A DNA stretch of 64,000 nt from Fischerella sp. CENA71. Its GTDB lineage: Bacteria; Cyanobacteriota; Cyanobacteriia; Cyanobacteriales; Nostocaceae. The notes beneath the pieces were generated by a model. It saw only the letters and a list, made by a program, of their open reading frames with translations, was not told where the DNA came from and ran no database searches. Shown one piece after another: positions 1-64,000 of this stretch (position 1 is the stretch's first letter; every line of letters begins with the position of its first letter). A program made the translations under genes and the position numbers. The stretch is from contig JANBVI010000055.1 of assembly GCA_024239075.1 (NCBI GenBank), positions 1 to 64,000 on the forward strand, read 5' to 3'.

Positions 1-49
1 CTACACGTAAGGAGGCTGACGTCGAGACTTGTGATCAAGAGACAGCATT

Positions 50-90
50 AGATAGGTCTTATTGACACTCATGAGACCTATCTTTTCTTA
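50..90 (+). terminator. Rho-independent terminator-like hairpin
   Basis: A perfect 10-bp inverted repeat (positions 50-59 with 74-83, core GATAGGTCT/AGACCTATC, 14-nt loop) runs into TCTTTTCTT. On the plus strand it looks like an intrinsic terminator for a gene to the left of the window. It overlaps the first codons of the next reading frame, which suggests that the annotated start of that frame is not a genuine one. Confidence 0.6.
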
Positions 91-583
91 CCATAAATTG
101 CTACATACTTTATCTCATGAGCTTTTCAGGCTATTTTGTCGCCCCGTCAGGTTCTTGCCAATAGGACAAGGAACAGCAACCCAGACAAAAATAGAGGCAA
201 AATTACCTCAAGGAAATGGCGAGTTGATTTTGATTGTAGATGATGAAGATGTAGTAAGACAAACCACTCAGGACACCCTAGAAGATTATAACTACAAAAC
301 CCTCGTAGCTAACGATGGTATTGAGGCGATCGCTCTCTATGTCAAATATCAGCAAGAAATCAGTGCTGTCTTGCTAGATATGCTCATGCCCAACATGGAT
401 GGATTGACAGCCATCCGCACTCTACTAACCTTCAACCCCAACCTCAAGATTATTGCCACCAGTGGTTTACCTGCTAACCAGCAAAAGACGATTGCAGTTG
501 GTGCTAAGAAATTTCTGTCTAAGCCCTACACAGCGACAGATTTATTGACTACTTTATCTGATGTGCTTGGCATTAACGAGTAG
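62..583 (+). CDS. Receiver-domain protein, likely a truncated hybrid histidine kinase remnant
   Basis: A 173-residue frame whose residues from about 53 onward form one response-regulator receiver domain: acidic pocket IVDDED, phosphoacceptor Asp in LLDMLMPNMDG, switch Thr in IATSG and the conserved Lys in LSKPY. The stretch just before it (FLPIGQGTATQTK) resembles the linker that joins the ATPase domain to the C-terminal receiver in cyanobacterial hybrid kinases. No kinase domain precedes it, and the first ~27 residues look like non-coding sequence. The TTG start overlaps a terminator hairpin. I therefore read it as the surviving 3' end of a hybrid kinase, although a stand-alone receiver protein from an internal start is possible. 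It runs in the same direction as chlB, but a 350-bp gap separates them. Confidence 0.6.
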   Translation: MTLMRPIFSYHKLLHTLSHELFRLFCRPVRFLPIGQGTATQTKIEAKLPQGNGELILIVDDEDVVRQTTQDTLEDYNYKTLVANDGIEAIALYVKYQQEISAVLLDMLMPNMDGLTAIRTLLTFNPNLKIIATSGLPANQQKTIAVGAKKFLSKPYTATDLLTTLSDVLGINE

Positions 584-936
584 GGTATTGCTTACTAGCA
601 GTATATTTTACGTTTCTCAGGTTGACTTACCCAACATTTTGAAAAAAGCGATCGCCAGCAATTCACCATGATTACCTTGCAAGTTCCCAAATGCTAAGGA
701 ATTTACCAAAACGTTAATTTTTATTGAACTTTAGCAACACTAATGTTGTTTTAGTAGAGCATCCAATCCCAATCAGTAACAACGTTTCAAGCTTTATTAG
801 GGGATGTAAACTTACAAGAAGCCAACTACTGTCAGGCTAGAACATTTGAGAGAATCAAAAACGATTTAATAATTAAACGCAAAAGTCCACCTCTTATTCG
901 GACACGCTTGGTTTAATTTCAAGGGAGAACACTATT
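584..936. other. Intergenic region upstream of chlB
   Basis: 353 bp without a convincing gene. It presumably holds the chlB promoter and leader; AAGGGAGAA at about 920-928 is a plausible ribosome-binding site for chlB. One GCGATCGC HIP1 site lies near 649. I see no hairpin or regulatory motif I would defend. Confidence 0.5.
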
Positions 937-2463
937 ATGAAATTGGCTTACTGGATGTATGCAGGCCCAGCCCATATCGGCACTCTGCGGGTCGCCAGTT
1001 CTTTCAAAAACGTTCATGCTATCATGCACGCACCACTGGGCGATGACTATTTTAATGTCATGCGATCGATGCTGGAACGGGAACGGGACTTCACCCCAGT
1101 AACTGCTAGTGTTGTTGATCGCAACGTTTTGGCGCGTGGTTCCCAAGAAAAGGTGGTAGACAACATCACCCGCAAAGACGCCGAAGAACGTCCAGACTTG
1201 ATTGTTCTGACCCCCACCTGTACTTCTAGTATTCTGCAAGAAGATTTACAAAACTTCGTCGAACGGGCGCAGTTGGAAGCCAAAGGCGATGTGATGCTGG
1301 CGGATGTGAACCACTATCGCGTCAACGAATTGCAAGCAGCCGATCGCACTCTGCATCAAATTGTCCAGTTCTACATCGAAAAAGCTCGTAAAAAGGGCGA
1401 ACTTCCAGAAGGCAAAACTGCGAAGCCCTCTGTTAACATCATCGGTATTTCTACTCTCGGCTTCCACAACCAGCACGACTGCACCGAGTTGAAACGGTTG
1501 ATGGCAGATTTAGGTATTGAGGTAAATGCTGCTATTCCAGAAGGTGCTTCGGTTCACGAGTTGAAAAACTTGCCTCGCGCTTGGTTCAATCTTTGTCCTT
1601 ACCGCGAACTTGGCTTAATGGCAGCTCGTTACCTGGAAGCAGAATTTGGGATGCCCTACGTAGATATCACGCCAATGGGAGTAGTTGAAACTGCTCGCTG
1701 TATCCGTAAGATTCAGCAGATTGTTAATGCCCAAGGCGCTGATGTTGACTACGAAGAGTTCATCAACGAGCAAACCCTGTATGTATCCCAAGCTGCTTGG
1801 TTCTCCCGTTCCATCGACTGCCAAAACTTAACAGGTAAAAAAGCAGTCGTCTTTGGTGATAATACCCACGCCGCCGCTATGACCAAGATTTTAGCGCGGG
1901 AAATGGGCATTCACGTTGTTTGGGCTGGAACTTATTGCAAATATGATGCTGACTGGTTCCGGGAACAAGTCAGTGAATACTGTGATGAAGTCATTATTAC
2001 CGATGATCATGGTCAAATTGGGGATGCGATCGCTCGTGTCGAACCCTCTGCTATTTTCGGTACACAAATGGAACGCCATGTTGGTAAGCGTCTGAATATC
2101 CCCTGCGGTGTGATTGCTGCACCTATCCATATCCAGAACTTTCCCATTGGTTACAAACCATTTATGGGTTACGAAGGTACTAACCAAATTGCCGACTTGG
2201 TCTACAACTCCTTTACACTGGGAATGGAAGACCACTTGCTCGAAATCTTCGGTGGACATGACACTAAAGAAGTAATTACTAAGGGTATATCTGCGGAATC
2301 TGACCTCAACTGGACTAAAGATGGTTTAGCAGAATTGAACAAAATTCCTGGTTTTGTTCGTGGTAAAGTGAAGCGCAACACCGAGAAATTTGCTCGTGAG
2401 CGAGGTATTAAGGATATTACAGTCGAAGTGCTGTATGCTGCGAAGGAAGCTGTAGGAGCATAA
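937..2463 (+). CDS. chlB: Light-independent protochlorophyllide reductase subunit B (ChlB)
   Basis: A 508-residue protein matching ChlB in full length. ChlB pairs with ChlN to form the catalytic NB component of dark-operative protochlorophyllide reductase. This receives electrons from the ChlL ATPase and reduces ring D of protochlorophyllide, so chlorophyll can be made without light. The N-terminus ([15 protein letters not shown]), the PTCTSS segment and the C-terminal DPOR-type tail with [10 protein letters not shown] are characteristic of the nitrogenase MoFe-like family. ATG follows a GGGAGAA Shine-Dalgarno-like sequence. chlL and chlN are not adjacent, as is common for chlB in cyanobacteria. 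A T-tailed hairpin follows about 100 bp downstream, so it is probably transcribed alone. Confidence 0.98.
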
Positions 2464-2845
2464 ATACAGTATTAACTAAGAAGAGTGAGTGGTGAGGCTA
2501 AAGTTTGGTCTTCACTACTTACTTTTTTGAGTATTTAGTTTTCCAATAATCTGTTGTATTAAAGAGTCCATTTAAAATCTCTCAGAGAAGGACTTTTTTA
2601 TTTTGCCAAGTAACCATATAAAATATTATACTTTATAACTCCTGAGATATAACTATCAATCAAATATTCTCATTATTATTATTTATTAAAATGAAAAATA
2701 AGCATTTTTACTATATTTTGAATCTAATTTCTATATTATCAACGCATCATAATATTAAACTGAATCAGATATGAAAATCAAAACTATAATTAAATTTAAC
2801 TAAAACAATAATAGTTTCTCTAGACTCTTTTTAGGAGAGTGAAGT
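2464..2845. other. AT-rich spacer after chlB
   Basis: 382 bp, strongly AT-rich after the terminator at 2561-2600. No gene seen. The 3' end carries TTTAGGAGAGTGAAGT, a good ribosome-binding site for the downstream small membrane protein. Confidence 0.5.
2561..2600 (+). terminator. Terminator of chlB
   Basis: Imperfect hairpin (AAAGAGTCC at 2561-2569 with GGACTTTTTT at 2590-2599, plus an inner TCTC/GAGA pairing) immediately followed by TTTTTTATTTT. Its position about 100 bp after the chlB stop fits an intrinsic terminator. Confidence 0.6.
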
Positions 2846-3367
2846 ATGACTCAAGACTATACCACAAAATGGTGGGCTGCTTTTTCATGCCTTGCGTTTA
2901 TAGAAGGCGTTTTACTGGTGATGTTATTCTCTGGACGTAGTTCTGGATTAACTATAGCAGCATTGCTTTTCATTGCGATTTTAATGGTATTTATTCCACG
3001 AGCAGATGATGTTGTTGCGCTGACATTTGACAGAGATAAAATTGACAACAAAATCAATTCTCTCAACAAAAAACTGAGTACTACTAAGAACAGAGTAGAT
3101 AAAATATTTCTCTTAACAATCCCAGACTCAATGTATAAGTCATTGCAAAAAATTAACTCTGGTAACTATGGAAATTACGATTTGACAGCTAAGTTAGAAA
3201 GAGAATTGTATCACTTGCGAGATATTGGTTACATAGAAGATACAAAGGAAATTCGTGATATTCCCTATGAAGGAAATAATTTATCTAATTACATCAAAAT
3301 CACCGCATTAGGTAAGCAGTATATAGAACTCCGTAAGAGTATTGAGGAGGAAAATAACAAGAAGTAG
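2846..3367 (+). CDS. Small membrane protein with a possible C-terminal winged-helix segment
   Basis: A 173-residue protein I do not recognise as a named family. Residues ~8-30 and ~33-52 are two hydrophobic helices (WWAAFSCLAFIEGVLLVML, then a segment rich in I, L and A), followed by a charged, probably coiled stretch. The C-terminal ~80 residues read like a helix-helix-wing fold: an LREIGYI-like LRDIGYIED, then NYIKITALGKQYIELR, a pattern often seen at the wing and last helix of winged-helix proteins. This suggests a membrane-anchored protein with a cytoplasmic helical/winged domain, but that is inference. The start is well supported by AGGAGAGTGAAGT just upstream. Codon use and AT content are like the surrounding spacer. 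No operon partner. Confidence 0.65.
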   Translation: MTQDYTTKWWAAFSCLAFIEGVLLVMLFSGRSSGLTIAALLFIAILMVFIPRADDVVALTFDRDKIDNKINSLNKKLSTTKNRVDKIFLLTIPDSMYKSLQKINSGNYGNYDLTAKLERELYHLRDIGYIEDTKEIRDIPYEGNNLSNYIKITALGKQYIELRKSIEEENNKK

Positions 3368-3611
3368 TATCAAGTCTGCTTGAACACTTATACTATCGGT
3401 TCATGTTGCTAATTAGTAATTCAATATTACCTAATAGTTGCGATGGTCAAAGAATGCTTCTACCCTATGGGAAACTGAGGTAAAGAAGCATCACAGTGGT
3501 AATATAAACTGATTACCCAGGATGGATATAAATGGCTATCAATAAAGTTAAATCGCGAGGGTTTTCAATTTTCCTTGGTAATTGCTCACTTCACAGCAAT
3601 GATTGCAGAAA

Positions 3612-4244
3612 TCATACACAATTTTTCAAAGCTTCAATATCTGCACCAACAATTTTTTCTAAATTTCTGGTAATTTTTTCTATATCCCAGTTCCACCAAG
3701 CAATTTCTAGTAGAGTTTTGATGATTTCATCTGGAAAGCGTTGGCGCACTAAACTAGCTGGATTACCCCCAACAATTGTGTAAGGTGCGACATCTTTAAC
3801 AACTACAGATTTTGCAGCAACGATCGCACCATCACCGATTTTAACTCCGGGCATAATAATTGCTTCGTATCCAATCCATACATCGTTACCAATCACAGTG
3901 TCACCTTTGAAAGGTAATTCATCAGATTTCGGCGTTACACGTTCCCAACCACTACCAAAAATGCTAAATGGATAAGTTGAAAACCCAGACATCTGATGAT
4001 TTGCGCCATTCATAATGAATTTTACGCCTGTGGCTAAAGCACAAAACTTACCAATGATCAGCTTATCGCCAATAAATGGATAGTGGTAAAACACATTGCG
4101 CTCAAAGTTTTCTGAGTCTTGGAGATCATCGTAATATGTATAGTCCCCAATAATGATGTTGGGGTTGGAGACAGTATTTTTGATAAAACAAACCTGGGGA
4201 AAACCCTGCATTGGATGCGGGTTTTTTGGATCGGGATATGGCAT
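3612..4244 (-). CDS. Vat-family (xenobiotic) acetyltransferase, left-handed beta-helix
   Basis: A 210-residue hexapeptide-repeat acetyltransferase closely resembling Vat/CatB xenobiotic O-acetyltransferases, which transfer acetyl from acetyl-CoA to streptogramin A or chloramphenicol. Visible family marks: an N-terminal NPHPMQGF-like segment, IIIGDYTYYDD, YHYPFIGDKLIIGKFCALATG, the catalytic-loop MNGANHQM with its His, STYPF, FKGDTVIGNDVWIG, MPGVKIGDGAIVAA, APYTIVGGNPA and the WWNWDIE C-terminal helix. Length matches VatA-type enzymes. The start chosen gives the family-like N-terminus. Many cyanobacterial members acetylate unknown natural substrates, so resistance is not implied. It lies alone, about 165 bp upstream of the minus-strand Hsp70-like gene's 3' end. 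Confidence 0.85.
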   Translation of the reverse strand: MPYPDPKNPHPMQGFPQVCFIKNTVSNPNIIIGDYTYYDDLQDSENFERNVFYHYPFIGDKLIIGKFCALATGVKFIMNGANHQMSGFSTYPFSIFGSGWERVTPKSDELPFKGDTVIGNDVWIGYEAIIMPGVKIGDGAIVAAKSVVVKDVAPYTIVGGNPASLVRQRFPDEIIKTLLEIAWWNWDIEKITRNLEKIVGADIEALKNCV

Positions 4245-4409
4245 TGCAAAACTTGTCGAGTATACTTAAAAAAATTGTATCTCTACAAAAATCAGGTTTT
4301 AGAAATCGAACACAGATTGTAGTGATAGTACGAAATGTATTTTGTTTCAGGATTTTTCATAAAAAGAAAACAGCGATCGCATTGCAATAATTCTCCAAGC
4401 GCCACTTAA

Positions 4410-6332
4410 TTATTGAATCAGAATAACAGCCTCTTGAACCTTAGTAGCAAGAGCTTTTTGCAAACCTTGCTCAACTTTGCCAATTAATTGCTCAAAAGCC
4501 TCTTGATTTGCTATCAGTTGTTCTTGCAACACTTTCTCTAACTCCGGCTGAATTTGTTTGCAAATATCATTGATTTTCTTGTCGTTTAAAAAACTAGGAC
4601 GCATCCAACCAGGAACATCGACATTTGTCTTGATAGCTTCCTTGACACCCTGACGATTTAACTCCACACCTGCTGCCATCACCGAAGCGCCATATACTAA
4701 AGCAATCGGCCAGGTTAAGTGTCCGGTGAGGATGAGAGTGATGATACTAGCGAGAGTACCTCCACCAATTACCACATTAATGATAAATGCCACTGTTTCA
4801 GCCAGGATCGCATCACCAATGCGTAAATCTGGATTGACAAAAGCTGGATCAATCCCTTCCTCAAACCTTAAACTGCTTCTGGGTATATGAAACTGACGAC
4901 AAATCGGATCGGTTTCTGTGGCTAAGTCTGGTTGAATTTTATTGTTAAACCAACTAATGCATTGATGATTGATGATTTGTTGAGCGCGATCGCTTTTTAA
5001 CCATTGCTCTGCTCTATCTTTCATAGATATTTCCAAATCAGCCAAAGTTCGGATTTGGTTTTTTTGCCAATCTTTAATACTAGTTCGCACAGCACTTTCT
5101 ATTAAATTATCTGCTAGTGGCTTAGTTAACAATTCGACTAAATCCGGAATATGTCTCTCAATTAAATTTTTCAGCTTTTGTGATTCAAATAATTTATTGA
5201 CTTCTTGTTTAAAAGCAGATGCACGCAAATCCCATCTTCCAACTCGCGCCAAACCCAAAGCAATACATCGTTCTGGTTCCGGATCAGGACGCAGGAGGGT
5301 TTCTGGTTCGGGAAAAATTTCCTGACAAATTTGATGGGTAAATTTCATCCGAGACGCGCCACCAGTCATCAGTAAAAGTTGCGGCACAATATTTTGTTGA
5401 GCCAGCTGTTGTTTTGCTTCATTAACTGCGGCGCGAAATGATTGCATCCAACTATTTTGCCCCAGTTCAGCCAAAGGTTGATTTAAGATTTCATCCATCA
5501 TCAATTTGTTGACTTGGGGAATAAAATAAATCTGTTCGTTGATCGACTCAAAGCCACGAGCAAAAGATTGAGAATCGCTGTATAGTTGTTCGTTAGAAAA
5601 ATAATTTTCTTTAGCTTTGCGACAAGCAAGTTCACAACGAGCTTGGTGGTGTGGATATTCATGAAATACTCTTTCGAGTAATGCTTTTTGCTCGTGTTTC
5701 GCGAGGGTTCGTTCAAAAATAGCCCGATCAATTAAAGAAGCTCCTAAAGCATTACTACCAAAATCTACAGGAATTTCATGTAAACTTTTAACTAATGTAA
5801 AATCAGTAGTAGAAGAACCAATATCAACAATTAGTACTGATGATTTTAGCTTTTCATATTCCAGTTTCCCGGCTTCCTTGGCTTGCATAAAAGCAGCGCG
5901 TGATTCTGGTACAACATACAATTGAGAAATACCAGCCGTTTGCAGTAGCTTTTGATATTCTTCGCGATCGCTCATTGACCATCCAGAAGGACAACCAACA
6001 TAAAAATAGCTATTTTCTCCGCCTTCAATTTGTTTACTGGCTTGCAAAAGATGGTAGTAAGTGGCAACAAAAGTACTTATTGTTTTCCTGTAATTTAGGT
6101 CATTATTTGGTTTTTGCTTAAAAGATATTTCCAGTTGAGTAACACCAGCTTGAATTAATGCTTGTTCTCCCACAAGATAACCAAGTTCGGGATGCCAACC
6201 AAGAGCCGTAACTTGGTTTTTCTTATTATTAATTTCCAACATTTGGGGAGGTTCAATACTCTCCACAATGGCTTTTGCCACAGCCGTTTCACCATGTCCC
6301 AAATCAAAACCAATTGTTTCTAAAATTTTCAT
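4410..6332 (-). CDS. Hsp70/actin-superfamily ATPase with C-terminal membrane hairpin
   Basis: 640 residues. The N-terminal ~370 residues carry the actin/Hsp70 nucleotide-binding signatures: phosphate-1 loop DLGHGET (10-16), phosphate-2 DIGSSTTD (169-176) and adenosine motif TGGASRM (323-329). The C-terminal half is not a DnaK peptide-binding domain. It is a long, mostly helical region with a strongly hydrophobic stretch at ~512-556, probably one or two membrane segments, and ends in a coiled, Gln/Glu-rich tail. It is therefore a membrane-associated Hsp70-like or ParM-like ATPase rather than a canonical chaperone. Upstream on the same strand lie a coiled-coil membrane protein and a DUF4330 protein, which may be functional partners; substrates are unknown. 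A 123-bp gap separates it from the preceding gene. Confidence 0.8.
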   Translation of the reverse strand: MKILETIGFDLGHGETAVAKAIVESIEPPQMLEINNKKNQVTALGWHPELGYLVGEQALIQAGVTQLEISFKQKPNNDLNYRKTISTFVATYYHLLQASKQIEGGENSYFYVGCPSGWSMSDREEYQKLLQTAGISQLYVVPESRAAFMQAKEAGKLEYEKLKSSVLIVDIGSSTTDFTLVKSLHEIPVDFGSNALGASLIDRAIFERTLAKHEQKALLERVFHEYPHHQARCELACRKAKENYFSNEQLYSDSQSFARGFESINEQIYFIPQVNKLMMDEILNQPLAELGQNSWMQSFRAAVNEAKQQLAQQNIVPQLLLMTGGASRMKFTHQICQEIFPEPETLLRPDPEPERCIALGLARVGRWDLRASAFKQEVNKLFESQKLKNLIERHIPDLVELLTKPLADNLIESAVRTSIKDWQKNQIRTLADLEISMKDRAEQWLKSDRAQQIINHQCISWFNNKIQPDLATETDPICRQFHIPRSSLRFEEGIDPAFVNPDLRIGDAILAETVAFIINVVIGGGTLASIITLILTGHLTWPIALVYGASVMAAGVELNRQGVKEAIKTNVDVPGWMRPSFLNDKKINDICKQIQPELEKVLQEQLIANQEAFEQLIGKVEQGLQKALATKVQEAVILIQ

Positions 6333-6455
6333 ATTTTTATCTGTTTGTTAATTGAATAATATTGGAGAATTGATTTTTATATTATCGAAATAACACCTCC
6401 GTCTGTATCCACAAGTACTGGGATAGACTTGCCCATCTTTAAGGCTTCAAAAGGG

Positions 6456-7352
6456 TTACTTGAAAGCTGGTTCAATGACTCGGCCACGTCTAAGCAAGCG
6501 ATCGCCCTTGAGCAAAGCAGGAGTAATCGTCACAAAATCCTTGGTGTCAGGGTCAATACTTGGCTCAAAATCAAAATATTCGCGATCGCTCTGGGGATCT
6601 TGTGGTTGATAAATTTGAGTACGAATTCCTTGCTCCATTAAAATTTGGGGCAAAAGTTTAGTTAATTCCAGCATCATTTGAGGTTTATCCAAAAATGAAG
6701 CACCTATTAGTCTTTGCAGAAAATTTAATAGTTCTGGTAATTCTTCAATTGCGCGATCGTCTAAAGATTGATTCCCTTGTTCAACTCTAGCAACTGCTAA
6801 GTCTATTGTGTTGAGAGCATCACCTAGATTATCAAGAAGAATTTTGCTATCTATTTTGAGTACCGATTGAGGTAATTCTCTTAACTCAGTAGAATTTGAA
6901 TTATTTTCCTGTTGATCTTTATCGAATTGCAAGACAATTTCTAAACCTATCAGCACAGAAGCAAGCAAAATAGCCATCCACGCTCCAGGGCTAGTTTCTG
7001 TTAGATAGAATAACCAAGCTAATATACCTATATAAAGAAGTATCTTCAGTAGTTTTAGGATTAATCTGTTAGGAGACAACTGGGTAATTTGGTTAGTAAC
7101 TTGCTTTGACTCTGGGAGAGTGACTTGAATTTGGTTAGCAGCTGTGAGAGTGGCGAGTGACTGGCGCAATGCATCCAAGAAAAAAGCAGCCGAACGTACT
7201 TGAGCCATATTTAGCTCACCTATATAAATTTTTTCCAGATGATCAATTCGGTTTTGCACCAACTTCACCACCTGCTCAACATTAGTCACCTTGTCAATCT
7301 CAGTTTGGAGTTGGTGACGTTCTTCGTTAAAAAGTGTAAATAGTTTTTTCAT
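6456..7352 (-). CDS. Coiled-coil membrane protein of unknown function
   Basis: 298 residues, family not recognised. The N-terminal ~90 residues are helical and charged (heptad-like ERHQLQTEIDKV, VVKLVQNRIDHLEK). Two adjacent hydrophobic helices lie at about 127-165 (LILKLLKILLYIGILAWLF, then MAILLASVLIGLEIVL). The C-terminal part is acidic and ends in a stretch (residues ~255-298) with YFDFEPSIDPD and LLRRGRVIEPA. It has no signal peptide, so the termini probably face the cytoplasm with a membrane hairpin in the middle. It sits between an Hsp70-like ATPase and a DUF4330 protein on the same strand, suggesting a shared envelope-related role, although a T-tailed hairpin upstream argues that it has its own promoter. 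Confidence 0.65.
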   Translation of the reverse strand: MKKLFTLFNEERHQLQTEIDKVTNVEQVVKLVQNRIDHLEKIYIGELNMAQVRSAAFFLDALRQSLATLTAANQIQVTLPESKQVTNQITQLSPNRLILKLLKILLYIGILAWLFYLTETSPGAWMAILLASVLIGLEIVLQFDKDQQENNSNSTELRELPQSVLKIDSKILLDNLGDALNTIDLAVARVEQGNQSLDDRAIEELPELLNFLQRLIGASFLDKPQMMLELTKLLPQILMEQGIRTQIYQPQDPQSDREYFDFEPSIDPDTKDFVTITPALLKGDRLLRRGRVIEPAFK

Positions 7353-7391
7353 TATTATTAATTATTAACTCACCACCAAGTCATATATAGC

Positions 7392-7426
7392 AAAAAATTC
7401 CCCCTTCCCTGCTAGGGAAGAGGGGG
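7392..7426 (-). terminator. Terminator of the DUF4330 gene
   Basis: A strong hairpin, CCCCCTTCCC at 7400-7409 pairing with GGGAAGAGGGGG at 7415-7426. Read on the minus strand it is followed by AATTTTTTG. It lies 47 bp after the stop of the DUF4330 gene and before the coiled-coil gene. The C-rich/G-rich arms resemble a dispersed repeat also seen at 8148-8201. Confidence 0.6.
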
Positions 7427-7472
7427 TTAGGTCAAGCAATGATTTTTCCCCATAAAGCTTCAATGGCTCTAA

Positions 7473-8009
7473 CTAAGATTTATCTTTAATTCGTACATCT
7501 ATGACGCTAGCATTAAAATTGTAATTAAAGCCTTCCAATTCAAATGGCATCCCAATTTTGACTTTGCTGTTACCTAAAACTGGTCCATTTTCAGTGACTT
7601 GGGCTTTACCTACCAAAGTCAATAACATGTCTGTACTAAAACTGTTTGATTTTGGATCTGGTAATTCTTTCACAGTACCATTCGGCTGGGGAACAAGTAC
7701 AGTTCTAGGTAATGTTTGAATAGACTTGATATCAATTTTCCCGTGGGGTTGATTACGAATAATAACGTTTGTTTTACCACCTTCTTTTAAACCTTGATTA
7801 TATAACTGTTCAGGATCACGTACATTTAATCCCCGAACAACTAAATCTACTTCAATGGGTACTGTTTTAGCACCTACTTGAGCAACAGAACCAGTAGTAC
7901 CAGGGAAGAAAAAGATGCCGAATATAACTAGTAAAATTACTAGTCCAGCACCGATATCAAGGACATTAAATTTACCAAATAAACGACCTTTGGAATCTAA
8001 AATAGCCAT
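7473..8009 (-). CDS. DUF4330-family membrane-anchored protein
   Basis: 178 residues from the chosen start. It opens MAILDSKGRLFGKFNVLD, typical of DUF4330, followed by a single membrane helix (GAGLVILLVIFGIFFFPG), then a soluble domain rich in beta segments (VEVDLVVRGL-like, IIRNQPHGKIDI, PFELEGFNYNFNASVIDVRI). This fits a bitopic inner-membrane protein with a periplasmic or thylakoid-lumen domain; function is unknown. An upstream in-frame ATG at 8063 would add 18 residues, but 8009 is preceded by TTAGGAAAATTTCAGTT, a good ribosome-binding site. Followed by its own terminator hairpin. Confidence 0.85.
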   Translation of the reverse strand: MAILDSKGRLFGKFNVLDIGAGLVILLVIFGIFFFPGTTGSVAQVGAKTVPIEVDLVVRGLNVRDPEQLYNQGLKEGGKTNVIIRNQPHGKIDIKSIQTLPRTVLVPQPNGTVKELPDPKSNSFSTDMLLTLVGKAQVTENGPVLGNSKVKIGMPFELEGFNYNFNASVIDVRIKDKS

Positions 8010-8437
8010 AACTGAAATTTTCCTAAATTCAATTTTTGACTTTATGAATGCTAAATTTGACAATGTAACGCCACATGCTGGCTAGGATGAGAACAAGCCC
8101 CAACAGCGCAGTGACTCCTTTTGATTTTTCATTTCATTTGAAAGTAACCTCACCCCGTCCTGTAGGACACCCCTCTCCTTGTTAAGGAGAGAGGGGTGAG
8201 GTTTTTCATGCAAGGCTTGTGAAATTTTTTTCATTGGGACTGCCTTGTTGTGTTTTGACATGCGACAGTTTATCATAATCGCTGTTTTTAGTTGCTGCTG
8301 GCAAAAACAATCGGTTAAAACTGCATTATAGTCAAGTCTGCTCGTGACATCTGCATGAGAAATGTTTCATGCAACTTGTTATATCCTGCTTGCGTCTGTT
8401 CTTTTTACGTTCTTTTTAAAGTTTTTCAGACCAAATT
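8010..8437. other. Divergent intergenic region with a folded repeat
   Basis: 428 bp between the DUF4330 gene (minus) and the M48 protease gene (plus), so it must hold both promoters. The only structure I see is the multi-hairpin repeat at 8148-8201; the rest shows no gene. Confidence 0.5.
8148..8201. repeat. Dispersed multi-stem palindromic repeat
   Basis: CCTCACCCC (8148-8156) pairs with GGGGTGAGG (8193-8201). Inside lie a small GTCC/GGAC stem and a long CACCCCTCTCCTT/AAGGAGAGAGGGGTG stem with a GTT loop. This clover-like fold is of the kind spread through cyanobacterial spacers; related arms occur at 7400-7426 and 45270-45300. It sits upstream of both flanking genes, so it is not a 3' terminator for either. 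Confidence 0.65.
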
Positions 8438-9298
8438 ATGAATAATAGGGAAAGCTTATATATCTATTACACTGTTTTTCGACGTCGTTTGTTTTATCCA
8501 TTGATTTCGGTGCTGGTGGCGCTGAGTATTTGTTTGAGTAGCGCTTTACCATCTCAAGCTTTTGATTGGGTACCTCTGATTTTTCAAGGAGTACAAGCAC
8601 TTCAGCTTTCTAATATGTCCGATCGCCAGGAAGTTGAAATTGGTAAACAAATCAATCAACAACTCCTAGACAGTGACGTTCGATTGTACCAGGATGCAAA
8701 TATTAACCGTTATGTGCAACAAATTGGTCAGCGATTGGTAGCAAATAGCGATCGCCCCAATCTTCCTTTTACTTTCCAAGTTGTTGATGATGATAGTATT
8801 AATGCTTTTGCCACTCTGGGTGGATTTGTATATTTAAATACAGGTTTAATCGAAATTGCGGAAAATGAAGCGGAACTAGCAAGCGTCATCGCCCATGAAA
8901 TTGGTCATATTGGCGGTAGACACCTAGTCAAGCAGATGCGTCAAAAGGCGCTTGATGCAGGTTTGTTAACAGCAGCTGGTTTAGATCGGAATCGAGCCAT
9001 ACAAATTGGTTATCAGTTAGCGCGTAACTTACCGGGTAGTCGGAAAAACGAATTTGACGCCGATCAAAGAGGATTAAAAACTTTGACACGTAGCGGTTAT
9101 AGTCAAACGGCGATGGTTTCATTTATGCAAAAGCTTGTCAAAAAGGGTTCTGTACCAACATTCTTGAGTACTCACCCAGCAACAGGCGATCGCATTAATA
9201 ATATTAAAAAGGTCATCAATACTCAACCAAGCAATGGCAACGATGGTTTAGATAATTCTACATATAAAAATAATATCCAAGCCCTGCTTAGGTCTTGA
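8438..9298 (+). CDS. M48-family zinc metalloprotease, exported
   Basis: 286 residues. An N-terminal signal peptide (RRLFYPLISVLVALSICLSS, cleavage after ALPSQA) targets it to the periplasm or lumen. The zinc site is clear: HEIGH within IAHEIGHIGGRH gives two His ligands and the catalytic Glu, and EFDADQRG supplies the third ligand. NAFATLGGFVYLNTGL is a typical M48 substrate-strand segment. Such proteins (BepA/YcaL/Oma1-like) degrade or assist misfolded envelope proteins. The C-terminus (STHPATGDRINNIK) is standard for the family. It reads divergently from the DUF4330 gene. Confidence 0.93.
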   Translation: MNNRESLYIYYTVFRRRLFYPLISVLVALSICLSSALPSQAFDWVPLIFQGVQALQLSNMSDRQEVEIGKQINQQLLDSDVRLYQDANINRYVQQIGQRLVANSDRPNLPFTFQVVDDDSINAFATLGGFVYLNTGLIEIAENEAELASVIAHEIGHIGGRHLVKQMRQKALDAGLLTAAGLDRNRAIQIGYQLARNLPGSRKNEFDADQRGLKTLTRSGYSQTAMVSFMQKLVKKGSVPTFLSTHPATGDRINNIKKVINTQPSNGNDGLDNSTYKNNIQALLRS

Positions 9299-9420
9299 AG
9301 AAATTTTGTATTTCAAATTTTAGATATTGGATTGGGGTTTTCGACCTCATCCAAACTTTGCGTATATTCCTAATAATTTTAACTTTTAACTTTTGACTTC
9401 CCTCTTGTGGGACGCTTAAA

Positions 9421-10179
9421 TCAGGCCAAACACTTATTGCGGCGATTTAGATGAAATTTTTCTGGCTTGACGGTTGTCACTATTTCTTCCAAAGGTGAGA
9501 TGCGGATGCAATTTTTAAGAACGTTTGCTTGATAAACCAACTTATTTGTAATATCTAATCCCGTTAACCAACCACTACGAGGATGATAAGCACCAGTGTC
9601 TATATCTAACCATCCTTCCCCTTGGGCTAATTGACCAGGAGATACGCCTGGTAAGGTAAAAGTAATTGTATGACCGATAATCATCAATTTATCGGCAAAG
9701 TATGGCTTTTCAATACTGTGAAATTCATCTCGCACCCAACAAAGTTGCTCGGCGGTTTGTGCTTCTAAAGGTATGAAAGGATCAACACCAGCATGAACCA
9801 ACCAAACATCCCCCAAATCTATATATGTAGGCAAATTATCAAACCATTCGAGATGATCATGGGGAATTGTAGCTTCTTCATAACTAGATACTGTAGCCTG
9901 TCCACCACTGTATAGCCACGCTTGTACTGTAGGGGTGGGGATGCGTTTTGTGAGAACATTCAATAGCATTTGTTCATGATTCCCTAGCAAACATTGATAG
10001 GGACTGTCTTTCACAAAATCAACTACTTGGGCGCTTTGCGGGCCACGATCAATTAGGTCTCCTAAAAAGTAGACTTGATCGTTTGATGCGGGGGCGATCG
10101 CATCTAACAATCTCATTAAACCTTCATAGTGACCATGCACATCCCCAATTACTATTCGTCGGTAACTAGTTACACTCAT
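9421..10179 (-). CDS. PP2A/ApaH-like serine-threonine metallophosphatase
   Basis: 252 residues of the calcineurin-like phosphoesterase fold. The bimetal-binding motifs appear in order: GDVHGHYEG near the N-terminus, GDLIDRGP, GNHEQM and, downstream, the metal His in VHAGVD and IIGHT. The short size and motif spacing match bacterial PPP-type protein phosphatases and the symmetrical Ap4A hydrolase group; I cannot say which substrate it uses. The ATG is preceded by AACGATAAGCCG without a strong Shine-Dalgarno. Monocistronic, with about 120 bp to the convergent M48 gene. Confidence 0.88.
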   Translation of the reverse strand: MSVTSYRRIVIGDVHGHYEGLMRLLDAIAPASNDQVYFLGDLIDRGPQSAQVVDFVKDSPYQCLLGNHEQMLLNVLTKRIPTPTVQAWLYSGGQATVSSYEEATIPHDHLEWFDNLPTYIDLGDVWLVHAGVDPFIPLEAQTAEQLCWVRDEFHSIEKPYFADKLMIIGHTITFTLPGVSPGQLAQGEGWLDIDTGAYHPRSGWLTGLDITNKLVYQANVLKNCIRISPLEEIVTTVKPEKFHLNRRNKCLA

Positions 10180-10556
10180 CGGCTTATCGTTTGACTAAAT
10201 ATTTTGCCTTTTGTTGTGCTGATACAGTCTAAACTGCATAAATTTCGTAAATTTCGCAAAAAACTTACAAATTTCTGATTCATTTTATTATTCCCACTTT
10301 CCTTGACCATATTTAAACTCGATTTATTAATATTTCTTTCAGAAAAAACACAAATTCACCTCATTTTATATGCAGATTTGACAAAGTAATTTAAATTTTC
10401 AATAAATACAGGGAATGGGGAACAGGCTGATGCTCACGGTGTCAGCCGAATGGGAAAGGAAAGCACAGAAGCAATGTGTGCAACTAATTTTGTTTAGGTA
10501 TTTAGTAAGACTGTACAGTATTGCAGACTATTTCATATCGTTCTTACTACATAATT
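10180..10556. other. Intergenic region
   Basis: 377 bp between two minus-strand genes. It is AT-rich, with one small hairpin around 10426-10447 (GCTGA/TCAGC). No gene or clear regulatory site seen. It presumably contains the phosphatase promoter and the end of the CyRepA1 transcript. Confidence 0.45.
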
Positions 10557-13500
10557 TTATTTATAACCTGCATAGAGGGGTGTTGCTCCTTTAGTCTGAG
10601 TTGATATGTGCCATAAGATAGCTTTGCCATCAGCAGCATCGGTCATATTAGTTAACATCAACTGATCTCGTTGATGCCAAATAGCAAATATTTTGTCTCT
10701 ACCATCATTGAGAGTCTTGAGATCAATTTGGTATATTTGATCGACTCGCTGTAATTTCAAACCCAACAAATTTAGTAATTTACTCAGTATTTTGATAGCA
10801 GAAACGCGCTGTTTACCCTTTACTAAATCTATATCAAGTGTTCTTTTAATATGTTTACTACACTGGATAGCAGTATTTTGCAACAAAATTAAATCAGGAT
10901 CATGTTCAGTAAATACTCGTTCCGGTTCTAAAAACTGTAGCATTCCTAAAGCTCTCATCGCTTCAACTTTGAGGGTATATGTTTTTAAATCTGGAAGGAA
11001 AACTTGGCCTTCACCCCAACTTAATTGTTGTTGCCATTCTTGCTGATCTCTTAGCCAAAAATATTCACTTTCATGAGTGAGATAATAATGAATTAATAAT
11101 TGACCATAATAACCTTGCTCATCTAATAATTTTAGTTGAGGTGTAACTGGTATACTGTATCTTTGCCTGAGAATATATTTCTGAATTTGATTTCTTTCCT
11201 CATCAGTCAATGAATGTTTAGCTATGAGTTGGTCATACTCGATATAATCAATATCTCTAGCATTAGCTACAGATGTTGCTGCTGCTAATTGGTTGTGTTG
11301 CTTAATTTGTTTAATTTTACGTTTAATTTCTTTGGCTTTTTGACGTCTTTGTGACCAATCTTTTTGGACTTGAACAATTTCAATAATCAATCGCCGACGT
11401 GTCGCTAAATCATGAGGATCAGTCGCCAAAAAAGCAAGGCGTAAATCTCGGACGATATTATTTTGAACAGCGTTACTCCGTGTCTGAATTTGATGACCAT
11501 CAGCAATTAAACCATCTTTAGTTGATTGACGATAGAGTTTAATTGAAGCATTGACTCTTGCTGCTAGTTTCGCCCAAGTTCGTAAATGAATTGGGTCATA
11601 AACTAATGGCAAATCTACATCAATTTTATGTAATGGACTGAGTAAAGCCAAGTTTTCTTTTTGATTTTCCTGATACCAAGAAGAAAGCAAACGGTAATTT
11701 GTACTACCACTTCCAATCAAACCAATACCTCGTTTAGCACACCAAATTATTCGGGGAACATTATCCCGTACTCTTGCTAATGCTTGTCTAACTTCGGAGT
11801 CAGGAATTACACCTTGAAAAATGCCATAAACACAGTCAAAATGTTGAACGTCAATACTAATTCCTGTTCCCAAACTAGGAGTGACAAAAACAGAGTTGTA
11901 TTCTGGCACTTTTTGATTAATACATGTTATAAAATCAACTGCCTCATGACCAGGTGTATTTGTTGTCAAACTACTGACGACTAGAGTTTTAGAAAATTGT
12001 TTTTGCAGTCTTTGCAGTCGTTCTTGTAAATAACTCGCGATTGTTTCACAGCTGTAACGTCCAGAACGACTATCAGTAGTTACATAACATTTTCGACCTG
12101 CCATTAAATCTAATTCTAGTTGGTGAATTAGTGGAGTTGGATTAGGAGAATCATAATAAGTAACATCCCAGCCGCGTTGAGGTTTCCATTGATTAACGAC
12201 CACCCATGGTGTTAATTTAATTCCTGATAATGCTTGTAAATATTCTAAAGAAACATCTGATAAATCTGCATCTTGAGCAATAACTAATCCACCTGTTGTG
12301 AGAATAGCAGAAATTAATTGTTGAAAAGATTTTAGGACTTTAACTCGCTTTTCTTTACAAGTATTACTGTTGAGGAGATGCCATAATGATTGTTCTACTT
12401 CATCTAAGATCAATATTGCTCCTTGCCAATCTTTAGGATTAAGCTTCCACAGAGAATCTATACATAATCCCAGTGATTGGCGAGATTGATAGCAAGTATC
12501 CAAGCTGTGACTATGAGTTAAAGTTTCATTATTAATTCCCCAATTAATACCGATTTTTTCACATAAAAATCGACCAAGTTGAATTCTATGAGTAATTAAT
12601 AAAACAGGTTGATTTCTATTTTTCGCCTGTTGCACAACTGTCTGAAGTGCTGTAGTTTTTCCTGTACCTTTAGCAGATTTGATTCCAACTAATCCAGAAG
12701 TGGGAAAAGGTATTTCTCCTAAATAGCGATTGTTAAGCGTGAGTGCGGGAGGTATGGTTAATTCTGTATGGGGTTTTGTTTGAGCAAGATAATTTTCTAA
12801 ATCAACACTTTGGCGATATATTTTATCAAAGGCGTTTGCACCTTTGGCTACAATAAACTCATCAACTCCTTTTTCGCTTCCTGGTAGTTCAATCACTTGT
12901 ACAGGACAATTTTGAGTTTGGAATAAAAAACCAAGTTGAGAGATGGCGTTATTTACTGCTGCGATTTTGTTGGCTTGGGTTTCAAAATCAAAGCAGATAT
13001 AAAATGTACGTTTAGCGATCGCGATCGCATTTAAGTCTGGGATTAACTGACGACTAATAACTTTACCAAATTCATCTTTAGTGACGCGATAACCGCTAGT
13101 AATTCCAGGAATACCAATAGCTGCATATCCTTGCGTTAACAGTGCGGCGGCTTTTTTCACACCTTCACAAATAATTATAGGTATATTTCTTGCCATTACC
13201 CACGACCAAAAACCCACTGCTTCGCCATTTTCGGTAATGCTAATATTCTCCGGCACAGTTTGATTGTAACGTTGGGCGACTTGTTGCCACACGCGCAAAC
13301 TGACTCGCAAACAAAATACCCGCGTTGGTGTACAAGGAGGATGTTCGTATTTAATTGGTTTATTTTTTTCATTGAGTCGGGGTTGATTTGGCTTAAAGCA
13401 TCCCCATTCCATTGGTTCCCAGCTATTGAGAGGATCAAGTCCAGCACACCACCAGCCACCAGCAGCTACATGAGCATAGCGTTGTAACCAGCTATTCTTC

Positions 13501-13664
13501 ACCATACCAATGTTTGTGCGTGGTATGTGTTCGGAAATTAACAGATAGTTATAGGCGGTTTCGTCTTGCAAAGACTGGAAATTCAAGGTTGCTAAGTGTA
13601 AATCAATACCGCCACTGTTGACTAATTCCTTTAAATGTCGGGGTTGTAAATAGTGCAAATGCAT
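10557..13664 (-). CDS. CyRepA1-family plasmid-type replication protein (DUF3854 / TOPRIM-like plus ATPase)
   Basis: 1035 residues, organised like the large cyanobacterial plasmid replication proteins called CyRepA1. The N-terminal part has a TOPRIM-like DUF3854 module: ICEGVKKAAAL at ~165-175, and an acidic FDFE at ~225-228 that would bind metal. A helicase-like ATPase follows, with Walker A (KSAKGTGKTT, ~329-338), Walker B (ILILDEVEQ) and a motif-VI-like QALARVRD about 300 residues further on. This suggests combined primase-like and helicase functions for replication initiation. The C-terminal ~350 residues are helical and basic. The neighbours are chromosomal housekeeping genes, with no parA, mobilisation or transposase gene next to it, so it is either an integrated plasmid remnant or a chromosomal homologue. 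Family assignment is from memory of the sequence pattern. Confidence 0.8.
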   Translation of the reverse strand: MHLHYLQPRHLKELVNSGGIDLHLATLNFQSLQDETAYNYLLISEHIPRTNIGMVKNSWLQRYAHVAAGGWWCAGLDPLNSWEPMEWGCFKPNQPRLNEKNKPIKYEHPPCTPTRVFCLRVSLRVWQQVAQRYNQTVPENISITENGEAVGFWSWVMARNIPIIICEGVKKAAALLTQGYAAIGIPGITSGYRVTKDEFGKVISRQLIPDLNAIAIAKRTFYICFDFETQANKIAAVNNAISQLGFLFQTQNCPVQVIELPGSEKGVDEFIVAKGANAFDKIYRQSVDLENYLAQTKPHTELTIPPALTLNNRYLGEIPFPTSGLVGIKSAKGTGKTTALQTVVQQAKNRNQPVLLITHRIQLGRFLCEKIGINWGINNETLTHSHSLDTCYQSRQSLGLCIDSLWKLNPKDWQGAILILDEVEQSLWHLLNSNTCKEKRVKVLKSFQQLISAILTTGGLVIAQDADLSDVSLEYLQALSGIKLTPWVVVNQWKPQRGWDVTYYDSPNPTPLIHQLELDLMAGRKCYVTTDSRSGRYSCETIASYLQERLQRLQKQFSKTLVVSSLTTNTPGHEAVDFITCINQKVPEYNSVFVTPSLGTGISIDVQHFDCVYGIFQGVIPDSEVRQALARVRDNVPRIIWCAKRGIGLIGSGSTNYRLLSSWYQENQKENLALLSPLHKIDVDLPLVYDPIHLRTWAKLAARVNASIKLYRQSTKDGLIADGHQIQTRSNAVQNNIVRDLRLAFLATDPHDLATRRRLIIEIVQVQKDWSQRRQKAKEIKRKIKQIKQHNQLAAATSVANARDIDYIEYDQLIAKHSLTDEERNQIQKYILRQRYSIPVTPQLKLLDEQGYYGQLLIHYYLTHESEYFWLRDQQEWQQQLSWGEGQVFLPDLKTYTLKVEAMRALGMLQFLEPERVFTEHDPDLILLQNTAIQCSKHIKRTLDIDLVKGKQRVSAIKILSKLLNLLGLKLQRVDQIYQIDLKTLNDGRDKIFAIWHQRDQLMLTNMTDAADGKAILWHISTQTKGATPLYAGYK

Positions 13665-13995
13665 TAGTCAGGGCAAAATAGGAAACAATGGATTTAAAAC
13701 CTTACCATGCCTCTACTAGATTTAATAGAAGTGATATTGACTATTTACAGCTGCTTTTTTTTACCAAGTTACGGGAGACACATCGGTCAATTATTCTGCA
13801 AGCTATGGAGTCTGTTTTATTGCCGTAGTAATAAGTATGTATTGTAGTATTTATTGAGATATAGTTTTTATTTATAGGTATATTCATGTATGCAAGCTAA
13901 TTGAATTCACAGCTCGTAGTAAGCAATGCGCGTGCTTAAAAAATAAAGACTGTACGCCCAGCGTTCCCGCAGTCTTGACTACGAACTTTCTTTTC
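13665..13995. other. Intergenic region upstream of the CyRepA1 gene
   Basis: 331 bp. The right part holds the kinase terminator (13937-13976). The rest is AT-rich and presumably carries the promoter of the replication-type gene. I looked for iteron-like direct repeats, as expected next to a plasmid Rep gene, and saw none. Confidence 0.45.
13937..13976 (-). terminator. Terminator of the hybrid kinase gene
   Basis: AAGACTG (13946-13952) pairs with CAGTCTT (13970-13976) around a 17-nt loop. On the minus strand the stem is followed by TATTTTTT. It lies just downstream of the kinase stop codon, so it is a good intrinsic terminator candidate. Confidence 0.65.
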
Positions 13996-16900
13996 TCATA
14001 GACTAACTTGCTTCACAGTTTGAGCGATCGCTTCAATTAATTCTTCTGGTTCAACAGGTTTGGAAATATGCAACTGAAACCCTGTTTGCAAAGCTTGCTG
14101 TTGATTCATTTCTCCAGCATAGGCCGTTAAAGCGATCGCTGGCATCTCACCGCCTAGTTCTGGTGACATCGTTCTAATGTGACGTAATAAAGTATAGCCG
14201 TCGATTTCAGGCATACCAATATCAGCAAGCAAGATATCGGGTTTGGTTTGATTGAGTATTTGTAGCGCGTCTTGTGCAGAAGTTGCGGAGATTACGACAG
14301 CACCTGCTTGTTCGAGGATGAATGCGACTAATTCTAAATTGTCAACTTCGTCATCTACCGCGAGAACCTGAATCCCTTTTAAAGTGAGTGTGTCTTGAGT
14401 CACTACTTCCTCCTGTGGTGTGGAAGTTTGCACTGGTAAAAGCGGTAGCCTAACTGTAAAAGTGGCTCCTTGTCCTTCTCCAGGACTCGCAGCAGCGACA
14501 GTTCCCCCATGTAGTTCAACAATGTGCCGGACAATTGCTAGTCCTAGCCCTAAACCGCCAAAAGTGCGAGTGATACTACTATCAGCTTGACGGAAGTAAT
14601 CAAAGACATAGGGCAAAAATTCAGAATTGATACCTTTGCCATTATCTTTAACTTGAATTTGAGCAGATAAATCACTTGTCTCTAATTTAACTTCGACCTG
14701 TCCTCCACTGGAAGTGAATTTAACTGCATTTGCCAGCAAGTTCCAAACAACCTGCTGCAAACGAGCTGTATCACCTAAAACATTCCCCACATCCGATGTA
14801 AAGCTAGTTTGAATTTGAATGGCTTTGGCTTCGGCCGCCAAACGTACCGTTTCAATCGCTGCTTCGATAGTCGATTTTAGATCAACAGGACAAGAATTTA
14901 AACTCAGCTTTCCTTGTAAAATCCGAGAAATATCGAGTAAGTCTTCAATCAGTTGCACTTGCAACTTAGTATTGCGCTCAATTGTTTCGAGGGCAAGAGC
15001 TGTTTTATTGGCATTGAGTTTGCCGCTTCGCAGCAATGTAGCCCAGCCTAGAATAGGATTTAGTGGTGTTCGCAGTTCATGAGAGAGAACTGCAAGAAAT
15101 TCATCTTTCGTCCGGTTGGCAGCTTCGGCCGTGGCTCTGGCTTTTTGTTCGGCTTCGTAAAGTTTAGCACGAGCGATCGCCCCAGCAGCTTGTTGTAATA
15201 AAGCCAACATAAAGGCGCGATCATCTTCGCTCAGGGCAAAAAATTGACTAAAGCAGAGGGTAATTCCTCCCACTGCGCGACCCTCGATCATCAGAGGTAA
15301 GGAAATCCAAGTGGCATAGTTATAGCCAGCATAGGCATCTGCTAGGTGAGGATAACGACCCATTCGCTCCTCTATTGACTCTTCCCAAACTGGTTGTCCA
15401 GTCCGGACAGCATCTGACAGAGGATTTGATGAAGCAATGGGAAACCGATGCCATACTTCGACCAGATGTGATTGGAAACCAACAGAGTGAATGATTTCCA
15501 GTTCGGTGTTATTTTCACATACTATTGCCACCAGAGCGGCAGCAGCATTGAGAACAGCTATACTTTGTCCCGTAATCACTTCTGCTACTTGAGTGGGTGT
15601 GAGTGATTCCGAGAGAGCAGCCGTAACTGATTGGAGACGAGCGGTACGATCAGCAGTTTGCTCTGCTTGTTGGCGTGCTTGTTCTGCCTGTTGATAAAAT
15701 TGGGCGTTGGTAATAGCTAAGGCTGCTCGGTCTGCTAAGTCTTGGAGAAAGTTTTGCTCATCTAAAGTATAGGGATTTCCGGGGTGATTGCGTGAAACAC
15801 CAATCGTACCAATGACGCGGCCTCTTGCTTTGAGGGGAACAAGCAAAATGCTATGGATCTCAAAGTGTTGCCGATAGGATTGGTATGCTGGCTGAACAAA
15901 AGGCTGAAGTTCCTCTGGAGATATTGTCGGGATGAGCAGTGGTTGTCTGGTTTCCAGGACTCGGGCATATAATCCACCCTTCGCAGGTTGGGGAGCAGCA
16001 TTCAACAAATCACACACACATACATTAATCTCTGGATCAATGTGATGGATTGTAACTGCATTTAACCACTGACCATCCTCAGAGAGTAGACGAATCGCAC
16101 AAACGTCCCCAATTAGTTCAGTAATGCGTTTGCTAATCATTTCTAGCAAACCATCAAACTCTAAAATATTCTCAGCAAATGCTTGACCCATTTGGGCTAG
16201 TATTTGCGATCGCCTCGTAGAAAGACGCAGTAATTCTTCGGCTTGTTTGCGATCGCTAATATCAACGGACACTCCAATTACTCGCTCCGGCTCACCTTGC
16301 CGATTGTGATAAACTTTACCTTGACTGTTGAGCCAGTGGATTTTGCCATCAGGACTCACCACCCGATACTCCAGCATATAGGGAACTTCGCCAGCGATCG
16401 CACGAGTCCTGGTTTCGGTAAAATACTCTCGGTCATCTGGGTGAACAATATTAATAAACTCATAACTTGATCCAGATTGGATTCCCCAAATAGCATTTGC
16501 TTGTTCAGAGCAAACTACCCATTGGGTTTTCAAATCTATTTCCCAGACAATCATTTGAGCCGCAGCCAGTGCCAATCGCAAACGCTCCTCACTTTGACGC
16601 AATGCGACCTCAACCCGTTTATAATCTGTCACATCCCGCGTGATCCCCAGCAACGATTCTACCGAACCATCACTGGCAAATTCCGGCATCATCCGAGTTT
16701 GGTAAAAACGAATTCCATCTGGTGCTGGAAAATCAAATTCAAATTGACACTCTTGTCCACTCACAAAACTTGATCGCATGTGGTTTTGCCAGAGCCTACA
16801 AACCTCTTGTGGAACTCCCATTTCATCGTGAGTTTTGCCAATATAGGCACTAGCAGGTAAACCTGTTGATCGTTCCACGGACGGACTAACGTAAACGTGG

Positions 16901-17343
16901 CGCAGATTTTGATCAAAGCGAGCAATAATGTCGGGTGCATTTTCAGCCAAAGTCTTGAACTGTTGCTCTCGGCGTCGGAGTTCTGCTTCTAAATGTTGGC
17001 GATTGAAATTTGACTCACACGCCGACTGCAAAGTTTGAATTGTTCGTTGCTGTTCAAGAATCACCTCTTGCAAATGTGCATTTGCTTGATTTAATTCAGC
17101 TAATCTACTGTTTTCTGATTGTAGAGTCTCTTCTTTTTGCTGACAATTGCTGAGTTGCTCTTGACACAACTCAGATACTAAACTGCGAGCGTAAAGTTCT
17201 ACTAATTCTGAACGGGAAATATCCTGTTTATTAGCTTGCTGTTCGAGAATTTGCCAAGCTGTTTTAGTCAGCGATAGGTTAACTGGCTGTTTTGGCTCAC
17301 AATCCCAATTTTTGATAAATTTGCCTCTTTTGTCACGCTTCAT
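13996..17343 (-). CDS. Hybrid sensor histidine kinase: RHH-like, PAS-PAS-GAF-GAF-HisKA-HATPase-REC
   Basis: About 1115 residues, cytoplasmic with no membrane span. Order: an N-terminal CopG/ribbon-helix-helix-like segment (~20-60, VNLSLTKTAWQILEQQ then SRSELVELYARSL), coiled coil (~60-118), PAS (~120-245), PAS (~250-375, with the PAC-like VIGVSVDISDRKQ), GAF (~395-560) and GAF (~580-735). HisKA follows with phosphoacceptor His in LSHELRTPLNP (~765), then the ATPase with N-box NAVKFT, DNGKGI and GGLGLGLAI, and a C-terminal receiver with phospho-Asp in LLADIGMPEIDG, ALTAYA and KPVE. It would autophosphorylate in response to small molecules, light or redox signals and pass phosphate to its own receiver. 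GTG at 17352 is an alternative start; ATG at 17343 is preferred, though neither has a strong Shine-Dalgarno. Divergent from cofG. Confidence 0.93.
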   Translation of the reverse strand: MKRDKRGKFIKNWDCEPKQPVNLSLTKTAWQILEQQANKQDISRSELVELYARSLVSELCQEQLSNCQQKEETLQSENSRLAELNQANAHLQEVILEQQRTIQTLQSACESNFNRQHLEAELRRREQQFKTLAENAPDIIARFDQNLRHVYVSPSVERSTGLPASAYIGKTHDEMGVPQEVCRLWQNHMRSSFVSGQECQFEFDFPAPDGIRFYQTRMMPEFASDGSVESLLGITRDVTDYKRVEVALRQSEERLRLALAAAQMIVWEIDLKTQWVVCSEQANAIWGIQSGSSYEFINIVHPDDREYFTETRTRAIAGEVPYMLEYRVVSPDGKIHWLNSQGKVYHNRQGEPERVIGVSVDISDRKQAEELLRLSTRRSQILAQMGQAFAENILEFDGLLEMISKRITELIGDVCAIRLLSEDGQWLNAVTIHHIDPEINVCVCDLLNAAPQPAKGGLYARVLETRQPLLIPTISPEELQPFVQPAYQSYRQHFEIHSILLVPLKARGRVIGTIGVSRNHPGNPYTLDEQNFLQDLADRAALAITNAQFYQQAEQARQQAEQTADRTARLQSVTAALSESLTPTQVAEVITGQSIAVLNAAAALVAIVCENNTELEIIHSVGFQSHLVEVWHRFPIASSNPLSDAVRTGQPVWEESIEERMGRYPHLADAYAGYNYATWISLPLMIEGRAVGGITLCFSQFFALSEDDRAFMLALLQQAAGAIARAKLYEAEQKARATAEAANRTKDEFLAVLSHELRTPLNPILGWATLLRSGKLNANKTALALETIERNTKLQVQLIEDLLDISRILQGKLSLNSCPVDLKSTIEAAIETVRLAAEAKAIQIQTSFTSDVGNVLGDTARLQQVVWNLLANAVKFTSSGGQVEVKLETSDLSAQIQVKDNGKGINSEFLPYVFDYFRQADSSITRTFGGLGLGLAIVRHIVELHGGTVAAASPGEGQGATFTVRLPLLPVQTSTPQEEVVTQDTLTLKGIQVLAVDDEVDNLELVAFILEQAGAVVISATSAQDALQILNQTKPDILLADIGMPEIDGYTLLRHIRTMSPELGGEMPAIALTAYAGEMNQQQALQTGFQLHISKPVEPEELIEAIAQTVKQVSL

Positions 17344-17525
17344 TAAAGGCACTGCCCGTATACCTATATGGCTAACTTTATTAAATCTGACTGTAGTAAC
17401 TTCAAGTATCTACCGTAAGAAGGAAGAAAAATCAGGTAGATATAAATTCATCAATTTGTAAATTATCTTGTAGAAATCAATCATCGATGCACACCAAGGG
17501 ACACAGATAGATCATTAAACAAATT

Positions 17526-18527
17526 ATGAACATCATTACTTATAGTCCGGCTTACACGATTGTTCCTACTTATGAATGTTATAATCGCTGTACCTATTGC
17601 AACTTCCGTACCGATCCCGGTCAAAGTTCTTGGTTGACAATAATAGCAGCAGAAAAGATTTTCAAACAACTTAAAAACCAAAATATCTGTGAAATTCTCA
17701 TCCTTAGTGGCGAAGTTCATCCCCAATCATCACGGCGTTTAGAATGGTTTCAGCGCATTTATGATTTGTGTGAATTAGCATTAACAATGGGTTTTTTGCC
17801 ACATACAAATGCTGGTCCATTGAGTTTTGTGGAAATGCAAAAACTCAAGCAGGTAAATGTTTCAATGGGGTTGATGTTAGAACAGTTAACCCCAGATTTA
17901 TTAAAAACTGTACACAAATATGCACCGAGTAAATTACCAGATTTAAGACTGCAACAATTAGAATGGGCTGGAGAATTAAAAATCCCATTTACAACAGGTT
18001 TATTGTTGGGAATTGGAGAAACAGAAAATGATTGGTGGGAAACTTTGAAAGCGATCGCCAACTTGCATCACCGCTATCATCACATCCAAGAAGTGATTCT
18101 GCAACCACATAGTCCTGGTAATCAGCAAAGCTTTAATGCACCACCATTTAATCCCAATCAGCTACCAGAATTAATTTTCAAAGCACGTCAAATTTTACCC
18201 TCAGATATTACTATTCAAATTCCACCAAATTTAGTTAAAGATCAGCAATGGTTACTCGCATGTATAGCAGCTGGCGCGAGAGATTTAGGTGGAATTGGCC
18301 CCAAAGATGAAGTTAATCCTGATTATGCTCATATTCAAGAGCAAGAATTAAGAGAAATTTTACAACCTGCGGGATGGGAATTAGTGCCAAGGTTGCCAAT
18401 TTATCCACAATTTGATCATTGGTTGTCGGAGGAATTGCAAACACTAGTAAAGCTGTGGCGAAAACTTCACCACCAACTAAAATACATCACCCTGAATACT
18501 GAGGCTAAAATGGGTGATTTGAGGTAA
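17526..18527 (+). CDS. cofG: FO synthase subunit CofG (radical SAM)
   Basis: 333 residues. The radical-SAM cluster motif is CX3CX2C (Cys18, Cys22, Cys25 in ECYNRCTYC). It is followed by family segments HTNAGPL, MGLMLEQL, FTTGLLLGIGET and GGIGPKDEVNP, all typical of 7,8-didemethyl-8-hydroxy-5-deazariboflavin synthase subunit 1. With CofH it joins tyrosine and a flavin precursor into the 5-deazaflavin FO. In cyanobacteria FO is best known as the antenna chromophore of class I-type DNA photolyases rather than as part of a full F420 economy. cofH is not in the window, so the two subunits are encoded apart. No strong ribosome-binding site is visible. Confidence 0.93.
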   Translation: MNIITYSPAYTIVPTYECYNRCTYCNFRTDPGQSSWLTIIAAEKIFKQLKNQNICEILILSGEVHPQSSRRLEWFQRIYDLCELALTMGFLPHTNAGPLSFVEMQKLKQVNVSMGLMLEQLTPDLLKTVHKYAPSKLPDLRLQQLEWAGELKIPFTTGLLLGIGETENDWWETLKAIANLHHRYHHIQEVILQPHSPGNQQSFNAPPFNPNQLPELIFKARQILPSDITIQIPPNLVKDQQWLLACIAAGARDLGGIGPKDEVNPDYAHIQEQELREILQPAGWELVPRLPIYPQFDHWLSEELQTLVKLWRKLHHQLKYITLNTEAKMGDLR

Positions 18528-18592
18528 ACAGTCTATTTTATTACCATACTTTAGAGTGTAAATCTACTAGATTTAATAGGTACCACAGCCCG

Positions 18593-18706
18593 CAATATTT
18601 CTCGGTTAAGGATTTTTCGTCATAATTTGGGCCATGTAGAGACGCGCCATGGCGGGTCTCTGGTGGGTTTAAATGTCAATCGATTTGTCTTATCCGAGCA
18701 GTATTG
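18593..18706 (+). mobile_element. 114-bp MITE, copy A, with 10-bp target duplication
   Basis: A non-coding element with imperfect terminal inverted repeats: left end CAATATTTCTCGGTTAAG, right end (complement) CAATACTGCTCGGATAAG, 15 of 18 identical. A near-perfect central palindrome lies around GACGCGCCATGGCG. It is flanked by perfect 10-bp direct repeats CCACAGCCCG at 18583-18592 and 18707-18716, the signature of a transposition event. A second copy at 40044-40157 in the opposite orientation differs at one base in 114. There is no coding capacity, so it must be mobilised in trans by a transposase recognising CAATA ends. Confidence 0.9.
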
Positions 18707-18784
18707 CCACAGCCCGAACTAATCGTAAAGTATAATTAACACTTATTACCAATTACCCATTACTAGTAAACGCAAACCACCATC

Positions 18785-18820
18785 AGAGATGTTGATGAGT
18801 AGTAGATGATCAACATCTCT
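18785..18820. repeat. Perfect 12-bp inverted repeat, possible bidirectional terminator
   Basis: AGAGATGTTGAT (18785-18796) and its exact complement ATCAACATCTCT (18809-18820) with a 12-nt loop, between convergent genes. There is no T-run on either side, so it may be a processing or rho-assisted end rather than a classic intrinsic terminator. Confidence 0.55.
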
Positions 18821-18876
18821 AATGCTGGAGTTAGTTAAGGATAATTGTAGCGACTGTCTTAAAAGTCAAGCGATCG

Positions 18877-21354
18877 CTATTCTGATACACCACCAACTAC
18901 AGGTTTCACTTCCGAAAATGGATTAGTACCACCAGTCCAGTTAAAGTCGCTAATGCGTAAGGTAATGCCACCTAATTGTAGTTCTGGATTGTAACGCAGG
19001 GTAATACCATAAGTACGACGACTGTATTGTAAGAAATAGTCAGTACTAGTGTTTTCTCCTGTATCTAAATTAACCGATGCTTGAACACCAATAGTTAATG
19101 GGCCATAAATCTGCTGTGTAATCCCCGCACTCAAGGTTCTAGTATCAACAGCACGGTCAAATAAGAAGGGAGACTCACCACTATCAAGACCTTGGGAGTA
19201 ACTAATATTAAAATTAGTATAGTCAAAAAATGATCTGGAAAAATGACCAATTTGTCCTTCTAAACCAATTGTGCCAATTAATGTGCTTTGGTCATCTCCA
19301 TTCGTGTAATAACTAGTAGTACCAGTCAAGCCTCCAAATGCTCGTAGGTAGGGTACTACTGGGTTAGGGGTGTATCGTAATCCCTCAGTAGCAGTGGCTG
19401 GTAAGGGTTTACCTTGCCATAATAATAATCCTCCATTGAGGGCGGCGCTAGCTTGGAGACGACCAAGGGAGATACGGTTATTATCTCGGATTGGTTCGAG
19501 CAAATCTTCGCGATCAGTGTTGGCAGTGATATACTGAGCGCCTGCTTGGTAGCTGAGGTTCAATCCGGTTTTACCAAGAGGGATGATTGGGGAAGTGATG
19601 ACACCGCCAAAGGTACTTTGAACAGTTTGATAACCAAGGCTACCATTGTAGAGGCGATCGCGATAACTATATTCTAATGTCACATTATGGGGGTAGCGAA
19701 TATCACCAATTTGTTGCCGCAACCGTAAACTTGCCTTAAGGTTATTTTCAACATCGCTCAAGTCAAAACTAGTTAATGTCCCAGAACCCTCAACTGTTGT
19801 TCGTGGACTCAAAGTGCCATCAAGTGATGTTTTTAAACCAAACAGCGAGGGAACGTTACTAAAACCGTCCTCCACAGTCTTTTGAACGAAAAACTGAGGT
19901 GTCAGACTAAAGCGAAAATTCTCGGAATTTATGGGTTCCAATCTGCGCTCTATAAATACACCACCACGCTGATCCCCATCAAAACCAAAAGCAACTAACC
20001 CAGGTGTAGCGTCTCGTTCTCTGCGATCAATCACCTGCTCATTTTTCGGAATGGGTACGCTGACACGGCGGTCAAATACTACACGTTGATTCCGAGTACG
20101 AACACGGTCTTGCAAAGGTGACTCTCGTTTCAATGTCACTTTATCAGCACGTAATTGCAATTCTGGTGGCGAAAAAGGATCATTAGTTATGGTAACATCT
20201 GATGCTTGCCAGCCGCGGGGATAAAAATCAATCCGTGCAGCTTCAAAACGGACTCGCCGTACTTGTCCTCCCTGTTCGGGTTTGGGTATATTCCTTGCAT
20301 TTGTTCTACTACCAAAGCCAAAGTTAATTCCCCCTGGACTACTTACCCCAGTCAATGGTTGACTGCTTCTGATGCGATCGCTCGGTGGGCGTGCTGGAAC
20401 TCCACCTGCTGTGACATCGGTAGGCAAAAAAGCAAAATCTTGATTGGCTGTGGGTAGAAAAATCTCACCACGACCGGCGATCATTTCTCCATTATCCTGA
20501 ACAAAATTATAGGTAAATCGCTGCCCACGTATTACTTGATCGCCTCTGGTTAAGGCAACATTTCCTTCACCCACAGCAATTAAATTGTCTAAACTAACTT
20601 GAATGCGATCAGCATCCACCACCGCGCCATCAAAGCGGACAACAACATTACCGACTGCTGTGACTACCCGTCTTTGTTCGTCATACTCCTGGTTATCTGC
20701 GATTACTTCTATAACTCTCCTTGTTTCTGGTGTCGTTGGTGCTGGTGCTGGTTGTGGATTTTGGCTGATGAGGTTGCGAGTTTTAAATTCTATAGTTGCT
20801 GTTTGGTTGGTGCTTGGTTGTTGGTTAGCAAGATTAAATTTGATTTTGATGGGCTGTGTTGCTGAGTGGGAAGTCTGGGAATTTTGAGCAGTGTGATGAT
20901 TTTGTTTTGATTGGACTAGTTGTTGAGCCAATAACTGTGATTTTTGTGGAGATTGGTTCTTATTATTGTGGATTTTCTGGACAATTTGCTGTTTGGTTTG
21001 TTTTGGTTGACTAATATTGTTAGTGTCTTGGGAAACCTGTGGCTGTTGTTGTGAGTAACCAATAGATAAGGGTTCCCCTAAGAGTTCTGCATTTGTTTGA
21101 GCGATATTTAGAGGCGAAAATTCTGCTGGAAAAGTTTCCGGTGTAGAGATTGTGGGTGGAATTTGAGCTACAGATGATTCATCAGGTGTAAGCTGATGTC
21201 GCAGGTTAACTGGTTTTCGCTGGAAATTTTCTGCATTCACCTGTTGTTTTGTGGAATGCAATTGGCGATCGCTTGCAGCTATGGCTGGCAGATTTTCTGC
21301 TAGTAATGGTTCAACAATAGCAGGTGGTTCGGGTGGCAGAACGGAATGAAACAT
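18877..21354 (-). CDS. DUF3769 / LptD-like outer-membrane protein
   Basis: 825 residues. The first ~230 are low-complexity, Gln/Asn/Pro/Thr-rich. Residues ~235-330 form an OstA/LptA-like jellyroll (VIEVIADNQEYDEQ, AVGNVVVRFDGAVVDADRI, TRGDQVIRGQRFTYN). The remaining ~450 residues have the alternating pattern of outer-membrane beta strands (ARIDFYPRGW, LEYSYRDRLYNGSLGY, LQYSRRTYGITLRYNPEL). This layout matches the cyanobacterial DUF3769 group, regarded as LptD-like, so a role in lipopolysaccharide or other lipid export to the outer leaflet is likely. The start MFHSVLPPEPPAIVEP agrees with the family; no classical signal peptide is obvious. Confidence 0.85.
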   Translation of the reverse strand: MFHSVLPPEPPAIVEPLLAENLPAIAASDRQLHSTKQQVNAENFQRKPVNLRHQLTPDESSVAQIPPTISTPETFPAEFSPLNIAQTNAELLGEPLSIGYSQQQPQVSQDTNNISQPKQTKQQIVQKIHNNKNQSPQKSQLLAQQLVQSKQNHHTAQNSQTSHSATQPIKIKFNLANQQPSTNQTATIEFKTRNLISQNPQPAPAPTTPETRRVIEVIADNQEYDEQRRVVTAVGNVVVRFDGAVVDADRIQVSLDNLIAVGEGNVALTRGDQVIRGQRFTYNFVQDNGEMIAGRGEIFLPTANQDFAFLPTDVTAGGVPARPPSDRIRSSQPLTGVSSPGGINFGFGSRTNARNIPKPEQGGQVRRVRFEAARIDFYPRGWQASDVTITNDPFSPPELQLRADKVTLKRESPLQDRVRTRNQRVVFDRRVSVPIPKNEQVIDRRERDATPGLVAFGFDGDQRGGVFIERRLEPINSENFRFSLTPQFFVQKTVEDGFSNVPSLFGLKTSLDGTLSPRTTVEGSGTLTSFDLSDVENNLKASLRLRQQIGDIRYPHNVTLEYSYRDRLYNGSLGYQTVQSTFGGVITSPIIPLGKTGLNLSYQAGAQYITANTDREDLLEPIRDNNRISLGRLQASAALNGGLLLWQGKPLPATATEGLRYTPNPVVPYLRAFGGLTGTTSYYTNGDDQSTLIGTIGLEGQIGHFSRSFFDYTNFNISYSQGLDSGESPFLFDRAVDTRTLSAGITQQIYGPLTIGVQASVNLDTGENTSTDYFLQYSRRTYGITLRYNPELQLGGITLRISDFNWTGGTNPFSEVKPVVGGVSE

Positions 21355-21518
21355 GTTTCAGCACAATCTAGCAAACGAATAGCCAAAATTAATAGCCGGA
21401 AGGACTAACCTAGCTTTTACCTTCCGACTTTCACTTTCTGTTTAACTTTTTAGTAGGACGCCTCAAGAGCGTCTGGTGTTTTCTACCTGACGGCAGTTAT
21501 GGAAATTTAGTCTTAATC

Positions 21519-21635
21519 TTACTCGAAGTCCCGACGACCAGGGTTACGAGCAGGGTCATTTGACAAAAATCCAAACACAAACAGAGTGATAAAGAAAGCA
21601 ACAACTATATATACAACGATTTTTAAAGTCAGCAT
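21519..21635 (-). CDS. psbI: Photosystem II reaction centre protein I (PsbI)
   Basis: A 38-residue protein: [20 protein letters not shown], then [18 protein letters not shown]. It matches PsbI along its whole length: one transmembrane helix followed by the conserved FGFLS-DP-RNPGR tail. PsbI is a small subunit next to D1 and CP43 that helps photosystem II assembly and stability in the thylakoid membrane. ATG at 21635 is preceded by AAAGGAGATATCTCA, an excellent ribosome-binding site. A small GACGC/GCGTC hairpin lies about 50 bp downstream. It appears monocistronic, with its promoter in the long upstream spacer. Confidence 0.97.
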
Positions 21636-22535
21636 TGAGATATCTCCTTTGGGTATGAAAAGCTTTCCGTATCTGCCATACAGATTTAGATAGCTCCTTT
21701 ATCTTACCCAAATCTCATCCCTTTTTTGGAGAACACTAGCATAAATTGAGGAGAGGAACTCCGCAACAAAACTGAGTGTTAGACGATATCGCCACAATTC
21801 GCTGACTTCATAGATGCGCCTTGCTAACCAGACGTTGATGCCCAGCAGATGTTTCCAGCCTGAGATTTATTTATATCTTGCACCAGGTTTTTGCTTTCTC
21901 AAAAAGAGCGATCGGTTACTCATTTCCGGATAATCAGCAAGCAAACAGGCGTATTGTTGACTCAAGCGATCGCTTCTCATTTCCATAGAAGAGGTAAGAA
22001 ACTCTGTTATAAAATGAGATTTTCACCGTTAAAAGTTATATTAAATCATTTAAAACTAAATTAAACTGAGTTTCTTGCAAAAATCAGAAAACACCATTTT
22101 AACTTTCTGTATTTTGCAAGCAATTTTATTGATTTAATGACAAAATATTGATACTTATAAATATCTCTTTTGAATCACAACCTTGAACTAATGGTTTTTG
22201 TAAAAATGTCATCTTTATCAAACAACATGCAACATTTGTTGACATGTTTTTATAGATTATGACAAAATATTTAAAAGATAAAATATTTTCGGTCTATAAA
22301 TTGTCATTTTGAAATAAATATCTTAATTATAATATTTTACAAATAGATATTTTATAAATTAATTCACTTGTTAAAAACAACAACTAAAATTTTGTATTTG
22401 CTTTATAAATAGTTTTTTAGAGCAATTGCCAAAAATTGACTGAGCCAATTATTTACCCTATCTATTATTTTAAATCTTGGTTTATTAAGGATTGTTCAGT
22501 AGTATTGATTTCGTAAATCCTAAATAGGAGTAGAA
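21636..22535. other. 900-bp gene-free spacer between psbI and the acyltransferase gene
   Basis: The left third (21636-22000) has ordinary composition, with two HIP1-like GCGATCG sites. The right two thirds (22010-22500) are extremely AT-rich, with many A/T tracts. I see no open frame with a ribosome-binding site and no tRNA-like fold. It should contain the divergent psbI promoter and the promoter of the downstream gene. An unannotated small RNA is possible but nothing specific supports it. Confidence 0.5.
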
Positions 22536-23315
22536 ATGGAAAAAAATATTAACACTAATTATCCTTCACCAAGTTCATCTTTTGATCTACAAGATTTTCC
22601 AGTGCTGCAATCTGCAAAATATATCTTAAAGCTTGCATCCACTGAAGCAGAATTAGAATCGATTTTACGGTTACGTTTTGAAGTTTTTAATATTGAACAG
22701 GGACTAGGATTAGCAACTTCTCATCTTACTCAAATGGATCGAGACAAGTTTGATGCAGTTTTCCATCACTTCATGCTTATTTCTAAAGAAACTGGGAAAA
22801 CAATCGGAACTTACCGATTACAAACTTACACAATGGCTTCTCAATATTTGGGATTTTATGCTGCCAAAGCGTATAATCTCAATGGCATTCCTGATTCTAT
22901 AATCAAAGCATCTGTGGAAATTGGACGTGTATGCATAGCAAGAGAACACCGCAATATTCAAGCACTTTTATTAATTTATAAAGGATTAGTAAATTATTTG
23001 AGTTGGAGTGGAAATCAATATTGTTTTGGATGTACTTTATTACCAACGCTATCTCCTGTGCAAGCTGCTTGTACTTATAATTATTTTCAGGAGAACAACT
23101 TAATGCATTCAAGTATTTTAGTTCACCCAAATCCAGATTATTTTCTAGAACTTCCTCAGGATTATCCAGATTCATCTCATGTTAAAATTCCGAATATTTT
23201 GCAGGTATATTTTCAACTTGGAGCTAAAATATGTAGTTTCCCATCAATTTATAGGCAATTTAAAGTAATTGATTTTTTAACTATATTAGACAGTGCAAAT
23301 TTTGCTAAATTGTAG
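22536..23315 (+). CDS. GNAT-fold N-acyltransferase, OlsB/FeeM-like
   Basis: 259 residues of the acetyltransferase-5 (OlsB/FeeM/autoinducer-synthase-like) group. Visible marks are LRLRFEVFNIEQG (the substrate-loop region with Arg and Phe), FHHFMLISKETGKTIGTYRL (core strands), SVEIGRVCIAREHRN (strand 4 and acyl-carrier contact) and LLLIYKGLVNYL. The C-terminal part is variable. OlsB uses acyl-ACP to N-acylate ornithine; FeeM makes N-acyl tyrosines; cyanobacterial members are mostly uncharacterised and may make acyl-amino acids or lipids. It starts at ATG after AGGAGTAGAA. It stands alone after a long AT-rich spacer and is followed by gcvT in the same direction, about 150 bp on. Confidence 0.8.
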   Translation: MEKNINTNYPSPSSSFDLQDFPVLQSAKYILKLASTEAELESILRLRFEVFNIEQGLGLATSHLTQMDRDKFDAVFHHFMLISKETGKTIGTYRLQTYTMASQYLGFYAAKAYNLNGIPDSIIKASVEIGRVCIAREHRNIQALLLIYKGLVNYLSWSGNQYCFGCTLLPTLSPVQAACTYNYFQENNLMHSSILVHPNPDYFLELPQDYPDSSHVKIPNILQVYFQLGAKICSFPSIYRQFKVIDFLTILDSANFAKL

Positions 23316-23426
23316 AAGTGCAAGAAAATCATATATTCTCTGTAGTCAAAAGTGCGATCTCAGGTCATTTGTGTATTTTTAATTCAAACAATGCAGGCAA
23401 TCCGTAACGCCGTACCCGAATCAATC

Positions 23427-23455
23427 TCGTAGGATATATAAATGTTGACCTACGA
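23427..23455 (+). promoter_or_regulatory. Leader hairpin just upstream of gcvT
   Basis: TCGTAGG (23427-23433) pairs with CCTACGA (23449-23455), ending 14 bp before the GTG start of gcvT. It could influence translation initiation. It does not look like the known glycine riboswitch, whose conserved core I searched for and did not find. Confidence 0.35.
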
Positions 23456-23469
23456 CAACAAAAATACCC

Positions 23470-24606
23470 GTGGCTAAACCAGAAGAAAACACCGTCTCCT
23501 TATCTCGAACCCCTCTATATATCCTCGCCCAAGAATTAAAAGCACGACTCACCAGCTTTGGTGGTTGGGAAATGCCAGTACAATTTAGTGGTATCACTAC
23601 AGAACATCATGCTGTGAGAAACGCAGCAGGAATGTTCGACATTTCCCACATGGGTAAATTCACTTTACAAGGGAAAAATCTGATTTCTCAACTGCAAACT
23701 TTAGTACCTTCAGACCTCAGTCGGCTACAATCAGGTCAAGCCCAATACACAGTATTGTTAAATCCCGAAGCTGGTATCATCGACGACATTATTTTTTACT
23801 ATCAGGGAGAAAACTCTGCTGGTAAACAACAGGGAATAATTATAGTCAATGCAGCCACAACCAACAAAGACAAAACATGGTTACTTCAGCATCTTGACAC
23901 CACAGAAATCAAATTCCAAGACCTTTCACCAGAAAAAGTATTAATCGCCGTCCAAGGACCAAAAGCAATAGCACATCTTCAACCCTTGGTACAAGCAGAC
24001 TTAACTCCAGTCAGAGCCTTCGGTCATTTGGAAACAACAGTACTAGGTAAACCAGCTTTCCTTGCTCGCACAGGCTACACTGGAGAAGATGGATTTGAAA
24101 TCATGCTCGACCCAGAAGCGGGTATAGAATTATGGCAGAATTTACTTCAGGCTGGTGTCATTCCCTGTGGACTTGGTGCTAGGGACACCCTGCGACTAGA
24201 AGCAGCAATGGCACTTTACGGGCAAGATATTGATGATACCACCACGCCCTTAGAAGCTGGTTTAGGTTGGTTGGTACATCTTGATACCAAAGGAGATTTT
24301 ATCGGGCGTCCCATTTTAGAACGGCAAAAAGCTGCGGGAGTGCAGCGCCGATTGGTGGGTTTGCAAATGCAGGGACGCAATATTGCCCGTCATGGCTACC
24401 AAGTACTATCAGCAGGAACAGTTATAGGAGAAGTGACAAGTGGTACACTATCACCTACGCTGAGTTATCCTATTGCCTTAGCTTATGTTCCCACCCAGCT
24501 AGCAACTGTTGGTCAGCAGCTAGATATAGAGATTCGCGGTAAAACATACCCAGCCGTAGTGGTTAAGAAACCTTTTTACCGTTCTCCAACTCGGCTAACA
24601 AACTAG
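23470..24606 (+). CDS. gcvT: Glycine cleavage system T protein (aminomethyltransferase)
   Basis: 378 residues. GcvT takes the aminomethyl group from lipoylated GcvH, releasing ammonia and forming 5,10-methylene-tetrahydrofolate. Family signatures are [57 protein letters not shown] and the C-terminal [13 protein letters not shown]. Full family length. The frame begins with GTG (MAKPEENT...) directly after the leader hairpin; no better ATG exists. It is the first gene of a gcvT-gcvH-gcvP cluster, important in cyanobacteria for photorespiratory glycine disposal. The 173-bp gap to gcvH contains tandem heptamer repeats. Confidence 0.97.
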
Positions 24607-24634
24607 TCATTGGTCATTGGTCATTGGTCATTGG
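24607..24634. repeat. Tandem heptamer repeat (TCATTGG)x4
   Basis: Four exact copies of TCATTGG, starting immediately after the gcvT stop codon region. It belongs to the class of short tandemly repeated sequences common in filamentous cyanobacteria; the same heptamer recurs in the obgE, maf, pilN and pilM spacers. Confidence 0.9.
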
Positions 24635-24779
24635 TAAGGGTTTCAATCGTGTTTACGTTTCGTAACTTTGTTCTGTTTGTTCTCGCCAACTGACTTAATT
24701 GCTAATTGCTAATAATGTCTTTACTATTAGCCATTAGTTATTATTCTGTTCATTTTTTGTACGTGGAAAGGGAAGTGAT

Positions 24780-25166
24780 ATGTCTTTGGAATATCCACAA
24801 GATTTAAAATACTTGGATACTCATGAATATGTACGCTTAGAAGGCGAAATAGCCACAATTGGTATCACCAGCTTTGCTGTAAATCAACTGGGTGATGTTG
24901 TATTTTTGGAATTGCCAGATATTGGTGATGCTGTTATCAAGGGAGACAAAATTGGCACTATTGAATCCGTAAAAGCTGTTGAAGACTTAAATTCACCAGT
25001 AACCGGCACTGTTATAGAACGTAACGAGGAAATGATCGAGTCTCCCGAACAGATAGCAGAAGATCCCTACGGTGAGGGATGGTTTATTAAAGTACGAGTC
25101 AATGACCCTGGTGAAATTGATGATGCACTCACAGCACAGGAATATAGTGCTGAGGTGGAGGGGTAG
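24780..25166 (+). CDS. gcvH: Glycine cleavage system H protein (lipoyl carrier)
   Basis: 128 residues. GcvH shuttles the aminomethyl intermediate between GcvP, GcvT and the L protein on a lipoyl-lysine. The lipoylation site is the Lys of ESVKAV, in the usual hairpin between [18 protein letters not shown] strands. [18 protein letters not shown] and [10 protein letters not shown] are standard. Full length. Good Shine-Dalgarno (GGAAAGGGAAGTGAT) before the ATG. Middle gene of the gcv cluster. Confidence 0.97.
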
Positions 25167-25300
25167 AGTTTTGCTGACGCGGGGATGGAAGGAACAAGGG
25201 GGACACGGGGACAAGAGGACAGGGGGAAAGTTCTTGGTCATCTCATCGCGTCACCGCGTCTTCCTGTCACCGCGTCCCCCATCCCCGTGTCCCAATACGG
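25167..25300. repeat. G-rich/C-rich inverted repeat between gcvH and gcvP
   Basis: The left half is a GGGGACA/GGGGAT-like G-rich array (about 25179-25227). The right half is its C-rich complement (about 25240-25296, including CCGCGTC repeats and CCCCGTGTCCC). Together they could form a long irregular hairpin in the gcvH-gcvP spacer. Similar arrays occur at 45940-45990 and 58894-59021. Confidence 0.7.
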
Positions 25301-25405
25301 TTCAAAGAAATTTGATGAAATTTAGGTGAATTGATGCTTTAGATCCAAACACCTTAAATATACTTATTGCAAAATATTAAATAGTAACGTCTGGAGAAGC
25401 TCTTT

Positions 25406-28348
25406 GTGGTAATATCTGCTCCTCGTCCCCAGTCAGGTGATCAGCCAATTCTGGGCGAAAGCACTGAAAAATCAAGTGATTTTAAGCAAAGACATATTGG
25501 CCCTAACGCCGATGACATGCAGCAAATGCTGGATATGCTGGGGGTGTCTTCCGTAGATGCCTTGATCAACCAAACAGTACCGCAGTCTATTCGGCTATCT
25601 CGTACTTTAAATTTGCCAGAAGTTTTGAGTGAGTATGCAGCACTGGCAAAGTTAAAAGATATTGCTTTAAAAAACCAAATTTTCCGTTCATTTATTGGTA
25701 TGGGATATTACGACACTATCACCCCGGCGGTGATCCAGCGTAATATCTTAGAAAACCCTGGCTGGTACACTGCCTATACTCCTTATCAACCAGAAATTGC
25801 CCAAGGGCGACTAGAAGCACTGTTAAATTTCCAAACCATGATCATTGATCTTACGGGTTTGGAAATTGCTAACGCTTCATTATTAGATGAAGCCACAGCA
25901 GCAGCCGAAGCCATGACTATGAGCTACGGTATTTGCAAAAATAAAGCAAATGCCTTTTTTGTCTCTCAAGATTGTCATCCCCAAACTATTGATGTGTTGC
26001 AAACACGGGCGAGACCCTTGGGAATCAAAATTATCATCGGCGACCATCAATCTTTTGATTTCTCAGAATCGATTTTTGGGGCAGTTCTGCAATATCCTGC
26101 TAGTGATGGCACTGTTTACGACTACCGCGCTTTTGTAGAGAAAGCCCATGCTGTGGGGGCATTGGTAACGGTAGCAGCAGACCCATTAAGTCTTACACTA
26201 TTGACACCTCCGGGTGAATTTGGTGCTGATATCGCTGTTGGTAGTACTCAGCGCTTCGGTATTCCTTTGGGTTACGGTGGTCCCCACGCAGCATACTTTG
26301 CTACTAGAGAAGAGTATAAGCGGCAAGTCCCAGGGCGGATTGTTGGTGTTTCCAAAGACGTACAAGGTAAGCCAGCATTACGTTTGACTTTACAAACTCG
26401 CGAACAACACATCCGTAGAGAAAAAGCTACTAGTAATATTTGTACAGCACAGGTGTTGTTAGCAGTGATGGCCAGTATGTATGCTGTCTATCATGGCCCC
26501 GCAGGACTGAAAAAAATTGCTGAAAATATCCACACTTTGACTGTCAGCTTGGCTGCTGGATTAAAACACCTGGGCTACAAAATCAGTTCTGAAAGTTTCT
26601 TTGATACTATCTGTATAGAACTGGGAACACGAAATTTAAAAGAAATTCTTGCTGGTTGCGAAGCTAAGAAAATAAATTTGCGGATTTTTGATGAAACTGC
26701 TGTAGGTATTTCGCTGGACGAAACCACCACAATTGAAGATGTAAAAGACCTATTAGAAATCTTCGCCTTGGGGAATGAGTTTACTCTCCCCACCTCAACC
26801 CCTAATCTCCCCCTTTCCCGCAAAAGTGCCTACCTCACTCACCCCATCTTCAACTCTTACCACTCAGAAACTGAGTTGTTGCGTTATTTGCACAAGCTGG
26901 AAACAAAAGACTTGTCGTTAACTACATCAATGATTCCTTTGGGGTCATGTACGATGAAATTAAATTCGACATCAGAAATGATTCCAGTCAGCTGGGCAGA
27001 ATTTGCCAAAATTCACCCCTTTGCACCCCAGTCACAAACTCAGGGTTATCAAATTCTTTTCCAGCAGTTGGAAGAATGGTTAGCTGAAATTACTGGATTT
27101 GCGGGAATTTCTTTGCAACCAAATGCTGGTTCCCAAGGTGAATATGCAGGATTGCTGGTGATTCGTCAGTATCACGAAAGTCGCGGGGAAGCACATCGCA
27201 ATGTTTGTTTAATTCCGACATCTGCCCACGGAACTAACCCCGCAAGTGCGGTAATGTGCGGAATGAAAGTGGTAGCTGTGGCTTGCGATCGCCAAGGTAA
27301 TATTGATGTGGATGATCTCAAGGCAAAAGCTGAAAAACACAGCCATGAACTCGCCGCTTTGATGGTGACTTATCCTTCAACTCACGGCGTATTTGAAGAA
27401 GCAATTCAGGAAATTTGTGCTGTTGTTCATGCCCACGGTGGACAAGTGTACATGGATGGGGCGAATATGAACGCTCAGGTGGGACTTTGTCGCCCTGGAG
27501 ATATTGGAGCTGATGTTTGTCACCTGAACTTGCACAAAACTTTCTGTATTCCCCACGGTGGTGGTGGCCCTGGTATGGGGCCAATTGGCGTAGCAGCCCA
27601 TTTAGTAGAATTCTTGCCTGGAAACGCTGTTATTGCGATGCAAGAATACAATCCAAAATCTAAAATCGTTCGACTGAGCGCTCACGACGAAGTCCAAAAT
27701 CCAAAATCGATAGGGGCGGTTTCGGCTGCACCTTGGGGTAGCGCCAGCATCTTAGTAATTTCTTGGATGTACATCGCCATGATGGGTGCAGCTGGTTTGA
27801 CTGATGCTACGAAAGTGGCAATTCTCAATGCCAACTACATCGCCAAACGTCTGGAAGCACACTATCCTATTTTGTATCAAGGCAAAAATGGGTATGTTGC
27901 CCATGAGTGTATTTTAGATTTGCGATCGCTCAAAAAATCTGCCAGCATCGAAATTGATGATATCGCTAAACGGTTGATGGATTACGGCTTCCACGCGCCT
28001 ACTGTTTCTTGGCCTGTGGCAGGTACAATCATGGTGGAACCCACCGAAAGCGAATCTAAACAAGAGTTGGATCGGTTCTGCGAGGCGATGATTAGTATTC
28101 GTCAAGAAGTTGCTGAAATTGAAGCAGGTAAGGCGGATGTACAAGATAACGTCCTGAAAAATGCACCGCATACTGCCGAAAGTCTAATTATTGGAGAATG
28201 GAATCATCCTTACTCCCGTGAACAAGCTGCTTATCCTGCACCTTGGACACGCGAACACAAATTCTGGCCTGCTGTTGGGCGTATTGATGCGGCTTTTGGG
28301 GACAGGAATTTTGTTTGTTCTTGTCTACCAATGGATGCTTATTCGTAG
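25406..28348 (+). CDS. gcvP: Glycine dehydrogenase (decarboxylating), P protein
   Basis: 980 residues, single-chain GcvP. It decarboxylates glycine with pyridoxal phosphate and passes the aminomethyl group to GcvH. Marks: [18 protein letters not shown] near the N-terminus, [33 protein letters not shown], the PLP lysine in [20 protein letters not shown] and the C-terminal [15 protein letters not shown] start after CTGGAGAAGC. One oddity: between the LPGN and [12 protein letters not shown] segments there are about 17-20 residues more than I expect for the family. They are encoded by what looks like a dispersed DNA repeat (27650-27709), kept in frame. Confidence 0.97.
27650..27709 (+). repeat. 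Dispersed repeat embedded in frame in gcvP
   Basis: AATCCAAAATCTAAAATCG at the left and GTCCAAAATCCAAAATCG at the right flank a central TTCGACTGAGCGCTCACG segment. I recognise this central motif with CCAAAATC arms as a spacer-type interspersed repeat of Nostocales. Here it lies inside the coding region and is translated as [20 protein letters not shown]. Recognition is from memory and needs a search. Confidence 0.6.
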
Positions 28349-28814
28349 TCAAATCTGATTCTCAAATTCCTCTCTGCTTGCGGAGAGGGCTATTATATAG
28401 AACACAGATGCACGCCGATAAATACAGATGATTTATTGGTGTGCATTTATATTTATGGTGTCTTAGCAATCTATTTCCATGTCAACAGATTTTGTTGATA
28501 GTGTTTGTATATCATCAGGTAGTTATACAGTAAAAATCTGTATAATAGTTGCATACTGAGGACACACAAAAAATTTTTTGACCTTACCATTAAAATGCTT
28601 GTAAAACTTTCTCTAGCTGAATTGCTGAGTATGAGATAGGGACATTTTCCGCATAATAATTTATGCTGCTTCATATCTCAGTGTAGACCGTTATTGAAAG
28701 TAATTTGTCAGTATAGAAAATCTCTGCAAGCAATTATGAGGTAAGTAGCAATAAATGTGTTTTTTGGGGAAATTAGTGTGGTGTATTTAGGTTTTAGCTG
28801 TTGGAGTGATCAAT
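28349..28814. other. Intergenic region after gcvP
   Basis: 466 bp. It holds the hairpin at 28410-28444 and a second, bulged palindrome at 28632-28680 (TGAGATA/TATCTCA outside GCATAA/TTATGC). No gene seen. The right end carries the ribosome-binding site of the nuclease-like gene. Confidence 0.5.
28410..28444 (+). terminator. Hairpin downstream of gcvP, possible terminator
   Basis: GCACGCCGATAAAT (28410-28423) pairs with ATTTATTGGTGTGC (28431-28444); the two mismatches in DNA become G-U pairs in RNA. It is followed by ATTTATATTTATGG rather than a clean T-run. The core GATAAATACAGAT is shared with the terminator at 56319-56364, so it may be a dispersed repeat used as a terminator. Confidence 0.45.
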
Positions 28815-30020
28815 ATGGCATTCGTAGATGACATCGTGAAGGTTGCGGAGCAAGTCCGAAAAAGGGCTGAAGCAGTCTCAGGCGAAGAAGCAACAAAAAT
28901 GGGATTGATTGTGCCTTTTTTTAGCACTCTCGGCTACGATGTTTTCGACCCTACAGAGGTTATCCCTGAATACATAGCTGACTTTGCAACTCGGAGGTCA
29001 GGGCAGATGGAGAAAGTAGACTATGCAATATCAATCAGCAACGCGATCGTCATGCTTGTAGAGGCGAAAGCCCGCGACAAAAAGCCGGAAGCTCATGATG
29101 GTCAGTTAAAAAGGTACTTCAACGGGTTGCTTTCAGCTAAGGTGGCTATTGTTACAAATGGCATTGAGTATCTCTTCTTCACAGATTTACGCCATGAAAA
29201 CATGATGGATGATGAACCCTTCTTTATCTTCAACATCCTCAATTACGACCAAAAGCAAGTTGAAAACCTAAAATTTTTTCACAGAGATAACTTTGATGCT
29301 CTCGTGATCAAACGACATGCTGAAGAGATGGTTTATCTCACTGGAATGACTCAACTCATGGACAGTCTTTTGCGTTCTCCGTCTGATGAATTCATTCGTT
29401 TCTTGATTTCTCAGCTTGGTAGCATTAGTTCTAGATATGCGATAGAGAGCAGGATTAATAACAAGGTTATTGAGAAATTTCGACCGATTGTGAAAAAATC
29501 TATTCAAGGCAGCTTGGTTGAGTTAATGACCCAATCTATCAACAAGGAGATGGGTCAGTCCAGTGAAATCTCTTCCCCTACACAGTTAATGGAAGAGATA
29601 GAAGAAATTCAGGATGAACTAGAACAAAGTTTGGAAGACATAAAAATAGAGACAACTGCTGAAGAACTGGAAGCATTTGAGAAAATTAAGGCTATTGCAG
29701 CGCGGTCTAAAATCTACAGTTTAGAGGTCAAATACAAGGATGTTGTGTCATATTTCGGATTGAATGTTGGTAAGGTAACATGGTGGTTTCTAAGGCTGTA
29801 TTTATCCCCCAAGAAGAAGAGTTTTGTAGCTCGATTACCTGTTGACGAAGTCAAGAAATTATCATTAGGTTTTGAAGTTCAAGAGATGTCCGCTTCATTT
29901 GGAGATGCAACGGCAAGAGTGATTATTTCATCAATTGATGACTTGGATATTCTCAGTGATTTAATCCTCAAATGCTATGAGACTGAAGCCTCGAAACGAA
30001 TATCCGGAAAGGTAGTATAG
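28815..30020 (+). CDS. HsdR N-terminal-type PD-(D/E)XK nuclease domain protein, orphan
   Basis: About 401 residues. The N-terminal ~170 residues match the type I restriction HSDR_N-like nuclease fold: IVPFFSTLGYDVFDP, then EKVDYAI (metal Asp) and VMLVEAKA (the E-x-K pair), QLKRYF and IVTNGIEYLFF. The C-terminal half is helical with a coiled acidic stretch (~260-300), then a compact basic domain. There is no helicase motor, methylase or specificity subunit nearby, so it is not a complete restriction system. Such lone proteins are common and of unknown role. ATG at 28815 is preferred because TTGGAG sits 8-9 bases upstream; GTG at 28806 would add three residues. Confidence 0.8.
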   Translation: MAFVDDIVKVAEQVRKRAEAVSGEEATKMGLIVPFFSTLGYDVFDPTEVIPEYIADFATRRSGQMEKVDYAISISNAIVMLVEAKARDKKPEAHDGQLKRYFNGLLSAKVAIVTNGIEYLFFTDLRHENMMDDEPFFIFNILNYDQKQVENLKFFHRDNFDALVIKRHAEEMVYLTGMTQLMDSLLRSPSDEFIRFLISQLGSISSRYAIESRINNKVIEKFRPIVKKSIQGSLVELMTQSINKEMGQSSEISSPTQLMEEIEEIQDELEQSLEDIKIETTAEELEAFEKIKAIAARSKIYSLEVKYKDVVSYFGLNVGKVTWWFLRLYLSPKKKSFVARLPVDEVKKLSLGFEVQEMSASFGDATARVIISSIDDLDILSDLILKCYETEASKRISGKVV

Positions 30021-30351
30021 CTTCAAAGCCGTGACGATGCACAGCAACCTAACTTCACTATTACCGAAAGTTTATCAAAACTAGACCACAGCTAACGGTC
30101 GTAACTATGGGCGAGTGATCGCGAATAGATACTAGCTTCTGTACTATGGGCGATCACATCTCTGGATACTTGGCTTCTACTATCTTCAGCCATATTGCCA
30201 TCAAACCTAAAAAATAACAGACTCTCCTTTTAACAAACACCACATGATGCCTCAGTATTTGAGTTTGCTGCAAAAAATTAAGTGTTCCATCACTCTCACG
30301 AGAGTAATGGAACAGGTTTAGAGAGTGTATGCCACACTATTACCTCAAAGA
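30021..30351. other. Intergenic region between convergent genes
   Basis: 331 bp. It contains two near copies of TACTATGGGCGA (about 30105 and 30153) in the direct sense, and the terminator hairpin at 30285-30312. No gene seen. Confidence 0.5.
30276..30312 (-). terminator. Terminator of the Pro/Thr-rich membrane protein gene
   Basis: TTCCAT-C-ACTCT (30285-30296) pairs with AGAGT-A-ATGGAA (30301-30312), with one internal mismatch. Read on the minus strand the stem is followed by CACTTAATTTTTTG, so it fits an intrinsic terminator for the gene ending at 30352. Confidence 0.6.
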
Positions 30352-31038
30352 TCATTGTTGAGATGAACTGCTATTAGGTGTTACATCTGTTTGATTTTGT
30401 TCATCTTGGGAAGGATTGTTTGTACTAGTAGCGTTTGGTGAAGTGGTGGGAGCTGTGGTAGGGGTTGTAGTAGAAGTGCTACTACTGGAAGTAGATGGTG
30501 ATGTAGGTGCAGTCTGTGTATTAGAAGGCTGTTGTGGTGGGACAGTAATGTTGATGTTGGGCGATGTGGTAGGTACTGGTGAAGTTTGTTGTTCGGGAAC
30601 TGGAATAGGAACAGGAACTTCCCTAGTTCTTTCGATAATTTTGGTTTGTTGAGGTTGCGGCGTTAGAGTTGCATCAGGAGTTGGACTATAAGTTGGTGCT
30701 GTTGTTTGTGATGGTGTGGCTGTGTTATCTATCGCTGGATCGGGTCGATTAAAGTACCAAATTGCACCACCTATTAATCCTGCTAAAGCAGCAATCAAAA
30801 AGCCTAACAACAATCCTTGCGATGCATTATTAGTATCTCGTTGTGCAAGGTCTTCTTGATAGTTACGTTCAGATACTCGACCTTGTACATAACCACTACG
30901 GTAAGACTGGGAATCTACACTATTGTTGTTAACAGTTTCAGCAGTTCGTGTAACCTTGGTATGAGTATCGCCATTACCATCAATATAACTATCTTGTCGA
31001 ACTTCACGATAGCTTTGATTGTCGTTTGGATTAGTCAT
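30352..31038 (-). CDS. Single-pass membrane protein with Pro/Thr/Ser-rich tail
   Basis: 228 residues from the chosen start. An N-terminal polar region (SYREVRQDSYIDGNGD..., with SYRSGYVQGRVSERNYQE) precedes one membrane helix (LLLGFLIAALAGLIGGAIWYF, ~78-98). A low-complexity tail of Thr, Pro, Ser and Gln follows, with a PVPIPVPE block, typical of an extended periplasmic segment. No enzymatic motif. Similar proteins are seen in Nostocales but I know no function. An upstream ATG at 31107 would add a hydrophobic 23-residue prefix; I chose 31038 (MTNPNDNQ) because it resembles the usual N-terminus of this family. Confidence 0.7.
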   Translation of the reverse strand: MTNPNDNQSYREVRQDSYIDGNGDTHTKVTRTAETVNNNSVDSQSYRSGYVQGRVSERNYQEDLAQRDTNNASQGLLLGFLIAALAGLIGGAIWYFNRPDPAIDNTATPSQTTAPTYSPTPDATLTPQPQQTKIIERTREVPVPIPVPEQQTSPVPTTSPNINITVPPQQPSNTQTAPTSPSTSSSSTSTTTPTTAPTTSPNATSTNNPSQDEQNQTDVTPNSSSSQQ

Positions 31039-31410
31039 AATTCTTGATGTAATTATTACAAATAAATAAGAGAAAAGTAGATGCAGAAAACTTTTAAGGT
31101 TCATCAAGTTAAAGAACCTTCGCTGTTTTCGTCCAGAGTTATTTAAAAATTTGTTTTGATTTACTATCAGAATAGTTTGGCTTTTGAAAGCGATGCTTCT
31201 ATCTAAAGAAGGGAAATGGACTTTAACTAAAGGATGAATAACTATCGCCAGGAAATATCATATTTTTGGAACAGACGGCTTAAAAATGCGATAAATGAGC
31301 GATCGCACGGTTGTAAATCTTCAAGCAGTCTGTTTTTTCTAAAACTACCCGCAGGGTATTGCACCTAATTTGAAACTTAGAGTTTCGGCAATGTTTGTGT
31401 AAGTCCTGTG
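31039..31410. other. Intergenic region
   Basis: 372 bp between two minus-strand genes. It includes one GCGATCGC site near 31300 and no clear hairpin or gene. It presumably contains the promoter of the membrane-protein gene. An in-frame extension of that gene to 31107 is possible but not preferred. Confidence 0.4.
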
Positions 31411-32283
31411 CTATTTGCTGATTAAATTTTGTAATTCTGTTTGTAAAGGTAGAGGTTGATATCCTAATGCAAAAGCTTTGGAACTATCTAAAGAAACATC
31501 GCTGGGTCTGGGTGCAGACATTTTTACATCTTGTTGCAAACAGGCTTTTAATCCAGTAGTAGGTAATTGAAATATTTCTACTAATAAACGTCCAAAATCA
31601 TAGCGAGAAATTCTTTCTTTGCCACCCAAATGAATGATTCCTTGTACTTTTTCTAATGCTAATAACAGTCCTTTAGCTGCGGTGTCAGCACTAACTGGTG
31701 TGCGAAATTCATCTGTAAATAGTTTTAGTTCTTTGCCTTCTTTAAGAGTTTGGATAAATGGCTGTATGAAGCTGGTAGCTGTGGGTGTTGCTGCACCAAA
31801 CATTAATGGCATTCTACACACAGCAGTTAAAGGATAGCGTTCTAATATTCCTAATTCTGCCATTACTTTTTGTTCACCGTATTTATTTACAGGACATACG
31901 GGATCTGTTTCTCGATAAGGAGGATTTAAACCATCAAAAACAAGGTCAGTAGATGTAAATACGCAAGGAATATAATAATCTGCACACAAACTAGCAATAT
32001 TGTGAGAAACCATAACATTCGTTGCGTAAGTTTCTTCTGGATGATTTTGACAATAATTAGGTTGTGATTGTGCGGCGGTATGAATTACTGCGGCTGGCTG
32101 AATTTCTCGAAATATTTGTTGCAAATCCTGAAAGTTTGTTAAATCGACTTTCAGGATTTTGGTATGAGGAATTTTTACAGAATTAGTCAAGAAAGTTCCA
32201 TAGACTTCCCAGTTGAGATTTGCTAATTGGCAAACATGCCAACCTAAAAATCCACTAGCCCCAGTAACTAATAGTTTTCGCAT
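31411..32283 (-). CDS. RmlD/MAT2B-like SDR (dTDP-4-dehydrorhamnose reductase-type)
   Basis: 290 residues of the extended short-chain dehydrogenase fold. Visible are the NAD(P)-binding VTGASGFLGWH at the N-terminus, the catalytic Thr-Ser region in VFTSTDLVFDG, YGEQK giving the Tyr-X3-Lys pair, and the RmlD-like FRTPVSADTAAKG. The family reduces dTDP-4-keto-rhamnose for cell-envelope sugar synthesis, but many cyanobacterial members act on unknown nucleotide sugars. rfbA, rfbB and rfbC are not adjacent. Upstream on the same strand is a Uma2 protein (45 bp gap), possibly co-transcribed but unrelated in role. Confidence 0.87.
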   Translation of the reverse strand: MRKLLVTGASGFLGWHVCQLANLNWEVYGTFLTNSVKIPHTKILKVDLTNFQDLQQIFREIQPAAVIHTAAQSQPNYCQNHPEETYATNVMVSHNIASLCADYYIPCVFTSTDLVFDGLNPPYRETDPVCPVNKYGEQKVMAELGILERYPLTAVCRMPLMFGAATPTATSFIQPFIQTLKEGKELKLFTDEFRTPVSADTAAKGLLLALEKVQGIIHLGGKERISRYDFGRLLVEIFQLPTTGLKACLQQDVKMSAPRPSDVSLDSSKAFALGYQPLPLQTELQNLISK

Positions 32284-32327
32284 ACATCACAATTTCACAC
32301 CATTGAGGCAGAGAATAGCATACAATT

Positions 32328-32888
32328 TTAGATTTTTACATCCTCATAAATATCTGCGATCGCGATTTCTAAGTCTACAGAAGCTAATTTGAGATTATCT
32401 TCTGCTTGCAATTCTTCTACCAACCAATTGTTTTGCTTGTTTTTACGGTAAACCTCAACCTTGATTTCTGATTCTGAAACTAATACATACTCTTGCAAAC
32501 TGTTTAACCAACGGTAATTCAGCAGCTTTTCGTTACGATGAATACGTTCCGTGGCCGAGGAAAAGACTTCCATTATCAAACAAGGTTGATGCTTGTAAAG
32601 TTTTTCTCGGTCTTGAGGATTGCAAGTGACAGAGATATGGGGGTAATAAAATATGTCTAAGTCATCAATCCTAATCTTCATCTCTGATGAATAGGTTCGA
32701 TAATCTGTACCAAGCAAATGTGTACGTAATCGGAGCAATATATTGCTAGTAATCACTTTACATTGCTCACTGTCTTCTCGCATTGGATAGACTTGACCCG
32801 CTAGATATTCGTAACGGATTCGGCTTTCTAGTTCAAATTGCAAATATTCGTCAACGCTGACATTCAAAAATTTGGTATGAGTATACAT
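32328..32888 (-). CDS. Uma2-family (DUF820) PD-(D/E)XK protein, possibly inactive
   Basis: 186 residues with the Uma2 layout: SVDEYLQFELESRIRYEYLAGQVYPM at the N-terminus, a central YRTYSSEMKIRI strand, then the region that normally reads YPDVxVxC and a LIxEVLSxST stretch. Here the expected metal Asp is His (YYPHISVTC), and the usual D of the following TExxDRxxK stretch is also His (TERIHRNEK). The Glu of LIMEVFS and the Lys are kept. Members are abundant, fast-duplicating cyanobacterial proteins of unknown role, annotated as endonucleases by fold. The two Asp-to-His changes suggest reduced or lost nuclease activity. Confidence 0.85.
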   Translation of the reverse strand: MYTHTKFLNVSVDEYLQFELESRIRYEYLAGQVYPMREDSEQCKVITSNILLRLRTHLLGTDYRTYSSEMKIRIDDLDIFYYPHISVTCNPQDREKLYKHQPCLIMEVFSSATERIHRNEKLLNYRWLNSLQEYVLVSESEIKVEVYRKNKQNNWLVEELQAEDNLKLASVDLEIAIADIYEDVKI

Positions 32889-33352
32889 CCTCTCTCACAC
32901 TGTGTAGATGGCTAAATGCTAAGTAAGTTTTCCAGAATTTTTTGAAATCAGCACCCCGGTTTAGTTTGCATATCTAAGTCAGTTGATGTAGTTATGATTT
33001 TGTAGATGCGATCGCAACTGTACTGACAAAGTCATACAGATGCTTTGTGATCAAACTAACTTGATATTAAGCTAATACTATCTAGTTATATATCGTAAAT
33101 GCTTATGGTGTAAATATAAGTCAACGAATGTAACAATTAGCTCATCAGATAAAAAGCTTGTAAAAGCCTGATAAAGAAGGTTTCATCTAAATCACTTAGC
33201 AAACTTTGGTATATATTCAAACTTGCTACTTAAAACTGAGTTTTTTTATTTTTACGAAACTTTATTGTCATGTTACATAGTCCTCTTCTAGCTACATCAT
33301 AATTTTCTAAATAGAAGAGAACAAATTTAAACTATTTATAACTTTTATTTAA
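32889..33352. other. AT-rich intergenic region
   Basis: 464 bp between the Uma2 gene start and the obgE stop, both on the minus strand. One HIP1-like GCGATCGC lies near 33007. No open frame, tRNA fold or convincing terminator was seen. Confidence 0.45.
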
Positions 33353-34369
33353 CTAACTTAATGTTACTTCATTACATTTCTCTAACAGTGTCCAAATTTC
33401 CTGGAGCATCGGTTCTAATCCAGCACCAGTAACACCTGAAATTAAGAATACTGGAGCGTGGGAAAGATGATTAAGTTGTGTTGCTAGTGCTTTTAAATCT
33501 ACACTTTCCCTATCTACTGCATCGATTTTGTTGATAGCTAAGATTTGAGGGCGATCTGATAGACCTCTGCCGTAATCTTGCAATTCTTGGTGAATGATTT
33601 TATAGTCTGCGATCGCATCTTCACTAGTAGCATCAATTAAATGCAACAGCACTCGCGTGCGTTCAATATGACGCAAGAAATCATGTCCTAGCCCCGCTCC
33701 GTGAGAAGCACCTGCAATTAATCCTGGAATGTCCGCAAAAACTGTACCATCACCATTGGGTTTACGTACCACACCCAAATTTGGCACAAGAGTAGTGAAG
33801 GGATAATCAGCAATTTTCGGACGTGCTGCTGATAAAGCAGAGATTAAAGTGGATTTTCCCGCATTGGGTAAACCAATAATTCCCACTTCTGCTAAAAGTT
33901 TTAACTCTAAACGCAGCTGCTTTACTTCTCCTGGTAATCCTGGTAAAGCATACTCAGGGGCGCGGTTGCGGTTACTCAAAAAATACTGATTACCCAGTCC
34001 ACCTTTACCACCTTTAGCAACTAGCAATTCTTGCTCAGATTGCACCAAATCCCCGATTAATTCTTCTGTTTCGGCATCATAAACCACCGTACCACAGGGA
34101 ACTTCGATAATTAGATCCTTGCCATTTGCTCCGGTGCGATTATTGGGACCACCGCGAGAACCAGGTTCTGCTTGAAAAAGATGGTTATATCTGAAGTCAA
34201 GTAAGGTTTGCAAGTTTTCCACCGCACGTAAAATCACCGAACCGCCCTTTCCCCCATTACCGCCAGAAGGCCCACCTGCTGGTACATACTTTTCCCGTCG
34301 GAAAGCGACTATTCCATCGCCTCCCTTACCTGCTGCGACTTCAATTTTTGCTTGATCGATGAATTGCAT
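33353..34369 (-). CDS. obgE: GTPase Obg/CgtA
   Basis: 338 residues. The N-terminal Obg fold (1-158) is glycine-rich ([39 protein letters not shown]). The G domain has P-loop GLPNAGKST, switch region [24 protein letters not shown] and NKIDA. The C-terminal OCT domain of some Obg proteins is absent, which is normal for cyanobacteria. The protein binds the 50S ribosome and links ribosome maturation to growth control. Its upstream spacer holds inverted heptamer repeats. Same strand as the downstream Uma2/SDR genes but 460 bp away, so transcribed separately. Confidence 0.97.
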
Positions 34370-34385
34370 AATTTAGTTATTTGTT

Positions 34386-34560
34386 ATTTGTCCTGTGTCA
34401 TTGGTCATTAGTCATTGGTCATTCGATTTGGGATTTTGGATGCGTGGAAAATGGAATTGACTCCACAGATTTTTCTGCTTGCTTTGCACCATCAAAGAAG
34501 TATAGGTCATTAGTCAAAAGTCTTGTACTAATGATTAATGACCAATGACCAATGACCACT
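34386..34560. repeat. Opposed heptamer-repeat arrays (TCATTGG / CCAATGA)
   Basis: In the 193-bp spacer, GTCATTGGTCATTAGTCATT (from ~34397) and its complement-like AATGACCAATGACCAATGACC (~34537-34557) face each other across ~110 bp. This could form a long hairpin between obgE and the TerB-domain gene. Same heptamer as at 24607. Confidence 0.85.
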
Positions 34561-34562
34561 AA

Positions 34563-35255
34563 CTAAATATATTCTGAAATATCCTCACCGCATTCATCTG
34601 CTAAATAGGAGAGGGCGCGAAAACGTAAGCTCACGAGTTGTTCATACAGGGGATTGAGTTTACATAAAGGTGGGATGTGTACTATTTTGTGTCCAAATAG
34701 CTTGATGTCACGTTCAAATGGACACTGGGAAGGAATCATTTTACATAAAAAACGGGCGACTCTGGGATCTTGGATGTCTAGTCCGTCGAGCCAGTCGCGC
34801 ACTGGGTATAATGCGTCAAGTTGTCGCTTTGTGGGTGCAAGAACTAAAGGAGTCTGTACCTGCTGTTCTAGTGGCTCTGTTGGGTGAAATTCTAAAGTAT
34901 GACGCAGAGCTTCTAGTAAGTCTTCTGGTTCTCCCAAAGCCTTGCACAACTCGTGCAGAAGATAGTCTTCGCTTTTAGAATATGTACCATCAGCGATCGC
35001 CACCATCACAGCTGTACGTAAGAAATTTTCTGCTGCTGACGTACCGTGACCCAGAACAACAGCTAATTCCTCTGGTTCAATAACGTCCAAAGACTCCAAT
35101 TTTGTCTCAGGAGCCAGTTCATCTTTAGTAATGCTGGCAATTAATTCTTGTTCTTGGTTATCAAAATCACCATCTGCCCAAGCAATAGTCAGTAATCCAC
35201 GCAGCCATGCTGCTATTTGTTCACTACTGTAGGGAGATTGAACGGCACTTGTCAT
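34563..35255 (-). CDS. TerB-like domain fused to Mo-nitrogenase C-terminal (Mo-nitro_C) domain
   Basis: 230 residues. The N-terminal ~130 residues are an all-helical TerB/tellurite-resistance-like fold with repeated acidic loops (IAWADGDFDNQEQELI and IADGTYSKSEDYLLHEL), which could bind metal. The C-terminal ~85 residues are the Mo-dependent nitrogenase C-terminal domain, recognised by PVRDWLDGLDIQDPRVARF, the Cys pair in CKMIPSQCPFERD, IPPLCKLNPLYEQL and ADECGEDI. The latter domain is found in many cyanobacteria, often next to nitrogen-fixation genes, without a settled function. No nif genes are in the window. Monocistronic, divergent from the methyltransferase gene. Confidence 0.88.
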   Translation of the reverse strand: MTSAVQSPYSSEQIAAWLRGLLTIAWADGDFDNQEQELIASITKDELAPETKLESLDVIEPEELAVVLGHGTSAAENFLRTAVMVAIADGTYSKSEDYLLHELCKALGEPEDLLEALRHTLEFHPTEPLEQQVQTPLVLAPTKRQLDALYPVRDWLDGLDIQDPRVARFLCKMIPSQCPFERDIKLFGHKIVHIPPLCKLNPLYEQLVSLRFRALSYLADECGEDISEYI

Positions 35256-35525
35256 AAACTCACGCCTCTAGCTTTTCCCAAGTCCATACTAGTACAAGAA
35301 GGCAGGAGACAGTAGAGGCAGAGTGGGTTTTCAAAGTAAGCAAAACGCAGAAGCTAGAAAGCTTACATGATAAGCTTTTCATTCTTTTTCAAAAGTACTT
35401 TTATTTACACCTTCAAATTTTCCTATAGTTCACTGCTCTGTGTGTTCTGTAATGATTTTGTCGTGCTAAAATTATTGAGAATTTTTATAATTAGTTTTAT
35501 CTTATCAGCTACTTAAATAAGATTT

Positions 35526-36344
35526 ATGACTAAAACAAAAGTCAATCTTGGTGTCATCCAAGAAACATTGTTAATTACCCTATGGGCAAGAGCTACTGAA
35601 ATAAAGCAATCTGATCCGATTATTAGAGACTACAAATCAGCTGAGATTCTCCAAGCAATTGATTATAATTTTGATAAATTTATTAATGCAAAAAATTCGC
35701 AAACGGGGACTTGTTTACGAGGTATGATCCTCGACAACTGGATACGTAATTATCTAGAACAATACCCCCAAGGTACAGTTGTCGAGATTGGCGCTGGATT
35801 GAATACACGCTTTGAACGAGTGGATAACGGACAAGTACGCTGGTTTGATTTAGATTTACCGGATGTCATGGAATTGCGGAAACAGTTTTTTCAAGAAACA
35901 GAACGTCGTCGCTTCATCACTGCTTCTTGTTTAGATACAGATTGGTTTGAGTGTGTAAAAGCTGTGAGTATGCAACCCTGCATATTTGTAGCAGAAGGTG
36001 TGCTGATGTATCTCAGTGAAAAGCAAGTGAAGCAGCTTTTTACCAATCTTTTACAAAAGTTTCCAGGTTCATGGTTTGCTTTTGATTCTATGTCTCCTTT
36101 GATAGTAAAAAATCAAAAGTACCACGATTCTCTTAGATACACATCAGCCAAGTTTGATTGGGGAATTTCTGATATTCAGGAAATCAAAAATTGGGATAAT
36201 CGCTATCAAATATTGGATGTTTATAGATTTTGTGATTTACCAAATCAGTATTTGAAGCGTTTTTCCCTGATCAATCGCTTCTTATTTTCTTATATACCAG
36301 TCTTGGCAAATAGCTACCGTTTAGCTTTAGTTAAATTTGGTTAA
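35526..36344 (+). CDS. Class I SAM methyltransferase, LCM/PPM1-like
   Basis: 272 residues of the leucine-carboxyl-methyltransferase-like group. Marks: VVEIGAGLNTRFERV (SAM loop), WFDLDLPDVMELRKQFF (acidic ribose contact and following helix) and FVAEGVLMYLSEKQV, a hallmark of this family. In eukaryotes the family methylates a C-terminal leucine; bacterial relatives include O-methyltransferases of polyketide and peptide pathways. The C-terminal ~90 residues form the variable substrate cap. ATG at 35526 follows a weak leader. It lies 38 bp upstream of a glutamate-cysteine-ligase-like gene on the same strand, so the two are probably co-transcribed and may act on one product. Confidence 0.85.
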   Translation: MTKTKVNLGVIQETLLITLWARATEIKQSDPIIRDYKSAEILQAIDYNFDKFINAKNSQTGTCLRGMILDNWIRNYLEQYPQGTVVEIGAGLNTRFERVDNGQVRWFDLDLPDVMELRKQFFQETERRRFITASCLDTDWFECVKAVSMQPCIFVAEGVLMYLSEKQVKQLFTNLLQKFPGSWFAFDSMSPLIVKNQKYHDSLRYTSAKFDWGISDIQEIKNWDNRYQILDVYRFCDLPNQYLKRFSLINRFLFSYIPVLANSYRLALVKFG

Positions 36345-36382
36345 ATTCCAAAAATATAAATATTAAATCAAAGGTAGAAATA

Positions 36383-37492
36383 ATGTTTTATTTTGGCATT
36401 GAACATGAAGTTGCTTTTCTGAATGCTGAAGGAAAGTTTGCAGATTTTTCTTGTACAAAATTTGCTGATTTTAATCAAGTAATTGAACAGTTACCCACCT
36501 ATGCTAATGACTCTATGCAATTATGTATTGGAGACGCTGGTATTAGAAAAAAGCGGTGGTACATCGAAGGGTTTGAGAGATTTGCAGAAGATACTGAAAA
36601 ACTTATAGATTGTATTCCCAAAGGAATTGAAATCAGAACTACAATAAAATCCGATATTAAAAGTACCATTCATGAATTATCGGAAAGTTTTGACTTATTA
36701 CGTCAAGTTACTGCACAATTTGATTTATCACCAATTTTAATTAGCTTTAATCCTTACAAAACTGTTTTTCAGCCTGAACCACCACTTAATAAATATGAAC
36801 GTAGCATCTTACAGGCTAATCCTGATGAACAAACTGCTCATATTTTTATGGTCAGCTATGGACCAGATTTGAATTTATCATTCCCTGGTTTATCTTATGA
36901 AAGTTTAATTGATATCGCTCAGAAACTAACTTATTATAGTCCTTATATTGTTCCTTTTAGTTTTAGCTCTCCTTTTTATAATGGTGATTTATGGTCAGGT
37001 TTATCAGTAAGGACATTTATCAGAACAGGTAAAAGAGCCGCAGCAATTGTATTTGTAGAAAAACCAGAACAGTTGATTAAGTCTACACCTTCTCTGACAA
37101 AAATAGCACGTATTCCCGCAGAAGTTGGTCGCATAGAATTTAAATCATTTGATAGTTGTGATGATTTTTCTATTTATGCTGCATTGCTAGCCTTATTAAA
37201 AGGTCTAGTTTTAGATAAATCATTACCAGGAAGAGCAATAATTCCAGACGCGAAAAAACACCAAATCTCTGCAAAAGAAGGATTTAACAATCAAGAGATT
37301 TTCGCGATCGCTTCACAAGTTTTGCAAGCTGCTGAAGTTGCACTTCAAGAAGATGCAGACGTCAATTTACTCACACCACTCAAAGATATGCTCAATCATA
37401 AACAAACAAGAGCATCTGTGATGATCACTGAGTTCAAAAAACTCGGTTCAATAGAACAGGTATTGAAAAATAGTTACTCAGGATTATTTTAA
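36383..37492 (+). CDS. GCS2-type glutamate-cysteine ligase-like carboxylate-amine ligase
   Basis: 369 residues resembling the YbdK/EgtA-type glutamate-cysteine ligase superfamily. The N-terminus GIEHEVAFLN matches the conserved G-x-E-x-E strand that binds Mg-ATP. Downstream are an Arg-rich strand (GRIEFKSFDSCDD) and the predicted active-site cleft (SFNPYKT, PFSFSSPFYNGDL). The length fits the family. Such enzymes join an amino acid carboxylate to an amine, but this one is divergent and its substrates are unknown. True glutathione synthesis is normally carried out by a different ligase (GshA). AGGTAGAAATA before the ATG is an acceptable ribosome-binding site. Second gene of the methyltransferase-ligase pair; ends at a bidirectional terminator. 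Confidence 0.75.
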   Translation: MFYFGIEHEVAFLNAEGKFADFSCTKFADFNQVIEQLPTYANDSMQLCIGDAGIRKKRWYIEGFERFAEDTEKLIDCIPKGIEIRTTIKSDIKSTIHELSESFDLLRQVTAQFDLSPILISFNPYKTVFQPEPPLNKYERSILQANPDEQTAHIFMVSYGPDLNLSFPGLSYESLIDIAQKLTYYSPYIVPFSFSSPFYNGDLWSGLSVRTFIRTGKRAAAIVFVEKPEQLIKSTPSLTKIARIPAEVGRIEFKSFDSCDDFSIYAALLALLKGLVLDKSLPGRAIIPDAKKHQISAKEGFNNQEIFAIASQVLQAAEVALQEDADVNLLTPLKDMLNHKQTRASVMITEFKKLGSIEQVLKNSYSGLF

Positions 37493-37494
37493 AA

Positions 37495-37532
37495 AGATCC
37501 CCAACTTTGCTTTTGAGAAAAGTCGGGGATCT
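37495..37532. terminator. Bidirectional terminator
   Basis: AGATCCCCAACTTT (37495-37508) pairs with AAAGTCGGGGATCT (37519-37532), with one mismatch. A-runs to the left give a TTTTTAAAA tail on the minus strand, so it should end sir transcripts. It also lies right after the ligase gene stop on the plus strand. Confidence 0.7.
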
Positions 37533-37535
37533 GTA

Positions 37536-39449
37536 TCACTCTGTTTTCAAGTAAAGCTTTAACGCTTCATCCACCACATCTGTCATTGACTTTCCTTGAC
37601 TGTCAGCAGTTTTCTTCAGCACAGCATAAACATCATCGCGAACGGTAATCCTATGACGTCCTACATTCGCAGCTTTTGCAAGTTTTGATTTGTAAGAGTC
37701 GGTAAATTTCCGAACAGCATCAAACCCAACGCGGTCGCAAAAATCTCCAAAGTTTTCACCTTTTTTGCGTGACTTCTTAAAGTACACAAAAATTGGCTCT
37801 AGGAAAGTTTCGATATCATTATGATGCAATTTATCAGTGTAAGCCTTTGCTAATCTGGTTTGATCTGGCGAACCACCCAACCATACTTGATAACTTTCGG
37901 GAGCGCTACCCACAAGCCCAAGTTCCGCCATATACGGACGAGCGCAACCGTTGGGACATCCGGTCATTCTTACCACAAAATGTTCATTTGGTAAACCCAC
38001 TTTGTTTAACAAAGCGCGAATCCGCTCTAAAATTCCTGGAATTGCCCGCTCTGATTCTGTAATTGCTAAACCGCAAGTAGGTAACGCTGGACAAGCCATC
38101 GAGTAACGGAAAATCTGGTCGATGCTGTCAACATTGGTGACAACACCATGACGATTGAGAATATCTTCAACAGCTTGCTTGTTCTCAGGTTCAATATCGT
38201 AGAGAATTACATTTTGGTGGGGAGTCAAGCGGATAGGTAAGTTGTATTGCTCGACTATTTGCCGTAAGGCGGTTTTGAGTTGGAAGTCGCCTTCATCTTT
38301 AATCCGGCCGTTATCGATGGAAATACCTAAGAACAGCTTGCCATCACCTTGCTCGTTCCAACCGAGGAAATCTTCATATTTCCACTCTGGCAGAGTTTGG
38401 AAGGGTTCTAGCGGTTTGCCAAAATATTCTTCCACCATTGCTCGGAACTTATCAACGCCCCAATCGTGGATTAAGTATTTTAATCTAGCGTGACGGCGGT
38501 CTGTGCGATCGCCATAATCTCTTTGAGTCGCAACAATGGCTTTCACCATATCGTAAACGTCTGCTTTCGCCACATAGCAAATCTCATCTGCAACTCTGGC
38601 GAAAGTTTCTTCTTTGTTGTGTGTACGTCCTAAACCACCACCAGCAAAGACATTAAATCCTGTTAGTTCTCCCTGCTCGTCAGTAATTACTACTAAGGTG
38701 AGGTCTTGGCTGTACAAATCAATGGAATTATCTCCCGGAACCGTGACGCAAACTTTGAATTTGCGCGGCATGTAGTGAGTACCATAAATAGGTTCTTCTT
38801 TGTCATGGAAGATAGTACCAGTACCATTACTTTCTCTTGCGCCTTTGACTTCTGGGTTTTCTTCACCACTAATGGCTTTTTCGCCATCTAACCAAATTTC
38901 GTAATAAGCGCCGGTTTGTGGTGTTAGTAACTCAGCGACATTCTCGGCATATTCCCAAGCATACTGATATTCTGCTTTATTTTTAAAAGGTGCGGGGGGA
39001 GCCATGACATTACGGTTAACATCACCACAAGCTCCCAAAGTCGAACCCATGTTTGTCACAATATTGGCGATCGCTGCTTTGAGATTTTTCTTTAAAATCC
39101 CGTGTAATTGAAATCCTTGCCGAGTGGTAGCACGCAAAGTATGATTGCCATACTCATCAGCTAGTTTATCGAGAGTCAGGTATAACTGCGGCGGTACAAA
39201 ACCACCCGGATTTCTTGTCCGCAGCATGAATTGATAATCTTTTTCCTGACCTTTAGCCCGATTATCCCGGTTGTCTTGCTGATAAGAGCCGTGAAATTTA
39301 AGGATTTGTGTTGCATCTTCGCTAAAATGCGTTGTATCCTGAAGAATTTCTGTGGCGACTGGTTCACGCAAACAATTACTGCGTTCTTTGATTGCTTCTA
39401 CTTTAGAAGGCTTACGGCTGGCGATGGGAAGAGGAGCGGATTTAACCAT
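37536..39449 (-). CDS. sir: Ferredoxin-dependent sulfite reductase with C-terminal RHH-like extension
   Basis: 637 residues. It reduces sulfite to sulfide with electrons from ferredoxin using siroheme and a [4Fe-4S] cluster. The cluster cysteines appear as two motifs: [10 protein letters not shown] and [44 protein letters not shown] and DVNRNVM are standard Sir segments. After the enzyme domain (ends ~590) the last 42 residues, from [20 protein letters not shown] to [16 protein letters not shown], read as a CopG/ribbon-helix-helix unit: a short basic beta strand, helix, turn, helix. Plant chloroplast sulfite reductase is known to bind and compact nucleoid DNA, so a DNA-binding tail here is notable. 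No strong ribosome-binding site. Convergent with the GCS-like gene. Confidence 0.95.
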
Positions 39450-39814
39450 TGCAAATTGTATAATATTCTCAAGAAGTCATCGATAAGCGCCGAAGCGTGA
39501 ATTTAGAAGCACCCATTCGGCTGAGTTTTCCCGGTAATCCGGTCGGGGATAAGAAGAATAGTTTAATTTTAACACGATAAAAAGCTGGGTTTTTCAGTAA
39601 TGCAATACCTAGCAAACCCAGCAATCTTACTTATAAATTATCAGTTATTTTGTTACGTTATCAAAAATATTTTGACTAACTAAACAAACAACCTACTCAA
39701 AAAAGGGGTGTAGGGGTGTAAGAAGGTGTACACGACTCATGACGGCTACTTAAACCGATAGCCAATACACCATTAAGACTGGGAGCATCCTGTTGAAAAA
39801 TAACTGTCATTCTG

Positions 39815-40030
39815 TAGACGCTTCTGCGGCTACCTTTGGAAGCCACTCCGTGTCTAGCCGCAGGGTGTGGAGCGAAGCGTAACGTAGACGCGTAGCGGCT
39901 TCTCGCAGAGTAGAATCTAGGGTTTTGCGCTAATACTGAGATGTGTTTCACTCCGCTACCCTACCCTGCGGGTTCTCCGAAGGAGTACGGGAAGCCAAGC
40001 CGCACATAGACGCCTTGCGTCTCGCCGTTG
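39815..40030. repeat. Cluster of palindromic repeats
   Basis: Repeated GC-rich units such as TGTAGACGC, GTAGACGCGTAGCGGCTT, CTCGCAGAG and GCCGCAGGG, in both orientations, are packed into ~215 bp. The same GTAGACGCGGAGCGGCTTCT unit recurs at 49397-49417. This is the REP-like class spread through Nostocales spacers, and MITE copy B sits directly beside it. Confidence 0.8.
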
Positions 40031-40043
40031 GGGTAGTGCGTCT

Positions 40044-40157
40044 CAATACTGCTCGGATAAGACAAATCGATTGACATTTAAACCCACCAGAGACGCGCCA
40101 TGGCGCGTCTCTACATGGCCCAAATTATGACGAAAAATCCTTAACCGAGAAATATTG
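40044..40157 (-). mobile_element. 114-bp MITE, copy B, with 10-bp target duplication
   Basis: Reverse-complement copy of the element at 18593-18706, identical at 113 of 114 positions. The central 22-bp palindrome around GCGCCATGGCGC is perfect here; copy A has one G in place of C. Flanked by perfect 10-bp direct repeats TAGTGCGTCT at 40034-40043 and 40158-40167. The target sequences of the two copies differ, so each copy reflects a separate insertion. Confidence 0.92.
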
Positions 40158-40234
40158 TAGTGCGTCTAACGCTGTGTACCCCTTCGGGGAAGCAAGCTAT
40201 AACATGACACTAAAAGACACTTTTCAAACATCCT

Positions 40235-40435
40235 CTAAGACCTCATCCACATGAAAAGTGCTGTATCTGCACTTTTCTTAGTAGGAATAGGTTGAGCAGA
40301 AGCAGCACCAATAGATAGAAAACTAGGAGCAATTACTAAAGAAGATAAAGCAGACAATATCAAAAAAACTTGAAAAAACTTTGCGTAAGTTCGCTCAAAT
40401 TTTGTAGGGTTTTGCTTTTATATAAAAGGTCAAAA
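40235..40435 (-). pseudogene. Possible relic of a small secreted protein
   Basis: A minus-strand open stretch of ~65 codons reads like a signal peptide (KFFQVFLILSALSSLVIAPS, then IGAASAQ, a signal-peptidase site) followed by a short polar tail ending PTKKSADTALFMWMRS. No ATG, GTG or TTG is available at the right place, because the codon before KFER is ACA where a start would be expected. It looks like a decayed gene; coincidence cannot be excluded. Confidence 0.3.
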
Positions 40436-40709
40436 ATCGTAAGATTTTTCTATTTTTGCATATTTATTACTTTTGATTTTCAATAAAAAACTGTATAGTT
40501 TATAGAAACAAACACTTTTATTTCTCAAATTTAGAAATTTTTTATGAACGCATAATCGAGAGTTAAAACAGGAAAATTTTTACCAATTATTCGTCTTCAC
40601 ATAGCAATACTAAATAAATTCTAAAAATTGAGATAGTCATATCCTTGACTTATTTAATAAGTCGGGAATCTTCTTGTTTAAGAATAATTTAGGTATGCTA
40701 TCTAAAAAT

Positions 40710-40806
40710 TAGAGACGCGCCAATAGCGCTGTAGCGAATGACTTCGCTAAGGTGCGTCTCTACAATCCCAAAATTATCACGAAAAATCCTTAACAGAGCA
40801 GTGTTG
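40710..40806 (-). repeat. Degenerate MITE-related fragment
   Basis: On the minus strand it begins CAACACTGCTCTGTTAAGGA, then TTTTTCGTGATAATTTTG and TGTAGAGACGC, clearly related to one half of the 114-bp MITE. The central palindrome is enlarged by about 28 bp (GCGCTGTAGCGAATGACTTC). The other terminal repeat is not recognisable and no target duplication is visible. Confidence 0.7.
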
Positions 40807-41124
40807 ATTCCTATTATCTTTTAAAGATTAATCTTTCTCAAGAGTGGAAAAAACAAATTTATAAACATGTAATAGCTAGCATAAATATATTAATTAACCC
40901 TTAATAGGTTATGCGCTCCACAATGATTATTTATAGTAATATTATATTTAAATTAATGAATAACCAGGTTGCTTTTTTTTAGGAAACCATGTTTTGTACA
41001 GGTATGTTGTTGCATGTTTGTACAGCAATTAGGAGAGTTTTATGATCAATTTTTAGCTCCTAATTATCTTAGCAACCGCGACCAATCAAGTTAACTCCAT
41101 TTCTTTAATTGAAGAGGTAGTAAT

Positions 41125-41868
41125 ATGCGTCGTTGGTGGTTGATAACTTTAAGCATTATAGTTACATTGATGACTTTAAAAATCACAGTTAAGAGTACTT
41201 TCAATGCAACAGCATTTGGTGCAAACAAAGATAGTAAACCATATTTGATTGCACAAAACTCTAGTTCTACACGAATTATGCCTCTTGGCGACTCAATTAC
41301 TGGAGGAGAGATAGGTCAAAACAGCTACCGTCGGTTACTTTGGTTTTATTTACTGAATGCAGGTTATAGTGTTGATTTTGTTGGTTCACTCCGAGTTAAT
41401 TGTGGTAGAGTTCCTCCCTTGCAAGATTTTGATTTAGATAATGAGGGTCATTGTGGTTGGCGAGCTGATCAGATACTAGCTCAGATTGACCAATGGGCAA
41501 GCAGCACTCGACCAGATATAGTACTGATTCATTTGGGTACTAATGACTTGGGAAGTGGAGAAAGCCCAGAGAGTACCATCGAAGACATACGTGGGATTAT
41601 TCAAAAGCTCCGATACTATAACCCCAGCGTCAAGATACTGCTGGCTCAAATTATTACAACCTGTGGTACTGAGGAGCGTAAAATCTCATTTAATTCGCTG
41701 GTTCCCAACCTTGCAAATCAAACCAGTACATATCAATCACCTGTGATCGTTGTAGATCAGTCTAGTGGTTTTAGTGTGTATGATACTACCGATGGATGTC
41801 ACCCGAATAATACTGGCGAAGGAAAATTGGCTTCTCGTTGGTTTGAAGCTCTCAAGAAGGTACTTTAA
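41125..41868 (+). CDS. Secreted SGNH/GDSL-family hydrolase
   Basis: 247 residues. An N-terminal hydrophobic segment (LITLSIIVTLMTLKI) is a signal peptide or anchor. The SGNH blocks follow in order: GDSIT at 55-59 with nucleophile Ser57, a Gly-containing block II around HCGW, the Asn of GTND, and the catalytic Asp/His in DGCHPNNTGE. This arrangement fits esterases or carbohydrate deacetylases acting outside the cytoplasm; the substrate is not clear. Length is standard. The start follows GAAGAGGTAGTAAT. It stands alone, divergent from nothing close, and ends at a perfect inverted repeat. Confidence 0.88.
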   Translation: MRRWWLITLSIIVTLMTLKITVKSTFNATAFGANKDSKPYLIAQNSSSTRIMPLGDSITGGEIGQNSYRRLLWFYLLNAGYSVDFVGSLRVNCGRVPPLQDFDLDNEGHCGWRADQILAQIDQWASSTRPDIVLIHLGTNDLGSGESPESTIEDIRGIIQKLRYYNPSVKILLAQIITTCGTEERKISFNSLVPNLANQTSTYQSPVIVVDQSSGFSVYDTTDGCHPNNTGEGKLASRWFEALKKVL

Positions 41869-41885
41869 TCAAATTTATTGATTTT

Positions 41886-41931
41886 CCGTTAACCTAAGCA
41901 TCGGAAGTGACTCCCATACTTAGGTTAACGG
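41886..41931. terminator. Terminator hairpin between convergent genes
   Basis: Perfect 13-bp stem: CCGTTAACCTAAG (41886-41898) and CTTAGGTTAACGG (41919-41931), with a 20-nt loop. It sits between the hydrolase and the HTH gene. No long T-run follows on either strand, so bidirectional use is inferred from position. Confidence 0.55.
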
Positions 41932-41970
41932 ATTCTTGAAAAGTCCACAAAAGAGCCGCTAACAGGAACA

Positions 41971-42948
41971 CTAAACCGAAGACAAAGAATACACCTGACC
42001 ATCAATTAATAGCCGAGTAATACCTTTGGCTTGGAGGTGGTAACGAGCCTTGTGCAACATTCTGCTATCAGGAATTTTGACCACGCGATCGCGTTTGGTA
42101 GAAAAGCGTTTTGCAACTCGGTGATTATCAAACACCGGCAAAGTTCTTTCTTGGGTCTCTAGATTAGAGATATAGCCCAAATCGCCAAACTCTCTCAATG
42201 GTCTGGTAATCAATTCTGAGGAACGATCAATTACTAAATAGCAAGTTCTGGGTAAACTAGCGGCTGAGAAGGGTAAGACTCGTACAAAACTGTCACCAGT
42301 TCTATTTCTGGTGACTAGGCGTGGCCGTTCTCGATATTCTTCTTCTTCCTCCTCTTCCTCGAAGTCTTCATCATCAAAGTCTTCTTCTTCGAGATCCTCG
42401 TCTAAATCTTCTAACTCTTCCGACTCGTCTAGCAATTCTTCGCCCAGCATATGAGCGATCGCTTGAGAATCGGTATGTACATCCTCTATTAACGGACTAG
42501 GAATATTAGTGATTTCTTGAGCTTTGGGTTCTAAAAGTTCTAATTGCTTGATGACTGGTGGTTGGATGTCCTCTGGTGCAGAAGAACGTCGCTTGACTCG
42601 TCTGCTATTGGAGGTTGAATCAGTCGAATCAGTTGCAACAACAGGAGTAGGTTGGGTTTTTTGGGGTGGACTTACCTTTTCTTGCGGTTGCTCTAAAACT
42701 TGCGGTTCTACCTGCACAAAAGACGGTAGGTGATCATAATTGACCTGTGCTTTTCCTTCTGGAGTTCTAGCAGCACGCTTTAACGAAACAAGGTATTCGT
42801 ACTCATCTTCTGGTAAGGTACTTTTGAGTAAACGACTAATTGTCGAGTTACTTACATCATAGCGTTCTGCCAAAGTAGAGGTTGTTTCAGCAGTTTGACG
42901 GTACAATTGTAAGATTTCTTGTTTATCAGATTCTGTTAGTTTTCTCAC
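41971..42948 (-). CDS. HTH/acidic-linker cyanobacterial protein (transposase-like N-terminal domain)
   Basis: About 325 residues. The N-terminal ~60 residues form a helix-turn-helix of the transposase/homeodomain-like type (MRKLTESDKQEILQLYRQ, then LAERYDVSNSTISRLLK). A proline/serine and then strongly acidic linker follows (~170-215, long Glu/Asp runs). A conserved C-terminal domain (SFVRVLPFSAASLPRTCYLV, then DRVVKIPDSRMLHKARYHL and LLIDGQVYSL) completes it. Despite the HTH it has no transposase catalytic core, and its fixed size and setting suggest a regulator or nucleoid-type protein. Start: GTG at 42948 gives the family-like MRKLTES N-terminus; ATG at 42969 would add seven residues. 26 bp after the membrane-protein gene, probably an operon. 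Confidence 0.75.
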   Translation of the reverse strand: MRKLTESDKQEILQLYRQTAETTSTLAERYDVSNSTISRLLKSTLPEDEYEYLVSLKRAARTPEGKAQVNYDHLPSFVQVEPQVLEQPQEKVSPPQKTQPTPVVATDSTDSTSNSRRVKRRSSAPEDIQPPVIKQLELLEPKAQEITNIPSPLIEDVHTDSQAIAHMLGEELLDESEELEDLDEDLEEEDFDDEDFEEEEEEEEYRERPRLVTRNRTGDSFVRVLPFSAASLPRTCYLVIDRSSELITRPLREFGDLGYISNLETQERTLPVFDNHRVAKRFSTKRDRVVKIPDSRMLHKARYHLQAKGITRLLIDGQVYSLSSV

Positions 42949-42973
42949 GGCGGGACACCAAACAAACAATTTT

Positions 42974-43900
42974 CTAACTACGTTTTCTGTTCCGTTCTCG
43001 ACGGGAACGGCTTAATGATGTGTCATATTCCAAGACAGCACCCATACCAAATAAAATTCCACTCCAGACCCAAAACACTTCCAATATTTCTCCACTTTGA
43101 TAGTTGGGAATCGAATTTGTGGCGTATTGATACCACATATCTGCAATGTAGAGCGAAAATGCCGCAGCTGCAATCATACGCCAAGAAAGAGAAACTCGTC
43201 CGCCCCAAAAAGCTAGCAGTAGAGTAGTAGCGATAATTAACAGCAATACGTCGCTGATCACGTAAAACCAATTTAAAACAGAAGCAACAACTTCTAACCC
43301 AGGAGAATACTGGGCTTGAACTGCTGCGGTCTGCGGTTGATTGGAAATTAGCCATGCCAACGCACTGCCAAAGGCTCCTATTGCCAATACTATTATCCAC
43401 TGCGAAGTTTCCAAATTCAGTCGCCTAGAAGCCACTGCTAAAATTATACCTACGCCCAGCAACAGATATGTGATTACGAAAAATACATCACCTAATGATG
43501 GGAAAGGTTCTTCTTTTAAGACGATTTCCGTATATCCAAAAAATATCCCTCCCAGGAAATAAGAAAGCATACCGATACCAATAGCTAGCCAGACGTTGCG
43601 ATCGCTAATAACTTGCTGACTGCGCCAATTCCTTAGACATAAAATACTAGCAGATAGATAAGCTGTTGCTTCAAAAATATTCGTCCCCAAAATGTACCAA
43701 TCAGCACGCCTTAAGCAAGTTGCTGCTTCTTGAGCTTTTGCACTCAGTTTGGCTACACAGTCTACTCCTACCGGAACCTTGGCACTAAACAATAAAAAAT
43801 ACAATAGTGCCAGTACACCCCAACCTATGCTAGCCAAAATAATGTTCTGAGTGGTGAATAAATATTTTGAATCTTGAGGTTTGTCGTAAATGCTACTCAT
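42974..43900 (-). CDS. Polytopic membrane protein of unknown function
   Basis: About 308 residues with roughly eight to nine hydrophobic helices (for example ILASIGWGVLALLYFLLF, LAIGIGMLSYFLGGIFFGY, VFFVITYLLLGVGIILAV, VLLLIIATTLLLAFW). Acidic residues occur inside some helices (FGYTEIVLKEEPFPSLGD). The C-terminus is basic (SRSRRERNRKRS). The overall pattern resembles membrane sensory (MASE-like) modules, but no catalytic domain is attached. I do not recognise a named family. It precedes the HTH/acidic protein on the same strand with a 25-bp gap, so the two may function together. Start ATG 43900 (MSSIYDKPQ) is preferred over 43930. Confidence 0.7.
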   Translation of the reverse strand: MSSIYDKPQDSKYLFTTQNIILASIGWGVLALLYFLLFSAKVPVGVDCVAKLSAKAQEAATCLRRADWYILGTNIFEATAYLSASILCLRNWRSQQVISDRNVWLAIGIGMLSYFLGGIFFGYTEIVLKEEPFPSLGDVFFVITYLLLGVGIILAVASRRLNLETSQWIIVLAIGAFGSALAWLISNQPQTAAVQAQYSPGLEVVASVLNWFYVISDVLLLIIATTLLLAFWGGRVSLSWRMIAAAAFSLYIADMWYQYATNSIPNYQSGEILEVFWVWSGILFGMGAVLEYDTSLSRSRRERNRKRS

Positions 43901-44033
43901 TATTTTTGACAGTGACAGGAATATTCTCAATGTTCTTTGCTCGCTAAATCGTGGAAAAGAATATATAACAAGCTTTTTGGCAATTAATATGTTCTATTAT
44001 CCAGGATTCAAGGTCAACAAACACTGATATAGA

Positions 44034-44690
44034 CTAATGCCACAGTTTACTCAGTGGAGACTGGTTTAGCCAACTGATGAATAGCGATCGCTCCCCTTCC
44101 GGCATATCTTGTAATTTATCAGCTACCGAATGGGCAAAGTTAGTATTGCCAAAATAGGCTTTTCCTAACCGATGCAATTCTTGCAAGAAATTGATGACAT
44201 GATTTTCTTGCCAGTTGGGAACTGGAGTAGTTAGTGGATCTACTTCTAGTAAGTATTTAAATCCTTCCGGCGAAGACACTTGAGGAAACTGCCACTTTTG
44301 CAAAGTCTCAACCATTTCTTTCTCAAATAAGGCAGCTTGTCTATTACCCAAAAAGTCTTCAATGTCCATGTATACAGCTTGCAACAGCAAAATACTAGCT
44401 TGAGTAAAGACACCGATATTATTATGATTACCCGTGTCACTACCAAGCTGATCTAGACGAATTTTGCCCCAAATACTGAAACGTCCCGGTTCTTCTAGCA
44501 AAACACAAGCTTTGCCTTTATTATCGCTTAAATCTCTCCACAAAGATTTTGCTTCTTCTTCTTGACTAGCTTTAAATACACTAATTAATCTAAAGGTCTG
44601 CCCCTGATAATGGAGAATTGGTACTTGCTGATCTCGTTTTGGGTGTTCAATTGTCGATATTTCAACATCCTGCCTTTTAAGAATAAACAT
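44034..44690 (-). CDS. Conserved cyanobacterial protein (Npun_F0813-like)
   Basis: 218 residues, soluble. The N-terminal half has beta segments (VPILHYQGQTFRLISVF and ACVLLEEPGRFSIWGKI); the middle is helical (ASILLLQAVYMDIEDFLG). The C-terminal half includes the conserved-looking FPQVSSPEGFKYLLEVDPL and WLNQSPLSKLWH. I recall this pattern as the Npun_F0813-type family found across filamentous cyanobacteria, function unknown; the name is from memory. No motif suggests catalysis. Transcribed alone, ending near the start of the membrane-protein gene. Confidence 0.6.
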   Translation of the reverse strand: MFILKRQDVEISTIEHPKRDQQVPILHYQGQTFRLISVFKASQEEEAKSLWRDLSDNKGKACVLLEEPGRFSIWGKIRLDQLGSDTGNHNNIGVFTQASILLLQAVYMDIEDFLGNRQAALFEKEMVETLQKWQFPQVSSPEGFKYLLEVDPLTTPVPNWQENHVINFLQELHRLGKAYFGNTNFAHSVADKLQDMPEGERSLFISWLNQSPLSKLWH

Positions 44691-44752
44691 GATACTAGCA
44701 GATAACTCCTCACAGGGGCATTCTTAATTGATATGGCGATATCATAACCTTA

Positions 44753-45085
44753 GTGAAGTACCCCAACCTGCTTCGAGTCATTTTGGGGCTTCCAACATCA
44801 ACTCAATTCAGGGACGGTCTTATTCGTCATGCGGAGCTTCCCGCTTCATTCGCCGTTGCCTCCCTGCACAAGTACAGATTGGTCTTACACAGCGTCCACA
44901 GGCAGATCCTCGCCTTCCGCAAGGATATAACTTTGCGTACAACATGGCTTGGTCTATCTTTTACATCCAATGGGACAACCAGTGGTCATGTTCCTTCCCT
45001 AGTCTCTGCTCTTTCTGTACCAAGCGTCTTACCACTACTTAGGGTTATCTGTTCTGAGACAGCTAGGCGGGTCAGCGACCAAATA
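44753..45085 (-). mobile_element. Relic of an IS605/TnpB-type element, right end preserved
   Basis: On the minus strand the end of the remnant gene is followed by a small imperfect stem (CCCCAA at 44761-44766 with TTGGGG at 44783-44788) and GGGGTACTTCAC, the usual shape of an IS200/IS605 right end. The left end is not evident; sequence upstream of ~45085 no longer looks like TnpB. No TnpA gene is present. Confidence 0.65.
44820..45060 (-). pseudogene. TnpB C-terminal fragment
   Basis: The last ~42 codons (stop at 44820-44822) read ...RRGSACGRCVRPICTCAGRQ then RRMKREAPHDE, which resembles the C-terminal tail of cyanobacterial TnpB proteins, with its CG-x-VRP block and MKREA-type ending. Further upstream, fragments such as SSGKTLGTERAETREGT are in other frames, separated by stops. 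It is therefore decayed. TnpB is the RNA-guided nuclease (OMEGA) of IS605 elements; the zinc-finger and RuvC motifs are missing here. Confidence 0.65.
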
Positions 45086-45317
45086 TTATTATACCAAAAT
45101 ACCTGTAAAAACGCCTAAATTGACGATTCCTCGACCACCCCACTCTCTAATCAACTTGACGGTTGATTATGATACAGCTGGCGAATCAGGGGTGATACCC
45201 CTCATCAACGATTTTTCGTCATTCCACCAGATGTAGAGACGTAGAATTGCTACCTCACCGTCCAGCGTGATGCACCCCTCCCTACTTTGTTGAGAGAGGG
45301 GAATTCCGCCGATTTTG
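45086..45317. other. Spacer after maf with small hairpins
   Basis: It contains hairpins AATCAAC/GTTGATT (45149-45168) and GGGGTGATACCCC (45189-45201), a GATTTTTCGTC...TGTAGAGACG patch related to the MITE left end (45210-45240), and a CCCCTCC/GAGAGGGG stem (~45276-45301) like the repeat at 8148. No gene seen. Confidence 0.5.
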
Positions 45318-45911
45318 TTAATTCCAAAAATCTGCCACATCATACCCCAATTCCTCTAGCATTCGCCGCAATAGGGGTAAACTCAGCCCAATCACATTAC
45401 TGTGGCAGCCTTCTATTTTTTCCACAAATAAACCACCACGACCTTCAAGGGCAAAAGCGCCAGCACACTTGAGAGGTTCACCCGTGGCTATGTAGGCGTC
45501 AATGGTGCGATCGCTAATCTGGGCAAAATAAACTCTTGTTACTTGATACTTGACTAAAGTACTTTTTTGTGTATTATCAATCAAAGTATGACCAGTATAC
45601 AAATCACCAAAACTTCCCTGCATCATCCGCCAACGTTGGCGGGCTGACTCAGCATCTGCTGGTTTCCCGTGAATCTCACCATGAACAGCTAAAACCGAAT
45701 CACAACCCATGACTAAAGCAGAATCAAACTGAGGACTTACAGTTTCCGCTTTTCGTTGCGACAGAATTTGCACTAACTGCGCCGGATCACTGATTTTCAC
45801 TTGTGACTCATCAAAATCACTCGGACAAACTATCGGTTCAATACCAACAGTTTGTAACAAGCGACGCCGCGCCGCAGAAGCAGATGCGAGTACAAAGGTT
45901 GGAATACCCAT
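45318..45911 (-). CDS. maf: Maf-family nucleoside triphosphate pyrophosphatase
   Basis: 197 residues. Maf proteins hydrolyse non-canonical or modified nucleoside triphosphates (dTTP/UTP or 7-methyl-GTP types) to monophosphates and have been linked to septum formation. Signatures: [16 protein letters not shown] at the N-terminus, the FDESQV loop, [35 protein letters not shown] and a C-terminal [19 protein letters not shown]. The start is the ATG in a family-standard position. It follows the CyanoP gene on the same strand after a 124-bp repeat-filled spacer. Confidence 0.93.
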
Positions 45912-46035
45912 AGTTTAAGATTGGGGATTGAGGAACGGGGAAGGGGGACAAGGGGACAAGGGAGAGTGGGAGATACGGGGACGCGGAGAAAAACCAATGA
46001 CAAATGACCAATCACCAATGACCAATCACCAATGA
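45912..46035. repeat. Heptamer and G-rich tandem repeats between cyanoP and maf
   Basis: GGGGACAAGGGGACAAGGG-type units (~45940-45990) are followed by CAATGACAAATGACCAATCACC arrays (~45993-46035), the complement of TCATTGG. It fills almost the whole spacer. Confidence 0.8.
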
Positions 46036-46578
46036 CTAATATACAGAAAAAGAATCAACAGATTCTTCTATGGAGCCTTTGACTTTGCGCCAGCGTTTTT
46101 CCGGCACTGAAGCATTTAATGTAAAAAGCTTACCTCGGCTGGTGGCAACACTCGCGAGGTTATGTCGTTGTTGCTTATTAGGGAGCGTAATTAAATATTC
46201 TAATTTGTAATATGTTTTACCATTAGATTCTACTTGCTCTGCATTGACTAATTCCGCTGTACGTCCTGAACCATCAGGAGCAAGAGCATTTTTGGCTAGC
46301 CTATATCCTACTTCACCCGGTGTTCCTAATTCTTGTAAGCTCTTACCTTCTGGTACTGGGCTGATGACCACAGAAACATTTTCACTAAATTCTATCAAAT
46401 CGTGGAAGACCACATCGGGGCCGTCACTAACTCTAACTTGCACCCAGCCGTTAGGATATAAAAATTGATAGCCATCACTAGTGTCTACAAAACTTCTGAG
46501 TGCGGCAAACGCTGTACCGGAGTTAGTAAGGCTAAAGCTCAACACTAGTAACAAAATTACTGCAATTCGTTTCCACAT
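46036..46578 (-). CDS. PsbP-domain protein CyanoP (photosystem II associated)
   Basis: 180 residues from the chosen ATG. The N-terminal MWKRIAVILLLVLSFSLTNS with an A-F-A site is a signal peptide for export to the thylakoid lumen; I do not see the lipobox Cys found in some CyanoP proteins. The mature part matches PsbP: FVDTSDGYQFLYPNGWVQV, GPDVVFHDLIEFSENVSVVI, GTPGEVGYRLAKNALAP, YYKLEYLITLPN and SRGKLFTLNASVPEKRW. CyanoP acts as an assembly or stability factor for photosystem II. ATG at 46578 has AGAGGAATTGAAACAA upstream; the in-frame ATG at 46638 lacks this. Divergent from the conserved gene at 46649, with a 70-bp shared promoter region. Confidence 0.93.
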   Translation of the reverse strand: MWKRIAVILLLVLSFSLTNSGTAFAALRSFVDTSDGYQFLYPNGWVQVRVSDGPDVVFHDLIEFSENVSVVISPVPEGKSLQELGTPGEVGYRLAKNALAPDGSGRTAELVNAEQVESNGKTYYKLEYLITLPNKQQRHNLASVATSRGKLFTLNASVPEKRWRKVKGSIEESVDSFSVY

Positions 46579-46648
46579 TTGTTTCAATTCCTCTGGGCTG
46601 GAAGCAATACAAGGCAAGTGTGATTTGTCGTTTTTCATTCTCCCACGG

Positions 46649-47272
46649 ATGCTAACAACTTACGAAATGCGCTGGTTTTACCCTGGCACCATACCAGAAA
46701 ATATTCAATTTTGGTTTGAGCAACATTGTCTCGTTCAATCTTCACAACCAGAACCACCACGAGAAGATTTGTATCTGTACTCTCCTGAATGCGAATTTTT
46801 GGGTATCAAATTACGGCAACAACAACTAGAAGTCAAATGGCGCAAAGCTGAGTTAGGTGTCATGAGTTTCGGTGAATTTGCGGAGGGAAAAGTCGAAAAG
46901 TGGCGTAAGTGGGAATGTCATGATTCGACAGGAGAAAGTTTTTCAGCACAGCAGATTGCAAGTCATCCTGTATGGGTGAGTGTGCAGAAAGTTCGCTATT
47001 CCCAAATTTATGAAGTTTTAGATGATTTTTCACTACAAGCTGTTTCGGAAGATCAAACCGTTGATAACGCCTGTAAAGTAGAATTGACTTATTTGACGCT
47101 CAAGGAAAATAATTGGTGGAGTCTTGCATTTGAAGCTTTTGGTGATGATGAGCGTATATTCGAGAATCTTCAAGCCACAGCCAACCTTATATTCAGTAGT
47201 TACTTAGAACAAAAGTTACTCGCTATTGATTCTTATGCTTACCCAACTTGGTTAGCGATCGCCATTAACTAA
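46649..47272 (+). CDS. Conserved cyanobacterial protein of unknown function
   Basis: 207 residues beginning MLTTYEMRWFYPGTIPENI. It appears soluble with mixed alpha/beta patterns: several strands with Arg/Lys (FLGIKLRQQQLEVKWRKAEL, VWVSVQKVRYSQIYE) and a helical C-terminus (ENLQATANLIFSSYLEQKLL). The alternating acidic/basic strands recall CYTH-like barrels that bind polyphosphate, but the defining ExExK motif is not evident, so this is only a suggestion. The longer frame back to 46481 overlaps the CyanoP signal-peptide region and is rejected. ATG at 46667 is an alternative. Divergent from CyanoP. Confidence 0.6.
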   Translation: MLTTYEMRWFYPGTIPENIQFWFEQHCLVQSSQPEPPREDLYLYSPECEFLGIKLRQQQLEVKWRKAELGVMSFGEFAEGKVEKWRKWECHDSTGESFSAQQIASHPVWVSVQKVRYSQIYEVLDDFSLQAVSEDQTVDNACKVELTYLTLKENNWWSLAFEAFGDDERIFENLQATANLIFSSYLEQKLLAIDSYAYPTWLAIAIN

Positions 47273-48534
47273 TCGTCAATATTTGTCATTGGTAAGTCGC
47301 GTTATATTCATTCTTGCTGACTGAAATGACAAATAACTTAATATTTATTGATGTAATAATTTTGACGCTATTGATAAAATAGCAATAATTTGAAGTTCCA
47401 TATACAACATATTCTGGCTTTTTTTCAAAAATCTATCTTTAGTAAGAAGCAATATTTTATGAGATAATATAATGCATATATTAAATATGTAAAACTTAAT
47501 TAAAAATTCATAAAATATAAAAAAATTAAATTAATCTTTTTATTTCAGAACTATTAAACCAATTATGTTATAGATAGTTAGAGTAAGTAATTTTAAATTC
47601 TAAAGTTACAAACCCAGTGTAATTTGTCTGTGGTTAACCTACGTCCATCATGATTAGAGCAGCGCACTACAAAAATTGGCTGCAAGAAAGCCGTTATATG
47701 AATCGAGGAAGTGCTTATGTATTTGCACTTCGATTCAATGTGATGGCTGAAGTTGGTGAATTTCCACCCTAGTGTTACCCCAGCATAGAAGAAGTTTTTG
47801 GAAAAACTAAAAATTAATGCCTACATTTAGTTGATGCAAAGATGCAAATTTTCAGTACTCAACAGAGAAGCTTCAACAAATGTAGTTTAATCAAAAGAAC
47901 ACTTGTTTAACTAATAAATTGAGGAGATTATTACTATTTTGCAGAAGATAGCCGTCGGCTATACCTTATGTTCATTCTGCTATGTAAATCCCCAATATTA
48001 CTAAAAAACCAAGCGTTAGTCTATTTCAACCATAAACTTTGATATTTGATGAGTTTGATGGTTGAGTGAGAGAAACCATGTCATTGGTTGAACGAGATTA
48101 CTTAGACAATACTCTTTTGATTCTAATACCTGCATTAAACCGAAAAATTCCTTGTCATAAAATACAAGCGATATCAAGTTAGCTCTGTCTACTGTTTTGT
48201 AGGTACGAAAATTTGAGCATAACCGAAGTATTGATGAGACAAATTATATTTGTCTCCTAACAAACTTGAACTTGATTTTAAATTTAGTTAAAACAAGCTA
48301 ATTCTTGTCGAAATGATTTTTGTGTCTATTAATACTAGCTAAAAGTAATTTATCTCCTTGATTATTTCAACATAATTTATTTGTGAAAAAATCTACCAAA
48401 AGTATCAGTTGTTTTCTGTATATTGCCAAACAAATTTCAATGGATGACAGATTATTGCCGAAATAACAAAAGCTATAGTTGTGCATAGACAACAAAACAA
48501 TTCAGAAATTAGATCAAGAATATGGAGAAAAATT
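47273..48534. other. 1.26-kb gene-free region
   Basis: AT-rich throughout. A compact palindrome ATAGCCG-T-CGGCTAT lies at 47948-47962, possibly an operator-like or structural site. Short frames exist (for example 40 codons from 47650 and 35 from 48078) but lack ribosome-binding sites or recognisable content. No tRNA, terminator or IS end was recognised. I regard this as the largest unexplained spacer in the window. Confidence 0.5.
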
Positions 48535-49236
48535 ATGAATCAAAATTCCTTAGCTAAAGTGCAGCGCCTGAAAGAAGTTTTACTAATGAACTTACTAGGA
48601 GAATTACCAACAATAGCTTTTGGTCCTAGTTTAAGAAAGCTACTTTATCGTTTGATTTTTGCCAAAATAGATAACTCGGTCTATATTCAAAATGGTGTTG
48701 AATTTCTAGGTACTAATCAAATAGAGATTGGTAGTTATGTGCATATTTTTAAAGGTGCGCGTATAGATGCGAAAGGAGAAAATAACAAAATTACCTTAGA
48801 AAAAGGTGTTGCACTTGAAAAAGATGTAACTATTGGTGCTTTAAACAACACCTGTGTACAAATTGGTGAAGGAACATATATTGGTCCTGGTGTATGTATT
48901 GCTGGACCAGGAGATATTACTATTGGTAAACGCTGCTTAATTGCTGCTCATACAGGAATATTTTCTAATAATCATAATTTTGCAGATCCGACAAAATATA
49001 TCGTAGATCAAGGTGTTACCCGCCAGGGAATAGTTATAGAAGATGACTGCTGGATAGGTCATAATGTCACAGTCTTGGATGGAGTCACTATTGGTGAAGG
49101 TAGTGTGATTGGAGCGGGAGCAGTTGTTAGTAAAAATATTCCTCCCTACTCTATAGCCGTGGGAGTACCTGCAAAAGTAATAAAAAAACGAGATGCAAAG
49201 GAACTGGTCTTTAACTATCAAAATAGTAATGAGTAA
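48535..49236 (+). CDS. Hexapeptide-repeat (left-handed beta-helix) acyltransferase
   Basis: 233 residues. An N-terminal helical part (~1-55, with ELPTIAFGPSLRKLLYRLIF) precedes at least seven hexapeptide coils: IEIGSYVHIFKGARID, VQIGEGTYIGPGVCIAG, ITIGKRCLIAAHTGIFSNNHN, VIEDDCWIGHNVTVLDGVTIG and EGSVIGAGAVVSKNI, with the C-terminal YSIAVGVPAKVIKKR. This is the WbbJ/LacA-like sugar O-acetyltransferase group, trimeric and using acetyl-CoA, typically modifying exopolysaccharide or lipid sugars; the His of SNNHNF is the likely catalytic base. The start at 48535 is supported by GGAGAAAAATT; the GTG at 48481 gives an extra 18 residues and is less likely. No neighbouring glycan genes. Confidence 0.85.
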   Translation: MNQNSLAKVQRLKEVLLMNLLGELPTIAFGPSLRKLLYRLIFAKIDNSVYIQNGVEFLGTNQIEIGSYVHIFKGARIDAKGENNKITLEKGVALEKDVTIGALNNTCVQIGEGTYIGPGVCIAGPGDITIGKRCLIAAHTGIFSNNHNFADPTKYIVDQGVTRQGIVIEDDCWIGHNVTVLDGVTIGEGSVIGAGAVVSKNIPPYSIAVGVPAKVIKKRDAKELVFNYQNSNE

Positions 49237-49338
49237 GACAATAAGCCCCATCTGTCACTTGCGGTGGGGTAATTCACTTACGTTGATGAACGGTTATAAA
49301 CCATAACCCTTTCAAAGTGTAAATCTGGAAAATGCAAA

Positions 49339-49498
49339 TTTCTTGGTGTCTTAGTGTCTTGGTGAGTCCACTTGCCATCTTGGTGGTTCCCGTCACGTAG
49401 ACGCGGAGCGGCTTCTCGTAAGGGTAGGCAAAGTGGCGAACCCGAAGGGTGTTTCAATAATTATTTTTTCACCACAAAGGCACAAAGACACAAAGGAA
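49339..49498. repeat. MITE-like inverted repeat upstream of pilQ 3' end
   Basis: Left arm TTTCTTGGTGTCTTAGTGTC (49340-49359) and right arm CACCACAAAGGCACAAAGAC (49470-49489) are imperfect inverted copies. A GTAGACGCGGAGCGGCTTCT unit and a GGGTAGGC/GAACCCG part lie between. The length is about 160 bp. I see no clear target duplication. Repeats with CACAAAGACACAAAG arms are common in this group of cyanobacteria. Confidence 0.65.
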
Positions 49499-49524
49499 AC
49501 TATGCTTTTAAAGAACTTTATTAC

Positions 49525-51840
49525 CTACTGCTTCGGAACCTGCAAACCACGACGCTCAAGCATTTGCCGCACCTCTGGACTAGGAGTATAACTATAGCCA
49601 TAAGATGATTTCTCAGAATCATCCATGACTTGAGGTGTAAGTAATACAATTACTTCTTGACGTTGATTTTGCCTATTGGTTTTTCTAAACAGCGAACCAA
49701 TTAAGGGAATATCACCCAAAATAGGAATCTTGGAGACGGTTGATCTGTCTGATTCTTGAATGATACCACTGAGAATCAAGGTCTGACCATCACGTAGACG
49801 AATTAAACCAGAATTCAAAGAGCGTTCAGACACCAAAAATATTTTTTGGAAATTACCTCCTCCAACATTTAAATCAGCAGATGATTGGGGCGCTTTGACA
49901 ACGGGAGCCACTGATAGAGAAACAAAACCATTGTCATCTATACGCTCAATTTTGACACCAAGGGTTAAACCTACATCTGTTTTCTCAGCAGTAATTGTTT
50001 GTGTAGCTATACCATCCGTGCTAGTTATTTTGCTTGTAACGTTTCCTAGCACTTCCTGCGTCAATTTAACATTAGCTGTTTGACCTTCTTGCACAATTAG
50101 GGTTGGGTCAGTCAAAATTTTGGCATTGCCACTTTGCACCTGAGATTGCAAACTCAAGAGAAAACGTTTAGGAAACTGGTACAAAGAAGGAAGAGCATAT
50201 GTATACTTATCAGGAGTTCCAGCAGATGTACTTGTTGCTGGAGTTCCTGGAGTAAATTCAGTGATACCAGGTTGTAGTGGATTTGTACTCACAGATGCAT
50301 CAGCTGAAGGTCTACCTTGAGGGTTAAAGAAAGCATCATTTAGAAATACACCATCTCCCTCAATAGGATTGCTGATTACTGGTGTACTAGTTATACTGCT
50401 AGATGCTTCTGCGCTCGTAGCTGGTCTAGATCCACCAAAATTTAGAGATGCTGCACCACCATCATTGGTAAAGAAATTATTACCAACCCCAAAGGAAAAG
50501 CTGGTGTTTACGTCCTTGGTATTCAAAAGATTAACATCAATAATTTTGACATTGACTGCAACTTGGCGACGACGGATATCTAGTTGAGTAAGTTGAGCCA
50601 TAGCCATCTCAACCAGTCTCGGTGGGCCAATTAAAGTCAAAGAATTTGTCCGCTCGTCTCCAAGTGCCTGTAAACCTCTAAGTAAAGGTTTAGAGTCCTG
50701 AAAATCAATACGTTGAGTTTCAACTCTTGTTTCTGTGGTTGTCTGGGTTTGAGTAATCGGAGCAACTCCGTCACCCACAGGAACAGCACTAACATTTGTT
50801 ACTTGGCGTTCGCGGTTCACAGCGCTTTCCGCACCCAAAGACACCAAAAAGTTAATAGCAGTCCCCACTGTTACTTGATTCAGTCGCAGGTTCCGCATGA
50901 CTACATCGCGGGTGGAATTAGGTAGTCTCGGCCCGACAAAAACTGTGCGACCACTACGGTTAGCTTCTAAACCACTCAGGCGCAAGACATAGTTAAACAC
51001 ATCTTGCACAGGTTCGTTTTCTATATCCAAAGAAATCGTCGAACTTCCTTGTCCTCCCTGTCCCCCCTGTCCTCCTGCTGCTTCCGTTCCCGTATAAGCC
51101 AAATTCAAACCAGCAGCACGAGCAAGTAGTGACAAAACTTCCCTAACTGGTGCATCTCGCAGCACAAGCCGGGGTACACGTTCTTGAGTTCCTAAGTCAA
51201 CACTACTCGGAGAAGCATCGATATTGGAAATGGCAATATCTCCCACTGGTGGTGCAACGGCTCTAGGTAAAAAAGGTGGTGCTGGGGTTTGTGCTTGTCC
51301 GGGACCGGCTGTTTGCGCTGGTGTACCATCAATACTGACTTGCGGATTGGGGACAACGGGTGGAACTGATGGACTGGGGTTAGGAGTTGGTGCTTGGGGA
51401 GGTGTGGGTGCTGATGCTGTGGTTCCTGTACTCGGAGTCAAGCCGAGAGTAATGACATTTGTTCCCCGTGCCAAAGGCTGACTATTGGGAGCGCTGTCAG
51501 TACCAAGGGCTAAGACTCTGATGCTATTGGTATCTAGCTGAATCACTTGAATAGAAGCGATTCCTGGAATGGGGTTTTCTTTGCGGAAACTATTGCCTTG
51601 GGGTAGACGTAGTTGAGTATTAATAATATCTGCAACTAGAGTTTTGCCCCTCTGTGTCGTAAAAATTTGCGGACGAGAACCAGAGGAAGTTTTTAAAACA
51701 ACATTCACTCCACCATTAACTGTTTTGAGCTGCACATCCGTAATTTGTGTCACCTGTGCTTTGACTGGTTGAGCAGCTAAAAAGACTATTGTAGTTGCAC
51801 CTAATATAAAATCTAAACCTTTACCGTGAAGCTGTCTCAC
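49525..51840 (-). CDS. pilQ: Type IV pilus secretin PilQ
   Basis: 771 residues. PilQ forms the outer-membrane channel for the pilus fibre used in twitching motility, DNA uptake and hormogonium movement. Order: signal-like N-terminus (FILGATTIVFLAAQPVKA), AMIN domain (~30-135, which binds peptidoglycan or pilus parts), Pro/Ala-rich linker (~140-185), STN domain with VREVLSLLARAAGLNLAYTG, a second N-domain (RNLRLNQVTVGTAINFL) and the C-terminal secretin barrel with VQSGNAKILTDPTLIVQEGQ and GDIPLIGSLFRK. Last gene of pilM-N-O-Q, with a 149-bp gap from pilO that may hold its own promoter. Confidence 0.96.
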   Translation of the reverse strand: MRQLHGKGLDFILGATTIVFLAAQPVKAQVTQITDVQLKTVNGGVNVVLKTSSGSRPQIFTTQRGKTLVADIINTQLRLPQGNSFRKENPIPGIASIQVIQLDTNSIRVLALGTDSAPNSQPLARGTNVITLGLTPSTGTTASAPTPPQAPTPNPSPSVPPVVPNPQVSIDGTPAQTAGPGQAQTPAPPFLPRAVAPPVGDIAISNIDASPSSVDLGTQERVPRLVLRDAPVREVLSLLARAAGLNLAYTGTEAAGGQGGQGGQGSSTISLDIENEPVQDVFNYVLRLSGLEANRSGRTVFVGPRLPNSTRDVVMRNLRLNQVTVGTAINFLVSLGAESAVNRERQVTNVSAVPVGDGVAPITQTQTTTETRVETQRIDFQDSKPLLRGLQALGDERTNSLTLIGPPRLVEMAMAQLTQLDIRRRQVAVNVKIIDVNLLNTKDVNTSFSFGVGNNFFTNDGGAASLNFGGSRPATSAEASSSITSTPVISNPIEGDGVFLNDAFFNPQGRPSADASVSTNPLQPGITEFTPGTPATSTSAGTPDKYTYALPSLYQFPKRFLLSLQSQVQSGNAKILTDPTLIVQEGQTANVKLTQEVLGNVTSKITSTDGIATQTITAEKTDVGLTLGVKIERIDDNGFVSLSVAPVVKAPQSSADLNVGGGNFQKIFLVSERSLNSGLIRLRDGQTLILSGIIQESDRSTVSKIPILGDIPLIGSLFRKTNRQNQRQEVIVLLTPQVMDDSEKSSYGYSYTPSPEVRQMLERRGLQVPKQ

Positions 51841-51989
51841 AGTTCATTCCTCACATTTAACCAAATTTCTTGACTATTGTCTTGACTATTTTTGCAACCA
51901 ATTTCTTGGTATTTATCCGTAAGTGCGCTGTTAATTGTGTTTATAGTTTGTATTTTTCCCAAAACTTCTATCGAAATAACACATGTCTC

Positions 51990-52745
51990 TTATTTCTTCG
52001 GTTCTGCTTTAACAGCTGCGGCATCCTCCGGACTAAGTGGCATTAGTGCTTGTAACTGAAAGGATGTAGATATTGGTGCTGGTCCAACTTGCAATAGCCT
52101 TTTGCCTGGTATAGCAGGAGGTTCTGGAGCTAAGGCGGATTGATAGTCTTTTACTATTAATAAAGGTTGCAAACGCTCAATATTACGGAGTATTGATTGC
52201 GTTTGTTCATAAGTTCCAAGAATTTCGACATTTACACTTCTACGCTTGAGCTTGCCATCTACTTGTGTTCCCAATGAGCCATCAGTAATTGGTTCAGCTT
52301 TATCTGAAACTGGTACAAATTTCTTCAGTTCGGCTCTGGTAGCATTGATGGCAATAGTAGAGTTGTTAGCTTCAACCAAACGATTCAAGTCCAGTAGTAA
52401 TGTGTCTAAGGTTTTCTCATTGGCAAATAAACCTAAAACTTGAGTTTGTTGCTGCTTGGCGTCTGCAAGTTCTTGTTTGACTTGATCTATCTGTTTGATA
52501 GTGGCTTTCTTTTGATCAACTTGTCCTTGTAGATCAGTTTGTTTGTTTTGGTTTTGTCCGAAGGTGTCCCAAGCTGGCATCACTAATGTCAACAACATAT
52601 AAAGTGCGCCAACAAATCCTAATGCCCCGACCAAAATGCCTATAATTTTGGGTGTAAAACTAATACCAAACACAACGGGGTAGGCTGATTTTGCCTCAGT
52701 GAATTCCCCGCCTTCCATAAAATTTATATCTTCACTCAGCGTCAT
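51990..52745 (-). CDS. pilO: Type IV pilus assembly protein PilO
   Basis: 251 residues. Bitopic inner-membrane protein with one helix (~33-55, IIGILVGALGFVGALYMLL), then a coiled coil (VDQKKATIKQIDQVKQELAD) and a ferredoxin-like periplasmic domain (VNVEILGTYEQTQSILRNI). It pairs with PilN to bridge PilM and PilQ in the pilus machine. Start overlaps the pilN stop by four bases, showing tight co-translation. Confidence 0.93.
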   Translation of the reverse strand: MTLSEDINFMEGGEFTEAKSAYPVVFGISFTPKIIGILVGALGFVGALYMLLTLVMPAWDTFGQNQNKQTDLQGQVDQKKATIKQIDQVKQELADAKQQQTQVLGLFANEKTLDTLLLDLNRLVEANNSTIAINATRAELKKFVPVSDKAEPITDGSLGTQVDGKLKRRSVNVEILGTYEQTQSILRNIERLQPLLIVKDYQSALAPEPPAIPGKRLLQVGPAPISTSFQLQALMPLSPEDAAAVKAEPKK

Positions 52746-53506
52746 TTTTGAATGACTCCTGTTTTTTGCAAACTACGAATACGTGCGACTAATCCCACTG
52801 TGCCTTTTTGTTCTAATTCGCGAATTAGCTCTGAAGCTGGGATATCGCTGAGGCTGGTTTGAATAGTGTATTTAGCTACTTTCGGTGGTTTAATTGTGAC
52901 ACCTGTTTGAGTAACAGTATTTTTCAATGGTGCATCTACTAGTTCTGTGGAAATAATTTTGGCTTCACTGGCTTTAAAGAAACGAGATTGTTGTAGAGTC
53001 AGCAAAAAATCGTTGACATCATTAAAAGAGCGAGCTAAACCAGTAATTTCTATTCCTCCGGCAGGATTTGGTGGTGGCTGTCCTTCAACAGCAGCAGCAG
53101 GTGGAATTTGCTTGACGTTTTCTATTTGGACTGTGGCTGGAATGCGATCGCGCAAATCTTCTAGCATTGCAGACCAAGGACGAATTTGATCAAATACAGT
53201 CACTAAAGATTGTGTTTCCGCCTTGATTTTGTTGGTCTGTTCCTTAATTTTGTTAATATTGCCGATTTGAGCATCTAAGCTTTGGTTTTCCTGTTCCAAT
53301 TGGGCAATTGTTTGCTCTAACTCAGCATTTTTTGTTTGTAAAAACCACAAACCAGCTGCTACAAAAGCAGGGAAAATTACACCAACTCCTACCCCAATAA
53401 ATACAGGCGTTAAATTTCCTGTATTTATTGCTACATTTGCCTTATTTTCAGTCTTTTTCTGAATATTTGGGCGATCGTTAAGAAAATTAATATCTAAACT
53501 GTACAT
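52742..53506 (-). CDS. pilN: Type IV pilus assembly protein PilN
   Basis: 254 residues. The N-terminal tail SLDINFLNDRPNIQ contains the PilM-binding (I/L)NLLP-like motif. One membrane helix (~34-54, VFIGVGVGVIFPAFVAAGLWF), a coiled coil (LEQTIAQLEQENQSLDAQIG) and a PilN-type C-terminal domain (IEITGLARSFNDVNDFLLTLQ) follow. Works with PilM and PilO. Separated from pilM by a 133-bp spacer containing TCATTGG-type repeats. Confidence 0.93.
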   Translation of the reverse strand: MYSLDINFLNDRPNIQKKTENKANVAINTGNLTPVFIGVGVGVIFPAFVAAGLWFLQTKNAELEQTIAQLEQENQSLDAQIGNINKIKEQTNKIKAETQSLVTVFDQIRPWSAMLEDLRDRIPATVQIENVKQIPPAAAVEGQPPPNPAGGIEITGLARSFNDVNDFLLTLQQSRFFKASEAKIISTELVDAPLKNTVTQTGVTIKPPKVAKYTIQTSLSDIPASELIRELEQKGTVGLVARIRSLQKTGVIQK

Positions 53507-53639
53507 TTTTTGTCATTTGTCATTGGTCATTAGGGATCGGGGGCGGGCATTGGGCATACAAGTCAAAAGTCAAAAATTAATTTTGAATTTTGAATTGATT
53601 TGTCTCCCTTGTTCGCGTGTCCTAACCGATGCCCAATCC

Positions 53640-54746
53640 TCACACCGAACGCATCCCAAGACCGAGTACTATCCCCAATCCAGGACGTTGCACAGTAGGA
53701 AACTTTTCTTCGTCAACTTCCAAAGATAAAGATCCGATTGGATCTATTTGAGAGGTAGGTAAACTCAATCGTTGTGTGAAGAACTCATCTAATTGTGCTA
53801 GTCCTCCACCTGGCCCTGCTAAAAAAATCTGGGCTATTTCTAAGTTTTCGCTTTGATTGAGATAAAAATCGATGGAACGGCGCAATTCATCTGTGAGTTC
53901 TCCCAACACGCGCATCATTGCTGCTACACCGGGATTTGCTTCGGTAACACCTGTTTTTGCCCCTTCTGTGGTGTTGAGAGGAATAGTCATCCCCTGTAAC
54001 AAGTTCATCTCTCGTGACGCAGGTAAACTCATTGCTCTAGCTAGTGCCATTTGCATTTGATTCGTTCCCAGAGGAACTGTACGCGAAAATTGTGGTATTC
54101 CGTTGACAATGATGGCAATTTCTGTATTATCGAATTCTATATCGACTAAAACTGCTGCTTCTTGTGGTCCGTATTGCCGCAACTTGTCACGGATTGTCCG
54201 AATCAGTGCAAAAGAATTGATTTCTAAGACATCAATTTGTAATCCTGCCTGCTCGAATGTACTTATGTATGTATCAGTAATTTCCTTACGAGTTGCAACC
54301 AGCAACACTTTTACTTTTTCAATTCCATCTTCATCTACAAAGTAGCCAAGTTTTTGATAATCTACATCAGCTTCTTCACGAGGATAAGGTAAATATAAAC
54401 CTGCTTCGTGGTTTAACACCATCTCGCGCAGTTCTTTATCATCTAATTCTGATGGGACAGGGATGAGACGTACTATTGAATCTCGTCCTGTAACAGCAGT
54501 AGCAACCCGAAAAGCTTTGATTTTACTTTCTGTAAGCGCCTGCTGAATAATTTGTGCCATTGCCGGAGGATCAGTAATTTGACCATTGACAAAAACACCT
54601 TCTGGAACAGCCACTGATGTTAAAGCGTCTAGTTTAAGACCTTGGCGTTGTTTGCGTAAACGAGCGACATTCACACATTGCGGTGCAAGTTCGATGCCAA
54701 CTCCGTCCTTAGATTTGCTAAACAGACTGTTGATGCTTTTAACCAC
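53640..54746 (-). CDS. pilM: Type IV pilus assembly ATPase-like protein PilM
   Basis: 368 residues of the actin-like fold: GVGIELAPQCVNVARLRK (phosphate loop region), VLVDIEFDNTEIAIIVNG, IFLAGPGGGLAQLDEFF (adenosine motif) and the C-terminal GLGIVLGLGMRSV. PilM is the cytoplasmic partner of PilN and helps organise the pilus inner-membrane platform. First gene of the pilM-N-O-Q cluster. Upstream it faces the ABC-binding-protein gene across a repeat-filled 195-bp region that must carry both promoters. Confidence 0.95.
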   Translation of the reverse strand: MVKSINSLFSKSKDGVGIELAPQCVNVARLRKQRQGLKLDALTSVAVPEGVFVNGQITDPPAMAQIIQQALTESKIKAFRVATAVTGRDSIVRLIPVPSELDDKELREMVLNHEAGLYLPYPREEADVDYQKLGYFVDEDGIEKVKVLLVATRKEITDTYISTFEQAGLQIDVLEINSFALIRTIRDKLRQYGPQEAAVLVDIEFDNTEIAIIVNGIPQFSRTVPLGTNQMQMALARAMSLPASREMNLLQGMTIPLNTTEGAKTGVTEANPGVAAMMRVLGELTDELRRSIDFYLNQSENLEIAQIFLAGPGGGLAQLDEFFTQRLSLPTSQIDPIGSLSLEVDEEKFPTVQRPGLGIVLGLGMRSV

Positions 54747-54941
54747 TGTTTTGACCGCATAAATGCTAAATTGAAAAATTTAAATGTTATTTGTCCTTTG
54801 TCATTGGTCATTTGTTCTTTGTCATTTGTAAGAAGTAGTAACAGTAACCATTAATCAATGACCAATAACCAATGACCAATGACTAATGACTCTTGACCAA
54901 TGACCTTTTTACCCCGGTTTAACTGAAAAACTATAAGCACA
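54747..54941. repeat. Opposed heptamer arrays in the pilM / ABC-binding protein divergent promoter region
   Basis: TTTGTCATTGGTCATTTGTTC-like units (~54795-54828) are followed after ~30 bp by the opposite-sense CAATGACCAATAACCAATGACC array (~54857-54903). The two can fold into a large hairpin right inside the shared promoter region. Confidence 0.8.
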
Positions 54942-56246
54942 ATGATTCAAATTCAAAAATTCAAAAGATTAACTGTTTGGGCGTTAGTTGGCTTATTGAC
55001 AAGTTGGATTGTCAGTTGCAGTACAGGTAACGTTAACCCAAGCACAAAACAGGCATCTTCGGGAGCCGCAAGAATTGAGTTTTGGACTATGCAACTCAAA
55101 CCTCAATTTACTGACTACTTCCAAAGCCTAATTGCGACTTTTGAATCGCAAAATTCAGGTATAAAGGTTAACTGGGTTGATATACCTTGGGCGGAAATGG
55201 AAAACAAAATTTTAACAGCTGTCTCCGCAAAAACGCCACCTGATGTTGTGAACTTAAATCCAGATTTTGCATCTCAATTAGCAAGTAGAAACGCTTGGTT
55301 AGATTTAGATACAAAAGTCTCAAATGACGTACGTTCCTCATATTTACCGAATATATGGAAAGCTAGCACGCTGAATGGTAAGAGTTTTGGAATACCCTGG
55401 TATCTCACCACACGGCTAACTATTTATAACACTGCTTTATTAAAACAGGCAGGTATTAATAATCCACCTGCTACTTATACTGAATTGGCACAAGTAGCCC
55501 AACAAGTTAAAGATAAAACTGGTAAGTATGCATTTTTTGTAACTTTTGTGCCGCAAGATTCTGGTGAAGTTTTAGAATCCTTTGTGCAGATGGGAGTTAC
55601 TTTAGTTGACGCCCAAGGTAAAGCTGCTTTTAATTCTCCTCAAGGTAAAGCAGCATTTCAGTACTGGGTAAACCTTTACAAAAAAGGTCTACTGCCGAAA
55701 GAAGTATTGACACAAGGGCATCGACATGCTATAGAGTTATATCAATCTGGAGAAACAGCCTTGCTAGCTTCTGGCCCGGAATTTTTGAAACAGATTGCCA
55801 ATAATGCACCTGCGATCGCCAAAGTTTCAGCTATAGCACCTCAAATTACTGGCGAAACTGGTAAGAAAAATGTCGCTGTGATGAATGTAGTTATCCCTCG
55901 TGACACCAAACAACCAGACGCAGCTCTCAAATTTGCCCTGTTTGTCACCAATGATCAAAATCAGCTAGCGTTTGCTAAACAAGCAAATGTTTTACCTTCC
56001 ACAGTCAAGGCGTTATCTGATAGCTATTTTAAAGATATACCAGCAAACGCCCCGACAATAGATAAAGCTAGGGCAATTAGTGCTAGTCAAATGCAACAAG
56101 CAGAAGTACTAACCCCGACTTTAAAAAATTTCAATATTCTGCAAAAAGCAATTTATGAGAATCTGCAAGCAGCAATGTTAGATGAGAAGACAGTGGATAA
56201 AGCTGTAGAGGATGCAGCACAGGAGTGGAATAGTCGTAGTCAATAG
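54942..56246 (+). CDS. ABC transporter extracellular sugar-binding lipoprotein
   Basis: 434 residues. Signal peptide with lipobox ending at Cys26 (LLTSWIVSC), so a lipid-anchored periplasmic binding protein. The mature protein matches the family 1 solute-binding group for sugars: RIEFWTMQLKPQFTDYFQSL, KTPPDVVNLNPDFASQL, FGIPWYLTTRLTIYNTALL, NPPATYTELAQVAQQV, GETALLASGPEFLKQI and PDAALKFALFVTN. No permease or ATPase gene is next to it, so its partners are elsewhere. Oligosaccharide or osmolyte uptake is likely, but the ligand cannot be told from sequence. No strong Shine-Dalgarno. Confidence 0.9.
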   Translation: MIQIQKFKRLTVWALVGLLTSWIVSCSTGNVNPSTKQASSGAARIEFWTMQLKPQFTDYFQSLIATFESQNSGIKVNWVDIPWAEMENKILTAVSAKTPPDVVNLNPDFASQLASRNAWLDLDTKVSNDVRSSYLPNIWKASTLNGKSFGIPWYLTTRLTIYNTALLKQAGINNPPATYTELAQVAQQVKDKTGKYAFFVTFVPQDSGEVLESFVQMGVTLVDAQGKAAFNSPQGKAAFQYWVNLYKKGLLPKEVLTQGHRHAIELYQSGETALLASGPEFLKQIANNAPAIAKVSAIAPQITGETGKKNVAVMNVVIPRDTKQPDAALKFALFVTNDQNQLAFAKQANVLPSTVKALSDSYFKDIPANAPTIDKARAISASQMQQAEVLTPTLKNFNILQKAIYENLQAAMLDEKTVDKAVEDAAQEWNSRSQ

Positions 56247-56318
56247 TTAAAGGGAACGGGAACAGGGAGTTTTGGGATAAAGTTTTTTGTTCCCTGACCT
56301 CGATAATAAACAAAGCAA

Positions 56319-56364
56319 AACCGGATAAATACAGATGGGTTTTTTTATCTGTATTTATCCGGTT
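56319..56364. terminator. Perfect 18-bp hairpin terminator between convergent genes
   Basis: AACCGGATAAATACAGAT (56319-56336) pairs with its exact complement (56347-56364) around a GGGTTTTTTT loop. The minus-strand tail TTTTGCTTTGTTT is T-rich. It likely ends the toxin-antitoxin transcript, and possibly the binding-protein transcript too. Shares GATAAATACAGAT with 28410-28444. Confidence 0.65.
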
Positions 56365-56433
56365 GCATTTCTTGCTTGAGTGTGAAATAACCTTTCGGGT
56401 TTTCTGATTTAACTCATAGGCTATCCTGTTTAA

Positions 56434-56733
56434 TTAATCCATTTCAAATTTATCGAGTAGCTTCTTTCCGTAAATCACTGCGGCAACAGTAACAATATCT
56501 CCCTGAATGTGATAGATGATTCGATAGCTGTATGCCAAATGTTCTCTGATATTATCGTTGCCGAACTCTGGTACAATTCGACCAGAAAAAGGTTCCTTGC
56601 TTAAGTTACTAGTTGTGTCAAGTATCTTCTTGACTACTGTCGCAGCATAGGAAGCCGAGTCACGAGCTATGTATATGGCAATTGCTTCTACATCATCTAA
56701 TGCTTTGGGAGACCATTCTACTTGATAAGCCAT
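56434..56733 (-). CDS. ParE/RelE-superfamily toxin
   Basis: 99 residues. The N-terminus AYQVEWSPKALDDVEAIAIY, then the LSKEPFSGRIVPEF loop, REHLAYSYRIIYHI and VTVAAVIYGKKLL match plasmid-stabilisation ParE/RelE-type toxins, which block gyrase or cleave ribosomal mRNA. The conserved C-terminal Arg-Tyr/Ile strand is present. The start lies inside the antitoxin gene (16-bp overlap), the usual coupled arrangement. ParE versus RelE activity cannot be separated by eye. Confidence 0.88.
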   Translation of the reverse strand: MAYQVEWSPKALDDVEAIAIYIARDSASYAATVVKKILDTTSNLSKEPFSGRIVPEFGNDNIREHLAYSYRIIYHIQGDIVTVAAVIYGKKLLDKFEMD

Positions 56734-56906
56734 TTGTTCAATCGTTCTTCGGCCTCACTTAGGGTTCTGGTTGCTTGGTGTTCGGCTACTTCTAAACCGC
56801 GCCGGACTTTTTCAATGACGTACAAATGATATTGGACATCTTCTATAGAACAATTATCGGGTAATTGGTTCAAAAGAGATTGTATCTTTTGTTTTGTAGA
56901 ACTCAT
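56718..56906 (-). CDS. Antitoxin partner of the ParE/RelE-type toxin
   Basis: 62 residues: MSSTKQKIQSLLNQLPDNCS, then EDVQYHLYVIEKVRRGLEVA and a C-terminal helical part with RTLSEAEERLNKWLIK. This resembles small antitoxins that accompany ParE-like toxins in cyanobacteria; an N-terminal helix probably contacts DNA or dimerises, and the C-terminal tail wraps the toxin. The longer frame to 56960 adds residues with no ribosome-binding site, so 56906 is chosen. It precedes and overlaps the toxin gene. Confidence 0.8.
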   Translation of the reverse strand: MSSTKQKIQSLLNQLPDNCSIEDVQYHLYVIEKVRRGLEVAEHQATRTLSEAEERLNKWLIK

Positions 56907-56971
56907 AATGTAATTTCTAATTAATTTATATTGCAATATAGACAAGTGGGCAATGCCCACCTAATACATTG

Positions 56972-58822
56972 TTAAAAATTCTCGAAGTTTTTGATCGATT
57001 CCTTAATTTTATCTAAAACTTCGTCCACAGGTATAGTCCCTAATTCACCATTTGCACGAGTGCGGATACTCAAAGAATTAGTTTCTACTTCTTTGGCGCC
57101 AATCACGGCCATAATAGGGATCTTTTCTTTTTCAGCATTGCGAATGAGTTTACCCAGGCGATCGCCACTGGTATCAACTTCTGCTCGAATACCTATAGCT
57201 TTCATTTTTGCTGCTACTTCTTTGGCAAAATCGAGTTGCACTTCGCTGACTGGCAATAATCTAGCTTGTACTGGTGCTAACCATAAAGGGAAATCTCCAG
57301 CATATTCTTCGATTAAAATACCGATGAGTCTTTCTAAGGAACCAAAAGGCGCACGGTGAATCATCACTGGACGTTTACGAGAACCATCTTCAGCAACGTA
57401 CTCCAAATCAAACCTTTCTGGCAAGTTATAATCTACTTGCACTGTTCCCAATTGCCACTCCCGCTCTAGAGCATCGCGGACGATAAAATCTAGTTTGGGA
57501 CCATAAAAAGCAGCCTCACCAATTCCCTCAAAGTGATCCATTCCCAAAGTTTCGACAGCTCGACGAATGGCGCTTTCAGCTTTGTCCCAAGCTTCATCTG
57601 AACCAATATATTTATCGCTAGCCGGATCGCGAAAACTCAGCCGCGCTTTAAAGTTCTGATCAAGTTTCAGAGTTTTAATCACTGACAAGATTAAATCCAC
57701 GACGTTGAGGAATTCGCTGTCTAGTTGCTCTGGGGTGACAAATATGTGAGCATCGTCCTGAGTAAAGCCTCGTACCCGCGTTAAACCGCCCAATTCCCCA
57801 GATTGCTCGAAGCGGTAGACAGTACCAAATTCTGCCAACCGTATCGGTAACTCTCGATAAGAACGCAATTCGCTCTTATATATTTGGATGTGAAAAGGAC
57901 AATTCATGGCTTTGAGAACAAAGCCTTGCTCATGGTTCGCTGCTTCTTCATTTTCTGCCATCATCGGGAATAAGTCTTCTTTATACTTCTGCCAATGGCC
58001 AGAAGTTTTAAATAAATCGACTCTACCGATGTGGGGAGTGATCACTGGCTGATAGCCGCGTTTGATTTGTTCTTGCTTGAGGAAGTCTTCTAGAATACTC
58101 CGTAGTAAGGTTCCTTTGGGTGTCCATAATGGTAATCCTGGCCCTACTAAGTCGGAAAAGATAAATAATCCTAGTTCTTTACCTAATTTACGATGATCAC
58201 GTCGTAATGCTTCTTCTTTACGCCGCTTATATTCTGTTAGTTGTTCTGGGTTTTCCCACGCAGTTCCGTAGATACGCTGTAGCTGTGCTTTGGTTTCGTC
58301 TCCACGCCAGTAAGCACCAGCAACGCTTTCTAAATCAATAGCTTTGGGATTTAACTCTTTGGTATTCTCGACATGTGGTCCAGCACATAAATCCCACCAT
58401 TCACTACCCAAGTGATAGATTGTAATCGGTTCTTCTTTGATATCCGCTAGGATTTCTAGCTTATAAGGTTCGTTAATTTCTTTAATCCGGCTTTCAGCTT
58501 CTTCTCGACTAACTTCTTCTCTAACTACTGGCAGTTTACGATTGATAATCTTATCCATCTCTTTTTTGATGGCTTTAAGATCCTTGTCGGTAAATGGTTC
58601 TGGACTATCAAAATCGTAGTAAAAGCCGTTTTCAATCCACGGGCCAATTGTAACTTGTGCCTTGGGAAACAGCTTTTGCACCGCCATCGCCATGACGTGA
58701 GATGTGGTGTGGCGAATTTTTTTTAAGTTTTCTGATTCGCTAGTACGTGGTAAATAAATTTTTTTCTCTATTTGTTCTGATGGACTGGATTGTTCAGAAG
58801 ACGACATTGGCTGCTGATCCAT
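56972..58822 (-). CDS. thrS: Threonyl-tRNA synthetase
   Basis: 616 residues. It charges tRNA-Thr. The protein begins directly with the editing domain (KIRHTTSHVMAMAVQKLFPK, with HTTSH ligands, and CAGPHVENT), so the N-terminal TGS domain of E. coli ThrRS is absent. I believe this is usual in cyanobacteria. Class II motifs follow: LFKTSGHWQKYKED, MNCPFHIQIY (zinc Cys), GLTRVRGFTQDDAHIF, AFGSLERLIGILIEEYAG, then an anticodon-binding domain (LAPVQARLLPV). ATG at 58822; internal ATG MSSSEQ at residue 6 is possible. Followed closely by the antitoxin gene on the same strand. Confidence 0.96.
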   Translation of the reverse strand: MDQQPMSSSEQSSPSEQIEKKIYLPRTSESENLKKIRHTTSHVMAMAVQKLFPKAQVTIGPWIENGFYYDFDSPEPFTDKDLKAIKKEMDKIINRKLPVVREEVSREEAESRIKEINEPYKLEILADIKEEPITIYHLGSEWWDLCAGPHVENTKELNPKAIDLESVAGAYWRGDETKAQLQRIYGTAWENPEQLTEYKRRKEEALRRDHRKLGKELGLFIFSDLVGPGLPLWTPKGTLLRSILEDFLKQEQIKRGYQPVITPHIGRVDLFKTSGHWQKYKEDLFPMMAENEEAANHEQGFVLKAMNCPFHIQIYKSELRSYRELPIRLAEFGTVYRFEQSGELGGLTRVRGFTQDDAHIFVTPEQLDSEFLNVVDLILSVIKTLKLDQNFKARLSFRDPASDKYIGSDEAWDKAESAIRRAVETLGMDHFEGIGEAAFYGPKLDFIVRDALEREWQLGTVQVDYNLPERFDLEYVAEDGSRKRPVMIHRAPFGSLERLIGILIEEYAGDFPLWLAPVQARLLPVSEVQLDFAKEVAAKMKAIGIRAEVDTSGDRLGKLIRNAEKEKIPIMAVIGAKEVETNSLSIRTRANGELGTIPVDEVLDKIKESIKNFENF

Positions 58823-58893
58823 TGGCGAAGTAATTATTTACGAGTAATTTTCGACTAAGAGGACTGACATATATATTAGCGACCTTGAGGGAA

Positions 58894-59021
58894 TTGGGGA
58901 TCAGGGATTGGGGATTGGGGATTTAGAGAAATAATTCAGGGATTTTAAAGATTATAAAATTAAGAAAAATAATAATTAAATAATTCCCGATCCCCGATCC
59001 CCAATCCCTGATCCCCGATCC
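58894..59021. repeat. Long inverted repeat of GGGGATT/GGGGATC heptamers
   Basis: Left array GGGGATCAGGGATTGGGGAT (58897-58916, spanning 58894-58923) and right complementary array CCCGATCCCCGATCCCC with AATCCCTGATCCCCGATCC (58986-59021). They are able to pair over ~30 bp. They lie upstream of thrS and upstream of the DUF2605 gene, so in a divergent promoter region. Confidence 0.85.
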
Positions 59022-59303
59022 ACAGATGAGTTTTTATATAAATTTTGCAGGTTTTATGTTTTCAATCTTTATTACTTAATCTTATTTCTATTTTCCCTAC
59101 ATACTTAAAAAATATTTAAATTATTCTACTTTGATCTGCCTTAAGGATAGGTACAAAAGATTTTGCATCTATATATAATATTAATATGTTATTCAAAATA
59201 CAGTTTTTTTAAAAATTATAACCTATGAGTGATATATTCTAAATGTTAAGAATCGTAAATAGCGTTAATATTAGTAAGAAAGTTAGAAATATGCTTGTCA
59301 ATT
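59022..59303. other. AT-rich spacer upstream of the DUF2605 gene
   Basis: Together with the inverted array it makes a 481-bp gene-free gap (58823-59303). The 3' part is AT-rich with no supported gene. Presumed promoter region for the DUF2605/DUF2973 pair. Confidence 0.45.
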
Positions 59304-59642
59304 ATGCGAGACTCAAATTTACCAGAGCCTGAGTTGCTGAGGACAGTTTTGCAACCACTGTTGGAAGATTTTCAGTATTGGTTTGCGCGATCGCGTAACT
59401 TGCTGGAAACAGAGCAACTGGATTTTCTGAGTAGCCAAGAGCAATCTGCTTTGCTAGAGCGAGTCAAGCAAGCCCAAGAAGAGGTGAACACAGCCAAAAT
59501 GCTGTTTAATGCAACAGAAGGACAAGTTGGGATTGATATGGCAACCTTGATGCCTTGGCATCAATTGTTATCACAATGCTGGAAAGTAGCGATGTATTTC
59601 CGCACTGAACAAGCAAACTCACCACAGCAAGACGGTATATAA
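59304..59642 (+). CDS. DUF2605-family protein
   Basis: 112 residues. LPEPELLRTVLQPLLEDFQY, WFARSRNLLETEQLDFLS, EQSALLERVKQAQEEVNTA, FNATEGQVGIDMATLMPWH and LLSQCWKVAMYFR are characteristic of this cyanobacterium-specific family, which is all-helical and of unknown role. ATG at 59304 is preferred over an upstream TTG at 59295. It is followed by the DUF2973 gene, the usual neighbour of DUF2605 in my recollection; together they probably form one functional unit. Confidence 0.88.
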   Translation: MRDSNLPEPELLRTVLQPLLEDFQYWFARSRNLLETEQLDFLSSQEQSALLERVKQAQEEVNTAKMLFNATEGQVGIDMATLMPWHQLLSQCWKVAMYFRTEQANSPQQDGI

Positions 59643-59868
59643 ATAGCAAAAGCAAAAACAGAAACGAAAAAAAACCTTTAACAACATTTTTTACTTAAGT
59701 GAGTTATGTAACTTATAAGACACTTGCTTTTTGATTTCAAATTAAGACCGCAAACATAAGCGTAGGAACAGAGTTTTTGGTGGTTTGCCATAGTTTTTAG
59801 TTAAAACTAGGCGAAACAAATCGTTGTCACAAATGGTTTTAAAATTTTTGCCCCTGGAGGAAACCCCG

Positions 59869-60198
59869 ATGTTACATCTACTTTATATTTTGGCTTTTAC
59901 AATTCTTGCTTTTATCGCTGTTGGTAATTTAATCCGCAATTTAATTATGTTCAGTTTTGATAGAGACCGGAGTTATCCAGCTAGGTACTCGTCAATGGCA
60001 AATCAAGGGAACTACCCTTATGTAGCATCGAGAAAGGGACTCACACCTCATCCAGAATTGTTAGATAGCTCTGGCAATCTCATTAAAGAACCCCTGTTAG
60101 TCATGCGTTCTATCAACGTCGATGATGCTCGTCAACAACTTGATGCTCTTTACGAATCTTCACCAGGACATAAAAGAGAGAGTCAAGAGGAAGGGTAG
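59869..60198 (+). CDS. DUF2973-family small membrane protein
   Basis: 109 residues. One N-terminal membrane helix (LHLLYILAFTILAFIAVGNL) followed by a soluble region: MFSFDRDRSYPARYSS, YVASRKGLTPHPELLDSSG, LLVMRSINVDDARQQLDALY. These match DUF2973, cyanobacterium-specific and of unknown function. ATG at 59869 has an excellent TGGAGGAAACCCC ribosome-binding site; an upstream TTG at 59824 is rejected. About 226 bp after the DUF2605 gene. Followed by tandem GATCGGG repeats at 60199-60226. Confidence 0.88.
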   Translation: MLHLLYILAFTILAFIAVGNLIRNLIMFSFDRDRSYPARYSSMANQGNYPYVASRKGLTPHPELLDSSGNLIKEPLLVMRSINVDDARQQLDALYESSPGHKRESQEEG

Positions 60199-60226
60199 AT
60201 CGGAGATCGGGGATCGGGGATCGGGT
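60199..60226. repeat. Tandem GATCGGG heptamers
   Basis: Immediately after the DUF2973 stop there are about four copies of GATCGGG-like units (GATCGGAGATCGGGGATC...). Same class as the array at 58894. Confidence 0.75.
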
Positions 60227-60305
60227 AAGAATATAGTCCCTATTTCCTAGCCCCTAACCCCTAGTCCTTAGTTCCTAATCCCTAACCCTTAAGTTTTTCT
60301 GTAGT

Positions 60306-62603
60306 CTAGGCTTCGATGACTACCCGGAGATTACCGCGTTTCTTGGCAACGCGGCAAGCTGTGGTGTTACCCGAACGCTCGAATTCTAAATCAAGGATAG
60401 TGGGGCCGACTCGCAAGTTATGCAGGGACAGGCGTTTAATTGACTCTGGTAAAGCAGGATCGATAATCCGTAAGCAGTTGTTGGGTGCATCTGGGACTAG
60501 ATTCACCATCATATGCAGCAATTGAAAAACACTACCTGTAGCCCAAGCTTGAGGTGTGCAAGCAACTGGATATTGTACAGGAGAACTGTCATCATTGGTA
60601 CGCTCGAAACCGCAAAACAACTCTGGAGGGCGATGATAGGACTGCTTTTTAGTCATGTCGAATAAACCTTCAAAAAGTTCCAAGGCTTGATCGACTAAAC
60701 CGAGCGATCGCAATCCCATAGCAATCAAAGAATTATCATGAGGCCAGACAGAACCAATGTGGTATCCCATCGGGTTGTAAGCAGGAGACAAGCTGCTGAG
60801 GGTGCGAATACCCCAGCCATTAAACATATCTGGTGCGCGTAAGCGTTCTGCCACACTGTAAGCTTTTTCTGGCGTAAAAATACCCAAGTGTAAACAATGA
60901 CCAGGATTAGAGGTAATACTGTCTACCTGTTTACCATCTCCATCTAAAGCTAAAGCACAGAAATCTTGGTCTTCTATCCAAAAATCTCGGTTGAAGCGCA
61001 GCTTGAGATTTTTGGCTTCTTCTAGCCAACGATCTGATAAATCTAGGCGCTTTTTCAGTCTGGCAATTTCTGCCAAGCGCATTTTCGCTGCGTAGACGTA
61101 ACCTTGAACTTCACAAAGAGCGATCGCACCGTTGGCTAAATCGCCTTTACGATTGACAATACAATCACCAGAATCTTTCCAGCCTTGGTTAGCTAAACCA
61201 CGTTTAGATTTACGTTGATAGCTGAGGTAGCCAGTTTCTTTAATGTTGCGATCGATCCACTCCATCGCCGCCAATGCATTCGGCCATAAATATTCTAAAG
61301 TTTCTGTATCATGTGTCCATGCATAATACTCGGCGTATAGCATCAGCCACAAAGGAGTAGCATCAACAGTACCATAGTAAGGAGTGTGAGGGATTTCCTG
61401 ACAGCGGGCTAACTCTCCCAAACGTAATTCGTGGAGAATTTTACCTGGTTGCTCGTCGCGCCACTCATCCTCAACTTTACCTTGGTATTGAGATAAGAGA
61501 ATCAGAGTTTCTTTGGCGATTTCGGGATTTAGCATCAAAGTTTGGGAAGCTGTGATGATAGAATCTCGACCAAATAATGTTGAATACCAAGGTACTCCCG
61601 CCGACACAGTTTTATATTTGCCAAAAGACTGGCGCAACAAATACATATCTTCCTCGGCCCGTTCAATCACACGATTGACAACACCTTTTTCATCCGTACG
61701 AATACGTGTAATTTGTTGCACCCAGTTTTGCTCTTCCATGATCTCAGCAGCTTTTGCTTGACCCAAGGTAACAGGAGCGCTGACAGTAGAACTGGGCTTG
61801 TTGTTTGTGAGCATATTAACTCGATAGCCCAATTTTTGTTTTTCGTGGGATGCTAACTCTAGCTGCCAAATTGCGGTGTAACCTTTGAAAAAGTCTGGTA
61901 GTCGATGCTGGAAATTAATCCGAGATTCCATCACTAAGCCATCTACACCCTGGTAAGCCAGTGTTAAAGATTTATCGTCGAATGCAGCAGGGTGAATTTT
62001 GAGAGGCGAAGCACCATCCAGGGAAGCTACTGTATCTTCCTCAAAAGTCGGCTCAATCAGACGCAAAAGCTTACCTCGCTTTTCTCTACCAAAGCCTCTG
62101 ACTTCAAATAAATCAGCAAAATCGGCATCAAAGCTAATACTCAGTTCAAAATTGATTGTACTTGTGCTATAATTCGATACTTCTAATTCCTCAAAAAGTG
62201 CGCCATTCAGGACTAGTTCTCGGCGAATCCCGACTGTATCAGCTTGGAGGCGATCATCGATTCTTGGATTAGTACATAAAACTGACAGTGAAAAACCCTT
62301 GTCAGCAGTACTACTTAATAAAACTGGCGATCGCCCATCAATTTGCAACTCTAAGCGGCTTAAAAATCGTGTATCAGCGCAAAATAGACCCATACTAGGG
62401 TTGCCGTCCGTGAGCGAACACGCAGAAATATTACCTAGAGTATCTGTAACTAAAAATAAGTCATCATCTTTAACAGTCAGTGTCAACTGCGCTCTTTCGG
62501 TAATTACACAAGGCCATTCAGGTATAGGTAGTAGTTCTGCCGGGACAAAAGTTTTTCCATCCAGAAAAATCTTCTCCGGTGTCATCAATATATCCGGTGT
62601 CAT
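60306..62603 (-). CDS. Amylo-alpha-1,6-glucosidase-type glycogen debranching enzyme
   Basis: 765 residues. The N-terminal GDE-type domain (~15-240, with LTLTVKDDDLFLVTDTLGNI and GLFCADTRFLSRLELQIDGR) precedes an (alpha/alpha)6-barrel catalytic domain: GVPWYSTLFGRDSIITASQ, TPYYGTVDATPLWLMLYAEY, NQGWKDSGDCI, GYHIGSVWPHDNSLIAMGL and YPVACTPQAWATGSVF. The group acts on alpha-glucans, trimming branch points or oligosaccharides, and is distinct from the GlgX isoamylase type. The ATG at 62603 and a second ATG at 62585 lie in near-duplicate contexts (ATGACACCGGA twice), so the start is ambiguous by six residues. Confidence 0.9.
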   Translation of the reverse strand: MTPDILMTPEKIFLDGKTFVPAELLPIPEWPCVITERAQLTLTVKDDDLFLVTDTLGNISACSLTDGNPSMGLFCADTRFLSRLELQIDGRSPVLLSSTADKGFSLSVLCTNPRIDDRLQADTVGIRRELVLNGALFEELEVSNYSTSTINFELSISFDADFADLFEVRGFGREKRGKLLRLIEPTFEEDTVASLDGASPLKIHPAAFDDKSLTLAYQGVDGLVMESRINFQHRLPDFFKGYTAIWQLELASHEKQKLGYRVNMLTNNKPSSTVSAPVTLGQAKAAEIMEEQNWVQQITRIRTDEKGVVNRVIERAEEDMYLLRQSFGKYKTVSAGVPWYSTLFGRDSIITASQTLMLNPEIAKETLILLSQYQGKVEDEWRDEQPGKILHELRLGELARCQEIPHTPYYGTVDATPLWLMLYAEYYAWTHDTETLEYLWPNALAAMEWIDRNIKETGYLSYQRKSKRGLANQGWKDSGDCIVNRKGDLANGAIALCEVQGYVYAAKMRLAEIARLKKRLDLSDRWLEEAKNLKLRFNRDFWIEDQDFCALALDGDGKQVDSITSNPGHCLHLGIFTPEKAYSVAERLRAPDMFNGWGIRTLSSLSPAYNPMGYHIGSVWPHDNSLIAMGLRSLGLVDQALELFEGLFDMTKKQSYHRPPELFCGFERTNDDSSPVQYPVACTPQAWATGSVFQLLHMMVNLVPDAPNNCLRIIDPALPESIKRLSLHNLRVGPTILDLEFERSGNTTACRVAKKRGNLRVVIEA

Positions 62604-63058
62604 CAGCCAATATTCCGTATAAAATCTATATTTTTCAGGTTCAGTTGAGCGTCAACATCAAAAAAGACACGTGATAAAAACTTTGTGAGTTATGCTACCA
62701 AAAATAAATGATAATCACATTTAGCTAGTGGGCAAAAACGCATCAAAGTCACATTATCAAATCTTTATAATTCTAAAGTGAAATAAAAATTTGCGTAGAT
62801 AAACACAAAACATAGGAACTTTCATCTCAATTTTTTGATTGAGTTTTTGAGTTTCTTGGCAATGAATCCTGTTCATTGTTCCGCCTCCACGACTTTTGCG
62901 TGATTGCGTTCTTACCCACTCTACAGCGTCACTCTGCTGACAGTGTTCACCATTCTTTACATATTGCAACGAAATGCTTGATTTGAAAGGCCGTTGTAAT
63001 TTGTACAATGCAGCTGTGACGTGAATCATGTCCAGATTGTGGCTCTTTTAGGACGTTC
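62604..63058. other. Divergent intergenic region
   Basis: 455 bp between the debranching enzyme gene (minus) and the DICT-domain gene (plus). Minus-strand open frames here are composition artefacts without recognisable content. AGGACGTTC at the right end is the ribosome-binding site of the DICT gene. No strong hairpin noted. Confidence 0.45.
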
Positions 63059-64000
63059 ATGAGCATTTCAACTTCCGTGCTGAGTGATTTGCTACAGGCT
63101 ATACCCAACCTGCGGCCCCAACTATACTTCAAAGCATCGCTAACAGCCTTATCCCACGCGATGGAGGATCAGGTTTTAGCTGCTACTTTAGAGCAGCCTT
63201 TGGTAATTGCTAGCTTTCAAAGAGAGCGATTTTATCGTCAGGAAGCTCATCGCTATCAGCGACTTGCCCAGCGAAGTAATCAGGTATATGTATTATCTGC
63301 GCCAGAAACTGATTTTACTAACAGTTCGGAATTTTACGAAAAGGTCGCTTTTGAGCCAGATGATGCTCTCAGCCAAGAGTGGCATTTGGTGGTCATAGCT
63401 CAAAACTATGCTACTTGTTTAGTCTGTCGGGAAAGTCTAGGTTCTTTAGCTAAGAATAGGGAAATACGAGAATTAAGTCCTGGGCTGGATATGGACGCAG
63501 CGCGGAGATTTGAGGGAATTTGGACAGCGGAACGGGGAGTCAGCCTCAAAGCTGCCGAACTTTTGCTGAAACGGATTTCAGTTTATAGACCAGAGTTAAG
63601 AGATAAAATCGAGCAAGCGCTTCAGCGTTTTGGCATTGGAGGGCGCAAGAGTAGCACTAGAGCCAAGCAAGTACTAAGTGAATACGCTTGCGATATTGAT
63701 ACTGATCCGTTTGTGCAACGCTTGGTGACTTATTTGCAAGCAAGTCAATACAAATTGCATAAAGCTTACCGTTCGATTTCTGCCCAAGCACGTAAAGAAA
63801 GATTAGTCAACTCAATTAGTACCGCAATTAGGCGATCGCTCGATCCTCACGAAATTCTCAGGGTAGCAGCCCAAGAATTAGGACAAAATTTAGGGGCTTG
63901 TCGCTGTTTAATTTACCGCGCTCAAGCTACAGACGCCCAAGCCATCATTGAACATGAGTTTTTAATTCCCGGTGTTTTGTCTTTTTTGGGACAAACTTGG
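63059..64000 (+). CDS. DICT-GAF sensory protein, 5' part only (runs off the window)
   Basis: 314 codons are visible before the window ends; the stop is outside. ATG at 63059 follows TTTTAGGACGTTC. The N-terminal part matches the DICT sensory domain (LSDLLQAIPNLRPQLYFKAS, TLEQPLVIASFQRERFYRQE, VVIAQNYATCLVCRESLGS). A linker with FEGIWTAERGVSLKAAEL and GGRKSSTRAKQVL follows, then the start of a GAF domain from about residue 255 (LVNSISTAIRRSLDPHEIL, AAQELGQNLGACRCLIYRA). In cyanobacteria DICT-GAF proteins usually continue into a histidine kinase or other output, so this is probably a signalling protein whose output lies beyond the window. Confidence 0.85.
   Translation, partial: MSISTSVLSDLLQAIPNLRPQLYFKASLTALSHAMEDQVLAATLEQPLVIASFQRERFYRQEAHRYQRLAQRSNQVYVLSAPETDFTNSSEFYEKVAFEPDDALSQEWHLVVIAQNYATCLVCRESLGSLAKNREIRELSPGLDMDAARRFEGIWTAERGVSLKAAELLLKRISVYRPELRDKIEQALQRFGIGGRKSSTRAKQVLSEYACDIDTDPFVQRLVTYLQASQYKLHKAYRSISAQARKERLVNSISTAIRRSLDPHEILRVAAQELGQNLGACRCLIYRAQATDAQAIIEHEFLIPGVLSFLGQTW

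What the first reader, a model, noticed from the sequence alone, without database searches (positions are those of the whole stretch)
18583..18716. Recently moved 114-bp MITE with a perfect 10-bp target duplication (copy A)
Seen directly: the element 18593-18706 is bounded by CCACAGCCCG on both sides, has imperfect terminal inverted repeats (CAATATTTCTCGGTTAAG vs CAATACTGCTCGGATAAG) and a central near-palindrome, and is 113/114 identical to copy B. Known: short non-coding elements with TIRs and target duplications are MITEs moved by a transposase in trans. Inference: such high identity between two copies with different targets implies recent, possibly current, activity. The parent transposase is not in the window. 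Nezha is one cyanobacterial MITE family described earlier; whether this is the same or new I cannot tell.
Basis: partly seen in the sequence, partly recalled or inferred. Interest (0 to 1): 0.72.

Follow-up and report, generated by a model that had tools for sequence, protein, structure and literature searches.

The report
Mobile mini-element of IS4 type
A 114-base non-coding DNA element has jumped to about 26 places in this cyanobacterium's genome, most likely by borrowing the moving enzyme of a common bacterial jumping gene, and its relatives suggest that the ends and the middle of such elements are shuffled independently.

Summary
A 114-bp element at 18593-18706 lies between perfect copies of CCACAGCCCG and differs by one base from copy B (40044-40157). 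It is a MITE. The genome holds 26 copies at least 95% identical: 18 have a perfect 10-bp duplication, 7 have one mismatch, 1 has none. At three other copies, relatives carry the uninterrupted site with a single 10-mer (seven orthologous sites), and two nested insertions agree. Copy A's own site could not be compared. The tips belong to the same set as those of complete IS4-family elements in related genomes, which also make 10-bp duplications. In this assembly I found only broken IS4 transposases of that group, so current mobility is not shown. Beyond the finding: the family occurs in all five genomes of the genus examined, with tip classes that match IS4 transposase clades, while the interiors cross those classes. 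One 145-bp composite with one tip of each class sits in a perfect 10-bp duplication. The element is a new member of a known kind; the mosaic of tips and interiors is the interesting part. Kinship with Nezha could not be tested.

The parts
18583..18592 (+). target duplication CCACAGCCCG, left copy
18593..18706 (+). MITE copy A (114 bp, type A tips)
18593..18610 (+). left tip CAATATTTCTCGGTTAAG; exact sequence found only in this genome among 146 of the family
18638..18661 (+). central palindrome AGAGACGCGCC/ATGGCGGGTCTCT (copy A carries one private mismatch, element position 63)
18689..18706 (-). right tip CAATACTGCTCGGATAAG (TGC class)
18707..18716 (+). target duplication CCACAGCCCG, right copy
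40034..40043 (+). target duplication TAGTGCGTCT of copy B, left copy
40044..40157 (-). MITE copy B, identical to the type A consensus
40158..40167 (+). target duplication TAGTGCGTCT of copy B, right copy
40709..40806 (-). degenerate relative of the element (tip CAACACTGCTCTGTTAAG, extra palindrome in the loop)

Best explanation
Copy A is a non-autonomous miniature transposable element (MITE) moved in trans by a transposase of the IS4 family. The transposase recognises the about 18-bp tips, frees the element and joins it to a staggered cut whose repair leaves a 10-bp target duplication. Shown here: multiple copies, tips, duplications, empty sites, nested insertions, and autonomous IS4 elements whose tips and duplications fit. 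Inferred: the biochemical steps (from what is known of the IS4 family, recalled) and which IS4 element served as the source of transposase for type A; the tips point to the TGC/TTC class, of which this genome shows no intact gene. The interior is a long imperfect hairpin without a coding role that I could see and is not a shortened IS4 element as far as the ends compared show.
For: 26 copies at 95% or more; duplications: 18 of 26 perfect, 7 of 26 one mismatch, 1 of 26 none. In five genomes, 86 of 113 full elements have a duplication with 0-1 mismatch. Empty sites: of 12 copies queried by joined flanks (11 whole, 1 in part), 3 gave inspected matches through the junction: one in 4 of 4 relatives, one in 2, one in 1. 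Nested insertions at C20:13368-13605 of this genome and at G001:C113. Complete IS4 elements with fitting tips and 10-bp duplications: G008 1501 bp, G014 1541 bp, G008 1513 bp; G021 2194 bp, 3 of 5 fetched copies with a duplication, and G017 2175 bp. Transposases match NF033592, PF13006 and PF01609.
Against: Searches of the own genome found no intact transposase of the group: C26 has a 273-aa piece, C62 an N-terminal piece running into an IS630 gene. Similarity between MITE and the IS ends compared stops at the tips, so direct descent from a known IS is not shown. The left tip was found in no other of 146 family genomes. Copy A's own site gave no empty-site test. 27 of 113 elements have no duplication at 0-1 mismatch. 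2 of 5 G021 IS copies fetched showed no duplication.
Confidence: 0.93

Rival explanations
1. Type A was moved not by a lost TGC-class transposase but by a GGT-class one acting across classes, the class whose remnants lie in this genome.
For: A 145-bp composite with a TGC left tip and a GGT right tip sits in a perfect 10-bp duplication (AAACGCCTCC) at G001:C110, so at least one transposase pairs the two kinds of tip. This genome's remnants C26 and C62 both carry GGT tips.
Against: Tips are concordant in 108 of 113 elements, and in the IS elements the tip class follows the transposase clade, which suggests selectivity. Both remnants are broken. One composite is one event.
Confidence: 0.3
2. The copies are non-mobile repeats spread by recombination, or REP-like palindromes, and the flanking 10-mers are older duplicates.
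For: The central palindrome resembles dispersed palindromes of cyanobacteria (recalled); GTAGAGACG also occurs at 40755 and 45233 of the window, there within degenerate relatives of the element.
Against: Seven empty orthologous sites with a single 10-mer, two nested insertions, a different 10-mer at each copy.
Confidence: 0.02
3. The element has been kept as a regulatory or terminator hairpin, and its spread is secondary.
For: Copy B folds as RNA to -49.9 kcal/mol, z -7.85. Copy A lies between two converging open frames (17526-18527 + and 18877-21354 -).
Against: Copy A carries a private change inside the stem. Insertions lie in varied settings; at least one seems to cut a longer frame (L006). 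No expression data.
Confidence: 0.1

Closest known systems
IS4-family insertion sequences of related cyanobacteria (unnamed elements in genomes G008, G014, G017, G021, G002)
   Same: CAATA...TAAG tips of 18 bp, 10-bp duplications
   Different: 1.5-2.2 kb with a transposase gene; interior unrelated to the MITE in the ends compared
Bacterial MITEs in general, e.g. those reviewed in PMC10969869 (passages seen)
   Same: short, non-coding, tips of an IS, target duplication, many copies
   Different: several tip classes on one interior lineage, and a composite with mixed tips
Nezha, a cyanobacterial MITE (named in passages of PMC10969869 and PMC3733652; original paper not held)
   Same: MITE in filamentous cyanobacteria
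   Different: not testable here: tips, length and parent of Nezha were not seen. The strict 39-base pattern of this family hit only Westiellopsis, Fischerella and Pelatocladus records
Small dispersed repeats of cyanobacteria (Elhai et al. 2008; paper not held)
   Same: short palindrome like the centre of this element (recalled)
   Different: those are recalled as far shorter, without the IS4 tips; not compared here

Membership tests
MITE | short, no transposase gene | tested here: met
   114 bp; no long frame set by the element in 26 copies beyond those of the neighbourhood
MITE | terminal inverted repeats | tested here: met
   15 of 18 positions
MITE | target duplication of fixed length | tested here: met
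   10 bp in 25 of 26 copies with 0-1 mismatch
MITE | duplication made by insertion | tested here: met
   empty sites for three other copies and nested insertions; copy A's own site inconclusive
MITE | tips shared with an autonomous element | tested here: met
   type B tip equals the G008 IS tip but for one base at one end; type A right tip CAATACTGCTCGGATAAG differs by one base from the G021 IS tip CAATACTGCTCGGTTAAG; type A left tip differs by two
MITE | moved in trans by that transposase | not testable with these tools
   needs a mobility assay
IS4 family (as source of the transposase) | IS4-type DDE transposase | tested here: met
   NF033592 over its cut-off for the G021 and G002 proteins and the C26 piece, PF13006 and PF01609; the C62 piece reaches PF13006 but not the NF033592 cut-off
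IS4 family (as source of the transposase) | target duplication of about 9-13 bp (recalled) | tested here: met
   10 bp for the complete elements with a detected duplication
Nezha | sequence and parent as in its description | not testable with these tools
   paper not held, ISfinder not available
REP/RAYT palindromes | single palindromes tagged GTAG/CGTC tied to a tyrosine transposase | not tested
   no search for a RAYT was run; the 10-bp duplications and the IS4 tips speak for another kind

The most novel reading that the evidence does not exclude
In this genus a MITE lineage has repeatedly changed the transposase it depends on: both tips (about 18 bp) are exchanged between IS4 recognition classes while the interior stays, through nested insertions, mixed-tip transposition and gene conversion, so that tips and interior evolve as separate modules.
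Probability: 0.35. Interest if true: 0.62.

Novelty: new member of a known kind. Interest (0 to 1): 0.42.

Why it matters
It ties a MITE family of the Fischerella/Westiellopsis group to a defined set of IS4 elements, with dated-by-comparison empty sites. If the mosaic reading is right, it shows how a non-autonomous element can outlive the loss of its first transposase by changing a few bases at its tips, and gives natural tip variants with which to measure end recognition by IS4 transposases.

Tried and rejected
Empty site for copy A: the right flank is found in four relatives at 92-96% identity, but only the part from about 18877 on; the left flank is not there, so the test is open for copy A itself.

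Parent in the own genome: single tips were followed at C10, C20, C30, C56, C32, C78, C3, C9, C26 and C43. C26 is an IS4 piece; C30:179442 looks like the end of an IS4 remnant (compare G001:C53); C20 and C56 look like decayed MITEs; in the rest no IS4 transposase frame was seen.

MITE as a plain internal deletion of an IS: the ends of nine complete elements and some pieces were printed beside the MITE; by eye no likeness went beyond the tip. No alignment score was computed.

Exact left tip elsewhere: 1 of 146 family genomes, this one.

Literature: searches of the open library for Nezha, small dispersed repeats, IS4 with MITE, Fischerella with MITE, cross-mobilisation, and the palindrome letters gave no description of this family in the listings seen; one search found 0 papers. 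Only passages of PMC10969869 and PMC3733652 were read. Wolk 2010, Elhai 2008 and the Nezha paper are not held.

One search used a wrong frame for the G018 transposase and gave a false long branch; one search repeats the tree with the right stretch.

Full report
Observation. The element, its tips and its duplications are as described. Copy A and copy B differ at one of 114 positions, element position 63, where copy A alone departs from the consensus of the 25 copies of 114 bp.

Copies in the genome. The window is C55:1-64000 of a 7.47-Mb assembly of 95 contigs. The search listed 26 copies at 95-100% identity over the full or nearly full length, one 72-bp piece at 99%, and 14 copies at 85-88%. 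Further rows of that list are the central palindrome matching itself on the other strand. Of the 26, 18 have a perfect 10-bp duplication, 7 have one mismatch and one (L022) has none. The copies of 114 bp differ from the consensus at 40 of 2850 positions, 1.4%; 13 of the 40 are in the 36 tip positions and 27 in the 78 interior ones. The family is thus young but not from a single very recent burst.

Two types. The second type shares the interior but has the tip CAATACGGTTCGG at both ends (type B). Type A has CAATATTTCTCGG on the left and CAATACTGCTCGG on the right.

Insertion shown. At C20:13368-13605 a type A element sits in the right end of a type B element: taking it out with one copy of its duplication (CGTATTGCC plus one mismatch) restores the type B end and type B's own duplication CCTGACTTCT. 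In G001:C113 a type A relative lies inside a type B relative with the duplication AGATCGATTT, a stretch that is single in other type B copies. Across species, the joined flanks of 12 copies (one in part) were searched in the genus. Three gave inspected matches through the junction: copy L011 in all four relatives, L008 in two, L010 in one; all seven aligned sites carry one 10-mer, in some with one or two base changes. A further weak match for L005 (69%) was not inspected, and the other eight gave no match through the junction in the rows listed. Copy A's own site could not be tested.

Source of the transposase. C26 holds a 273-aa frame and C62 a 171-aa N-terminal frame of IS4-type transposases, both next to the tip CAATACGGTTCGGTTAAG; the C62 piece runs into an IS630-type gene near the contig start. 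Searches with the C26 protein and with the G021 protein found nothing better in this genome. Complete elements exist elsewhere: G008 1501 bp with the type B tip at both ends and a perfect duplication; G014 and G008 1541 and 1513 bp with GGTTCAG tips; G021 with 11 frames of 468 aa and no stop, of which five were fetched, all 2194 bp with CAATACTGCTCGGTTAAG at both ends, three with a perfect duplication and two without one found; G017 2175 bp with the same class, with duplications. Within the genus, G002:C115 has a partial TGC-class element, 78% identical to the G021 protein over 316 residues and cut by the contig end. In a tree of ten transposases the TGC/TGTTCGG proteins stand apart from the GGT/TTT ones with full support; GGTTCAG is one clade; the two GGTTCGG proteins are not resolved as one.

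Relatives. All five genomes of the genus held match, and 20 of 146 genomes of the family, in 7 of 56 genera, at E up to 1e-12. Contig lengths identify G003, G004 and G001 as the Westiellopsis prolifica IICB1, Fischerella sp. PCC 9431 and Pelatocladus maniniholoensis records (inference).

Mosaic. From 122 loci of five genomes I took 113 full elements; 11 loci gave none under the pattern used. Tips: 63 GGT at both ends, 45 of the TGC/TTC kind at both ends, 3 mixed, 2 other. On a tree of the 78-column interior (108 rows; the 5 mixed or other rows left out) the tip class changes at least 7 times, 5 of them forced by well-supported branches, against 28 in shuffles; a single origin of the TGC/TTC kind is rejected (p 2.3e-5). 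With all 113 rows, the left tip changes 9 times, the right 10, and the joint label with its mixed states 13, so the two tips do not change in perfect step. Cautions: few columns, a bootstrap that had not settled, the classes were looked at before the test, and gene conversion breaks the tree model. Copy L026 looks like such a conversion: type A tips with an interior partly like its type B neighbour 3 bp away. The closest pair across classes differs at 4 interior positions but in the class bases at both tips.

A composite. In G001:C110 a 145-bp unit made of a type A relative plus the last 30 bp of a type B one lies between perfect copies of AAACGCCTCC; the same unit, with one difference, is the nested arrangement at G001:C113. 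The simplest reading is that the nested insertion made a unit with one tip of each class, which then moved.

Other properties. Copy B folds into one long hairpin (RNA -49.9 kcal/mol, z -7.85); copy A as DNA -16.9, z -4.2. The target sites show only weak preference, at most 0.30 bits at a position over 86 sites.

Verdict. An ordinary kind of element, well supported, with an unusual record of exchange between tips and interior.

Noticed in passing
window 40709-40806: A decayed relative of the element, on the strand of copy B, with an extra palindrome in its loop, about 550 bp from copy B.
   Followed up: partly
window 45205-45241: A scrap resembling the left arm of the element (AACGATTTTTCGTCAT...GTAGAGACG).
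   Followed up: no
L082:1024-1164: A type B copy of 141 bp with a 27-bp insert at the centre of its palindrome and a 10-bp duplication with one mismatch.
   Followed up: no
L075:1943-1974 (G000:C30:179442): A lone tip CAATACTTCTCGGTTAAG followed by letters like the 3' end of an IS4 remnant in G001:C53; closer to the type A left tip than the TGC tip is.
   Followed up: partly
L008:1615-1645: Copy C74:80843 sits directly before a CCCCGACTTTTT...AAAAAGTCGGGG hairpin that the relatives keep without the insertion.
   Followed up: no
L080:1100-2240: The IS4 piece on C26 is flanked by a diverged inverted repeat of neighbouring sequence, as if rearranged.
   Followed up: no
loci of G001-G004: The central palindrome comes in several sequences (GCGATATATCGC, GTTGCACTGCAAC, GCGCCATGGCGC) on otherwise similar arms.
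   Followed up: partly
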